From the NCBI GenBank assembly GCA_037576195.1, contig CM075102.1, positions 26,718,745-26,782,744 of the forward strand: 64,000 bases of DNA. The letters are read 5' to 3'. Origin of the DNA: Phytoseiulus persimilis. Lineage: Eukaryota; Arthropoda; Arachnida; Mesostigmata; Phytoseiidae. Each line of letters opens with the position of its first letter. The stretch's first letter is position 1. A program made the position numbers and the translations under genes. The notes beneath the pieces were generated by a model. The model ran no database searches. It was not told the DNA's origin and worked only from the letters and a program-made list of their open reading frames with translations. Positions 1-64,000 of this stretch are shown here, piece by piece.

Positions 1-133
1 CTTGGAGAGGGGACATCGAAGCGAGAAGCACCGCGATCACTGGGCTGTCGCTCAGTGCTGAACGAGCAGCCTCGGTGGAGGAAGACATGCGACAGAGAAA
101 TGCTTCCTCACATTCGACTCGTCTTTTTGCTAG

Positions 134-3100
134 GGATCGGGAGCTTCGAGCCGGAAGTTTCCATCGAGCCCCAGCTGGATGATCTGATGTACGTGGTTGC
201 ACTTGGGAGTCAGGCCAGACTTCTGTGCCTTCCACCTGAAGGAGCGCCTCCACCGAAATGGTACTGGACGCTGCCCACTGGCTCTGTCGTTTCGGATGCC
301 GGTCGTGTCAAAGTGAACGAGGAATCCGAGTTGCAGATTGATCATGTGAAACTAGAAGATGCAGGCAACTACTCCTGCAACGCGGAAAACATTGCAGCCA
401 AACGAACCTTGACTGTGCAACTGGTTGTGACAAGTGAGTATGAACGACTTCAGACATCCAGCGGGACTTTACTAAAATAGCAGAATTTTTTCGGGCTGGG
501 AAGGGATGCACGGGGTGAACGAACCCTTTGCTTAGAGAGCCATCCGAGGTTTTCCGAGACTAGGCCATCAGGTATGTAGGGTACATTTCAGAACCTAACG
601 AATCTGCAGGGTCGTTTCTTTGACGACGTTCTTCCCTCCAGCTCGGACCGCGGAATGACCTTAGTCTAATTTGCTTGAGCATTTTCGGAGCGGTGCCCGG
701 TGGAGTTTTAATTCGCTCAAACTTTTCACCCAGTTCCTCCTCGGTGCAGATCTACCTGATTCTCGGAAGCGAGAACTTTTCCCTCGTACTAACGTGATGC
801 GAGGGAGCATATTCATTACTCCAACCGACAGGGGACGTAGCGCTCAAGGTTGCTCCATTGTCGCCCATGATCAGCGGTCACGCGCAATTCTTGATTGAGC
901 GGAAAGGGCGAAGTTTGGACCCTAATTTTTTTTTTCGGAGTCGGATGTTTTCCCTCTGTCCAGATAAGGACGCAAGCACGCACAACCGTATTGCGCAGTC
1001 TCGAAGTGAGTGGCGCGGCTATTGTAAAAAGTAGTTGATCCTCCTCCTGAGGGTGGGTAGAGTGGATCTGGAACGATATCCCATTTATAACGGCCATTAC
1101 CCCCGCGCCGACTGGAATACCTCGTGCCCCGTAGTGGGGGCAGTGCGACGGCAACGGCCGCGGCTTCTCATGAGTTCATTTTGTCTGTAGGCTTTTGCGG
1201 TGGGCGCCGAGCACGTATGAAGCCACCACGAAATAGAAAACACAATTTCATCACTGTAACCGGTCCGTCCGCCTGCCCGTCCTACTACCACCAGGCGGTC
1301 CAGTCAGTCCGTCAAAGCCGAGTCGCAAGCGTGTAGGGGTACAAATTCAGCTCCGGAATGCGACTCAGATCACTGGAGCAGATAGCACGAAACACGGGTC
1401 GTTCTCAATTTTACACTTCTCGTCTGTTTCAGCGCCCCCCGAAGTACATGACCATATCAGCAGTAAACTGCAGCTTCACGAAGGAACATCCCATGTGCTC
1501 AAGTGTTCGTTCAGAGCGGCAGCTTGGCCACTCACATCTGTTACGTGGACTAACGTAGATTCGCCCATGATGACTTTGGATTTCGATCCGGAGAAAGGTG
1601 CTCTGAATTTGAAGAATATCACGATGAGAGACGCGGGCAAATATCTTTGTTCCGTCTCTTCAAAAGGATTCCCCACGGTGATGTCGAAACCTGTCGTAGT
1701 CGAAGTGATCGGTGAGTGAAATTGGAAATGCAAAAATACCCCCTCCCTACCTCTCTCACTCTTCAAATTGCTGCGAAGCTCTGTTCTCCGTCCGTGTCCC
1801 GCTTCCGGTTACTAAGAAAAGATTCCCGCAAAGGGAGAACTCCCCATCTTGGACGGAATACGAACAGGGACTTCTGAGATTAAGATTATCGAAGAGAAAG
1901 ACAAGGGGATCATTAGAGAGACAAATGAAGCGGGGTGTACTCCTCTCCGTTCTGCTCATCCACTGCTCCCCCCTGGAAGAAGGAGGGGATCGGAAGACGA
2001 GCTGCAGCGCCCGAGGACGACCTTACAGGACGTCTTTTCTGACTCCTAATTCGCTTCCCGCGGGTTCGCACCGATTTCTCTGCTCTCGAATAGCCTTTCC
2101 CGACATGATACCCCGTAAACTGCCCCGCAAACATTTACTCTCGATGCGGCTAACTGCTGCTCTTCCTGAGGCGGGAATCGGACTGAGTTCGGAAACCGAT
2201 TTCACCTGCGTGAGAGAGCTTGCTTCTACTCGAACCGGGCTAATTATTTCTCTAAACTCTCGTGCAGCCCACCCTAGAGTCAATAGACTTCTAGTCTGTG
2301 TGCCCTTATCGAGTTCCAGATCGAGGAGAGTCGCGTTGCGTCGAGATTCCCTTTCTAGCCTAATCATCCGAGAATTCCGTTCTCGCACGTTGCTGAGACT
2401 CTCAATGCGCATTTTCAGAAAAGCTCAAATTCTACCCCGTGCCAATGAACACAAATCTCGAATTCAAAAGCGTTGGTCGGATTCCGTGCAGATCGAGAGG
2501 CGCCCAACGCGCGACAGTGAGATGGGCTAAAGTGAATCCAGATGACGAGCAGCGATCAATACCACTGCCGACGAATCTACGACAGGTATCCAGAAGATTC
2601 CTTCCCCGTATCGTAATATGAAGGACCACGTATTATGATGAGTATCACATTCCCGCTAGTGTTTCACACTGGAGGAACTGGATTCTCGAAGAATAATAAT
2701 AAATCATGAGGCATTTTCGTATAGGAAAATAATGTGCTCATCTTCGAGCCTGTTACTTATGACGATGGTGGGAAATACCGTTGTATGGCTTCAACAGGGA
2801 CAGAGTCCATCAACGTGACAATAACCGTGACTGTTGGTGGTAAGTTCCCCTGGCAAGGGTCGAGTTAGTGACTCTCGCTTCAGCTTGGAACTCCATGTGC
2901 TCGGAAGCTATGAATTAACCGCGAATTCACTTCCAAGTATCGCCACGCTTCACCGTATTCCCAAACTCAACCGAAGTCCTCGAAGGCCACTCCGTCTGGC
3001 TGAATTGTCAAGCTGAAGGCGATCCGGAGCCTCACATCCATTGGGACCGCAACTCAAGAGCGAATTCTCTCTCTCATGAATCGCCACGAATTCAAATTCT

Positions 3101-5014
3101 ACACAATGGTGGGCGACTTGAGGAATCCTCTCTTGATCTGTCTCGATTATTAATTTTCCCCCTCTATTCGGGGGGCATCATCGTTTCTCAAACCATTCGT
3201 CGACGTCGTATCCTTGTTTTTGAGTCCCATGGTTCCTGACGACATTTCAATGTTCTCTCGCAGGGACCCTTTTCATTCAAGAGGCCTACATGAGGGACAC
3301 GGGGCAGTACGGCTGTACAGCTGGCAACCGCGGAGGTTTCAATCGAACTGAGGTCTCGCTTGTCGTCGGATCTTCAAAAGATTTCGTACCTTCGTACAAT
3401 CTTTCAGGAGATTCAGGCGACGAGACCATGTCTACGACGATCGGGCTCACGTTGGGGGCCGCAGGCGTCTACATGATTCTCGTTCTTTCTCTGATGTTGT
3501 ACTGCCGAGTAAGGAGAGCCCGTAGGAAGACGGCTTTGCTGGGCAGTAGATCGAAAGGTACGTTCACAGGATCGACGTCCGGCTCATAATAAGTGAATTT
3601 TTTGGACGCGGCACGGCGCTCCACGCAGTGTCACGTTAGCTCGCGAGTCAGAACACTCGAGTAACTCGACATTTTGTTGCAGGAATCGGCTCAGATGAAG
3701 AGAACCGACTCGACGGTCCTGTGGGCTCTGGAGAACTACAGAGTAATAAGCTCTTGCCGTCAGCGGGCTCCTCGGAATCAGGATCAGTCACATCAAAGAA
3801 CAGCAAACCGTCTGTTGAAAGATTGCATTTCCCTAGGAAAGATCTCAGTACGATTATGCTCTTGGGCCGAGGTGATTTTGGAGACGTGTACCTCGCGAAA
3901 GCAGCCGGTGAGGACAATGACGACCGTTTCTCTTCGCTCTCAACTCTAAGATCTTATATCCCCTGGCGCTCCCCCACCAGAATGAGCATGGTGGATGATA
4001 GATGTTTATCCGATTCCCAAAGAAACGGAGCGCGATCGTTGTTTGGTCATCGTTTGTCAGCTGTGTTCCTTCTCCAGGCATCGCAGAAGAAACTGTTATG
4101 GTGAAGTCGCTTCACTCGCAGGAGGAGTCGACGAAGATGGAATTTCGTCGCCAAGCAGAAATGTTCACGAAATTGAATCATCAGGGCATTTGCAGAGTGG
4201 TCGGCATGTGCGCCGAAACCGAACCTCTCCTCGTGATGTACGACTACACGGATTGGGGAGATCTGAAACGGTTCCTTGCAGCAACTAGAAGAGATGCTCC
4301 GTCTACCCAAGGAAGCCACCCTCCTCCATTGACAACAGCTCAATGCATGGGGGTTTGTCATCAGGTCGCCCTTGCGATGGAATATCTATCGAATCATCGA
4401 TTCATTCACAAAGATTTGGCGGCTCGCAATTGTCTGGTCACGTCGAAGCTCGACGTTAAAATATCGAGCCCCAGTTTGAGCAAGGGTAAGTCGAACCCAT
4501 GGCTGATTGAACACAGTCTCGCACTGCTGCAGAATCGTCCCACCTGCCCTCAGTGGTGCGGTCATGAGGACATGAAAATCCGGAGCGCCTGGCGTCGTGC
4601 AAAAATCTCGTCCTCCCCCCTCATGTTTTTGAGGTGGTTCTCAGGCGTACTTTTTTTACAGACACATACTCTGCCGAATATTTTCACTACCGCGACCAGC
4701 TGGTTCCATTGAAATGGGCGCCGGCCGAGGCGGTAATCGAAGATCAGTGGAGTTCAAAGAGCGACGTCTACGCCTACGCCGTCTTCTGTTGGGAAGTCTT
4801 CACCCAGGCTCAGATGCCCCACGAGGACATTTCGAACCCCGACTTCTTGTATCGACTCGAAGTCCACGAAATCCAATGGGAGCCACCACCGAAATGCCCT
4901 CCAGCCATGCAGGCCCTCATGAGGTCCTGTTGGAGGACCCTGGTCACTGACAGACCTTCGTTTAGTGAGATCAGTTCCCAAGTGGGAAAGATATTCGTTG
5001 ACACGAATGTGTAG
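134..5014 (+). CDS. PTK7: PTK7/off-track pseudokinase receptor, 3' part of gene (nine exons)
   Basis: Single-pass membrane pseudokinase of Wnt/planar cell polarity signalling. Exons read here: 134-433, 1433-1711, 2419-2585, 2725-2839, 2938-3108, 3264-3557, 3683-3907, 4078-4485, 4662-5014. All have GT/AG borders and matching phases, giving about 769 residues; the 5' end is outside the window. Exons 1, 2, 3+4 and 5+6 each make an Ig domain (Cys, Trp, then D-x-G-x-Y-x-C, e.g. EDAGNYSC). A hydrophobic helix lies near 3440-3505, followed by Arg-rich stop-transfer residues. In the kinase domain the glycine loop GRGDFG (3865-3882) and the beta3 Lys in VMVK (4104-4106) are present. The catalytic loop is HKDLAARN (from 4407), and the DFG position reads SPS (4467-4475), so phosphotransfer is unlikely. 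Domain order, the ISSPSLSK region and the closing RPSFSEI motif match the PTK7 family, whose vertebrate members also lack DFG. Vertebrate PTK7 has seven Ig domains, so about three may lie upstream. The stop is TAG at 5012. Confidence 0.95.
434..1432 (+). other. PTK7: PTK7 intron, 999 nt
   Basis: Longest visible intron of the gene, between the first two visible Ig exons. It starts with the consensus donor GTGAGTAT and ends after a pyrimidine-rich tract at CTGTTTCAG. I see no embedded gene, repeat or RNA. Short open frames on both strands show no recognisable protein features. Confidence 0.85.
1712..2418 (+). other. PTK7: PTK7 intron, 707 nt, with a long open frame
   Basis: Intron between the second and third visible Ig domains, from donor GTGAGTGA to acceptor ATTTTCAG. 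One plus-strand frame is open from the donor right through the intron and into the next exon, in a frame different from that of the PTK7 protein. The first ATG of that frame is at 1925. It is described under findings; I do not call it a gene. Confidence 0.85.
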
Positions 5015-5383
5015 AACTCGATCAAGGCCAAAGCTAGCCACATCAAGAAGCACCGCCATCGAAGCAAGAAACGAAAGCACTCCAAAGATGCGCAGACCAC
5101 AACCGGAACCCATCGAGACTCCAAAGATCGCGAGAGGAGTCACTCAAAACATCGGTCACGCTCGAAGTTTAACTTCAAAACACGTCGTGCGAAGTCTTTG
5201 AGTCACTACCACCAGGACGCTTCCGTGTACAACTCTCCATTTTCAGCGCAACCATCTCCATTGCATTTTCATGTTCGAATGAGCAATCATTCGTCCCCTT
5301 CGCATTCGTACCTCACGTCGACGACTCTTTTGGCGGGTCATGGACTTTTGGACTCGGAGCCCAGACTCACGCCGTATGTGTGA
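5015..5383 (+). CDS. In-frame 122-codon extension after the PTK7 UAG stop (possible readthrough)
   Basis: The frame of the last PTK7 exon stays open for 122 codons after the TAG at 5012-5014 and ends at TGA 5381-5383. I checked every codon and found no other stop. The translation is not random-looking. It starts with basic clusters (KKHRHRSKKRKHSK at extension residues 11-24 and KHRSRSK at 45-51), which resemble nuclear localisation or RS-type sequence. A Ser/His/Pro/Tyr-rich tail follows and ends LTPYV. Family members normally end just after the kinase domain, which matches the TAG. The extension could be reached by stop readthrough, by an unseen alternative splice, or because TAG is a recent nonsense allele. 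It could also be chance, though the residue bias argues against that. I saw no plausible intron skipping the TAG: the only close donor/acceptor pair would be about 34 nt apart. Confidence 0.5.
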   Translation, partial: NSIKAKASHIKKHRHRSKKRKHSKDAQTTTGTHRDSKDRERSHSKHRSRSKFNFKTRRAKSLSHYHQDASVYNSPFSAQPSPLHFHVRMSNHSSPSHSYLTSTTLLAGHGLLDSEPRLTPYV

Positions 5384-6527
5384 AAATGTTATTATTGAAC
5401 CAGTTAGAATACGGCTTCCCTGTGCGCTTTCACGACACCGTGCTGCTTTCCTAGAACCGAATCCACCCTCCCCGAAGTGACCTCTCCCAATCGAGCTCAT
5501 AGAGCTGGCCTCGTAGTTCTCCCGCAATGGGCACCTCCTGAAATTCCCGCTTAGATCATACTGGTTCTCAATGTAATTAAGTGATGTACAGAAGAGACTG
5601 AATTCACAACCGAAAATCAAAATCCATATACACCTAAGCTTCACGCAGCACACCGCTGTCCAAGGAAAAAGTTGCTCCCCGGTATGCAAATCCCACGTGG
5701 ACTCCCGCGTTCAAAAGTATCCGTGCCAAACTCCCAAGCACTAGTTGAATAATCAGAACGAATCATGGAGCCGACAGTGAGTTTATTCAGGTGTATCTTG
5801 GTACAGACTATAAATAGCACGCTGAGATGATTTGTATGTTTTTCTGTGTATTTTTCTACTTCATTCTGGGAGAGAAGGTTCAACAATCCATTGATCGATG
5901 CGTGACCTGCATCTAACAATCGACCGAGAAAGAAGAGCTATCTGGAGGTGTGAATTGAGAGGAGCGACTGAGGAAAAACCCGGTCTCTTCTCTTCGCCGT
6001 GTGTAATGGTGTCCCCGGGAACAATGTTCTCTCGAAAGACGGTTCATCATTAAATCATCAGAACAAGCCAAGAGCTGAAGAAAACGGAGGAAAATAAGTT
6101 TCCAGCATTCCCATTGTGCCATACGGACCGGCTGGTTCTTGACGGAACACGTCTGAGCCCGTTTTACATAAACGTGGATGAAAAATGTCAAATAAAGTTT
6201 AGGGTCAACGTTCCGAAGCTTCGAGCGCTCTTGGAAAGAAAATCTCCACTCAATTTGTCACGATTGTGTACTGTATATAAACCTGAAAATTTCGCGATGC
6301 ATGCTGTCGGAATCATTCCCGAAGGTGCGCATGAAAATTTGTGAGACCTTGGCGAACGCATTTTCAAATAAACAGGAACCGTTTTCATCTAATCGACTCC
6401 AGTGCTCGTAGTGAGTTATGATCCAATAACGCGGCTCTGAGGCATCGGAAGCTCCTTCCTGAGTCTTCCAAGCGAGTTGAAGCTCTCCGGGATGAAGCTT
6501 CATTGAGGTTCAGAGTGTTAACATTTC

Positions 6528-6533
6528 TTTATT
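6528..6533 (-). terminator. Minus-strand poly(A) signal downstream of PIGZ
   Basis: The plus strand reads TTTATT, which is AATAAA on the minus strand, about 480 nt past the PIGZ stop. It lies inside the presumed PTK7 3' UTR. Confidence 0.4.
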
Positions 6534-6644
6534 TTATTTAATCAATTCCTCCTGAGGAGCTATTCATGCAGTGTACAATGACGATGTTGCCCATGGGCTC
6601 AGTCTTCGGCCAATCATCTATGGTATGAACGTTAATATTCTATA

Positions 6645-6650
6645 AATAAA
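6645..6650 (+). terminator. Most distal plus-strand AATAAA poly(A) signal after PTK7
   Basis: Canonical AATAAA hexamer. Earlier candidates are at 6191 and 6367. Which one is used cannot be told from sequence alone. Confidence 0.4.
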
Positions 6651-7013
6651 TACTAAGAGCTGGCCAGTTCGCGCGAAATTGCGTTGGCTTAAAGGGCACT
6701 TTCTACTTCAATATTGGGAGTAAGCCATCAGAGATCAACGACGCCGACGAAGGCCTCATCAGAAGTCACTATCCGTCATAACTGGATGAGCAGTCACCCC
6801 ACAAGACTCGGTCAAAAGATGGGAGCATATTTTCGAACCCATCTCTCGACATAATTGTTATAATAGCTCGGGGTTCGGGACTCAGCCCTTATGGGATGGA
6901 GTTTTCGAATGAGACCGCGAAGATTTCGGCTTCAGAATTTGATTGGCACATCGCCTCCGATCGGTGCCGGCCAGCACAGCTCGGGTTCGTCAAAGACGTA
7001 TTTCGGGCTGTTA

Positions 7014-8900
7014 CTATAGACTCGCTTCACAACTGAACTTGATCCTTTTGAGGCTCAGAGAGTCCAATAACAAACATTTCAATCCAAAACCACAGTTCTG
7101 GAGAGCTGCCGGAAGATGCTCCGTGGCCACGTGCGGATAGAAACTCTCCGGTTCACTCGGGCTGCATGAAGCAGTGATCATAGCCTCGACGACGACGTTA
7201 TGAACACCCGCTGGATAGACCAGGTAGCCTTCGCGGTGCACATGGAAAGTCTCTTCCAGAACTTTGTAGCTGGCTTCTTTCAGATCAATGATCTCTCTGT
7301 CAACCCCGGTAGGCGTCAGATGTCTCGGCGGCATGTACGTATGGAAATAGACGAATTTCCCGCTCTCTAAAGTGTTCATCTGCATTGGAACCACTCCTGC
7401 TTGATGCGCTAGTGCGTAGAAAACGAACATGTAAATGTTGAAGGCGTACCACATCCCACAGAAACGATCCGACTGTGTCAGTTTCAGGGCATTTCTAAGA
7501 GCAAACGGTATCAGTAGGGGCAGAAGGAATCTTGGTTCTTGGTGGGGGAAAACCGATAACATGAGCAAAGGGACGATAGTACACATGTGCAAAGAGAACT
7601 TCTCAATGATGAAGTTTTCGCGCTTCAGGATCAATCTATAAATATCCCGATAAATATACATAGAATGTAGTCCGAACAGTAGAGGAATATTTATCGCGAA
7701 GTGGAGCCAGCGCTGATGAAGTCCGTGGTTCGCGAGATTATCGCTGTCACTGTTGTACAAGAGGAAGTTGAGAGGGGTGATGACCAGGTTGGCTTTGGGA
7801 TCCGCCAGGAATTCGTCGAGACCCTTGTAGTAGACAGAGTCGACAGCGATAAGCAGACAGCATGGCGGAATAGCGTACAGTGACATGCGAATGCATACCA
7901 GTAAGAAGTTTTTGAAAGTATTCGTCGAGTAAAACCGGAAGAAAAATGGCGTCAGAGCGTAGCACACAAATGTTGGTCGGTTGAAGATCCCACAAACTAT
8001 CACTGTCACGTACAATAGCTCCGACGAGCACGGATGGAACACCGGTTTGTGACGCTTTGAAGATGGTTCAGGTGCTGTGGTTCCATGTTCTGGCTTGACG
8101 GAATCGGGATTCCCGTCCCCTGAGAATTCAACTGTTCTCTCCTGTGAACTCTCCGTGTTTTCGGTGTCTGCTGCCGTAGGCTCATCGACAGCCTCGCGGT
8201 GTTTGCTCACCGGGAACGACAGGAAGATGAGCAAAGCGAACAGCACCGTTTCTGTTACATTGCTGAACGTTCTCGTGAAGTAAGCCATGGCTAAATATGA
8301 GGTTGCAACAACCTTCAATGCCGGTGCACCACGTATTTTGTAAACAACGTAGTCGACGATGAACGATAATATGCTGGCTACTAGCCGAGGTAGAACTAGT
8401 CTAAGATACGCCGTGCTGCCGACTAAAGCGAGAACTTTGAAAGGGAAGTACGCAAAAAGATGCACGAACACGGAGCATCGCAGAGGTTTGTCCGTCGTAA
8501 ATTCCCATGGCCTATAGGAGTCTGTTTCGAGAATTTCGCCGGCTGTGATCTCCGTTGATTGGAAAAACTCGTCTGGATGAATGTAGCCGTTTTGTGGAAG
8601 GAAGACCCTGAATGGAAGACAACAGAAGTTCGCCATATTCTTTCAAGAATTCTGAAGAAGCTCGAGGAGTTGAGCGGCCGTATCAGTTTTAGTGTCAGTA
8701 TTTTGCTTGAAGATAAAATCAAGTTGAATGAGTTGAGAGTTGGAAGCTCGTGCTAGAGCATACTCAGGGTAGAACCAATCTCACCACCATACGCAAGAAC
8801 AATCGAGAGGATTGGAACGGCTTGGGAACGGATAGATTCCACCGGTGGCACAGCTTCGTACTTACAGAAGTACCCTCAGGATCAGGAGGAGTTTTGTCAT
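7014..8900 (-). CDS. PIGZ: GPI mannosyltransferase 4 (PIG-Z/SMP3), complete, two exons
   Basis: ER multi-membrane mannosyltransferase of family GT22. It adds the fourth, side-chain mannose to the GPI-anchor core from dolichol-phosphate mannose. Coding exons on the minus strand are 8866-8900 (ATG at 8900) and 7014-8607. The donor is GTAAGTAC and the acceptor CCATTCAG, and together they give 1629 nt, or 542 residues. Exon 1 supplies MTKLLLILRVLL, which joins directly to VFLPQNGYIHPDEFF. This restores the hydrophobic N-terminus seen in the family, so I prefer it to the in-frame ATG at 8636, which lies in the intron. Family marks are HPDE at residues 22-25 in the first lumenal loop, HGLH near 306 and HQEPRF near 367, with many hydrophobic helices. 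A charged variable loop near 140-200 is rich in Glu, Ser and Pro. Human PIGZ is slightly longer (about 579 residues). The frame has no internal stop. Confidence 0.92.
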
Positions 8901-10339
8901 GCTGTCCACTCTGGATGATCTCGGAACCATGTTGAGTGCTCTTGTGGTCAATGAGCCAAAACGGTTCAAGACTCACTCGAGAAGTTGACCCTGTTCCGGC
9001 AGGTGACGCGTGAGCGAACACTTCCTGGCGAAAATCGTGCACTACCTTTCAGAAGGGCCTCTTCTGCGCACTTGTGAACCGGGGCGTATCCGGTGACCCT
9101 TCGGAAACGAAAATGGACATGAGAATAAGTAACAGTCGCGAGAGAACTTTCAAGTCGGAGGCTGTGGCAAGAGAACGACATCAGAAGCGGGAAGAGCCAT
9201 TCAGAATTCAGATTTTCAACTTTAAAATGCTCGTTTTGATTGATCTCAAAAGAGGTGCCTCAGGATGGCGCCCGTTCGCAGCTATCTTCCCAGGTCCGAG
9301 CAACGGAATTATTCAGAGGATCCGTCCTAGCTCCATGCCTGTCTCAACTTACTTTGGATACGTTGCGCGATCCTCAGAAGCAAGTATAGTTTCTTTGCCG
9401 CCAAGCAGTCAGCTGTATACTGTTGATAAACAGCGTCACTTGCGCTTTGACGTAAGCGAGAGGACGGTAGGCGCAGCGCATGCGTCAGAGGAGAGGGAAC
9501 TATTCGGCGCCAAAAATTTGAATAGAGAATAAGATGCCCTCCGTGCGAGTTCATAACCCGAGTGAGCGGGAGCGCCTGCCTATCCATCGCGGCATGGGGC
9601 CTTGTAATTTGGGATATCCCTACGCCACCTTGACCTAATTCATCGTTGGAAGCTTTTCATTTCCTCAAGTGGGAATGAAACGGTCCTAGGCTAGCTGCTC
9701 GCATGGAGACTTCGGAACATGCCTTGTCGACAGTTTATGGTTATGGTTATTCATTGATCCTTCGATGTGTTATCTACATTTCCTCTTATGTACATATCAC
9801 ATGGGACCCAGTTCCTGGGGCCATTGAGTTCAGCGGATTTCTCGTGCTCCTTTCTTCCATTTTCCCAGGGTCATTCTTGTAGCCCTCCATGTTTTCTGGT
9901 TGCACTCCTCAATCAGACCCAGTTTTCTAGCGAGCTCTTCCATCTCGGGTTTATTGTTCACACATTACAATATAATGTAGGGGATGGTTCCAAGCTCCCG
10001 TCATCCAGACGGATCCGAGCTCCGTAGATCAACTCGTTCTGTTCCCCGATTCCCCAGAACCGATTCTGCAAGAACCGGTTCCGGATTTGCGACCCCTAGT
10101 CGTTCCTCAGCGAAACCTCACAGAGAACTTCGCATTCCTTGGCAGAATACCTGACTGAGAGCCGAACCGAATTCTTGTCGCAGGCCGACCGGCGTGATTG
10201 GCCGAAAGTGGACCACCCTAGAATCCCGCAGATGACGAACTTCTTTTTTCAGATTCTGCGTCAAAAAAAACGCATCACATGAGATCGCTACTCGACGAGT
10301 TCGCTATCCGTAGAGCTCGTTTCCTGACAAGTTCAATAT
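8901..10339. other. Upstream flank of PIGZ; no recognised gene
   Basis: About 1.4 kb upstream of PIGZ on the minus strand. It should hold the PIGZ promoter and 5' UTR, but I see no convincing TATA box. A plus-strand open frame at 9074-9532 has no ATG at its start and no recognisable domain. The segment 10020-10105 has short GC-rich motifs, including TTTGCGACCCCTA, that recur at 13.1-13.3 kb. Confidence 0.4.
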
Positions 10340-10459
10340 CTGATAAGTTCATCATCGGAGAAGTTCGTCATCTGATAAGTTCATCATCGGAGAAGTTCGT
10401 CATCTGATAAGTTCATCATCGGAGAAGTTCGTCATCTGATAAGTTCATCATCTGATTAG
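10340..10459. repeat. Minisatellite: three exact 32-bp units plus a partial fourth
   Basis: Copies start at 10340, 10372 and 10404, and a truncated copy starts at 10436. Each unit is two related 16-nt halves, one built on GATAAGTTCATCATC and one on GGAGAAGTTCGTCATC, so the array has a 16/32 hierarchy. Degenerate half-units (GACAAGTTCAATATC, GACGAGTTCGCTATC) extend upstream to about 10295. The three full copies are identical, which implies recent expansion or homogenisation. Confidence 0.93.
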
Positions 10460-13400
10460 TCCGTATCTGAAGCATTTTTTTTGAGAGAAAGTCGAGAAAT
10501 ACGGGTTCGTTATGTGCGCGATTCCAGGGTAGTCTAAAATGGCGTAGCCCGCTCCCATGTGTTCAAAGTATCGATGACTCTGTGGCGCAGAGCAATCGGT
10601 GTGTTCTTCCCATTCTTACTCGTTATACGTGACCTTCCCAGGTAACCAACATAAGTGAATAGACTTCGGGAGAATGCCGGAGCTTCTGCAAACGTTGTTG
10701 CAGTCCGATTCTATCCCAGTATAATCTGTACTCTGTATGTTAGCAAACACCGAAGAGAGGAATCTTGTGAAATTGGTAACTCCGTCGATTGAGGCAAGAA
10801 TGCGAACTGTTCGGCAGCATTTGACGTTCTTTTACGACATCGGAGGAGTGCTCACTCGGTTGGTCTTCTATCTGGGAAGTTCTTGTTTTTCGCTTTCAGA
10901 GATTTTGACGAGGCGTTTGCGAAAGTGCGTTCTCACTTGGTGAACTCGATCACGTCGTTCGGGCCCGTCGATAGACCACGTGTTTCGTCTTGTTGGTGAT
11001 ACTCGATGTCAAGAATGCCTTCAACTAGGTGGAGTGGGATAAAATGATGCGGGCCATAAGGGACAGGGGCTTGTCGGAGTACTCACCCCAAGTAGTTTCG
11101 TCGTATCTGAGCGAGAGGCAAATCGGACGCCTTGCTCGAAGATGAGCCGGTGTGGAAGGGTGATTGGGTAAAATACATTCTGGGAGGAAGTCTCCGAGTT
11201 CACTGATAAGCGGTACTTCGAGAAATATGGTCGGAACTCGCTAACGTGAAACCTTCCGACGTCGAATTTCGGCGCTGGCGAAACTCGGCTATCTAAACCT
11301 CTCCTACTCTCAAAAAGGCCCCTAACTCATGACTTGTGATATTCCTCCTCCCGAAGACCTCCAATGGAACAGACTCCAGTCTGTTGACGATTCGGCTTTA
11401 TGCCGGTATGAGACTTCCCGGGTTTCTGATTCAGATGGGCCAGACTGTAACTTCGAGTGTTTCGTTCAGTGCGGCCCACTGCCAAACCTGGGAGCACCTC
11501 AAACGAAGAGTGTCAGAAGAGATTGGGTGAGAACAGCAACCAACCGGAGCTCACTCGCTGCAATCATCGTTGGGTGGATCTCAGGCATGACCAATGCCTT
11601 GATTGAATTTGCGACCAGAACTAAAATTTCAGTGGAAGATTCGGAAGAGAATCCAGTCACATGCAGAATCCTGCTCTCCCGAGTGCGAGCAAAATAACTT
11701 TTTTTCACTCTGGAGCGAACATGACATTCTTCTATCACGGAGAGGAGAGAAGCTGCTCGCAGTTCCAGCTTCCGATGGGTTTGGGCGTCTGAAAAAGTCT
11801 CATAACTCAGGCTACCCGGCTGTCCCGAAAAAGTCAGGCTTCAGCATAACTCCTCCATCCAACTCGGGACTGATTCACGTGTCCTGCGCTCGTTGGTCCT
11901 GTGTACCATTCGCAACGTGCGGAACCAGCTCTGTCTGGATTGCGCTCCACAGCTGCACTTCACGAGCGATGTCACGATCGACCCCGGTAGCACCTCTCTG
12001 GAGCGATCTCAGGAGTGTGGAAGGGTGACGGCCAACTTCCGCGCTGAGGCGATTTCATCGCGGATGATCGTTGAGCGTTGAACCCTGTAGTACGAAGCCG
12101 CCTTCGCCCATTTGCGAAATGCGAGAAAACACAGTACTGGGGTGATCGTGAGCTTTCTGTCGACGGACGGTGCGCGATTCGTGTCGATTCCGTGTTTTAT
12201 GGCGTGCGCACACAGGCAGAATCAAAATCTTTCCCGAGCGTGGCGGGCAGTACCCCATAGCAGTGGCCACAGTATCGCAGCCGCTGCGCTGGAATCGACG
12301 CCGCGCGGGAATCGTTTCCACGCGGAAATCGGCTCCCTCAGAATGCTCGCTATACCACTACCTTATTCCCCGCCTTGGTGGAAGAGATACACCCAAACAG
12401 CCTGTAAGTAGGCCTCGTGTCGGTTGTTTCTCTGCTCCTGGGCCTGATTAACCTGTCAAGGGTGTCCAAGAACCGTGGCATATACAGGAACTCCACTCGA
12501 ACCACCCGAATTCCTTGATCAAGGGATGCCACACGGGTTCCATGTACATTTCAAACAGTAGAGTGAGCAGGTTGAGCTAGCCTAATCAAATAATGGAATT
12601 CGACGAGTTGTTTTCTTTATGAGAATTCGTTCAACTAACCTTAGACCTAACTTCAGAGCTCACAGCCATCATCTTGGGAGGCAGCATGAGTAATCTCTGG
12701 GATGTCAGCTTCGTGGGCTCTGAAGAGGACCGTTTAGTTCTCAGTCAAAATTATTTTTGTCTACTTCACAGTCTGGGAAGCTCAATCGGTCGCTGTGATT
12801 CCACCAAATTCCTGCGTGACCTGAGAGCACGCGAATCAGACACTGGTGTACCCCGAGGTGTTCAATTTTGAGAATGAGTGGAATCAAGAAATGCTGCTTG
12901 TCAGCGTTGCCGCGGGAAGATGCATCTCACTTAGTACAGCTGAACGCGGAGCATCCTATGTGAACTCCATGAGCTCCGTTTCCTTCATATATCTACAGAT
13001 ATGGGAGGCAATATCTGTTTGTCCAGCCTGCAATGGTCTTCCAAACCATTGATCGGATTGATATTAGCTCGCGGCGCTCTGTGTCGTATAATGCATGTCT
13101 CGGAAGCAGAGGTCTAAGACCCATGGACCCACGTACCCGGTTCCGGAGGCCGGGTATCCGAGGCTGGACCTCCTATGCCCGACTTCCCATTCGAAGAGTT
13201 GATTTCGGGGCCGATACGACCATATTTTTGGAGTCCGTGCACCAGAGCATTCGAGGCTGGTACCGTGGAGCCCGGACCCGGTTCCGCGAGTTATCACCCG
13301 ATTCCTGATACCCGCGTATTTGCGACCCCTACCCGGGAGGACTTTGGCCATCCAGATAATAATTTTGCAGGAAATCCGAACTGAACTACCCTGCTCCTTC

Positions 13401-14289
13401 TTCTGGAAAAGTTTCGAGATGCCGAGGTGAGCGTAAGAGCCTCGGAAGCTAGCTCAGTTCAATTGCGGAATGAGCAAGCAGCGTTATCTCGCTACCGTCC
13501 GAAATCAAGCTACAGAACCGGGACTTCCACCACCAGAATGGCGAGGCTCACTAACACTCTGTCTTCTCCCTTCCTATGTTGCTTGTTTATAGCAGTCAAG
13601 GCTATCTCTGCTGGTATTCTGCTTCCATCATGTTACGCCGAGCTTCAATATTTGGTCGCTGAATTGTCTGGAATTTTGACTTTGAAGTGATTGGTAATTA
13701 GTCAAAAGCCAAGAAACGATGGATAAGCAAGGTTACGATTTTCGGCTCGCTCAATAACTCAACAAACTGAACGGAGAAAGGATTGTAACTTTTCACAAAG
13801 TTTGAAAGAGCCGGATCGTTTCACTGCCAGTTGCGACCCGTTCTCTCCGTTCGGAAAACTTGTCTTGAAGGTGGATAATATTCCGAGGATTTCTATCGGT
13901 TCCATCCGCAAGGGAGCTCCGGTGAAAGTCATCACAGCTAAGTGGGAGCATTGAAATCAAACACCTCCGAAACTAAGTTGAGAATCATTTCATCAACAAG
14001 AGGCGGGAGTGGCCACCACGGCGAGGCACCTCTCGTTATGGCGCCGCCCACTGAGCCTGTACTAGACTCGACGTTTCGGCTCGAATTTATTGATGCTCCA
14101 CTTTCCCATGAGGGGTTTCCAAAGGCTTCGACCGATCAGCTCACAGGTGTGAGTCAAGTACCAAAGCCACGAGATTCTCGAAGCAGCAGCTTTCGAATCG
14201 ATGTGAGAGTGTCGGAGGAGTGTTTTTGCTGAAAATCAGACTACGGAACAGCCTCGAATATTTCAACCATTTGGATTCCTTCCACGATT
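10460..14289. other. Sparse region without an assignable gene
   Basis: Several coding-like fragments end at good splice donors. Examples are a plus-strand fragment with donor GTGAGAAC at 11526 and a minus-strand fragment ending at a GTGAGTAC donor near 11085. I could not join them into a gene with consistent phases. An open stretch at about 13726-13971 on the plus strand has no start codon. The segment 13108-13340 is GC-rich with internally repeated ACCCGGTTCCG and CGAGGCTGG motifs. No RNA gene was recognised. Confidence 0.35.
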
Positions 14290-14353
14290 ATTTCAACTTC
14301 AATCACAGTACACCCCCGATCATTTGAACTTCAATCACAGTACACCCCCGATC
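14290..14353. repeat. Second minisatellite, also 32-bp period, two near-identical units
   Basis: Units at 14290-14321 and 14322-14353 differ by one base (ATTTCAAC versus ATTTGAAC). Each contains CAATCACAGTACACCCCCG. Decayed copies of the ATTTnAACTTC core continue on both sides, roughly 14250-14470. The sequence is unrelated to the 10.3-kb array apart from the shared period and a GAAGTTC-like core on the opposite strand. Confidence 0.85.
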
Positions 14354-14567
14354 ATTTGAACTTCCATCACAATTGAACCCGAAGTATTTCAATCTGAAAC
14401 TTATCACAACCTCGATTGTTTTAACTCCCGATTACTTCAACCTACTTCCGCATCGATCAGTTGAAATAATCTAGGCTGTATTGTATTTCATTCAGATAGA
14501 ACGAGTTCCACAATGAAGAGTTTTCTCGCGAGTCCGACGAGAGAGGCTCCCATGTCGATCCATCACC

Positions 14568-14864
14568 TCAAGTGTTCCTCAAAGCAGCAAACCCTACCGC
14601 TTTCTTGGGTTGCTGGGGACTCGTCGTCGTCGGAGCTTCGTCGCGCCTTTCGCCTCGTATTACAGGTTGTGCTGACTCCTGCTGCCTCACCCAATCAGGA
14701 ACTGGGGGTTTGTTTCCAGTGAAAATCATTTGCGTATGCGAATGAGTTCCCTGAGGGTCATTCGCCGTGTATGAAAAAACAATCGGTTCCATTTGAGCTG
14801 GCGTGTTCCAAGACCCCGCCTGAGCATTCGAGCATCTGAACAGAACCGCAACGGTCAGGATCAT
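14568..14864 (-). CDS. Candidate small secreted protein exon (minus strand), unknown function
   Basis: This is a 98-codon open frame starting with ATG at 14864. Its first 16 residues (MILTVAVLFRCSNAQA) look like a short signal peptide with an A-x-A cleavage site. The rest is hydrophilic, with no domain I recognise. An acceptor-like CTTTCCAG lies just before the ATG, and a donor-like GATTGGGTGAGG lies inside the frame after residues PVPDW, so the true exon may be shorter. Upstream on the minus strand another coding-like stretch ends at GTAAGTGAC near 15022. The gene model is unresolved. Confidence 0.25.
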   Translation of the reverse strand: MILTVAVLFRCSNAQAGSWNTPAQMEPIVFSYTANDPQGTHSHTQMIFTGNKPPVPDWVRQQESAQPVIRGERRDEAPTTTSPQQPKKAVGFAALRNT

Positions 14865-15601
14865 TTGCTGGAAAGAAGTTCAGATGGAGCACGCACCGGC
14901 TGAGTGACAATAAAAGAATTCGTGGAAGCATGGATCTCGGTTGTGCTCTAGAATAGGATTACCTAGATTCCAAGGCGTAGACTGAAGTCGGGAAAACGAC
15001 GGGAATCGGAATCTGTCACTTACCAGAGGTGGCATGGCCCGCTCTTGAAAGTTCTGGTTCGCTGGCGTATAACCACCAGCTTCGTGCGAAGAGCTACGAC
15101 GTTTGTGGTTCTTAATTTTATTCAAAAACCTTCTTTCCGTAATCCCCTCTCGCATTGGCAGCCAGTGAAATCAAATTTGATCAACAGGGGGATGATAAGA
15201 CATGTCGTCATTTGGACCATGTCCAAAAAGGAAGGTAATCCGTACTATGTAATCGATAGCGGCATGCTACTGCCGTCGGTTTGTTGAGCTCGTCAGTCAC
15301 TTCTGTTTGCTCTGCAGGCTGAGATTCGGTTTCAAACGTTTCAGAAACTTCTGGACCCCATCTCGTTCGGAGCGACGCACGGGAAAGTTCTCGATCGCTT
15401 CCGAAGCGAGATTCCGGTCCATTCTGCTTCCAGGCGGCTCGCCTTCCCTCGTTTGATCTGTTCCGTGCCCCTTTTTTTCCTGCGGGATAACAACAGATAA
15501 ATTAAGACAATAACTCCTTCTACGTTAGACATCGCTTGCTGAGGCGATAAGTCCGAAATGCTTTTTTGTCTAATGTCTGAACCGCGCCATCACGCGACCA
15601 T

Positions 15602-16033
15602 TCAACCAGCACGGAGAGGCAAACGGTCCGGACCCCGGGTTGACTGAGATCGGGACCTGTCTGCGGTGATCATGTTGACCAGGAATATACGCAGATATTT
15701 CAGATATCGGAGTGATTCCCGGATATCTCTTTCTGTCCGTCCGGCCTCGTCATAGAGATCCTGTTCGGGCTCCTCCGACGCCTCCATGGATATTGTTGTA
15801 ACCGTGCCCAACCACTGCTCCAGAAGCGACGCCAGTGTGTCCTTCAGGTCGTCCACCTCTAGAACCGCCTGTCTTTTGTCAATGCCTTCCTTGTAGAACG
15901 TTGCGGCGTCGTTAACAAACGCCTTACTTCGACCTCGTAGCTGCGCGAGCCTACGGTGGAGCTTAACCACCTCTGCCGCAGGTTCTGGTTGATTAGCTCT
16001 GGGGGCGGGGGAAACGCGAGGAATGACTGCCAC
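15602..16033 (-). mobile_element. BEL/Pao-like gag fragment, isolated ORF
   Basis: A 143-codon minus-strand frame ending in a stop at 15602. It begins with a Pro/Ala-rich lead. It then has a helical stretch starting KLHRRLAQLRGRSKAF, a long amphipathic helix (VDDLKDTLASLLEQWL) and an acidic helix (EEPEQDLYDEAG). The layout and residue pattern recall the N-terminal coiled-coil region of BEL/Pao LTR-retrotransposon Gag. No zinc knuckle, protease, reverse transcriptase or LTR was recognised nearby, so this is either a decayed remnant or a host gene of gag origin. The family call rests on pattern resemblance only. Confidence 0.35.
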
Positions 16034-19008
16034 AGCTCCACCAACCTCCTGCCTGTTTTCTCCAACCTGCGCGGAGCGACTCGCGACTTGCTCACCGGTC
16101 CGGTTGTCCAGAGTGTCTGACAGAGATATTTCGTGTAGAAATCCGACTCCATCTCGCCGTCCGAGCTGTTTTCATTCTGTACTCTGTACTCGCTGAGAGC
16201 ACTGCCGGTATATTGCGGCAGATCAGCGTTGCTTGTCCCGGGTGGATGCGGAAGTGCCGGGTAGCCATAAGCGGCCAGCAAACCCGCTGGCTCTGACTGC
16301 ACCTCCCGTATTTGGATTTGACGATGCGCCTGAGTCTTGGGACATGCTGTCGTCAAATGTATCAATGGATTACGACCTGAGATGTACTGACCGGTACAAT
16401 CCACGAACGTCTTGCAGGATTACTCTCTGCTGAGGAGATTCGCCTTTAACGTTTCTGAAAGGCTGCCGGGTGGCCTGCCGAAGAGCTGCGCACGGGTAGC
16501 ACTTTTGCTGTGCCCCTGCCAGTAGTTCCTCTCTCTCCGGAAATATTGCTGAGTTCCGACCAATGTGCGGGCTGAGTTCGGTTTTTAACTTCTGATACCA
16601 ATTGGTGGCTCACACCTCGGATGCAAGAAATGAAGACACGTCTGCTTTCGTTTCTTTTAGGTATTCTGGCGCACTGAGCCCGTCCAGTCGCTGACGGCAG
16701 ATGGGTGAGATCGGAAAAAGGGGATTTCCCGCTGATGATACGGATGGAGAACAAAATACTCGTCAGGTGACGAGGTTGCTGCGCAACGTGTTCTTTAAAG
16801 ATGGCGGATCGCGCTACCATCAGGCTCTTGTCAGCGTTGCGAGACGCCACTCTCCACAAAACGTGAAGACAGAGCTGCTCCGCTTCCGATCTCCCCGCCA
16901 GCCAGCTGATGGCGACCGTGTGTCACCGGACGAACCCAGTGCAGAAGAACCTCCTCATGAATTGGACACTTGCAGCTCTGCTTGAGCTTATTTGACAAGA
17001 GGTTGCTTTAATAAAATGTACATTTCATTCTGAGAACTATTCGATTGCTCAATCTCCCATGTGAAATTGTTCTCCCTGTGTGACATGGATGTGATGTGCT
17101 AGAGTCTTAGCGCTAGGGCCTATCCGTACGCCACAACAGCTACTTGGAATGCCTAGCAGCTAAAGTAAAATTGTAACTTTCAACCTCATAGAAGGATCTG
17201 AATTATCATCAACCCCATTCCGCTCACTAATATCAACTCTCGTCGGCACTGCAAGACACTCTTACAATGTCCTTGCGCATCCGCATCCGACACTCTTCCA
17301 ATCCCCCACAAAAGACCTCAGAATAACCCTTGGCTTTGTACCCCGAAGTCGGCGCGAATTCGGTCCGTCGAGAAACATTTTCACACACGAGCATAGAACT
17401 CTTTCTCTAGTTCCAAACATAGATGTGGTGTTGTCGCAGTCGGTTTCCCGCCATTTTCTCGAAGAGGTCGCGCCCCAAAGAAACTAACAAGCCAAGGATT
17501 ATTTATTCTGGACTTCGAAATGTTAGATGATATGTTGAGTCCCAATCCTGTCAGCAGTTCAGATTCTGACTGTTAGTACAGAACTCTCTGAGTCCCAATG
17601 AAAACCAGCCTAAGAACCTATCAGGCAGGAATGTTGGAGACGTGCTCAGGTTCATCCTCCTTGATCTCGAAGCTAACGGCATCTGAGCAGCGGAATCATC
17701 ACCCACAGCATCGTTGCCAGCCAGAAGCGCTGGGACACGCAAAATCGATCAAGACTCGTTGACTCTGTCTTGGTTTTGATGAAGAGAATCATCATCCTCC
17801 GGGTTGAATCGCTCAGAAGATGTAACCCTTGGGCGAATGAATCCTCCGCATGGACTTCGGTGATCTTTTGATCCAAGATCCTGAGGGGTACCCCACGAAG
17901 TTCCGGGGAAACCAGAAAAACCATGAGTTTGCAACTTTCTGGATGAGTCATAAACCACGAGATGAAGTGAGTCCAATCATTCCAGATGAGGTGGGAAAAC
18001 AAGCTCCGTGTGATCATAGGTCGATATCCAGAGAGATCGGTTCATTCACAAGTCAAACTGTTCAAGATCGGAACTTGGTGAGCGTTTCCTGCACCGACGA
18101 CACTCCGATATATCTGGGTAAAGGAATTGCTTCGATTGATTGCCATCAGGGGGCGCTCATATTTATTGCCTCCAGAGTCCTCCCTTCGGAGGAGAGAAAT
18201 CAGTCGGACGTTTCCATTAGTTCTTTTTTTCCGTTCCTCCCCCTGATTTCCACCTCTTCAAGAGCTCCCGTGCTCCCGAAATAGTACTCCGACGTTCGAT
18301 GGCTCATCAATAGGATTATATGCCCTTCGAAATCTCGATCCTTTGCTCTCCGCTCGTGTTTGTCGAGAGCGGCTCTGGCTTGCCCGCGTTTTCAATCGGA
18401 CCGAGAGGTCGAGCTCAGTCCACACAATCAGGAGAGTCTCTGGATGAGATCTCATACCTCCTAGGAGTTCGAAAGACGCCTTAGAAGTCCTGAGAAAATC
18501 CATGTCACCTTGAGAGGGACCTAACCTATCAGAATCGGGGAGTATCGCAGGGACACCTCCTTATGGCCATCACTGCAACGATTCACTCTAATCCTCCTCC
18601 TTAGAAGCCTTAGTTTATCGCTGATCCAGGGCGTCGATTACTTCCGGGAAACTCCAGGCGACAACTGATCAAGAACTCACACCCACGTAGCAACGCTTCC
18701 GTAAATTTTATTCAGACCACACTTTGAAAATCTTGCGCTCTTCCTCCAAGACAGTTCGGATAAAATTCAAATGTTAAGTCTGGCTCCTGTCACAACATTC
18801 GGTCCAGAGAAGTAAAGGAATCTGAGCGATTCGAAGGCCGTACGTCATAGCTTCATGTTTGTAGAATCACGTATCCGAGCACATGCAAGACTGCAATGCT
18901 GGACAAGGGTGGGCAAAGTCGATGAATCATCTCGGTGGCCCGCAGCAGATAAGTTTCATCCGCGGATTGAGGCTACCCATTCGTTCGCTTCGGGAACGTT
19001 CCGTGTGT
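16034..19008. other. No assignable gene; possible retroelement debris
   Basis: Open frames flank the gag-like ORF on both strands: a minus-strand frame at 15859-16404 overlapping it, and frames near 16446-16985 on both strands. None shows a family signature I can name. The 17-19 kb part contains only short frames without start signals or domains. Confidence 0.35.
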
Positions 19009-19812
19009 ATGATGTTCATGGTGAGTCTTATGACCTCGATGGTTGCCTGTCCTGTACGCCCCTTGAGCGCCCAAACTACCCACAAGGATGCCGAGTATGA
19101 GGATCAAGTACTGCGGAAAATTCGTGAGGTAAGTTTCGATCATCTATGTTACGGCAGGTCGACGCCTGACTCCAGGATCCAACACCGTTCCACATGATAC
19201 TGGAAAGCTCTCTAGAACGAACAAGTCGGGACTGTAGAATCAGTTCGTTGAAACGGAACTCCGTTGTGACGTAAGTTGTCCAATATTGTTCTCGCCAGGG
19301 CGAGCCCCACGTCGGTGCGATGAGCTGGTTGAAAGAGCGACACTGGTTCAATGTGTCGCGTGGTTTCTTTCCGGAAAAGCTGTCATGTATGCCATCCAAA
19401 TCTCCATTCTCCAAATCGCGACGAATGAGACAGTTCGGATGACGAGCAGACTGGTGGGATTCTCGAGTAGAACGGAGAAGAAACTGGGACTTTGGTCTCG
19501 TTTCGTCCGGCTCTTGTGCCTTCCACCGTCATTTTGGGAGTTAGCAGGCGAGGAGGAGTCGTTCGGTGTCGATCGAGAATGCAGAACTCATCCGGGGACT
19601 AATTCGTCGCATGTAAGTCGGAAGGATGAGTCAAACTTCCGAAGCGAGAGGTGTGAAGTCTCTCGCACCGAAGGCATACAAGTTTTGTGCATCGGTATGA
19701 GTCCCGTGACTTAGTATTTTCCATTCCATTTAACGCAACATCCGAAGGCTTCAGGGTAGAACTCACCAGAAATTTCATGATGCGTACTAGATCAGAGGTC
19801 TCGCACTTATGA
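19009..19812 (+). CDS. Candidate small secreted protein or peptide precursor, three exons, 80 residues
   Basis: Exons are 19009-19128, 19548-19612 and 19755-19812. They total 243 nt and encode 80 residues plus TGA. The donors are strong (GTAAGTTT, GTAAGTCG), the acceptors end in TTAGCAG and GGCTTCAG, and the phases agree across both joins. Residues 1-21 form a Met-rich hydrophobic signal peptide with likely cleavage after PLSA. The mature part is charged and helical, with dibasic Arg-Arg at 42-43 and 60-61. Cleavage there would release a peptide of about 16 residues containing ENAELIRGLI. An AATAAA lies at 19913, about 100 nt past the stop. No family is recognised. It could be a peptide precursor, a small secreted effector, or a chance assembly of short exons; acceptor choice is the weak point. 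Confidence 0.4.
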
Positions 19813-19912
19813 TGCCGACAAGGACATCGCGCCAAACTCCGCGACCGCCCTGTGAAACTGATATGGCGATCGGGATCCTCCTTTCCACTATCTCCTCGCT
19901 GATCGGAAACCA

Positions 19913-19918
19913 GAATAA
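19913..19918 (+). terminator. Poly(A) signal after the candidate small secreted gene
   Basis: AATAAA within AGAATAAATACG, about 100 nt beyond the stop at 19812. It supports a plus-strand transcript ending here but is not proof. Confidence 0.35.
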
Positions 19919-22113
19919 ATACGCCTGATCACGGAAAATGCGTCTTCATTTGGACGGGATCCAGGTGGAAAACAATTTTTACCTCATAATCAAGCACTGA
20001 CACTGATGTCGCTCGCTCGTTTCTCACTCTCTCAATGGCTTCATTCAAAGGCGGGCGCAATTAATTTCATTAAGGACCGCTTCAACCTCGATGGAACCAC
20101 CCGTTCCTCCACGGTTCCATCAATGCGTCAGTTTCAGTCGCTGGCCCATCCATCGAGTTCTCCGGCCCTCCAATGTTTCAGGAGCGATCAGTCAAGTGAC
20201 ATTCGGTGGACAGCTCGTAGGAAGGGAGGCGGCTCGATGATGAAGCCTCCGAACAACATGTAATCATTAGGCCGAAATTCACATGCGTAATCACGGCGGA
20301 GCATGAGCAGGTCCAGCGTGTGTAGATCGCTGAGCTGAACGAAGTTTACATAATTCCAGAAGGACGGAATCTTGGTGTAGAACACAACAAGCGTTGACTA
20401 AACGGGGCAAACCACAGTTTTTCTCGTTGAAAGTACCGTGATCACCATTTCTTCCACCTTTTGGATTGCCGTTCGCGGACCGGCAAACTCACGAATGACT
20501 GCCCGAGCCGTTGGCTCCGAACACGAATAAAACTACGAGGAACACATGTTGTACAGGGGAGATCGAGCGAGTACACAAACAGTATATCATCAGGAGAAAT
20601 CATATTCGGAAAGCGAAGAATGTTTGTGGGCCGACGTGGCGGATAGTGAGAATGCATCTGGATTTGTCGAAGGAACACGCGCAACATCTGTGTTCGTATT
20701 CAGAAGAGGAATCGAGCGTCGATCGAAACGAAGCGTCACGCGGTCTTTCAATCAATTCGGATTATGATTCGCCGGCCGTTATGGAACCTTTGTCGGTTTA
20801 CACGGTATCATGGAAAAATGACTCTGCTCGCTTGCAGAAGAATACAGAACACATCCAAAGATTACAGCTCGTATGTTTCGAAATTCCTGCCGGGAAGTCC
20901 GCCAGCGAATTCCCCATGGAATTTTCGAAATAACGTGGGGTGGTCTAGAACACACTGAATGGATTTTGTTGGTGGTGAAATCTCGGTGTGAAACTCCACG
21001 TACTATTCGGCTATTATACTGGCGTACTATTTGGAGCGCATCGATTTCCAGAAGCGACGATGAATTCTGAATCCTGGTGGTTTGCGTGGCAAAGGCGTCA
21101 ACTGATAGCTTTGAGCGGCAAGCAGCGTCACGGCTCGATTCCGAGAGACAGCGGAATCACTCCCCGAGCTTGGAGAGTGACAGTTCGAGACACTGAGGAG
21201 AGGAGATAGTTTCAAGCATCCGCGGTTGGATCGAATATTCTCCATCACTGGTCAGGTATGATTCCCGGTTTCCATTGGCAAGCGACGTGAACAGAGCTCA
21301 TTCTCGTGTACGATCGGACTCACGTTTACAAACCGGCCTCCGTCTGTATCGGTTACCCCGCAGCGCATCCGCTCCGATATGGGGCTGCCTCAGCAATATT
21401 TCAATTCCGGTGTTGAGACTTGGCGGGCTTGATGTACCTTTTTTCCTGCGCAGTTTGGCTCGTGCGGCATCGATCGCTGCGTAGTTATAGATAGAAGAGC
21501 GACAGTCATCAGCAATGGCTCCGATCTATCCGCATGTAACCTCTTATGGTTGCAGAGAGCGACATTACCGCTCACGGATGTGACGTGACTCGAAACGGTG
21601 CGGGAGGTGGACTGTGGCCTCGTCGGAATACTCCATCCAAGAAAACAATCGGAAACTGGCCCATTTTGTTGAACTCAAAAAGTGCCAGCTCGCGCTCCAA
21701 GTACCTCTCCGCTTCACGAGAATTCTCTGAGTTCGAGGACCGAGCATTGCACGAGGAAGCTCGTGCCGATGGCGAACTCAACACTCGAATGGATCCATGA
21801 ACAGAAAGGCCCAATCAACTTTTCGAAGCACCACCTGATACTCCGACGCAAAGAAAAATAGGCCGTTCAATGAGCGATCGACCATGATCGGCGTTTCAGG
21901 CTGGAACCAAAGTTGACGGGAATCCATAGCTGCTGGGAACCAGTCGCGATATTGGCCATGAGTTTCACGAGCACAAACCGCGATGAGTGTTTTCCGTAAA
22001 TAGGCTAGAACCCGCCTCTGGCTTTCGAGCAAACATTTGCGATTTGTCATTCGAGGCAATATAATAGCGGAGGCAGAGCCGAAACCAAGAGTCGTGTTCA
22101 AGTGGTGATCGAA
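19919..22113. other. Interval between the small-secreted candidate and the CUB gene
   Basis: Overlapping open frames occur at 20461-20933 on the plus strand, two of them coding-like in composition. Two minus-strand segments (22004-21835 and 21726-21576) have splice-like borders and compatible phases. No start, stop and domain combination convinced me. An AT-rich ATATAATA at 22059-22066, about 50 nt upstream of the CUB start codon, could be a TATA element. Confidence 0.3.
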
Positions 22114-24383
22114 ATGAGGTCCAGCGACCTAGCCTGCTTCTCTGCGTTCGTTCTCGCCGTGCTCGGCACGAGTGAAGGACTTGGCTGTGAGTAGAACTTG
22201 CCGAAACTCGAAATTGCGCTTCGTTGTAAAGAATCAACTCTCGGAAGTGCAAATTGTCGAACGCCATACCGAAGTACTCTCTCGGGTGCCGCCATCAATA
22301 TGGTGATGGCTCGTACGAAACCCGATTTCGATCCAGAGACCTTTGACCTCCATCCGTCTGTAAATCTGTTCCTGTTCTCGGCGAGCCCCCGACGCTCATT
22401 TTCAGAGGACGAACCTCGGGCTAGTAGGAGCCCGAGCTTTTGTTGAGCCTCAGAAGCTGTTTGGTAACGCACAACAGATTCGTTCCCGAGTCCGAAGAAA
22501 CTTTCAAAAACTCTTCTCGTTGTTTAAGACTTGTTCGGGCGGAGCTATATGGAGCCATGTGAACGGGGTGCTGGTGCCTGCATGACGTCAGTCGAGTGTG
22601 GACTGCAACGAGGGAGATCGCTGGGAGCGTGTGCCATCGGAGTCTGTTGCCGGAGTTAGTGCTTCTAACGATGTTTGAATTCCTTCCCGAGACCCCATGA
22701 TTTCCCAACGAAGATCGAGAGGTCAAATTTCCACCCACTGGTCTCAACTTCGGGAGAAGGAACTTCTATGAAAGGCGTACGCTGACAGACGGATTTCGGA
22801 AATTGCAGTCGAAAGAACTTGCAACGAGGTCATCAGCTTCAACAACACCTTCTTCGTGAACCCCGACGATACGAGGCCAGGCTCATCCTGCAGCATCGCG
22901 GTTGAGAAAAAATGGGTTCCAGGCGGGATATGTCAGCTGAGGTTGGATCTCCTCGAATTCGAAACTGTGGGACCCAGTTTCGCAACCGGGATGTGTCTAT
23001 TTGACACGTTCTCCGTCGCTGGCGCGGACAAAGCGCCCCCGGCCATCTGTGGCTCGAATGATAGGCAGCATAGTGAGGATTCCCATTCATATGTTTGGCT
23101 CTCTATTTTTCCTTTTCCCGTCTTTCAATGCGCTATGCTATGAGGTCGAACAAGCTTGCTCGTTTGGAGACCGGATCGAGTGCCTATGCAAATCGGAGTT
23201 TGATTTCAGTGTACGTAGACGTACGCAACGCACGTAACATCCATCTGATGATGAATCTCGGCCTCAACGTGACAACGCGACGCTGGAAGATCAAAGTTAG
23301 CCAGATACCATGCTATTCGTCGAGGCTCGCACCGCCGGACTGTCTCCAGTACTTCGAGGAGCCGTCCGGCTACATAAAGAGCTTCAACTATGGCAACACC
23401 CGAAACGACACATCATACCAGCTGAACTTGAGGTTCGATTTCTTCTCGGTCTCGGAAGATGTCGCGTGGCAGCTCACTCAAAGAGATTGGTTGATGTTAC
23501 ACGGGAGTTTTTACTATTCGAAGGTATCGCATGTGTTTCCGAGAGGCATGCACCACACAGCTTAGTCAAGCTGGACCGTTCGGACTCGGCGATCCTTCAT
23601 CAAATGACAACGGTGGATCCTCCGACACGATCACACAAGTGGCCGTTGACAGCGATTGCATAAACTACAAAAGCCCTCAGAGCAACTCGAAAGCGTACCT
23701 AGCAGTCGACAACATCAGGTTCTGTGGGAGTAGATTCCTGCGTGTCTTCGAAACTCGTGAGTTTCCAAAGCTTGCTGAACCGGCTGCACACTGGCAAGCT
23801 GAGGAGGGACACCGAGCGGCACGCGTCAAGAGACCTCCGGGGCCGCCTTGAGGTCTCCTTCTGATTTTTTGTGCCATCCCTGACGCCCGATGTAGAGTCG
23901 GGCGGGATTTCTCAAGAGATTTACCGGGCTGCGCTCCCTACAGAATCTGTAGTACAGATTGACGGAGATTGTGAATGACCTGGGAAACTTTGCTCGGCTC
24001 CCTCGCGATGGAGCTGATGACAGAGTTCAGACCGAAACTCTTCATCGTCTGTCTTTCCAGCAAATCCGGTGTCTTCTATTCGCTTTGTATCCCCGATCCG
24101 AGAAAGCGATCGAGAGAATCCGTCCAGGGCTCCTTTCAACGGTTTCAATATTCAATATCGACAAACTGCGGCTTCAGAGGCAAGTAAGTACAGAGAGCAG
24201 TCTCTCATTTTCTCCGGATATTGGTCTCTCCGATGCGAGATTCCGATTCGATTGATCCCTTTTCGAAACTCTGCTATCGTTCCAGCTCTCTCCCATGAAC
24301 CAGCAACAGGTTCAGATGGATTGGTGACGCGAAGTCCGACAACTGACTTGCCGCCCATCCCTATACCGATCCCGCAACTCTAG
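22114..24383 (+). CDS. Secreted CUB-domain protein, complete, six exons, 337 residues
   Basis: Exons are 22114-22186, 22809-23072, 23210-23432, 23524-23756, 24061-24183 and 24286-24383. They sum to 1014 nt, in phase throughout, ending at TAG. Residues 1 to about 23 form a signal peptide with a hydrophobic FVLAVLG core. The mature protein has the arthropod CUB pattern. It shows CQLRLDLLEFE, a CGSNDRQHMYVDV segment formed across the exon 2/3 join, RRWKIKVSQIPC, the DCLQY...GYIKSFNYGN start of a second CUB-like half, YRMCFREAC (exon 3/4 join), DNIRFCG and a GFNIQYRQ closing strand. A short Pro/Ile-rich tail follows (LPPIPIPIP). Several joins recreate family motifs that neither exon holds alone, which strongly supports the model. 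CUB domains are extracellular beta-sandwiches for protein or carbohydrate binding; the specific role is unknown. The donor at 23433 (GTTCGA) is non-consensus. An AATAAA at 24424 lies 41 nt past the stop. Confidence 0.9.
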
Positions 24384-24423
24384 GATGAAATTTCATGTAG
24401 GAAAAATGGGAAGAAAACTGGGA

Positions 24424-24429
24424 AATAAA
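24424..24429 (+). terminator. Poly(A) signal of the CUB gene
   Basis: Canonical AATAAA, 41 nt after the CUB stop codon, suggesting a very short 3' UTR. Confidence 0.75.
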
Positions 24430-27400
24430 AGAGTTTTATATGCAAGGGGTGATTCTCCCGGGCGCTCGCTACGCAGACTAGTCGTGCATTCCAAATCGAT
24501 GTTTCAGGATATGCGGCTGATGCTGGTGATCCTGAGACCGAGTCTAGCAAGATCAGTCTCTGAATTGAGCTTAACTCTTGACTTGGAGCGATTCTATTAT
24601 TGACGCGGTGCGAATGCGTGACTTAGGGGTATAAATCGCTGAGGAATCGATCCTGGACGAAAAATGATTCTGACACATCGATGGTTGCGACTGCTGGGGG
24701 AGTCGAGATCTGGAAAAACTCGGATTTTAAGTTCCGCAGGAGCGTTGGTTATCTCTCTCCGCGGGAATGCGTAAAACCCCCCTCTGCCGTTCCGGGGAGT
24801 GCTGGGCACGTGTCCCAATATGGAGAAACGGAACGAATTCATGAGATCGCTTCCAGTGCGTCCGAGAAAATCATCTGTTTCCATCCGACTCATGCTTGGA
24901 TGTCACTTTTTATCTGCAGCCTCCATGACAAGATCGTCTCCGAGGTGTTCGACCATGGCCTCGCCAGTTATCGGTTACAGTTCGCTCGCTTAGGAGATAG
25001 CGGGGGCTGCAGGCGGGAGCGCTCGCTTCACGAATGGCCACTCTCTGGAATAAGCTCCGTCGTAATCCGAATAGATACAATATTTTCCCATCATCATCCT
25101 CTCGGGCATCGCCTCCGTAATCATCATGAGCACCGCTATCGTTCTCGTCGTCGGATCGTTTAAAAAAACCGCGGCATTCTAAGATGTTGCCTTCCTCCCA
25201 TAATACTCTAAAGATAGCATCTACCGCCGCCTTTACCTGCTGAAGGCTTATCGAAATTTGTATATCCTCATCCTGTTCGAATCATTCTTGTTGATCAGAT
25301 TCTGTCCACCGAATGCTCGGACGACTAGATGAGCAGCCGACAACGGGCGCACGTAAAAAAGTAAGATTCTATTAATGTATGCAAATCTTGCTTTTCACCG
25401 ACGTCAATTACATCATCCGCGTCTGCCGGTCCATCGGTCGGTGCGTCTTCCATTTGTTCATCTCTTCTCGTTGTTGTTCCGCTCAGCGGTCAACTCCGGC
25501 AAAATAAATAACCCGCTCCAGTGTGGAAAAAGTCGAAGCAAGCTGGAATCCCCAACATGGTTCAGAAGCTCCACGAGAGTATTTCTGGACAACTTTCTGC
25601 CGTAGCGTATCAGGTTCGATTTTCGTGACTGATAGTCGTCCCACGTCAGTCTGAAGAATGAAGCAATGAGATTCCAGTTTCGACGCTGCATGATGCTCTC
25701 CTCAACGGCCGGCTTACATGTTATGACCGACGTTTAACCGATCACAAACTGTCGCTAACAGATCTCGGCCATGTATACGTTCGACTGACGAGGGAATCAG
25801 CCCCGGTGCCTCACGAATGAGATATCCTCGACCATGCTTGAAAATTCGAATTTCTCTCTTCACTCGAATTCATCTCGAAACCGAAGCTTGCATTCGCTCA
25901 GCCTGCATACGCTTTAGGGAGCGTGAACATCGATCGCTAATGTGAGAAATTCGGACGAATCGAGGGCTCTCGAAAGCGAATCAGATTGGAGGAAGACTGC
26001 GTGTCGTTCGCATTCAGACCCGCTTCTTCCCTTTTTTGTGATCCGCCAGTTCGACCAAACTAAATCGCTCATTGATCCGGCAGAACGAATCAAGCACATC
26101 CTAAACACTCGCTGAGCATATGTAACGACGCTGTGTGACATACGTCTCATATCACTATAGTGTGGTGTGGAGCAAAGCGACTCGACGGAGGCCGCAGAGC
26201 TTCCGATGTCGGATTTCACTATCATTCGGTTGTGGCTGTCCGCCGCATTCGGCTGTTCTCTCATGGAGGGAGTTTCCCGTGACACCACCGTCCCTCGCTC
26301 CCACGGTCCGTCATGGTTGCGGTTTTCTTCCCTCTTGTGCCGTTGACTTTCCAGTCTTCCTCTGTAGTCTTGTTACAGTGGCTCAAGCTTCATCCGAATT
26401 TCGGTCTGTCGCAAAGACTTTCCGATGTGATCTCAGCAAGCTCGTCGAAGCGAGCTTGCTGTGTGAGATTGTTGTCCCGGGAAACTTGCCGACAGCGAGG
26501 TTCCAGTGATGCTGTTGCATGTGTGATGCGAATCAAATTAAAATTCAAGATTCATTTCAGGGCGGAACATTTGGCTGACGTTCAGCTGCTGTCGGCTTCG
26601 GCCGCGAACGAAGAATGAGATGTTTCCATCAAGTCGCGTCTTAATTTAGCCACGGCGACGAGCCCTGAATGCAAATACTAACCACCGCTGCTTTTGAAGA
26701 CTCTGAAATGGAAGCCATATCTTCATCTCCAGGGGACAGCCGCGTCGACGCCATACGGTGTGGGCTGTTGGTCCTCGGTGAAACAGATCCAAGTCTTGTG
26801 TGCCATTGTCTTTCGTCATCATTTCCCTGATGCCCATTTCTTCCGCGCTGGAAGTGGTTGAGGATGCCCGTTCCCTCCGTTGACTGAACGAGAAACGTCA
26901 TGAAGTTATTGACAGGTCTGCCGCTTCGTGTTCTTTTGGCGGCTCGCTGTGATGATCGCCCATCGCTGCGGTCGCGCTAGTAATTCGGCGGCCGAGTGTG
27001 AATCGCCTCATTTGCTCCCCAGCGAGGGTCCCGATCGATTATATCCAACATATTTGAGAGTCAATCGCCGCCGAGTTCAGCTGATCCTCGAACTGGGTGC
27101 CAACGCGGAAGTTTTCACGGCTTGCCGGTGAACTTTTCACTTGAGCGCCGGACCAAGCCGCCAGATGGCGCTACGAGGGCTCGTCACGAGTGGCGGTATT
27201 CTCGAAGCGCCCCCTTGCGGACGAAACGTCCAGTCGGACCCCGAACGCATGCTTTAGTTGTTTTCCATCCTCTGGACGGGAGGGCTGTTTCGGCTTGAGT
27301 GCTGAGTTGTTCTTTTCCAAGTGAAATCGTAGGATTTGGCGACGTTTTTCGAGCATCTCGAAGCGTCGCGAGTGATTCGCCACCTTGGTCGATAGTGATT

Positions 27401-28000
27401 TGTGAGTGGCACGAATTTTCGCGGAGCGAAAGTATCCCACGTTGGTTTGACACATAGTTCGCGGATACTTGTTGGTGTTGTTCCACTCTGGATAAGCTGA
27501 TCTGCTAGATTAGCATCTACCATAAAAATCAAGTGATCTGATTGAAGAGAAAAACTGTTCGACGCATCTCCTTGGACTTACTTACCCTCATCTGCTCAAA
27601 GGATAGACGACTTGAAACGACAAGGTACGTAACCGGGCATTCCTGGCGGGAAACGACAGAGCGGAGGACTTCTAGAAGCAACAACGCGAGAATCGCCCCA
27701 TTGTGCAGGTGGCTTCGGCGCGAACTTGTCGCCTCCCCGACCAGAGTGGCAACAATCGTAACCGCTGGTTGATTTTATTCTGACTGATCGTTCTCATGCG
27801 GTAGACAAAGATTGTTACGTTGACAATCATATGAATTTCTCTCAACTTTTTTCTGTCAGTTTGACGATTCCCGTTAATGACATATGAGTGGGACGCGAAA
27901 GTGTGTTCGCGCAAACACGTTCTGAGGAGGAAAAGTTGAAGAAACCACAAATATCGTGGACGAGGAAGGTGAATTTTCCTCTCAATCGAAGTCTCTTTCC
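24430..28000. other. Downstream of the CUB gene; ambiguous open frames, no assigned gene
   Basis: A 160-codon plus-strand frame with ATG at 24681 and several minus-strand stretches (25324-25691, about 25745-25890, 26641-26901, 27171-27532) look partly protein-like. They switch frame repeatedly, and I found no splice pattern joining them. At 27254-27455 all three minus-strand frames are open at once, which shows how weak open-frame evidence is here. No recognised domain or RNA gene. Confidence 0.3.
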
Positions 28001-31000
28001 GATCTCGGCGGAAAATTCAGCCGTGTGACGATAACATTATAACAGGATTGTGTTGACAATCTTCGTCACCGACGTATGAGAGATCGAGAGTTGAGGATGA
28101 GCCGCAAGTGGGAACAATCGAATGACCAAGTTCTCGGCCAAGTCTCTGGAAAGAACGCCCTGCGGCTGAAGTTCGAGTTGAGAGGCGGCCAGGGAATCGA
28201 TGCACGCCCGGAACTAAAAACAGAGTCGGAGTTCGTGTTTGGAGGAAGAATCGGATGCAAACTTGTTCCCGATGGGAGCAGCGATCGATACCTGGATTCG
28301 GTTTTTCTTCGGTAGATTCGGCGCAGCTTGCAGGCAGTGTAATACTCGAAAAAAAGTGGGGGTGGAAGAGTCGCAACGGCGGTTGGGTAATTAGCTTCGG
28401 AACCGCTCGTTCGTTCCCTCCCATGTTGTGGCGGTGAATTTGTGGAGTTTCTAATCTTCACAAGTGGCTGCGAAAACAATAGCTGAACGACCTGATCCAG
28501 AACCGCGGGTCAGATTGCCGAGAACATCGAAAATTCTGCATCATTGAAGAATTAAGGAACCTGCAGGGGACGGAATGAGCCTCGGAGCGAATCTGAACTA
28601 AGAGAGGAGAGAACATGGCGAGAGGAACAAAATACAAAGCAGCGAAGGAAGCGTGAGGCCGGAGTTACGAAACTGGCACCGAAATTGAAGAGCTCATTTT
28701 GTAAAGTTTGTTGAACATCGTGAGCACCAACAACGACAACAATTGACGTTCGATTTTCCGAAAAGCTTCGTAGTGGCTGGCCATAGGTTGGAGCGGCGGT
28801 GCCGCGCCGACTCTTTTGATGGATTCGCATTTGTTCTTCTTACTCGCCTCTGCTTCTTTTCGCTGGTACTCCGGTCTCTCTTTGGAAGTACGGCCAATCC
28901 TTTTCCCGTTGCGTACAGAGCCAGCGTCCCCAATTCGCGGCCCATATGGATGTCGAAAAGGTTGATTCGATGGAATTTTCTCTATGAAGTAGTTTGTCTC
29001 CCTTGGGTCTTGTGCCCGGTTAGAACAGCAGACATTTCGATGGAAACGACTCTCGATTGTGTGAAATCGATTTCATGGAGAGTTGACCGTCTCAGGCCAA
29101 AGTAAAAAACATAATCGGGAACTTCTGGCTCGGTCTCGGATCTGAGAGCTGTGTCCAGAGCATCACTGGGAAACAAAGTTATGATCCAGGGGTCCAACAC
29201 ATTATAAATTCCATGCAGGCGCTTTGAGGAAGCACACCTCCAGTGCTAGTGTGCGTTCGAATGCAAGCATACATGCATGAATGTGCGTGGGTGAGTTTGA
29301 AAGCTCTGAGTAAGCGAGCAAGGTGGCGAGCAAGCACGTCCGCGTCATGTGGGACTATTTCTTCCTCGGAGAACCCCTATGCTCAGCGGCAACAAACATT
29401 GTATGCAGTTCATACGCGAATCTCTGAGCATTCGGTTGTTTGTTCATTTGCCTCTATGAAAACATGTGTGGCAAGAAAGTCAGAAGTGAGGCGAGAGCCT
29501 TGAGATGACTCTCTTGAGACATGTGGGCCGCCATGTTGTCGCTCCTCCGAGACGCGATCTTCGGGGGCACCCGGCAACGCAGCATAGGGAACCGGCAGCC
29601 GGCGTTCGGCCGGCTGCCGACCGGCGTGCTAGCCAAGAAGCCCGCCATCCAGTCAGGTAGCTGGGCCGAGCTGAGGAAACGAGCGAGCAGTCAAGCAAGC
29701 CAGAGGAGGCGCTGGGTACAAATCTCACAGCACAGGGGTTAACAGACACGGCGTTTCTGGCGTGAGCGTCTTTCGAACAACTACGGCCAATTTAGATGTT
29801 CTATCGATGGACTGACTGTCTCGTCCCCTTCTCGGGATATTTCTTTCACATCGAATGACGTTCTCTGCGACTCGGATCTTGATAGCTCCCGCTTTCGAGA
29901 ATGATATGCATCGCATAATTTGCAAATCTCATCCTGAATCGAGTGGTTGCAGCAGCAGTGGCAACCATGGCGGCGGCGACAATGAATCTGATGACCCTCA
30001 TGGAGCTGCGTCGAACGAGAGAACGATGGAGATCCGGAACATTGGTACGTTTGTTCATCGAGCCAGCCAGCCCGCTCGCGTCCCATCCTGGATGTGGGCC
30101 CGTAATGTGTGTCCTAATTTTCATTTGGATGATGAGACTCCTTGTATTACTGGCAACGCCGATAATGGCGTCCGTGGTAAATACCCCGCCGAAGGATGCT
30201 GCCGCGGCTACCTGAGCTGGCATGTGTTCCGTTTAACTGATGCACGGTCCGATCGATCCATCGAACCCTCGCGTACAGGCGAGTATGGAGGACTTGCTAC
30301 AGGCAGAGTTGTGCGCAATACGGTCCAACAACGCTCAGTGCGTTGCGAGAGTTATTAGGCACTCTATGCTGTAGTGTTTTCTCCGTTAAATCGAGTATCT
30401 GAATTGTTAGCCTGCGTGTTTGCCGGACTGTAACGTTGCTGCCTGCTCGCCCTCTCGCCGACTCGACGTTCTCCTCGGAAGAATCGGTTCCATTCGAGCA
30501 TCGATGGAATCATCGATTGCGAATCCATTTCTCACGCGGGCGTTCTGAGTGTTCCGCTGTTTAGTTTAATCGACGATGCATTCGCAATCTGAGTTGCTCC
30601 ATCCAACACCTCGCTGCTCGGAGCTCAGAGTGGTTACCGCTGATTTCTGTGTCATATACGTTGTACTGCCCATTCATAAAGAACCTGCGTCATGCCACGT
30701 TGACCCCGATTTAAGGCCGAACAGGAAGCTCTGATCGAATGCGAATGGAATCGAGAGCTTTTGAGCCTCTTGCGTCGAGAGCGATCGAGATCCTGGATCA
30801 GAACCCTTTCTCAGCTTGGTCCTGAATCGTTCTCGGTGTCATGGACAGCTCGTTGTGGCCTCGAGACACCGAGTCTTCTCAGAGGTAGTCAAGGAAGGCG
30901 CAACACGGAGCGCTATCCATGTTATTTTCGGACTCTTCCGATCACCCAATGATCCTGTCCGTGACATCATAACCGCTGTTCTTTTCCTGCTCCATCTCGG

Positions 31001-34000
31001 GATGAGGTCAGTCAGATATGTCAGTCGAGCGGCCGCATATAATTGTTCATGATCGTTGATTAGCGAACAAACATGCGCGTAGACCGGTCGAAGTAGCGGA
31101 CGAAACGCGGACGACCGAAAAAACGTGAGCGAACGCTGACCAGTTTCGCTTATTTCGGCTCCAACAGTGAGGGGGCGGTTATTTCGCTCTGTTCCGTTCG
31201 TATAACGTTTCGATCGAAAGCTTTGAAGAAGAGAAGGCTCAGTTTGTCATGTAGGTGTTCATGGCTGGTTTGCGTTCGCAAACAGACAACAAGTTCCCGA
31301 AGCTCAAAATATGGATTTACGTTTCTTGGAAAGTTGTTTTTCGCTTCGACCGAGCCGTGTCCGTTCTTCTATCTTAGCTGAAGTCCGGACCTTCTGCTTG
31401 TTTTTTTTTGGACAGACTAGCTCGCTGCTTTTTTTTCGCACGTTTCTCACGCAACTATCGTGAGCCGCTTTGATTGCGTTAATTGTTGCTGCGGCTAGCC
31501 CTTTCGATCCGATTACATTTCCGTTGCCCTCAGTTTATTCAGGCTGTTTATCCTGAAGGGAGAAAATGAGAAAGCAGAAGGGGAAACACATTCGAATCCG
31601 TGTTACGAAGCGAACCCGGTACGGCAACGAAGACGAAGATCGCGTTTCGAACAAGGCGCCAACAGTACCGATAGAGGCTGCGACCTCCACGGAAACCGTT
31701 CAATTCCTCGGTTTTCGTTTCCTTGACCGAATGCAAAAACAGGGGTCTCACGGGGCAGCAGTCGCTTGCTGGCTCGTTTATTCAGTGTTCGTGAGAAACA
31801 GTGAGGGAGCTAGGAGAAGTTGGGAATTTCAAGCATCAGATAAGCATCAGACTGGAGAGGAAATATATCCTCCCCGGGAAGGAGGAGGGGTGAGATATGC
31901 CAGCGGGACACGAAGGCCGTTGAAGTTATCCCTCGAGTACTCGAGGGTCGCGCGTGAGGAATCTGTTGAGGAGGATTGGACAACCGCTCCGAAGATGAAG
32001 AGGGTCGTCGAGCGGCGAGTAACGAGGGGGATGAGACCGCTGAGAATCCTATTATCCGGTTTTCGCTGAAACGAACGTCGGCGGGCCGGAGTCACTTTAA
32101 CGCGTTTCGTCTAGCTTCCGTGAGGTCTAGCCGCCCACCCCGGGCTCGAAAGCAGTCAGTCAAGCAGCCTGTGAGACAAGCTCACATTCCTCTCCGAGTC
32201 CGGTGCTTGGTTGGGTCTGGGCTCCCGCGAGCTCCTCGTTTCCATCCCTTTGTCACTTAAAATTTGTCCTAATTTTGTCAAAACTTTCTCTCTACGAGAG
32301 GAAAGTCGACGGCACTCGAGAGTCGAGCTCTAATTGAGGGACCGTAGCTCGTCGACGTCGGTGTCGTAGCTCGTATGCCATCTGTTAGACAGTTTGTTGT
32401 TACTGCTCGTCGTAGTTTCGAACGTCCCCGACAAGCAGTCAAGCGACGAGCGAGCGAGAGACCGCCTCGCAGATTAGACTGACGGAAACGCGTTAATTTG
32501 AGGGGTTTTTTTTCGTCCATTTTTCGCGGGGAATCTTTATTGGATTTGTGCAGGGTTTTCTAACGAAGCCGTCAAGACGGGTGGAATCGAGGGGGGAACA
32601 AGCTAGACTGACGATCGAACGAACTCACGTCCGCGCTCACGCATCTAGCTCAGCCACGCACGCTGACACTGACCGAACGGATTGCTAGCCGCCGTCGCTT
32701 CCGTTCGGTTCTTTCTCTCGCTCTTCAACGACGTGAGAATATCCTTGAAGTTTTCGGAATCAATGGATTGAGGAAAGAGAATGCCATAATTAAGCGTGTC
32801 TATCACAGAAAGAGCTGCGCAGGCACGCTAGCCTGGCTTTTGGGAGACGCGAGGGAATTTTTCACCCGAACTTCTCACGAGAATTATGTGTTCATAATTA
32901 AGCTGTTATACTGCTTGTATTCTATTCTTTTCCCGCCGACTGAGCGAAGCTCGTGAACGGAACGAACACTTTGTTCGTTGGCTGGGATCCCCTCAGGACC
33001 GCCGTATATAACGGAGCTCCGTTTCGCTTGACCGAAACAGGGATCCCAGTGCAGTTCCCACACAGCAACTTGTTGTTGCCTCTTTTCGGAGTCTTATGAT
33101 AGTCTGACGCAGTCCTGACTAAACGTGAGCGGCAGCCGTGCCCAAAGGAGTCAGTTCGCGCCGAGATGATCCCTCTTCCGCCCCTCATTTCAGTCTGCAA
33201 GAGATCTTGAGGGAATAATTAAGCGACAGCGCAGCTCTTCTCTCTTTTTACTTTCTTGACACCTCAGGATTCCCATAGCTACACCGGATAAGATAGGAGC
33301 TGCGTATTATCAACCGCTTTCGGGTTTGGCGTTGGTTGGCTACAATAAAACCGAGCCAAACGAACAGCTGTTCCTTCTCCTGCTGCTTTTGACGTATTAC
33401 ATAATAGTTCACGTATCAGCGCCGCCAGCTCCGTTGACTCTTTCTTAGTTTCTCTGCTTTCCAAACTCGCGAACAGAGTGAGTGAGTTATGAGCTGGCTG
33501 CTGTGTGCCCAATTTTATTTCTCCCCGATCCGATAGCCAGCCAGTTGATTGTCGGCTGTTTTTCAACGGTCGAAGAAGACGTTGCCCGTTATTCATTCGA
33601 CGTCTAGCGAGTTGAATCGCTGCACTTAAGTTGAACGAGAGTCACTCTGAAAGATGACATTGGCATCGATTACGTTTGCGGTATCGGTGGTGGCGTTGTT
33701 GATGATCTCGATGGCGATGACTCCAATCGTCGGCGGCGGCGGTGGTGGCGAAATAATGGCGATTTGGCGCTACTGGCTCTCCATCCGGCAAAATATGCGA
33801 CACGCCGGCAGCATCAACATCAATTGTGAGCTAGCTAGCTCGATCACTGACGCACTGGTCGGCGTGAGACGCGTCTAGACGCGTATTTGAGCCTTAGAAG
33901 ATTTGCCCCCGATGGTTGTTGACTCAGAGATATTTAGCCCAAACTCAGCTCTTCATAAGCAATACGGCAACGCCGAATTTCCTGCTCGGCGGTAGATACA

Positions 34001-34087
34001 CAATTAGTCCGAAGACTTTCTTCGGTCCGTCCGGCCCCTCAGGACTGGGGAGGCCCTATCGACCGAGGAAGCGACTACTACAAACTT

Positions 34088-34107
34088 CGCCGCCGCCGCC
34101 GCCGCCA
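34088..34107. repeat. (CGC)n trinucleotide run
   Basis: About six CGC units, then ACCACC. Simple-sequence DNA in a GC-rich stretch; no coding context. Confidence 0.85.
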
Positions 34108-36775
34108 CCACCCTAACAGAAGAACACCACGTCCATGTCGAAGTCTTGGATGCTTTCGAGAAACGCATGCATACCGACACAGTTCACATCGGATCTGAGT
34201 TTTCAGCGGCCGAAAAAAGCTGAAGTGCTCTAAGCAGATCCAAAGCGGATTCCATGAGAACCTCGAGCGACGTCGATCGGCCTTGTAGTGTTGGTCAACA
34301 ACTTGAAAATGATGCATACAGAGGCCACCTGTCACGAGCTTTGGAGCTCTCCTCCTCGGAACCAACTGCGAGCCGGAACGTTCGGTGTTCATTTGGCGCT
34401 GCAAGTTGATTTTTGTGTGTTTTTCGAAGTTACCGCTCAGCTGCGATCTCCGCACGTTATGTCGTTAGCGGAACGAGAGCTCTCGATAGTGTTCGTTACC
34501 AACGACATTTCTGCTGACAGGAGTGATTCTGCGTTGGCATGGCGCGCCCTTTTTCGTCGATGGTTGCACTTGAAGAGGTAAATTTGCATTCGAGATTCAG
34601 TTCACCGTGCCACAAAGGTTACGCATGAACGCCGGGATTAGGCATGTCCTGGTTTTGCTTGTTAGAAACTCACTGAGCACATGTCACCAGGTAACCAGAA
34701 CCTGAACCATCCCTAGCAGCGGCAGCGGCTGCCGGAGAGAAAAAGAATCGGGTCGAACACAAAACCTAGCCTGGGGTCGGTTCCTGGTATGCGAACCGGG
34801 TTTCGAGTCATTGAGCGAGTGACGGGATCGAAGCAGCCATCCAACGAGCGGGATTGTGAACAAACCGAGCGGGCTTGCTGGCTGGCTGGCAGGCAAGCTA
34901 CGTCCACTAACTTCCCCCACCCAAACTACGGGGCCAGCCGCTCGACCGTGGAGAAGAAAGCACAAAGTGTCTTCGAATGCCCGCGCTACCAGCCCACGAC
35001 ATGAAGCGAGCTTGCTCACAATGGACTTCGTTTCCACACTTGGTTGACGCTCGCTCGAGTTCTGAGCAGAGATTTGCACCTTTTTTTTTTGCTCTCATTC
35101 CGCTCTGCAACCTGAACTCAGTAACTCGGGGGGCGAACTCCGCTGCTCACGTTCTTGCCTCCGAGGCGCCGAATCGAAGGCTCGAAGTTACCTCGGCGCG
35201 GTCAGAGTCGAACGTGTTCGGCGAACGCAACGGCGCGAGGGAACGGTGAACGAGCGAAGAGAGAAAGACAACTGACAAATGTATTCAAACATGGAGCGGC
35301 GCTCGTTGTGATCTGTATGAGAAGATATTTGCCCGTTTCGTTTCACGGTGCTGGGCGCGCAAATTTCTTTCGTCGGTGATTCATGATCTCTGTTTTCTTG
35401 TCCGCCTTTCTGTCCGGGAAGTGAAATGCCGCACGGTATGGAAACTAAAATCAGAGTACTGTCCGGACATAAAAATGACAAATTTCCTCTCATGACTTCG
35501 TGCATAGGTTCGAGGCTGCAAGAGAGAAATGCAAAATACCCAGAACGATTATCCTTGTACATCTTCAGATCACTGCAGGCCCTCCGAGACAAACGTGGGA
35601 GAGATTGCTCCGCTCGATATTGTGTTTCGGTCGCCGCCGTATTTCGAAGCTCTTCTTCGATTCTCACATCCGATCTCTGGCGGAAAACCAAGAGATCAAG
35701 TTCCTCATCGACTTCCTACGAGCTCTCTGTCTACTGCTCCCACGTTAGCCAGCGATAGTATTGACAGCGTTTATGCTACGGTAGGGAGCGTAATTCGACA
35801 CTTTCAAGGGCTCGCAGTATGGGTATATCAGGTCCTGTCACAAGCTTTCATTCATCCTCGGCGAGTCAGAGTCGTCGGAGCTGAGCAGGCAACGGGGTTC
35901 CTTGGAAAACCCGCTGTTACAACCTCTCGAGTTCCGGTTGAAACGAAACACTCCGCGGATGCACAGTTAGACTAGCTTCGCTCTGGACTTTCAAGCGGCC
36001 GCCATTACGCATCGATCCGAAAAGTCGAGAGTGGGGAGAAACAAGAGTATTTATCCCAGCGGTCCGTTCGGCTTCGAGATTCGATGGTACGTATTTTCAG
36101 AACCGTTGCTCCTTCTAAGGGGCGGGCGGGCGAACGGGCGGGCAGCAAACGAATTTTCGGGTTGATGAGTTTCAATGAATCATCACATTTTTGCAACAGT
36201 TTCTCCAATTCGCTGACGTAATTCGCTCACGATCTGGCATCGAGTGAGGGACGTAAACGACGACGGTGGCGATGATGCTGTGTCTGCGTGCCGAGCTGAC
36301 CAGAGGAACCGCGGAGCTGAGCGGAGAATCATCATCATCATATGGCCAAATTTAGCCTTTAAAAGCAATGCCAATAACGAAAGCAATAACTCTTATCTCT
36401 CGCTCTAATTGGTCGCGCTGAGTTGCTCCTGCTACGCTTCGTCGCCGCCGCCGCCACCACTGATATGAGTATTCTGTTTGCTAATCTCTTTTTCATGAGC
36501 TCGATCGAGGACTTTGATTGACTCGAATGGAGAGATTCATCCTTCGGCGCGATTGGTGATTGATGTAATTTCGCCAGCCACGAATTCGCAAGCATTTGTC
36601 ATCGTGTTGGACCTTGATGCGTCTTCTGCTGCCGCGGCCGCCCCTTCATCTTCTTGTTTCGCTGCTGCTGCCGCTGTCTCGTCCGGAGCGGCTCGTTTCG
36701 AATGAAAAATTCCCAGAGCTACTCACATCGCAGTTGTGATGATAAAGATCATCATCATCATTGGCTTTTATCATT

Positions 36776-36789
36776 CTAATTATAATTAG
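36776..36789. promoter_or_regulatory. Perfect 14-bp AT palindrome with paired TAAT homeodomain cores
   Basis: The sequence CTAATTATAATTAG equals its own reverse complement and contains inverted TAATTA/TAATTA-type cores. A (CAT)n/ATCATC tract lies just upstream. Dimeric homeodomain factors (paired-class and similar) bind such arrangements. In otherwise GC-rich DNA it stands out, but occupancy and function are inference. Confidence 0.35.
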
Positions 36790-39700
36790 CGCCAATACGA
36801 TTATATCTCCGACTCAACTCCTCGTGAAGGGAATCTTCGTTTGGACCAGGAGCCGGTCGGTCGCGTGATTTCTTGTGTGCTCCTCCGTGTTTGCGAGCTG
36901 GGAAGTGAAGAGATGGGAAAAGATTTCATATCGACATTGCGGCTTGATTGTCGCCGGCCAGTAATTGGGGTTCGGATGGTGCAAGTGAAACCTCGCTTCG
37001 TATTCATCAGTGTCGTCTGCGACGTCGTTGTGGCCGGAGCTTATTTGGCCAAACAACATTAATAAACTTTCCTTTATTCTGCTGCTTCCTCCGCGCTTCT
37101 TTCAATAATTCAGATGGCAGCCGGTGGGCCGATCGTTCTCGCGTCTAGTGCGCTTTCAAATTGCCCGACGACGATTTGTTGCCTCCCTCCGGAAAAGCCG
37201 CTCTCTGGCTCCACGTGTTTGGTTCCCGATGGGCTCGATGGTGCTCGAGTGGATGATCCGAAGCGCTTTCTGAAGTCTCACTTGCGGCAATCAATCGGTC
37301 GAACGGACGTATGTGCTTTGGTGAATCGAGCGTCGAAACAATAACAGTGCGAAGGCGGTTGCTCCGTTGGCGACGACGACGACGGCGGCGTCGGCTTCAA
37401 ACTGCATTGCAAATGATAGAGTTATTAGAAGGATGGTCACGGTACTGGTGAAAACGGCCAGCTCCTTCACTCGATCCGCTCGGCCTAAGCTGCCGCGCCG
37501 TTTTGATGAGGGATCCGGTGTCGAGCGCCGCCGCTGTAGAAAACGTCGACGAGCCTGTGGGCCTTCGATGATTTCGAAGGAGAAGTATGCGGACCTCCCA
37601 GTGAGCGCTCTTCGATGTACAAAACAATCCAAGGACTCCGTTCGGAACTTGACGGAATTGCGTCGTCGAAGGATCTTGGGTGGCCTGCTGGCTGGCCGCA
37701 CGTCGATCGAGGCCCATCGATGGGGGTTGGGTTATGAACGTCTTTATTGGACGAAACATCATTCGATAATTTCACGCTAAACACCACCACCACCACGAAT
37801 TCCCCAAAAAAAATTCTAAACGAATCACCGCGCTGCAGAAGGTCTCCTGTCACTTCGGCGGGGGCCCCGGCTCACTTGCACACACGAAAGTATTACTCGA
37901 CAGATCGTGTCGTCAAAAGGGAACATCATATCGACTCTCCTTCGCCACCGCCGTCGTGATGGCTTTCGTATCCGCGGCTCAAAGTGTCGCGTCCAGAAAC
38001 GATCACGGCGCATCCCGAACAGAACGGCTAAAAGGTGAAAGTTGTGTCGAGTTGACAATGAGCGCCTTATGTGGTTTTTTGACCTGATTCCTCCGAGCTG
38101 TTCCGTCCGCCCGACGTCAACCATTAGGTGACGTGGGAGAAACGTTCGCTGGGACGATGAAGGGACTTTCTTGTGCGTTGATACTGCCCAAATTTTCTTT
38201 CTTATTGCGGTCAGAGCATCTGTGCATCGCGGTCCGGAAATGTTCGTGGAATGGAAAAAAACAGAGGAAGGAAGAAAGTGAATTCATTCTCGTGGCGGAA
38301 CAATGAGCGGAGCATGGCTTCGAAGCCGATCGTGTTGAGATGGATACGAGGGTAAAGTGACGACACTCAAGTGTGAAAAGCCTGTTCTCACTGAGGGTGG
38401 ATCGTGTCGTGGTCGGGAAAGTTTTGCTTGTGACTTTTCCGTCTGGATATTCTACTATTTAAACCTGCCATTTATATTCCGCGGGGAAGGACGCCTGGTG
38501 GACCTTCTTCGACATTCTTTCGTTTTCCAAAGTCGAACTAGAGACGTTCGTCCCTCTCAGATTGCCGTGTTCCCGCAGCCGGCTGGAATGTGGCGCTGGC
38601 GACTAGAATCTAATGTTCCCAGAGATGAGACGCCGTCCTGCAACGGCCGACACCTGCTCGCGGCCGCCTCTGTTTTTTTTCCCTTCTCTTTCTGGGAAGT
38701 TTCTCTCTCGAGGCTCCCTCCTTTCCCTCGATTCACGTCGAGAGAGTTCCGGCTTCTGGAATGTTTTGGAGTAGGTTCGGGCACCTACGCTCAAGACAAG
38801 AGTCAAATTCCAAATTGACACGGTGTTCGCGTCGGATCCGAGTGAGTCAAGCAGCGATTCGAGTCCATCGGAAACGATGTCGGTCCCGTTGAGGCAGCCC
38901 ACTCAACTTTCCATGAAAGAGTCCGCAGACAGAGTCCACAGAGTCAATGTCGCTTCGGAAGAAGGGCCGCTGCTGGAATTCCTTCGGAACGTCGCGAGTC
39001 AGTTCCGCGGGCGGGCCGGACCCACCGGGTCCCCAAACTGAGCTCGAGCAGAACGGCTCTTTCAGGGCCGAAACACTGCGGGTACGCTGCGATGAGAGCA
39101 AGGCGTTACGATACGCGACGGTTCTTATCATGGGCGGCTTTCAAAGGCTGCTGATATAATTATGTAGTGGCATGTAGTGTCACTAGATGTGACCACAGGT
39201 TCTAGCGTGCGGGTCCGCATTATCCTAAGTGGAGTTAAGTGACTAGCGACGGAGTGGACGGGCCTCCTTCGGCTGGCGGTCCCAAAGAGCCTTCTTAAAC
39301 CGTCGCCCGCTCGCCCGCCATCCCTGAGGACAGGGTATGAGTTTAGCCGTGTTCCTGCGACCCGCCGCTACGCCTCACGTTTTCTCGGTCCCTCCTACGG
39401 CGTTCGAATCGACGCGTGCATGTTCCGTCATGTTCCGAACGGATCATGCCACCGAGCGGCGGTCCCTTCGCCGCTTTGAGCCACACGCATCCGCAGCGGT
39501 TAGCCGAAACTGAAGGAGGCGCGCTCTTCTCCGAAGAGGAGATAATCTTCTCATGACGGCAACGATCGAGTAGGAATCAATGAGCGCGTGAAGTCTCAGT
39601 AGCGGCGCCCGATTTGCACAGCACCCGACCGCTACGGGTCTAGTTCCTGCGCAGAGCCAGGCGAGCAGGGCGCGATCTCAACTGAAAAGAACGACTGCTC

Positions 39701-42700
39701 TATCACGCAATCTGTCACGGCGCAGCATCCTCCCCGGCTGCGGGGAGGAAATCTGGTTCGCGAAAGCGAGCAGCAGTCAATCGGATAACTGTCACCGGAG
39801 TGGCTGGTTTCGAAATAAATTAATAACAACGAATTGGCCGCAGCGAATGGATGGATTGAGGGCGGAGAGGACGCGATGGGTGACCTAGGGTCGAGCAGCC
39901 CGAGTCCGTATGATTCTAGTCGCCACGAACCGGCCGACCCGTTGCCGAACGGGACGAGGAACGAGTGAGCGAGTTTGAGTTCCGGTCCCGAGTATTCCGC
40001 TGACCGCTCTAAACACGCCGGTAATCCAGTTACATAAGTTAATAGCCTATGTCGCGGTTAATAGCGAGCTCCGAAGATTAAGGAAGACAGTGATCAGGTT
40101 ATGGAGGACTAGGAGCCGAACGAGCAGAGTTCAACGAGGCGCAAAACAGTATGCCACCGGAGAGAGTCGCCGCGCTGGGCCAAGTTCATTTATCAGCGAT
40201 CGCTTGCGACTTCCCAGTTTTCGCTTCTCGAGGTGCCTCAACTCGATGCGATCGCTTTCGCGGCTGCTCGCTCGCGGGCTCGTTTCTTTAAACGTACTCT
40301 ATATTCTTCAGTCGATTCTATTCGAGTTGGTGCCACCGGGGCGCCATCGTCATCGGCTTTCATTACGGAGCTCTTCTTAGATTGAATGAACATTGTGATG
40401 GCGAGGAACGGGGCTTCGGGGGCGGTCTGGGGGAGCAGCGGCGAGGTGGTTGCGCGTAATGCAAACTCGGCTTTCGCGGATATGCCGGCGTGAGCGACCG
40501 CCTTGCGGATGTTTCATTCTCGTTGATGGTGCCTTTGGAAATCTCTCGCCGTTCCACTTCGACTTTACGCAGAGCCCGAGGCAGTTCTGAACCAGCGCGC
40601 AAGGACGATGTGCGGGAGTGGCGAAATCGCTGGAGAGAGCGAGCGAGCGAGTTGTTGCCCAGTCGGCGATGAATAAACGGGCTCCCCGACTCCGGACCGT
40701 TGGGAAGAGGGGACGAAAGATCATCAGCGGCGGAATAGTTGGTAGCTTTCAAATTTAATGAGATGCTTCAGGCTTACGGTTCTCAGCTTGCTGCTCTACT
40801 CGAGTGCTCGAATAGTTCGGCGGAGCGAGCTCGCTCCCACCGGCTCGTGCGTTCCCCTCCGTGTGCCCCCCGTCTCCTTTGGCTGGGGTAACTTGTTTCA
40901 GCTCCGACTTCGTACTTTATATTGTTGTTCCGTTTCCTCTCTGGCGCGCCATGTCCGAGACGACAGCCAGCCAGCCGGCTCGCTTTGCGCAAGCGAGTCG
41001 TACACAACGCTGATGGCGTCGGAACGTTGTGGGAAGCGGTTGGAGAGGAGAAGAGCCCACCACTACCACCACCTATCCCAGTTGGTGTTCAGCGGACAAC
41101 TGAGCCCGCGTTACTGAGAAGCTGAACGGGTTTTTGCTGCACATCTACCGGTCCCGGCAGAAGTGGCGGAAATTCCGCTGCCGTCCGCGGTGTGAATCTG
41201 TATCTGTTTTCTTGTTTTTTAGTTTGTCTCACGACCGCCTGGAATGCTATCTCCCGGCCAGCGCTCTCACAAGCCGAGCGAGCGAGCAACAAACCGTACC
41301 GGGCAAGCCGAGCGAGCAACCGAGTCCATTAACGCAACAACTTTGTTGCATAGCGAATCTTCCTCGTTTTGTTTGTACGCCAGGAAGAACAAAGAGCGGA
41401 TGAAGTGCACGGATCCAGGAAAGAGTTCTTGAGAACAGCGACTCCGGATGTATGAGTGTGGCCGAGGCAGACCAACGAGTTCGTCTCTCGTGCCCGATTC
41501 CATTTCAACCAGAGATGGTTGTTCCGCTCCGTGCCTATGTTGGGATCGACACACCAAAACGGAGCCGAGAAGCACGCTCCGAGTTTCGTTCAGCGGTCAC
41601 GGGTTGGAGAAGCCGGTCGAGACTAAAACTTCCGTTTCGTTCGATTTCAGTGTCGGCACCTGAAATGGACTGGTGCCCAGAACGGTCGTCAAACATATAA
41701 GGTGAGTACGTGCGCTCTCCATCGTTAGTGTAGCCCGTCGTCTAGGTTTTCAGCCCCCCCAGCAGCATGATCGTCCTGTGGAAGATGCTCGCTGAGCCGG
41801 AAGTTCGATTGAGAGTGGATGGATAGATAATGAATTTGCGCGCAGTGGGAGAAAACCGGATGACCACTATATTTTGTTTGTGTAGCCGAGGGAGGATCGC
41901 GGGAACGGTCAGGGCGAGGATAGTGATCTCTATCGGTAGTTGGGCAAGGATCAGAGATATTAAACTCACTGTTGACCGACGTCGTCGACGACGACGACGA
42001 AGAAACTCAGCTGATATCATCGGCGGCGAGCTAATATCCTGCCCAACCGTAATATTGATCGATGCACTCTTGATTTCTCACTGTCATCACTTCTGCGACG
42101 CTTCTGGCCAGCCGGCGGAGTCTTCGGGCTCCCAGTGGCGCATGATCCTCGCGACATTCACCCACTTTGTCCGGGGAAACGTCCACATCGGACGAGCGTA
42201 CCTTTTCGAATAGCGGTCCGAGCGACCGGCAGCGCGCGTCTACAGTTGGATGCGAGCCGCGCGGGATTGGAACTCGCTGTCACGCCAGACTCTTCTGGAG
42301 AAGGTGTCAATCAAATGGCTCCTCGTGAGAATCCTGGGATGTACATAAATAGACGAGCGCACTAGGAGAGAGACGTGTTCCGCTGGCATAACATGTCTGC
42401 GCGGCGACGGCCTGACGACAACTCTATGACGAAGATGCGCCTTGGAGTCTTGGAGGACGTTGTCGTTGCTCCATCGAAGCCGAGGCAGGAAGCATAAATA
42501 ATCGCCTAATCCACTCCGAAGGACGTCTAGTGCATCGATGTGCCGCTGTTGGTGAGACTGAGTTACAGACAACCGTGATGGCGACACGCAGTCAAGAAAG
42601 CCGTCGGTGTCCTGTGGGTTCCGCCGCCATGCGTGCTGGATGAACCCTGGACGCGCGTTCTCCTGTTCCCCGCGATCGTCCTATAAATCGCCGGGTTGGC

Positions 42701-43452
42701 AAAGGACACGAAATATACTCTCCTGCGGTCGGGTTCCCAACTGAGCTGACCATTGGGTTGCAGAGTTATTACCGGATGCCCTCAAAGATGCTCGCGCTCG
42801 AGTGTTTGTGTGACCGAGGGGAGCCGAGGAAGACATGTAGCGTGTTGTACATTTCGCGGCCGGACTCTGGGCCCTCGCGCGGGGGCTCACGAGACCGCTG
42901 GTGGCGGACACACGATCCTAGTTTGTGATTCGAACTGAAGTTGGATTGGTGGAACAAGGTGTCTGAATTGTAAAAATAGACTCCATTGAGCCACTTCTCT
43001 CGTTCCCGGCTCGGGACCTTACCCCTTGCAGTCGGGCCCCGCTGCTAACGGAGGCCTGAGGGAGCTGTTGCCTTAAGCAGAGGAGCCTGAGACAGAGAGA
43101 GGCTTAAGTGCGCCGGTAAGGGCTGAATGTGCACACTGGGAACACTGAGTCTACCACGCGGCTTCAACCGACTTCGGATATTCAACGCTTGCAGCGTGTC
43201 GCAGCACGTCTAGGAGAAACAGAAAGTTCCGCCTCATGCGTGTTCACACCTGCAGGGCTCTCGTTTGAGGCCCGGTGATCCGTCGGCGTCGGTGGTAGCT
43301 CCGTTACAGCTGCTGCTTCCGCTTCTAGCTAGTCTCGTTCCAGCCACCGTGCAAAAAAGTCGAGAACGGAAATCGCCCGCGCGGAACCGTCTTGTAAAAC
43401 AGATGATCGAACTGTTGGAGAAGATTCGCAGTGTCTTCCGAACGACACGAGT

Positions 43453-43465
43453 GCGCGCGCGCGCG
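43453..43465. repeat. (GC)n dinucleotide run
   Basis: About six and a half alternating GC units, followed by TGCGG. Simple repeat of a type that can adopt Z-DNA. Confidence 0.8.
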
Positions 43466-45526
43466 TGCGGCCTTCACTGACTGGCTTTTCCATTTTGGAA
43501 GGGAAATTCTTGATTCGTCGCCCGTTTCTCCCTCGGAGCTGTAACCGCGAGCAGAGGAAAAAAAGGGAAGAAAAGAAGTTTAAAAATATCGTCGACTCTA
43601 AATATGCCTTGCCCAAGAGGATGGAACACGTGCTCGAACGGCAGCGAGTTAGCGTATGGTCACGTGAGAATTTCGATGGCAGCTCCGAACTGTCTCCGAC
43701 GCTCAGCTCCGGACGCTGAGAAACTGAAAACGAGTCGGGTGGATCCGAACTTCAAGTTAACTGACGGCTGACAATTTCTGGAGGTGACCCGGTTCATCTC
43801 ATATTTTCGTTCGCTTTTTTTCCTCGCTCGTGACTTCATTGTGGCCGCTAGGTGAGCGGGGCCGCGATGATGAAGACGAGGATGACAACGTCGACGGGAA
43901 CTATGGTGGTTTAGTGCTCGCGCTGCCGCCGCCGGTCTGGAGCAGATAATTTTCTGTCAACTTTCTCTCAGCGGCTTTTGTCGCCAGATAATAATGCGAG
44001 TTCATCAGAGTGTGATAGCAGCCGCAGGTTCGCCGGCCGGCCGGCCAACACAACACACTGTGTGGCTTACTCGCCAGCCGGCGGAATAAAATATTATGCT
44101 GTTGTGCATATATGGTCGCGTCTTCCATTAGCGGCTCCTCCGTCAGATTTCGTGGAGATTAAAGCGCCACGGGACGGACTGGAGCCAAACATCAGTGCGA
44201 CCACCACCTTCCCGGCGAGCTCATCACAAGATGAACGCTCCGATGGTTGCTCAGCCCATACGCGGGAGCCGCTCTGGAACTCCTGCTCATCGATTCGCGA
44301 GTCGTCATCTTTCCCGTTTTTTTCCCCCCGCGGACACCGGAGTCGCGACCCGGCGATTCTCCGCATTCGTGCGAGCTCTGGCGAATCATGCACACGAAGG
44401 TTATGGAGGCATTTTACTGCTCATTTGTTAATAGACAAACGGATGACCGAAGTATCATGGTGAACGAGTTCGCGAACAGAAACCAATCAGACGGATTGAA
44501 TGACTGCTCCGCTTGTTGATTGTTCCAAATTACCCGCTCATGTTTGATTTGTGGCTGTCCGTTGAGCGCAGGGGGACCCGATTGTCGTTATGGCGGCGAT
44601 TGGGATCACGCCTGCAACGTTCCTCTCGGACGCTATTGCAATGTCAGCGATCCCTCGCGAGACCCCGAGCCCTCACGCGGCGGAACAACTTGCGAGGGAG
44701 GACGGCAGACCCAAGTGAAATGTATTGCGATCTAATTGCGATCGCTGAGCCGAGATAAAAGCAAGCAAGGAAGAGCGGGCCCTCGAGACGGCGACGCTCG
44801 CCGGCGACGGCCAATAGAGTCATTTAATAGCGCGGGCAGGCAGAGCGAATGTTTAAGAGCAAATCGTAATGACGGTACAGTCGGTGATCACCTCGACTCC
44901 ACTCGGAGAAGTGACTTGCCAAGCAATCGAAGACCACCCGTGTGAATTTCGTACAGACGCCCTCATCAGAGCTCGCGGCGTTGCAAAACGACTGCTTGTG
45001 TCGTCGAGCTGGCGAACCGTGTTCGGATCGAACCCATTATGAGCTGAGCAGAACTTCGGACTCGATGGCGTGGACCTCTCCGCTCACTCTTTACCGTTGA
45101 GGTTCCTCCGCCTCTCACTTCGAGCTGTGACCGACTATGACACCAAGAGTGTCAAGCAGGAGAGCCGAGAAGTCGAGTTTTATGAAGTGGTGGCGGTCGC
45201 AGCCGTGGTCGCGGTAGTTTCAAGATGTTCCTCATCGCTGAGCCAAGAGGGAAGACGACTCGTTCGCGGCGGGATGTCAAGTAGCTCCGTCGACTCCGGC
45301 TCGAATGGCTGGACTTCCCGTCGGTGGAATGATCAAACCGACTGAGGGTCCAAAGTGGATGATCCGCCGCTCCCTCGGCTGGAACTGTTCTTCCGGCGTC
45401 TCCCGGGAGGGGGACTGACGAAGGCCCACACGGATGAGGGAATACGATATCTCTACGGAAGGGCATCCGACTCGAAGTCGAATAGCCGGATAAGCAGAAC
45501 AAACCCTTCAGGTCGAGTAGCGGTAC

Positions 45527-45550
45527 AGAGAGAGAGAGAGAGAGAGAGAG
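45527..45550. repeat. (AG)12 microsatellite
   Basis: Twelve perfect AG units, the longest perfect dinucleotide repeat in the window. Purine on this strand, so a GAGA-factor-type binding site is possible. Confidence 0.95.
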
Positions 45551-48500
45551 TCGAAACACTTGACTAAGAAGAGTCAGCAGCGAGCGGAGGTGGTGGAAGA
45601 TAAACAATGCCAAGTCGACAGTCGGACTGTCAGCGCAGCGAAGACAGAGTCGGGGGCGGCTCGCTAATCTCATAAGTCGCCTCTGAAGCCTCTGCGGCTG
45701 CTGAGCACCACTCATTGCCGGATGGCGGTCGGGGTCTGCTCTGGGACGATTGAAACTCTTTTCGGAAGACGTTCGTCACGTGAACTGTCTAACCGCAACA
45801 AGGAATCACCGGCGAGGGCTCCGAGACCGTGCGGGCACGGCGAGCTCCGCGTCAGAGGCGCTGCGGAGGGAGTCTGTCGTGACACCTGACACTCCATCAC
45901 TCGGCGTGAATTCGAATATCTCCTCCGCTCCGGTGCTTCTTTCTATCTGAAAGGGATGCACAAAGCTCCAAGACAATGGGCCAAGGAGTTGCGAGGCTAA
46001 CCAAAGGCACCGGTCAATACACTTCGTCAAGATAGGGACGGACGGACGCCTCGACGAACAAAGCACCGGAGCCAAGGAGCAATATTGTAGTTCCACATGG
46101 AAATTCTGAGTGCGAGCTTTGTATTCAGGACTTTCCTGATGAATTACATCCTTTTCTCGCTCCTCATGGCGGTCGTCGCCGCCACTACTGCTCCATTGTC
46201 GAGCTTGTTCTCAACATGCATACAAGCCCCGCGTCATCCGTGATGTCAGGATGGAGTCCATGGAAACACGCGTCGGCTGCCGTTGATCATGGACAGCAAC
46301 AGTTTGAAGACTCCGACGCGCAAGCGTGATGATGCAAAGGATGAAGTCAGCCCTATCGAGCGAAACAACGAGTGGAGCAGACTTTGAGCCAAATTGAATG
46401 TGACAGATGTTCTCACAGAGTTTGGTGGTCTTTGTTCTCTCTCGTCTACAACCCGCGCCCCTCCTCATTCTCCCCGATTCCGCTCCTGTCTATCCTTTTG
46501 TTGATTACATGACAAGCTCCTAAGCTTAACAGCCGCCATCACTGACATTGCGAACAACAACAACAGCGGCAACTACATCTACGATGACGACATAAGCAGC
46601 ATTGTCAACAACAAGCTGGTTAACTGTATACACTGGTCGTCCACAGTACACGAGAGTGGACTTCTAAGGAAATGGCGGCGAGACCTACGCTCCGGGTTCG
46701 CCGACGCTGCCTTTGCCGCTACAGCTCAGTTGTCCTGTTTCGCCCTGGAGCAAATGGTGCGGAGAATTACGTGTTGCGGAGAACGTAGGAAACGAGCGAG
46801 TCCGCCGCCAGCCACCGGTACCGACCCCTACGGTCGGTCTCATGCTTCGAGTGGGTTTCGATCGACTTCCCGCTCGCGGAGAAGCAAGGCGGTGGTCGAC
46901 CAAAGCCGTCGTGGTTCAAACCGTCTCGGGAAGCCAATCTCCCGCAGAGGGAAGTCCGAGTCCTGGAAAAGTTGCATTGTTTCCCCGCACACACGATCGG
47001 AATCACACGAACTCGAAGGTTTTGACCGGGGGGGTTGGCGGTATCGCCTCGAACTTTCTGCGTGCATCTGCAATGGGCCGCGTGGAAGCCCGACGCACTT
47101 CTCTGAACCTTCCAGGTCGGCGCGTTCATCTCCCTGGCGAAACTCGTTCTGCCTGCGCTGCGCCCCTCGCTGGGGAGGACGGCTAGCAGAGCAACTGGCT
47201 CGGATGAACGCATTGTTGTGTATCCTTTAGGATAATGGCCAGCTAACGATAATCACAACAAGCCTACGAAGATGCCGTCGAGCAAGGTGCTGCTGCCCCT
47301 GCTGTTGTGGCGTGGTATGGATATGGTTGCGAGGGCATCGAGTATCTAATAACGTTTCCGGGGGAAGGGGTGGCGGCAGTGGCAAACACCGACTCAGTCA
47401 GTCAAGCAAGAGGGCGGGCGGGCTGGCTGAGAGGTTGAGTGGTGCAGATGGGTGACCTGCAGTTGGTGTTGTGCAGTTGCGATGATGGCGAGGACGAGCA
47501 GCAGTCGCAGCTCGTCTGCGGCCGCTCCTACTGCAGACTCTCCGGAGAGCTGCAAGGGGCTGACTGGTTGTTCAGACGGGACGACTGGTAGCTTTATCTA
47601 TTAGTGTGCATTAGCGACCATGGCTCCGAACGACGAGCGAGCTTTTCTTTGGCCGGCCGGCCTGCTTGCCTCCTCGTCGGTTCGTTCGTTTCTCCGCTAC
47701 GGAGTGAACAGTCTTCATTAACAATGGCGTCCGTTGTCTCTGGTCAGCTCGGTAAGCTGGTGCTTGGTTAGCTGGTCTGATCTCGCTCCAGTGGTCAGTC
47801 CGTGCATCGAGCGACCGTGTCCGGACGGACGAACGGGAGACCGTTCCCTGGGTCAGCCTGCAGCTCTCTACTCACAATTAGAGTTGCTTTGATCCACTCC
47901 ATTTACGCTGCCATTGTCGATGAAATATGTCTTCCCTTGAGGCCGCCGCCGCCGACGGCTATATGCTCCTTCGGCTACGAGCTGGTCTGCTGGTGGCGCC
48001 GATCCCGCCCACCCTCGTATTCCGACGCCACAGTACGGCAGCGACGTAATCGAACTCTGGCTCGGTGTCGTATACAGTGGTTCGGAAGCTCCGAAACTCG
48101 AACGACATCTCCGTACGGGGGGCTCAGTCGAATGCGGGGGTGTGGCTCGAACGAAATGAGAAACGAACAACGGATGGGAAATGGAATGCCCATCATCTCT
48201 CGCTGGATAATCGACGGAATATTGTTGGGTGAATGCAACAGAGCGGCGGACGCATGAAAGAACGCATGAATGACGGACAGAAAAAGATGAAACCTCTCGA
48301 CGGTACCGGACCGACGCGCGGAGACAATCGCCCGGAGGTTAGAAGAGCAGGATACGGCGCCGGAAAATTCGGCCGTTGGCGGCCATTATGGAACCGGCCG
48401 GCATGAGAAAAAAAAATCGGAGAAAGAAGAGAGGCCGCGCGGTCCGCCTTGGCTGAAAAACTTGTGCACGAAATATGTCCCTTCTGTTCCTCGAACTTTT

Positions 48501-48720
48501 TGCTTTTTCTCTCCCCAAAGTGGGTTAAATCTCCGTCAGCCGTTGATTCACAGGGTCGTTGCGGTTGCGATCGTTTTGACACCTTTGACACCTCTGGACT
48601 CGTCCGCCGCCTCATCTGCCGTCCGTTCGTTTGTCGTCAATCCTCCTGCTTCGACTGCGGCGGCGGCTGAAACGGTGTCGGCGACGCCGGCTGTCGAGGT
48701 GCTATCATGTCTCTTCCTAA

Positions 48721-48819
48721 ATGGACGAAAACCTGAAATATGATGACATTTTTTCCCCTCTTGCGGACCGGTCTCCGTTCGAAATTGTCGCCGACGAGCA
48801 GTTACATTTGATAATTCCG
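48721..48819 (+). CDS. Candidate initial coding exon, 33 codons, unknown product
   Basis: ATG at 48721 has an in-frame TAA directly before it and a good initiation context (A at -3, G at +4). The frame encodes an acidic stretch starting MDENLKYDDIFSPLADRSPF. It ends in phase 0 at a strong donor, CCG|GTAAGAGA. This combination is what a first exon looks like, but no partner exon or protein family was found. It is low-confidence because the region is full of accidental frames. Confidence 0.25.
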
Positions 48820-51800
48820 GTAAGAGAATATTCCGACGGTTTTGCACCACCGACAGATGCGACCCGCATACTGCTGCGCGTGTTTGTTCAGCCCCGATGT
48901 TTCTTTACCCGTAAACTCGACCGGACAGTGTGTGGTGGTGTGTAGTTTCCCTTGATTCCGGAGTTCGAAGAACCTTCCTCGACGGGAGCCAAGACCAGGA
49001 GGAGCACGTTCCTTCGGAGAAAATTCCACTGGTACCTGGAATCGATTCCATGTCGGCTTTGTTTTCGCACTGCCGGGCCAGGGATCTGCGAAACATTTGA
49101 CGCCGATATTCCGAGTCGGTATGGGGTCCGGTGTGCGCCCTGTCGAATCCGTGACCGCGGCGACAGGGCTGGGGTTACGACCTAGAATCGTTCCATCAAC
49201 ATGACCACAGGTTGAAATCCGCTCTGATTGATTGAAACGCTCCGAGCAACAGACAAAAACGACGGCGCCCCTCCCTGCAGTATTACGATGTCTGCAAGTT
49301 CGCATGGAACCCACTCCAGCACTGGAAAGCTTGTCGGAGCGTTTGCGTGCTCAAACATCGGTAGTTCTCGCCGAGCTGTTGGATTCCGTGGAGAGATCCG
49401 GATGAAGAGCACGGCCAGAAAACCGCAGCCGCCAGCCTGGAGAGCGGCTCGGACCGTGGGTCGGCAATCTTGGCCGCCACGCCGGAGATGGCTTCATCAT
49501 GCTGAAGACGTAGAGCTAAAGCAGCGCTAGCAGCACACGATTAGTTTCGCTCAAGTCATAAGTTGCCCGTCCGACGTTGTGCGGCCAACGATCCAGTCAG
49601 CTGACTGGCTTTCCTGCGAGAAGACAGCAATCTGCGGAGCACAGCCACGACGACAACAGCAACGGCTCTCTTCATCACATCCCCAATAGCGAGCAACGGT
49701 TTCCGTGGCTTCTGCCATAGAAAATCATTGCGCTCTATAGCGAGGCAGGAGGCCGACACGCGAACATTTATTCGCTTGATTTCCTTGCCATAGACAAAAG
49801 GAGCGCCGGAGCTGCCTGATCGTGGCACGGGACGGAAACGTCGACGGAGGTCAAAGCACGATGTCGAGTGGGGTGATCAACACCCCGTTCCCGTTGTTCA
49901 CGATGCCCTGCCGCCGCCACAAGGCCCAGTGAACGGAATCAGAGGCGCGGAATATGGCGAAAGCCGATGCCGGCATTCTGGATTCCTCCGAAGAAATCCG
50001 TTTTATCAAGCGCTCCTCAGGGGAGCTGTTCGTCCGTCCGACCATCGGTCCGCTCGCCTCGTCGGTCGCTTTGGCAGCCATCGCTCGGCTTTGAGTTTCG
50101 GATTTCTTTCAATTTCTGCTCGATGCCTGCATTATTCTGGCGTACCATGACCTTTCGGACGGTCCAACAGATAGATGGCCGAGCACACACGCGCGAGCAT
50201 TGCGTCCACTCGCCGCTGTCCAGGAGGCGAGCGTCCAAGAGCGAGAAATCCGAACGCATCCGGCATGCCGTCTCCGAAAGCTCGAGCTCGCTGAATCGAC
50301 TCGAGCCCGGCGGCCTTCGCTGCCTACGAAAACATGTGTTAGCTGAGATTCCCGAGTTTTTTATACACACATCAGGTACAGCAAGCGACTGTCGTATGAA
50401 CGGACGGATAAATCGATGCTGGGGGGAGAGGCGGCGTGTAACGCGCGAGCTCACCCCCGCTCGACCACGGGGGGCGAGGGGAGCTCCCTCTCGCGAATCG
50501 GCCATTCTGGCTCAAAGTTCTCCTCTGGGAGTTGCGATCCAACGAGTTTCGCTCGCTCGTGCAACCAGCTCGTCGGATTGAGATATCACAGCGCTCTCTG
50601 TCCCCTGAATTTTCCCACCACACACAGCGCGGCCAACGAGAAGCTTATTCTGGAGATTAGGGGCGGCTAGAGATTTCCAACCTAATGGACAAACAGCCCC
50701 TGGGCGCGAGGAGGGGTTGCAAGAGCGGAAACGCCACTCGCTCGCTCGTCCGTAGGCAATGAGCAAACAGCGGCAGTCGGGTGGGCAGGCAAGTCAGCTT
50801 AGTGAATCCATCTGCACTGCGCGACCGATGACAGCCTGGAGTGATGGAGAGCCCGCACACTGTGTTTGGTCTGTCTCATCAAGCTCCTGCCGCCGCCGCG
50901 CTGCTGGTGACGCCGTTGCCGACGACGCTCAAGTTCTTCCCTGACTTTGCCCCGGCAAATCTCCAAACAGGAAGTCCTCTGCGGATCCGTTCATCCGTCT
51001 CCGGGAGCGGGGGACGGACAGTCGTTCGGATGGATGGACGGACTGACGTTAATCAGAGCTTCGAAACCTTCTTTGAGCAGCAGGAAGAGATAACTTCTCT
51101 GGGGAAAACTACGACTCACGCGTCCCGACTCACTGCAAGTGAATTTGCATGGCGTAATTGAGGCTTGCTTCTTTAATTGAAATATGCTTCTCACGCACGA
51201 GGTGTGTTCACTACCTCTGACACCGGAGCTCGGGCGGGTCCTCGGCGGGTTCGGCGGCTGCGCGTTCTCGGAGCATCCTCCTGTGACTTCCATACATCGA
51301 AGCGAACGCCGCGCTCCCATGCTCATGCTCGCGTCCGAGAGGCCTTGCCAGCGAGGCCGATACGACTCCACACCGGTGACAGCGTGGACAAAACCCGCTG
51401 TCGGTCGGTCGGTCGCTGTCGTCTGTAACCTGTTCGTATTGTGACACACTGCTCGCCATCTTCTCCGACGATTCGGCGGCAAGCCCGCATCCTGCCTCCG
51501 TAATGAATTACGCTTTCTTCATACAGCTGGCTCCGATGTAACGACAACAAATTTCTGACACAAGCTCCCATGTCGGACAGGCTTTCTGTCTTCGTCTGGC
51601 TCTTCACAGCCCAGGCGAGCTCACGGGATCGCGTCCCTCTCGGAATCGAATCCCCTCGGTAAAGTCCCGTGACACGCCGGGAACGGCTCTTCCTGCTGAA
51701 ACGGACAACGCTGGCGGAGAGATCCGCTCTGAAGCCCGGGTGGAATCCATTCTTCCCGTTATTCCTTTCTGGTTTGTGAGCTCGTGGTTTGTTATCGTGG

Positions 51801-54800
51801 CGGGGAGCGTCCTCTGAGTCCTGGGCTGGCAATTACACCGACGCCATTTTTCCGGCGCTCTATTCAACAACGGTGCTGCCGCCGGTATAGATCGAGGAGG
51901 AGAGTTTTGTCGGGGTATCGAGCGCGATATTGGTGGGGGCAGCGCTTTCAAAGCGCCGCTTCGGAGAGAAAAAAGGATCCTGCCTGGGAACGTGTAGTTT
52001 TTGTGTTACGTTGTGCGCTCCTCCTCGGTCGGCCGGAGACCGACGCGGCGATCATCGGAAAAGCGACGAAGGCTTTAGTTGCATCGCCTTTTCCTCCCGC
52101 GTACCCCGGCTGGACTCCTCCGGGGACACTTATGAAGCGAAGTACGTGGACGGCCTGAATGTGTCATGAATGGAGCCGGGGACCGCACAGTCGGCTCCGC
52201 AGTTTGACGCGCTCACAACCTCTGCTTGCGGCAACGTTGCATCTCGCAAAAAATGACCGGAGTTTCGCAAAGTCTCGTTGCAGTCTCGATACAGAGGAAT
52301 CTTCCGCGCTCCGGACGATGGCGTCAACGACGACGACAATGGTCATTGAAAGCGTTTTTGGGCTTTTCCACTCCTCACGAGCGGAAGTAACTATCGGGAA
52401 AGGCAAACGGCGCGAGTTTGGGCTCAACACAGCCGTACCAGTGAGCAGATGGACACAAAAACGCGCAATTTTCGTTCCTGTGAACATGTATGTATGCGTA
52501 TGGGTGTTGAGCTGCCCTTGTCGATACATGGTCGTATGTTTGCGCGTTCGAGTGGGCGACTCGCGTCTGGCGGATGTCGCGCTCTATGACGAGCGGATGT
52601 GTAACTTTGCGCCGAGGGGGCGAGCGGATATTTTTCTTCTGCGCCCAGAGCCGAGGTTCGCGCTCATCGATTGTTATGTCCGTACGTAACCCCTCGTAGA
52701 ATCTATCCGACGCACAGCGCAACTTCATTCCGTGTCTGAATCGTTGAGGGGATCCTTACCTTCCGACCGAGATGGTACGAGGTGCAGGGGACGACTTCGT
52801 GGGCCGCAGCGAACAAACTTTGTGGACCTGTTGTCGGAGTCCTTGAAGTTCCAGAGAAGTTTCCTCGCAGGCGTTCATGGTGTCAGGGGTCAGCGTTCTG
52901 GGAGTGAAATGAGGGAGAGGAGGGGAAGAGGGAAAACACGAAGATTTGAAAATGCGAGAAACGGGAGGGCGTGAGGAGTAACGTTGGGATAGAATCGTAA
53001 GGCAGCTTCTGGATGGACACTCGTATATATACGAGAGGGTGTTGCAGCCGGCGTAATGGAGATTGATTAGCGACAGCGGATGGACACCGCCAGGGAGGGA
53101 CTTTTGCTGCAGCGATTCGTGAGTTCGGCGAGCTGATCGGATTTCCGTGGCGCTTCCGACGTTTCGTTTGAGTTCATCGTCGTCGTCTTCTTCGACAGCA
53201 GATGGATCGGGCACTTGGTCCGAGGACTCCGAGGCATGGGAGGAGGAGCGGCAGCGGCAGCCGCCGCCCTTGAAATTAGTTAACGCCGACGGCTCCGGAG
53301 AAAAATCCACCTTACAGCTGACTTTCCTCTTCATCTTCGTTGGCGCAGGTTCGTTCGGTGGCCAGCTCTTCCGACGCTGCGGAAAGTGCCACGACTCCCA
53401 ACGGAGCTCGATCAGTTTTGACTTTATTAACATTTTTCTTTACCTTCTGGTCGCGTCCTTCGTGCGGCAGCAACTGTTGTTCCGTTAAAGGATGCGCGTC
53501 GAAGATAGAGCGACGAAAACTTCGTCATCTGAACTTCTTGCGGCTGAGCTAATGTTGAACGATGAGCGACAGCGTTCCTCGCGGGCTCCTAATTCTTCTT
53601 GTCGTCGTCGTCGTCTTCGCCGTTCCGTTTCGATCCGACCCGCTGTGAGCCCGTTGAGGGTATTTTCGTCTGTTGGTCACTGAAGAATGTTCCGTGTGGC
53701 GTTTACGTCGAACTGCTCGACTGAGACGACGACGACGACAACGGAGGAGATGCCGCAGAGAGGCTTGCTGACTGTCCGACGAGCGTGCTGGCTGTTAATC
53801 CCAAGAGCACGTGCGTGACGGCGTGGCCTCGATCGACTTCGAACGCTGCTCGCCGCCGCCGCCGAACGCCGAAGGAGAAGACGCAGAAGTAAGAGTTCGT
53901 GAATTTAGAAGCAATTTCAGCCTCCCCCGCGACGTTGGCAAGTGCTCTCTCGAGGTAGAAATCCCGACTTTTTCGCTCGGCGCGACGGTCGCGGTCAAGG
54001 AGCACTCTTTAAAAGTTTGGAACTCATTCGCCATCCCCCAGGGGGATGACCAACGTGGGACGTTCTCCCGCCGCCATCTCATCCTGTTCCTCCGACCTCC
54101 TCCTTTGCACCCGTTGAGTGACTCGGGAAAGAGTTGAGGATAAAGCTGAAGATGTCATTCAAAAAGTTGAACGCTGTAGGCGATCGAGAGCCGGTCGACC
54201 AGCCGGTCGGTCGGTCGGCCGGCCTGCCTGTCTAGCTTCTGGAAACGCCGATGAGAAGGGCGGAAAGACGAACGCAAAGATGGATTGCCCTGAAGTACGC
54301 CAGGGGCCAATCTGCCGTTCCACCGCTCGAGTCGGGGAGGTTTCTTGTCTGGCGCTTCCTCCGATGTTGTTCTCCTACTCGAGTCGACGACAGGGCCGGT
54401 CGCAGCTCATTTCTTGGAATCAATTTGTTCCTGACGGACAAAGGATTCTAGATCTATTGAAATCAAAATCTCAGCGAGTTTGGACAACGGAACCGACCGC
54501 GGCGGAGGGGTTGTAACAACGGAGAGCTCAGGAGAATCGTTCTCCTCCCAGGCGGACCAGGGTTTTGCATGGACGAGAAGACACCGGAGACACAATGCTT
54601 GCCTTGCACCTCGCCGCTCCCTGAGAGGGCCCAGAACGGCAGTTGAGGCCGGGGGCCACCGCATGATCTCTCCTAAGCCGAGTTCGGTGGTTGGTCGCCT
54701 GTTCGTTCTCGCTCTGTGCCGTGGAGTCTGTTCGTGGAGTCCGATACTCTTTCCTGGGGTAAGCTTCTCAATATGCGGCGACTGTAATCAAAACACAATC

Positions 54801-57420
54801 AAGCTACGAAGGGCGAGGCCGGCAATTGCGGAGATGTTTCCCCTTTGGGAGGAGGACGAGAAGAAGAAAAACTTGCAAGAGCCTCCGTCTGCGTAATCTC
54901 ACGCGGTGGTATCGACGAACCTCTCGAATTTCTCGCCGGTACCGCTCGCTCGATCGATCTCATTCGGAACTGTCCCTCGCTCCCTTGGTTGTGATTTCCC
55001 GCTTCTCTTCCTGCGTTGGGATGGGCAGGATGTCGCTGCCGGGCTCCAGGCAGTGGTCATTAGAAACAGTCCATCGATCATCAACGGAAGACGTTTGGTC
55101 TATTTTTCAGGCAAACGGAATTAGATCCGTCTTTGATTGTCACTATTTTTTCCTCAGTGTGCTCGGTCGAGCGAGTTCGTCGTTTTCTTTCTCTTTTGAA
55201 AATTATAGACATTTGTCGTGAGCCCGCGCCGATATCCGTCCGTCGGAATTAACCGGACGACACCTCGATCCTTTTTCGCTTTTCGCTCCCGTTTTCCTTT
55301 CTTCGCTGTTCTTGCTTGCTTTCGTTTCACCACGATCGAGTTGAAGATGATCACCTTCATCATCTTCGATGGCCGCCGCTGGGCCTCCATCATTCAACAT
55401 CTAATAGATTTGACTGCTTCGATTTGACAGATTGCGAATTGATTGCATTTAGGCGGCGGCCCGGTGCCCGATCGACGGCGAGAACGTCGGATCACTTGAG
55501 CGAGCGGCTTAAACCGCGCCCTCCGGATGTCGTTGGCGCTGTTCGAACGAGTCGAGTTCGTCGGTGGTTCTGAAGCTTCTCAGCAATCGTTGTCGTCGGC
55601 TCGATAAGGACCGTTTCCAGAAGTTCGACGTGCGCTGAGGAGCCGGTTTGGTTGTATACGGTCCCCATGGGAGCAAGTTTCCCGGGCAGCTTGAAGTTTC
55701 ATCTCGGACGGAGAGAGGCAAACGATGGATAGAACAGACGGTCCTCAATTGGTTCCCTTCTGCAAGGTACGCAGAGCTTCACGCGGACGGCGGAGAGACC
55801 GATCGGCGGGCGGTCCGTTTTGGCCGGGAGGGGGAGCCCGACTGGCCGACTCGTATTTCAAGCCGGCCGGCCGACGGTCTGAACGAGAGAGCTCCCGCGG
55901 ATTTTGTCCCTCCCGCTATCTCCTACGTTGTTCTTCGCTTGTTCGTCTCGTTTTTCCAATACGATGTCCGGATTGTGTCGTCCATGTCGACCTCCTTTTC
56001 TTCAAGACCCTACGGAGGAGCATATTGCGACATATCGTGTGTGTGTTCGACGGCGGAACGAAACGACGGGACGGCGAACATTTCGTCGTCGTCGTCTCTG
56101 GAGTCACACCGGGAACTGAGGCTTTCGGAAAGTTCCTCGATGAGAGCGGCTGCCTCGAGACCAGCCAGGTTCCCAGTCGTACTCGCTCGCTGAAAACTTC
56201 AATGTTTGGCCGTCCTCTTGGAATTAGCCTTTTAACTCCGGCCAAGACTCCGGGTCCCGGGAATATCTTGCCGACGGTTCGAGAGTATTCGCTTCACTGG
56301 AGCTCGGGTCCGCACGAGTTTCTCCATCCGTTCGACAAATCCCCGCCACGGATTTCGTTTTTCCCTGCTCCTTCTCCTCCGTGGTGGAGATGTCATGGAT
56401 TTGCAAGAACGAGTGCGCCAAAAAATGGGAACGGCGGAAAAAATCTGAGGAGTCGGGGTCCTGTCCTTTTGTCCTGCAGGCTCGGCCGAATTACAGGTTG
56501 TTTTTTCTCTGACAAACCGGGCGAGGTACAGTCCGCAACTGTTGACGGCTCGCAGAACGGACCGACATTTTGAGAGCGGGAACGAATACCGGTGATCCAT
56601 TCGAACCGCTTTGGGAGCCTTCCCCCCCCCCTCCTGCCCCATTCTCTCGCCCGCCCCTCCCGTTGAACGCTGCGAAGATCCATCCACGGACCGTTCTGAA
56701 ATTTATCCTCTGCAGCGCCAACATCAATCGCAGTTCCGCCCAGTGGCCCTCCTTGCGCGCTCGTGCTCGCCCCTAATCTCGACATCGCACGCCTTTAGAT
56801 AAGAATCGAGCGCTTTCGGATTGCTGACGTGGCTCCGAGTTCACACCTCGATTACGGAAAACGGCTTCCTTCCGTTTCGCCATGCGATGCCTACTCTGTA
56901 GTTTCTCGAGAATCTCAGGAGAAGGGAGCCGAGACTGGCTCGTCGTCTCCTCCTGCTTCTCGGCTGGCTGGCTGAGTGGCCGACCCACCGATCGACTGGG
57001 TTGTTCGTTGGTTTCCTTCGTCCCAACGAAGAGGATCCGAGAGGACGCGGCTTGAATTTTAGATAAATTTGATGCAAGCAGAGGCAGCAACGGGACTAGC
57101 GCCAATACTACATCGACGCCGAGCCAGGATGGGAGAGAGAGAGGAAAGGACGACGACAACGACGAGTTGCGGGAGAAGGCTGCGGCTGCAACGATGCACA
57201 CGTTATCTGATGCATACGCGATCTGAGTGATAAGCAGATCCGAGCGCCGACTCGTGCGGCTCGGGCTCGTCGGTCCGTCTGTTTCCGCGAGGAGGAAATG
57301 CAACTGTAAGGAGAAGATATTAGGAGTGTCGATTCGGCGCTCGCCCGAGATGAACGAACGGCAAAAACTGCCATGAGCGGAAAATTCAAAAGCGTCCCCT
57401 GCTGCATATAACCAGTCAAA

Positions 57421-57437
57421 CCCCCCCCCCCCCCCCT
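57421..57437. repeat. Poly-C run (17)
   Basis: Seventeen consecutive C. It lies within the long minus-strand open frame at 56773-57627, where it would encode polyglycine. Length polymorphism or assembly error is likely at such a run. Confidence 0.95.
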
Positions 57438-60400
57438 CCTTCACCCATGCTCCCGCACAGCCTACCTGCGAAGAGAAAAAACTCACACCCACACCTAAAG
57501 AAACACATTCGACGCCCTCTTCCTTTTCGTTCTCTTTCTTGAGGGTGTACGACGAGGACGACGTCCTCCTCGAGGATGAAGATCGGGGAGGCGGTTTGAA
57601 TATTTCGTCGGAGACGCAGTTTTGCAAACAGAGGTGTTTTTAAACGAGCCCGAACCTCCTCAAAGCCTTATGTCAGCACCGGCCGGTTGAATTTCACGCC
57701 ACGCACCGCGAATCCACACCTCCGCTCCTAGCACCTCGCTCGTGCTTGGATAGACAGTCAGCTGGCCGTATGGATTATGAGCAGTCGAATCACTCACGTC
57801 AGGATGAAAATTCCGTGTTCCTGTTGTGTGTTCAGTGTCGCTTCTGACCTTTAGCACTAGTTATTTCTCCGAAATCCCTCACACGGACAGTTTAGGCTCT
57901 CGTGTTTCGCCTCAGTATCTCCAGGAGGAGTGTTGATCAGGACCTCAAAGGGCTTCCGATTCGAGGTGACTAAAGTGAGGACGAAGTCGCGGGGAATCGT
58001 CATTTGCTGAACTCAATAATCTTTTCCTTGTGGGTGAGCAGGCCTAGGGTGCGCAGACGGAGCGGCAGACTACCCCACGAATGAGCAGACGGGTAAGCCT
58101 GCGATATGGGAAGTTCCCCGTGTTCGGAACGACTGTTATGGCTTTGGTTCGGTCGAATGGTTGGTGTCGATGATGATGATGATCCCACTCGTCGATAATG
58201 GCGGGCGGGCGGACGGATGGGCGAGCGTGCGAGCCTTGCTACCATTTATCATGAACTTTATAAATCCTATCTACAGGTCCTTCGCGAGCTTGGCCCGCAT
58301 CCCGCTTACCCGCCTGCCTGCGTGGCTAACGGTGTTACTCACACTTCACTCAACTTCAGGGTTCATGGGCCAGCCGAGAGAATTGGAACGAGCGCGCTGG
58401 AAAACTTCTCCATTCCGTTTTGCTAATACGTTCTGATGTACCCGTTCGAGGAACGGCCTGGGCCAGCGCCCCGGAAGTCGGCTCATTCAATCGACTTGAG
58501 GTGTTGCTGAATTGGTCAAGCAACGCAACCACTCCTGTTGATGGCGGTGATGAGCCTGATGATGTGGGGTGTTGATGATGATCTATGTGTCTAATGAGAT
58601 AACAGGTCAAGAAGGAGGAATCGGTCGTCCGTTGCTCATCAGGCTTGCTGCGGGGTCCCGGGCAAGGCCGTCAAGAAAGACACAGTGCCAGGAGCTCGGC
58701 GCCGAGCGACTAACCGCTCGAGCTCGTAGAGCCTCGCGGTCCTTCACCAATTACTGTGACCATTTCTCATTCTTCCGTATTCCAGAAACATGCTCTTCTC
58801 TCTGGTGTTACGTCGCTTGATGCGAGCGGAGCTCCAGCCGTTTGCCCTTGTTGTCCGGGTTCGCCGGATTGTCGGCGTGTGCCACATGTAATTGTGGAGA
58901 TTAATGGAAATGGCAATTATTCCGGCAGCGACACTCTTCGTACGGCCTCTGCCCACCGGCCCAGAACAGGACGAATAAATGAATGAGCGAGCGGAAGGCT
59001 GCGTCATGTCTTCCAGGGCGAGGAGACAGTTGTCGGTCGGTGCGAGTCGGGTCCCGAACTCCGGATTTCGAACATAAAAGCGTCGGCACGATCGACGTCG
59101 TCATCGACGACGCCCAGCCGAACCGGAGCGCTTTTTCTCTCCGGGAGGCGCCCATCGGCAGCATGACGATGAGGAGAGCAGATCTCGGTTTCAGTAATCG
59201 ATCCACAAAAAACTACGTGCCGACAAAAAGAATCGGGAGGGAGAAAATTCAAACGTTTTCACGACGTTTGGTACAAAGCAGGAACCCGGCCGGCCAACAA
59301 GGGAGGCGATTCGAAGTTCGTCGGGAATAAGCAGACGTCGGTTTGGTTCCGAGTTCGGAGAATTCGAAGACAAAAACGACACATGTAGTGGAACGAAACA
59401 CGGGGAGCGAAGAGCAGAACGGAGGGAAAGAAAAACTTGCTCTCAAACCTGTTCCCAGAGAGAGAGAGGTCCTTGGTGAGCCGTTATAGAATCCGCCCTC
59501 CAGTCATTGAGCCGGCAGACGGGCGGCCAGTCCGGTTGGGTCGTCCATCCGTTCGTACAACACGGATCGAAGCGCAATTTCGTATCGGGAGAAGAAGGGG
59601 ACACGCAAACCGGATGTGGAGACGTTGGGATATTGGGACCACCTGCTTACCCTCGTCGAGGCTCAATTGCTGCCCGAGCTTGTGGTGAAGCCTATGCAAA
59701 TATCGATGCCCTGTTCAACCCCGGGCTGAGTCGGCTCCGCACTGAGTTCGCGCCGAACTAAGAGCGCGCGAGACCGCGGTAGAGCAGTCTTGTGCGCGCA
59801 TTCACTTCTTCCGCGCAATTAGTACGGAGCTGAAGCGAACGGAGGTTCCCACCCGAATAATCATCGAAGAGTTCTAATGGTCTCCTGAGCTCCTTCGAAC
59901 GTATGCTCCACAGTCGGTTCGCACATCAGGAACTTTTGTGGGGCTCATGCCGCATGGTGAACGATTTTGGAGAAGGTTGGACACGAGGTTGCCCCAGAGC
60001 TCCGCGTGGGAGGCTGGTGGGCCGCGGGGTGGGAGCCGCCGGTTGGAAAGAGCGGAGGGCTCGCGTCGTTCAATCCATATCTTGTTCGTCCATCCTCGGC
60101 TTAGGCCTCGAGGCTCAACGCTCCCTTCTCAGAGGGGCTTCATTGGCTATGCATATTATATGCAAAGCATGGCCTACAAAAGATAGCCGACGCTTTTAGC
60201 TCGGGTTCCTTGTCCCGATGAGCGAGTTGTCGGGTCGGCCGTTTCCGCCGTGCACTCTGTCAAAATTCCATTCATCCACCTTGAGTTGTGTTGCCAGTCG
60301 CTTCTATCGCAACATCAATCTTCGATAACCTATCCGCTCCTGCTTTCAGCGCAGCAGTTTGATTTCCTCAGTGTTGTATCCGTCGTTGCTAACTCTCTCC

Positions 60401-60467
60401 CCTTGCAGGTGAGTTATTCGTGGCTGCTCTGGCAACTCAATAATGAAGCGATCCATCAAAAATGAAA

Positions 60468-60488
60468 GTATGTATGTATGTATGTATG
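60468..60488. repeat. (GTAT)5 microsatellite
   Basis: Five GTAT units plus one base, a simple tetranucleotide repeat. Confidence 0.9.
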
Positions 60489-61876
60489 CAAGTCCGCGTA
60501 TACGAGAGGTGAGTGTATGGGGAGCGTGCCCGTTGTCGGCTCGCCCGCTTGCGCAACTGTGGATTTTTTCCGAGCAATCGATCAGACCTTGCGAGGAGGG
60601 TCTGTGTGTGTTTGCGTGGGCTCGTGCCCCACGGCGGGACTTCGAGTATTAATAAAGCCAAGCGGACCGGCGGCCTAAGTACCGTCGGAGTAACTCGACA
60701 ACAAGCCAGTCAGAGCGAAATAGCGAGCAATAATTGCGTCTGCCGAACACACTCGACCGGACGAAGTTTCGACAGACGTTGACCGGCAGAGTACAATTGT
60801 TGACAAAATCTCGAGAGCCCTCGTCCGCCCTGCTTCTGTCCGCTGATCGCAACAACGACAACAAGAACGTCATTGACGTCGACGACGACAAAAACAATAA
60901 TTACGACCAAGTCGGTGATGACGAAGTACTGCCCGTCTCCTTCGTCCAGGCCCGTCTCCTTCGTGAGATTCACTAACGGTCAAACGCAGCTCGGAATGAG
61001 TGCCGGTCAGAGCGAGCTGCTCGTCCTCGAGACGAAAATCAGGGAGCGACAAAGCCAACGTGACTTTGTCGACGGATCTCCGCGTGTCCATGCCGCGACG
61101 TGTCTTCCTCACGACCCCCGGTCTCCTCATAACTCCCCTCTAGAACCTCTCCTCCCGACGTCCTCTCCATCCCCCCGCTCGCTCGTGTAGTCCGGTTACT
61201 CTGCAAGATGTTCCACTGAGGGACGTTAAGCAGCTTTCGCTCATTAGAAGACCTCGCGGCCCGTCGACCGTCCGACCGACCGTGCGACCGTTCGCCGGCC
61301 CGGCTCAGCGTTGTCGCGAGAGAGGAAGATAGGACCAGTAGTCCGTTCATGCACTCGTTTATTCTTGCGGCGGCGGCCTTTATTGCAGTGGACTCGTTAA
61401 GAGGAGTACGACGACGACGACCGCGCTCCGTTCCGTAACGCGTAGCGAGCCCTAAGATCTCGCCATTCTGTGTCGTGACGGCTGTGGAGGGAAATGATTA
61501 CGCGAGAAATACGACAATTTCTCGAGGCGCGCTTTTCTTTCTCCTAAAAAGCCTCGAAACGCGAGCGTCGTCTGCTCTCCACCATCAGCGTCGCCGGAAC
61601 AGTGGCTGTCGGCGTCGTGATGGTGCAAGTCGCGGCCGTCGTCACATCATCATGGTCCCTTCCACCCGGGCGACAATGAAGAAAAAAGACGGGGAGACGT
61701 CGAAGTATGTTGTCATAGTCCCTCCTGCTTGAGCTAGCTTTCAAGTGCTTAGTTATCCAGTTGTCGAGGCGGAGTCTTGGGTCACGTCCCAAGTTTTTTG
61801 GCTCTGTGCTGCCGCTGTTGCGTCGCCCGACTACTCCCATGTTCCCGCCGAGGGGCGGCTGGTTGGTGAGTTCGTT

Positions 61877-61894
61877 GGTCGGTCGGTCGGTCGG
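61877..61894. repeat. (GGTC)n tetranucleotide run
   Basis: About four and a half GGTC units. Similar GGTCGGTC runs recur across the right half (for example near 54206 and 63860), so the motif is a dispersed simple repeat of this region. Confidence 0.85.
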
Positions 61895-62549
61895 TTGTCT
61901 TAGCTGGTTGGTAGAATGCCTAGCTCGATGGTCTGCCGCCTGAGACCACTTCTCCGGGGCCTGGAGGCGATCCTTAGCCAGTCAGTGAGGCAAACAGCGG
62001 AGCAAGCTACCTGAAACTAAGGGAGAAAAATATACCTGCTGCCTACGCGGCAGCTCCGAGTAAACCAGTCAAGCAGTCAACTGGCAAGCCATGCAGAAGC
62101 TCTTCCATAGCTGCAGGTTGTTGCATTGCTCTGTTTGTAGTTATTCGAGTTTGCAACCACCGGGCTCGTGGATAGGCCGTTGCGTAGCCCCCATTCGCAA
62201 CGGTCTCAACGGTTCTCGTAAACGACGTCCAACGGACTTCGACCTTCTTCCGTCGGAGGTGAATCCTTGGTCGGGGTCCAGAAACGGAGTCCCCTTATTG
62301 TCCGCAAAGCGGGAATCGCGAGCAATACGGGAGCCGCTTCAGGGCTGAGAGGAGGAGCCCTCGTAACGCAAAATAAATAGACACCAACTCAGCTTCTCTA
62401 TCAATGACGCCGTCTGCATAACATAAAGCTCGCAATGTCTTTTGGCTCTCGTCTTCCTCGTCGTCGTCGTCTTCCTGCTGCTGCTCCTGTCGATGGGGCA
62501 GGCAGGAATATAGCAGAGAAAGAACACCGGAGCGAATGTGGAGGCATCC

Positions 62550-62563
62550 GGGGGGGGGGGGGG
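62550..62563. repeat. Poly-G run (14)
   Basis: Fourteen consecutive G. Prone to length variation and sequencing error. Confidence 0.95.
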
Positions 62564-64000
62564 CTATTTACTATGCTGGTGGTGCGTTCGTGCCCGCGCC
62601 CCCTGATGAGATAGCTGACTGGTAGGCGGATGGTTCGGCAAGATGCAGTCCCGTAGGGTATTTCCATTCGGAGCAATGTCTCCTTGCGAGCCGAGATGCG
62701 CGATTTACATCGCCTACTTGATCACGGTCGACCCGTGATGGAAGCGGGTCAAGCCTCCAGGTCAGGATGGCCCATCTCGTCGCACAATCGGGCCAGGCTA
62801 CCCGGCTCCCACTGTCCGTCGTGTTCCGAGTTGAGAAGACACAAGGTAAGGGATTCGGGCCGTTCCAAGGTGGCACCGGCGGGACGTGTGGCTATGAAGC
62901 CAGTCGGCGTATTGTTTGTAGACGGCAGAATAAGGTGCCAACCGACACGAGGGATCGTCTGAGCATCACCAAGTTAGTCAGTGGGCGCTCCGCAAGGGTT
63001 GTTCGCCTGCTAACAAATCTTAGCCTCCTTGCGAAAGGGGCAAGACACTTGCTATAAGCGAAATGTGCTTGCGATAGATAGTCTCCTTGCCTTACTGCCC
63101 GCCTTACCACCCGTCCGCGTGCGTGCGTGCAGGCTGGGTCACCCTGTGTTGACGGGGCGCACCGGGCATAGAAGGGGGGAGGGGCAATGCTTGTAGTCTT
63201 GCAAGCATTTCGCTGGAGAAGACGATGTTGGTGGTGAACTCCCCCCACCGCCAGCAGATGAACGGAGAGAGAAAGCGACTGGGGTGCTGATATCTTGGGA
63301 CACAGCAGTTATAGCAGATAACCCTTTGCTCTCTTCGCTTTGGCTAGATCTCCTTCGCCTTCCGAGTTCCCCGCATTAGCGGTGCTCGCTCAGTCAGTCT
63401 TGCCTTTTGGCGAGCTGACTTCAATCCAATCCCCAGCTGGCTACCGAGCGAATCGAACTCTCCGAGGGAAAACTGTTGATGCCATCCCTCAGGAAATCCC
63501 TTTGCCATGGAAACGCGTTCAGTTTTCCCGACTTGACTTCTCAATCTCTCCCCACGCGGCGCGAGTTCTCGATATCGACCGAGGAATCCTCGGCGTGGTC
63601 AAACGCCGACATCGACCGTCTGCTTTCGCGAGGGGTCGATAAACGTTTTGATTTGGATCTCGTGCCGAGGAACGTGTGACACCAACTCATGACATCGATG
63701 CGGAATTCCTGGATGGAGGGGACGGCGGACTCGGATCTTGCGCGACGTAGATCACAACGTCTTCTACTGTGAGTTTTCCGGTCGGTCATACCTGTTCCGA
63801 ACCCCCGCCTGTCGGGTTCGAGGCGCTACGACGACCCGGAGCGCGGTTGCTGACGACTGGTCGGTCGGAGGGAAGTAGCATGCCTCGATCACTCCGGAAA
63901 TCACGCAGTCGCCGTCCGTTCTCCGATCCATGCCCTAAAACGTGTTGATGAAACAGCTGATTTGAGGTCCGAAGGACGGGCGGGCGAGCAAGTGGGAGGC

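What the first reader, a model, noticed from the sequence alone, without database searches (positions are those of the whole stretch)
5012..5383. PTK7 stop codon followed by a 122-codon in-frame, NLS-like extension
Directly seen: TAG at 5012 ends PTK7 exactly where family members end, yet the same frame runs on for 122 sense codons to TGA at 5381. An open run this long has a chance probability well under 1% at this base composition. The encoded composition is strongly biased, with two Lys/Arg/His clusters and then a Ser/His/Pro/Tyr tail. Known biology: vertebrate PTK7 is shed by proteases and cut by gamma-secretase, and its cytoplasmic fragment can enter the nucleus. Inference: leaky termination could yield a minor isoform with an added nuclear-targeting tail on the pseudokinase. 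The context UAG-A is not the classic leaky UGA-C context, so a splice alternative or a nonsense allele must be considered.
Basis: partly seen in the sequence, partly recalled or inferred. Interest (0 to 1): 0.85.

Follow-up and report, generated by a model that had tools for sequence, protein, structure and literature searches.

The report
Possible hidden tail on mite PTK7
Just past the normal stop signal of a Wnt co-receptor gene (PTK7) in what is probably a mite, the same reading frame stays open for 122 more codons and spells an unusually basic, protein-like tail that ribosomes might sometimes add by ignoring the stop; this is a credible but untested candidate, because no related species could be compared.

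Summary
A nine-exon PTK7 gene model (781 codons, four Ig domains, pseudokinase) ends at TAG 5012-5014, two residues beyond the match to human PTK7. The same frame then runs open for 122 codons to TGA 5381-5383. The stated chance (well under 1%) is too strong: stop triplets are scarce in this genome (3.3%), so it is about 1.6-1.9% genome-wide and 8-11% given the stretch's own base composition. The encoded residues are more telling: Ser/Lys/Arg/His make up 61 of 122, and 12 of 15 residues in one stretch are Lys/Arg/His. Scored over their first 122 codons, none of the other 337 such runs in 264 kb reaches these values, nor do 2,000 shuffles. A classless composition test ranks it 7th of 268, just above the run holding PTK7's own last exon; but an antisense frame of the same stretch deviates nearly as much. 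Codon-phase scores were uninformative. Against programmed readthrough: UAG-A context, no downstream RNA structure, no paralogue, and published tests finding no abundant readthrough outside Pancrustacea. Splicing round the TAG could save at most the last 44-55 codons, not the basic part. Best reading, about 0.43: low-level readthrough adds a basic, NLS-like tail. Untested in relatives, RNA or ribosome data.

The parts
100..5014 (+). PTK7/off-track-like gene, coding exons 100-433, 1433-1711, 2419-2585, 2725-2839, 2938-3108, 3264-3557, 3683-3907, 4078-4485, 4662-5014 (781 codons plus TAG)
   Evidence: One open spliced frame to the TAG (the script entered the frame at 88, Met at 100 is its fifth residue); Pfam: 4 Ig stretches and PK_Tyr_Ser-Thr E 1.8e-66; best solved relative human PTK7 6vg3, Drosophila otk 6s9f also matched. 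Start codon and splice sites are my choice, with no RNA evidence.
5012..5014 (+). TAG stop of PTK7, next base A
   Evidence: two residues after the end of the match to human PTK7
5015..5380 (+). 122-codon in-frame extension, Ser/Lys/Arg/His-rich
5045..5080 (+). First basic cluster KKHRHRSKKRKH with two K-K/R-X-K/R motifs (NLS-like)
   Evidence: motif consensus recalled, nuclear function not tested
5114..5203 (+). Second basic stretch (RDSKDRERSHSKHRSRSKFNFKTRRAKSLS)
5381..5383 (+). TGA that closes the extension
4991..5010 (+). Eight-pair hairpin with a four-base loop, ending one base before the TAG (upstream, not the usual place for a readthrough structure)
   Evidence: In the predicted fold, letters; whole-region z-score -0.35, so not exceptional
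5245..5246 (+). AG of a good 3' splice-like site inside the extension (exon start 5247); in phase with donors at 4485 or 4964, would bypass the TAG and keep the last 44 codons
   Evidence: Score 4.5 against -0.9 to 7.0 for the eight PTK7 acceptors; 1.9% of 16,614 AGs score as high, 1.17 per kb of one strand; tail length
5214..5215 (+). AG of a second, weaker 3' splice-like site (exon start 5216); in phase with donors at 4981 or 4732, would keep the last 55 codons
   Evidence: Score 2.3; donors 4.7 and 4.6 against 4.4 to 10.5 for the eight PTK7 donors; tail length
6191..6196 (+). First AATAAA downstream of the TAG (an ATTAAA lies at 6049), so the extension probably lies inside the PTK7 transcript

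Best explanation
The stretch 5015-5380 is probably translated as a minor C-terminal extension of PTK7 when a fraction of ribosomes read the UAG at 5012 as an amino acid. The tail is basic, poor in hydrophobic residues and probably disordered. It would add a nuclear-targeting or RNA/acid-binding segment to the pseudokinase, most usefully to the intracellular fragment freed by proteolysis. Shown: gene model, stop, open frame, unusual residue composition. Inferred: translation, mechanism (readthrough), disorder, nuclear role.
For: (1) The stop sits at about the end of human PTK7, as expected if an old stop was kept and sequence beyond it became coding; a stop lost and regained there is less simple (inference). 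(2) Residue make-up in frame 0 exceeds dinucleotide shuffles that also keep the frame open: S+K+R+H 61 against 41.9 +/- 4.9, K+R+H 39 against 25.6, H 14 against 5.6, best 15-residue window 12 against 6.7 (0, 4, 1 and 0 of 2,000 shuffles reach these), hydrophobic 22 against 31 (P 0.0055). (3) Among 338 open runs of 122 or more codons in 264 kb, each scored on its first 122 codons, it is the only one at these values. (4) A classless composition statistic gives 51.8 against a null mean of 18.2, 0 of 1,000, while the following 366 bases and a long intron frame are ordinary (P 0.28 and 0.21). It ranks 7th of 268 runs scored; of the six above, three lie in or almost wholly in a 45-nt tandem array, one is antisense to the Med1 gene and two lie in L015, without a Pfam match; the run holding PTK7's last exon is 8th. 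(5) Position-in-codon chi-square is 17.5, P 0.015 against shuffles, within the 10.1-20.1 of four PTK7 exons and above the 1.2-9.4 of eight intron windows. (6) No tandem repeat explains the composition, and repeated residues use varied codons (sequence). [quoted passage not shown]
Against: UAG followed by A is not a favoured context: UGA makes up 61-76% and a following C 49-63% of the candidates tallied in fly and mosquito (PMC5100048, section 11). RNA folding is ordinary (z 0.04 downstream; -0.35 around the stop). Phase-specific coding score not raised (P 0.31, against 0.0025-0.021 for three real exons), though that test also fails on the Lys/Ser-rich part of Med1 (P 0.665). Synonymous codon choice says nothing. 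No paralogue (best other match E 0.38). The K/R/H classes were chosen after seeing the sequence; K+R alone (P 0.099) and S alone (P 0.066) are not unusual. Other frames of the stretch deviate too: antisense frame 2 49.4, 0 of 1,000; frame 1 and antisense frame 0, P 0.015 each; so the signal is not wholly frame-specific. Two of four known PTK7 exons do not pass the same composition test (P 0.079 and 0.18), so it is no clean coding test. The runs ranked 9 to 11 (49.8, 49.3, 46.9) come close and hold no Pfam family over its cut-off. 37 of 338 runs, coding ones included, have as high a chi-square. No abundant readthrough outside Pancrustacea in published tests.
Confidence: 0.43

Rival explanations
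1. Chance: the frame is open 3' UTR, not translated to any purpose. The region is poor in T, so stops are few and Lys/Arg/His/Ser codons are favoured.
For: Stops are rare in this genome (3.34% of triplets) and 338 of 17,513 stop triplets are followed by runs this long; shuffles of the stretch stay open in 7.6-11.2%; the first 122 bases have 8% T; T is not depleted at codon position 1 (29, 18, 30 at positions 1, 2, 3); phase score ordinary; an antisense frame deviates in composition nearly as much as frame 0. At this rate a genome with many thousand genes (number not known here) would hold a hundred or more such runs.
Against: Residue composition in frame 0 goes well beyond what base and dinucleotide content give and is unmatched in the first 122 codons of 338 open runs.
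Confidence: 0.32
2. Splicing: another transcript bypasses the TAG, from the donor at 4485 or 4964 to the acceptor at 5247, or from 4981 or 4732 to 5216, giving PTK7 forms that keep the last 44 or 55 residues of the extension.
For: Acceptor 5247 scores 4.5, like real ones; acceptor 5216 scores 2.3; phases fit the named donors; donors 4981 (4.7) and 4732 (4.6) lie at the low end of the real ones. The pair 4981-5216 would lose only the last ten residues of PTK7.
Against: All these leave out the basic part, which is the part most unlike chance (half 1: 51.2, 0 of 1,000; half 2: 29.4, P 0.028). No AG between 4990 and 5215 scores above zero; the AG of the TAG itself scores -2.6. Donor 4964 (3.6) is below all eight real ones. 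About one acceptor as good as 5247 is expected per kb anyway. My splice scores use recalled consensus values, not a trained model.
Confidence: 0.1
3. The mRNA or the allele differs from this assembly: adenosine editing of UAG to UGG, a nonsense allele, or an assembly error, with the long form as the usual protein.
For: U before and G after the A is a neighbourhood that ADAR enzymes favour (recalled); editing of an amber codon extending a protein is known in other systems (recalled).
Against: The stop coincides with the end of human PTK7, which a random new stop would not. No strong duplex in 4600-6000 or 4862-5162 (the introns upstream were not searched). Only one copy of the locus in the assembly, so no second allele to compare.
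Confidence: 0.1
4. The stretch is an exon of another gene or an antisense product.
For: Antisense frame 2 also deviates in composition; long antisense open frames overlap.
Against: Antisense frames of the stretch carry 3, 6 and 7 stops; no Pfam family reaches its cut-off; the next long frame downstream, PIG-B-like by my naming, lies on the other strand at 7014-8642.
Confidence: 0.05

Closest known systems
Functional stop-codon readthrough extensions of Drosophila and Anopheles (Jungreis 2016, PMC5100048; Dunn 2013, PMC3840789)
   Same: Ordinary first stop, open in-frame second ORF; extensions can carry working NLSs
   Different: Here no conservation or ribosome data; UAG-A rather than the commoner UGA and following C; no downstream RNA structure; probably not an insect, and abundant readthrough was not found outside Pancrustacea
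PTK7 / off-track (Otk) Wnt co-receptor pseudokinases
   Same: Ig ectodomain, one transmembrane-like segment, pseudokinase at the end of the protein; best solved relative is human PTK7
   Different: Four Ig stretches here, against seven in human PTK7 (PMC4007575 passages name Ig1-Ig7); that human PTK7 has no tail beyond the kinase is recalled
Amber-codon extensions by readthrough or editing (Drosophila synapsin; recalled, not looked up)
   Same: UAG separating two open frames in one mRNA
   Different: Not tested here

Membership tests
PTK7/off-track family | Ig domains, transmembrane segment and PTK7-type pseudokinase, best match PTK7 | tested here: met
   4 Ig stretches plus kinase domain in Pfam; best solved match human PTK7 E 4.1e-84, otk E 3.7e-48; transmembrane segment read from the sequence only; catalytic residues not analysed
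Functional stop-codon readthrough genes | Long in-frame open frame after the stop, beyond chance | tested here: inconclusive
   122 codons; chance 1.6-1.9% genome-wide, 7.6-11.2% given local composition
Functional stop-codon readthrough genes | Coding-like composition of the second frame | tested here: inconclusive
   Residue composition far beyond shuffles and unmatched in the first 122 codons of 338 runs; but an antisense frame deviates too and the trained phase score is not raised, a score that also fails on a similar known exon
Functional stop-codon readthrough genes | Protein-coding conservation past the stop in relatives | not testable with these tools
   No relative of this genome is held; the last PTK7 exon has no confirmed homologue in genome contigs (0 of 18 stretches)
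Functional stop-codon readthrough genes | Favoured context (UGA, following C) or downstream RNA structure; frequent, not required | tested here: not met
   UAG AAC; fold z 0.04 and -0.35
Functional stop-codon readthrough genes | Ribosome footprints or peptides past the stop | not testable with these tools
   No such data here
Nuclear localisation signal (classical monopartite) | K-K/R-X-K/R motif and nuclear import of a cargo | tested here: inconclusive
   Motif present twice; import not tested

The most novel reading that the evidence does not exclude
A chelicerate keeps a regulated readthrough isoform of a Wnt co-receptor: the old PTK7 stop is leaky and, after proteolysis, the extended intracellular fragment carries its own nuclear signal, turning a membrane pseudokinase into a nuclear one without a new gene or exon. 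Functional readthrough would then reach beyond Pancrustacea and use a UAG without the known stimulators.
Probability: 0.2. Interest if true: 0.75.

Novelty: new member of a known kind. Interest (0 to 1): 0.48.

Why it matters
Abundant readthrough has been placed in insects and crustaceans only (PMC5100048, section 17). A verified case with a functional tail in a mite-like arthropod would widen the known range. It would also give a simple switch between membrane and nuclear roles of PTK7. If it is chance, it shows that open length after a stop is poor evidence in genomes where stop triplets are scarce.

Tried and rejected
Open length as proof: rejected, since 1.9% of stop triplets here are followed by as long a run and local shuffles are open in 7.6-11.2%.

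One search translated a wrong frame and was replaced. A coding model trained on the longest frames of the sample collapsed to three frames and was dropped. A coding set was then made from 18 of the 20 ABC-transporter loci (frames of at least 150 codons), the PIG-B-like frame and, for the phase score, two myosin exons. The synonymous-codon score does not separate PTK7 exons from other frames. The phase-specific score does so for three PTK7 exons tested but fails on the Lys/Ser-rich end of Med1, so its null result on the extension is not counted against coding. One search read some loci on the wrong strand and was replaced.

Repeats as the source of the composition: no tandem repeat in 4600-6400; only one 13-nt direct pair and one palindrome in 4600-6000. 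Paralogue or second copy: none. Pfam in the extension: only hits below the cut-offs, Transformer E 0.2 and MCM_bind E 0.61. Bacterial and archaeal genome contigs, searched with the last PTK7 exon: none confirmed. Papers: 0 hold both 'PTK7' and 'stop codon readthrough'; searches for readthrough with PTK7/off-track, mites, ticks and arachnids gave nothing to the point among the rows listed (15 of 33, 12 of 515, 8 of 19; listings only). Rank test: 70 of 338 runs could not be scored, because too few shuffles stayed open, and are left out of the 268. In one search only the first 122 codons of each run were scored; in sliding open windows 15 of 2,017 reach 61 S/K/R/H, all 15 in the Med1 frame of L019, a coding region, and 0 of 2,017 reach 12 K/R/H in 15 (the step missed the extension itself).

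Dropped for lack of data: conservation, RNA-seq, ribosome profiling, allele frequency. Structure prediction was not run: a single basic, low-complexity tail without an alignment would give a poor model.

Full report
What is there. The window lies in a 181-Mb genome in 127 contigs. Two contigs have known lengths of 54.7 and 52.0 Mb, and hits in two others reach at least 36 and 26 Mb. It is an arthropod: 112 matches to the cuticle family Chitin_bind_4. Insect odorant receptors gave no match, but that family rang in none of the 14 control genomes either, so the absence is weak. Size and four large contigs fit a predatory mite (recalled); the species is not known to me.

The gene. Nine exons, Met at 100 to TAG at 5014, give an unbroken 781-residue protein (exons chosen by eye and frame, no RNA evidence). 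It has four Ig stretches and a tyrosine-kinase-type domain. Human PTK7 pseudokinase is the best solved match, E 4.1e-84, and Drosophila otk matches the ectodomain. The match to human PTK7 runs to two residues before the TAG and to residue 295 of that 296-residue chain, so the stop is at about the place where human PTK7 ends.

The extension. The PTK7 frame continues for 122 codons, 5015-5380, then TGA. How surprising is the length? Stop triplets make up 3.34% of triplets in the window plus 20 sampled stretches of 10 kb, so 122 open codons have a chance of 1.6%; 338 of 17,513 stop triplets, coding stretches included, are followed by such a run. Shuffles that keep the dinucleotides of the stretch stay open in 7.6% (whole) or 11.2% (two halves), and in 1.4% if the wider 3' flank is the model. 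For 21 other long frames the in-frame run after the stop had a median of 11 and a maximum of 65 codons, and 0 of 21 reached 122; some of those stops may be intronic.

Composition. Among shuffles that keep blocks of about 60 bases, their dinucleotides and an open frame, 61 S/K/R/H residues, 39 K/R/H, 14 H and a 15-residue window with 12 K/R/H are reached by 0, 4, 1 and 0 of 2,000 (from the fractions). Hydrophobic residues are fewer than expected (22 against 31, P 0.0055). K+R alone (P 0.099) and S alone (P 0.066) are not unusual. These classes were named after seeing the sequence, so two controls follow. Of 338 open runs of 122 or more codons in 264 kb, scored on their first 122 codons, only this one reaches these values; among the rows shown the next best have 50 S/K/R/H, 35 K/R/H and 8 H. 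Deeper inside longer frames, 15 sliding windows of 2,017 reach 61 S/K/R/H, all in the Med1 gene of L019, a real coding region. And a statistic without chosen classes gives 51.8 against a null mean of 18.2 (0 of 1,000), with four PTK7 exons at 47.6, 27.9, 30.7 and 23.1 (P 0, 0.079, 0.04, 0.18) and the next 366 bases at 21.5 (P 0.28). In a ranking of 268 scorable runs (70 of 338 could not be scored) it is 7th with 57.4. Three of the six above lie in or almost wholly in a 45-nt tandem array, one is antisense to Med1, and two in L015 match no Pfam family. The run that holds PTK7's last exon is 8th (54.0); runs 9 to 11 (49.8, 49.3, 46.9) have no Pfam match over a cut-off and may be non-coding. Other frames of the stretch deviate too: antisense frame 2 gives 49.4 (0 of 1,000), frame 1 and antisense frame 0 give P 0.015. 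The signal is thus not wholly specific to frame 0. Frame 0 is the only one of the six that is open; the others have 2, 2, 3, 6 and 7 stops.

Codon phase. Position-specific base counts depart from uniform (chi-square 17.5; P 0.015 against shuffles; 6.3% of 1,060 genomic windows, and 37 of 338 open runs, coding ones included, reach it). A phase-specific score trained on ABC transporters, the PIG-B-like frame and two myosin exons is not raised (P 0.31, against 0.0075, 0.021 and 0.0025 for three PTK7 exons). A known basic/Ser-rich coding stretch, the end of Med1, also fails it (P 0.665; of the other six Med1 segments, five have P below 0.01 and one 0.09). That test therefore cannot judge this kind of tail. 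Synonymous choice is uninformative even for PTK7.

How it could be made. Readthrough: the stop context is UAG-A, folding downstream is ordinary (z 0.04), and an eight-pair hairpin ending one base before the stop (4991-5010) is part of an unexceptional fold (z -0.35). In fly and mosquito, 61-76% of the readthrough stops tallied are UGA and 49-63% are followed by C (PMC5100048 section 11). The same work finds no abundant readthrough outside Pancrustacea, with one arachnid and a centipede among the species tested, and warns that poor annotation can hide it (section 17). Splicing: no AG between 4990 and 5215 scores above zero as an acceptor; one at 5216 (2.3) fits in phase with donors 4981 and 4732, and a good one at 5247 (4.5) fits donors 4485 and 4964, but they keep only the last 55 or 44 codons and leave out the basic part; an acceptor as good as 5247 occurs about once per kb. 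Editing or an allele: cannot be tested here; one copy in the assembly.

What it could do. The tail holds KKHR and KKRK, which fit the classical NLS core (consensus recalled). The cytoplasmic fragment of human PTK7 is freed by gamma-secretase and is either degraded or moved to the nucleus (PMC4007575, passages). In Drosophila, 10 readthrough extensions of proteins not annotated as nuclear have predicted NLSs and 3 of 4 tested worked (PMC3840789 section 16); that section also says that a high proportion of random peptides confer function, so the motif is weak evidence of selection.

Verdict. A gene model without breaks, with an unusual, protein-like frame after its stop. The decisive evidence, relatives and ribosome data, could not be had here.

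Noticed in passing
window 1709-2530 (+): A 273-codon stop-free run that begins at the end of exon 2 and spans the following PTK7 intron and part of exon 3; its residue composition over the intron is ordinary. It shows how readily long open runs arise in this genome.
   Followed up: partly
window 5231-5247 (+): A good 3' splice-like site (AACTCTCCATTTTCAG) inside the extension, in phase with the donor of the last PTK7 intron (4485); possible alternative last exon.
   Followed up: partly
L012:7105-9126: A 45-nt tandem array of about 45 copies, with open frames of up to 393 codons on one strand and 345 on the other; repeat-protein gene or satellite not decided.
   Followed up: no
window 7014-8642 (-): A 542-codon stop-to-stop frame that looks like a GPI mannosyltransferase (PIG-B-like, my naming from the sequence), convergent with PTK7.
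   Followed up: no
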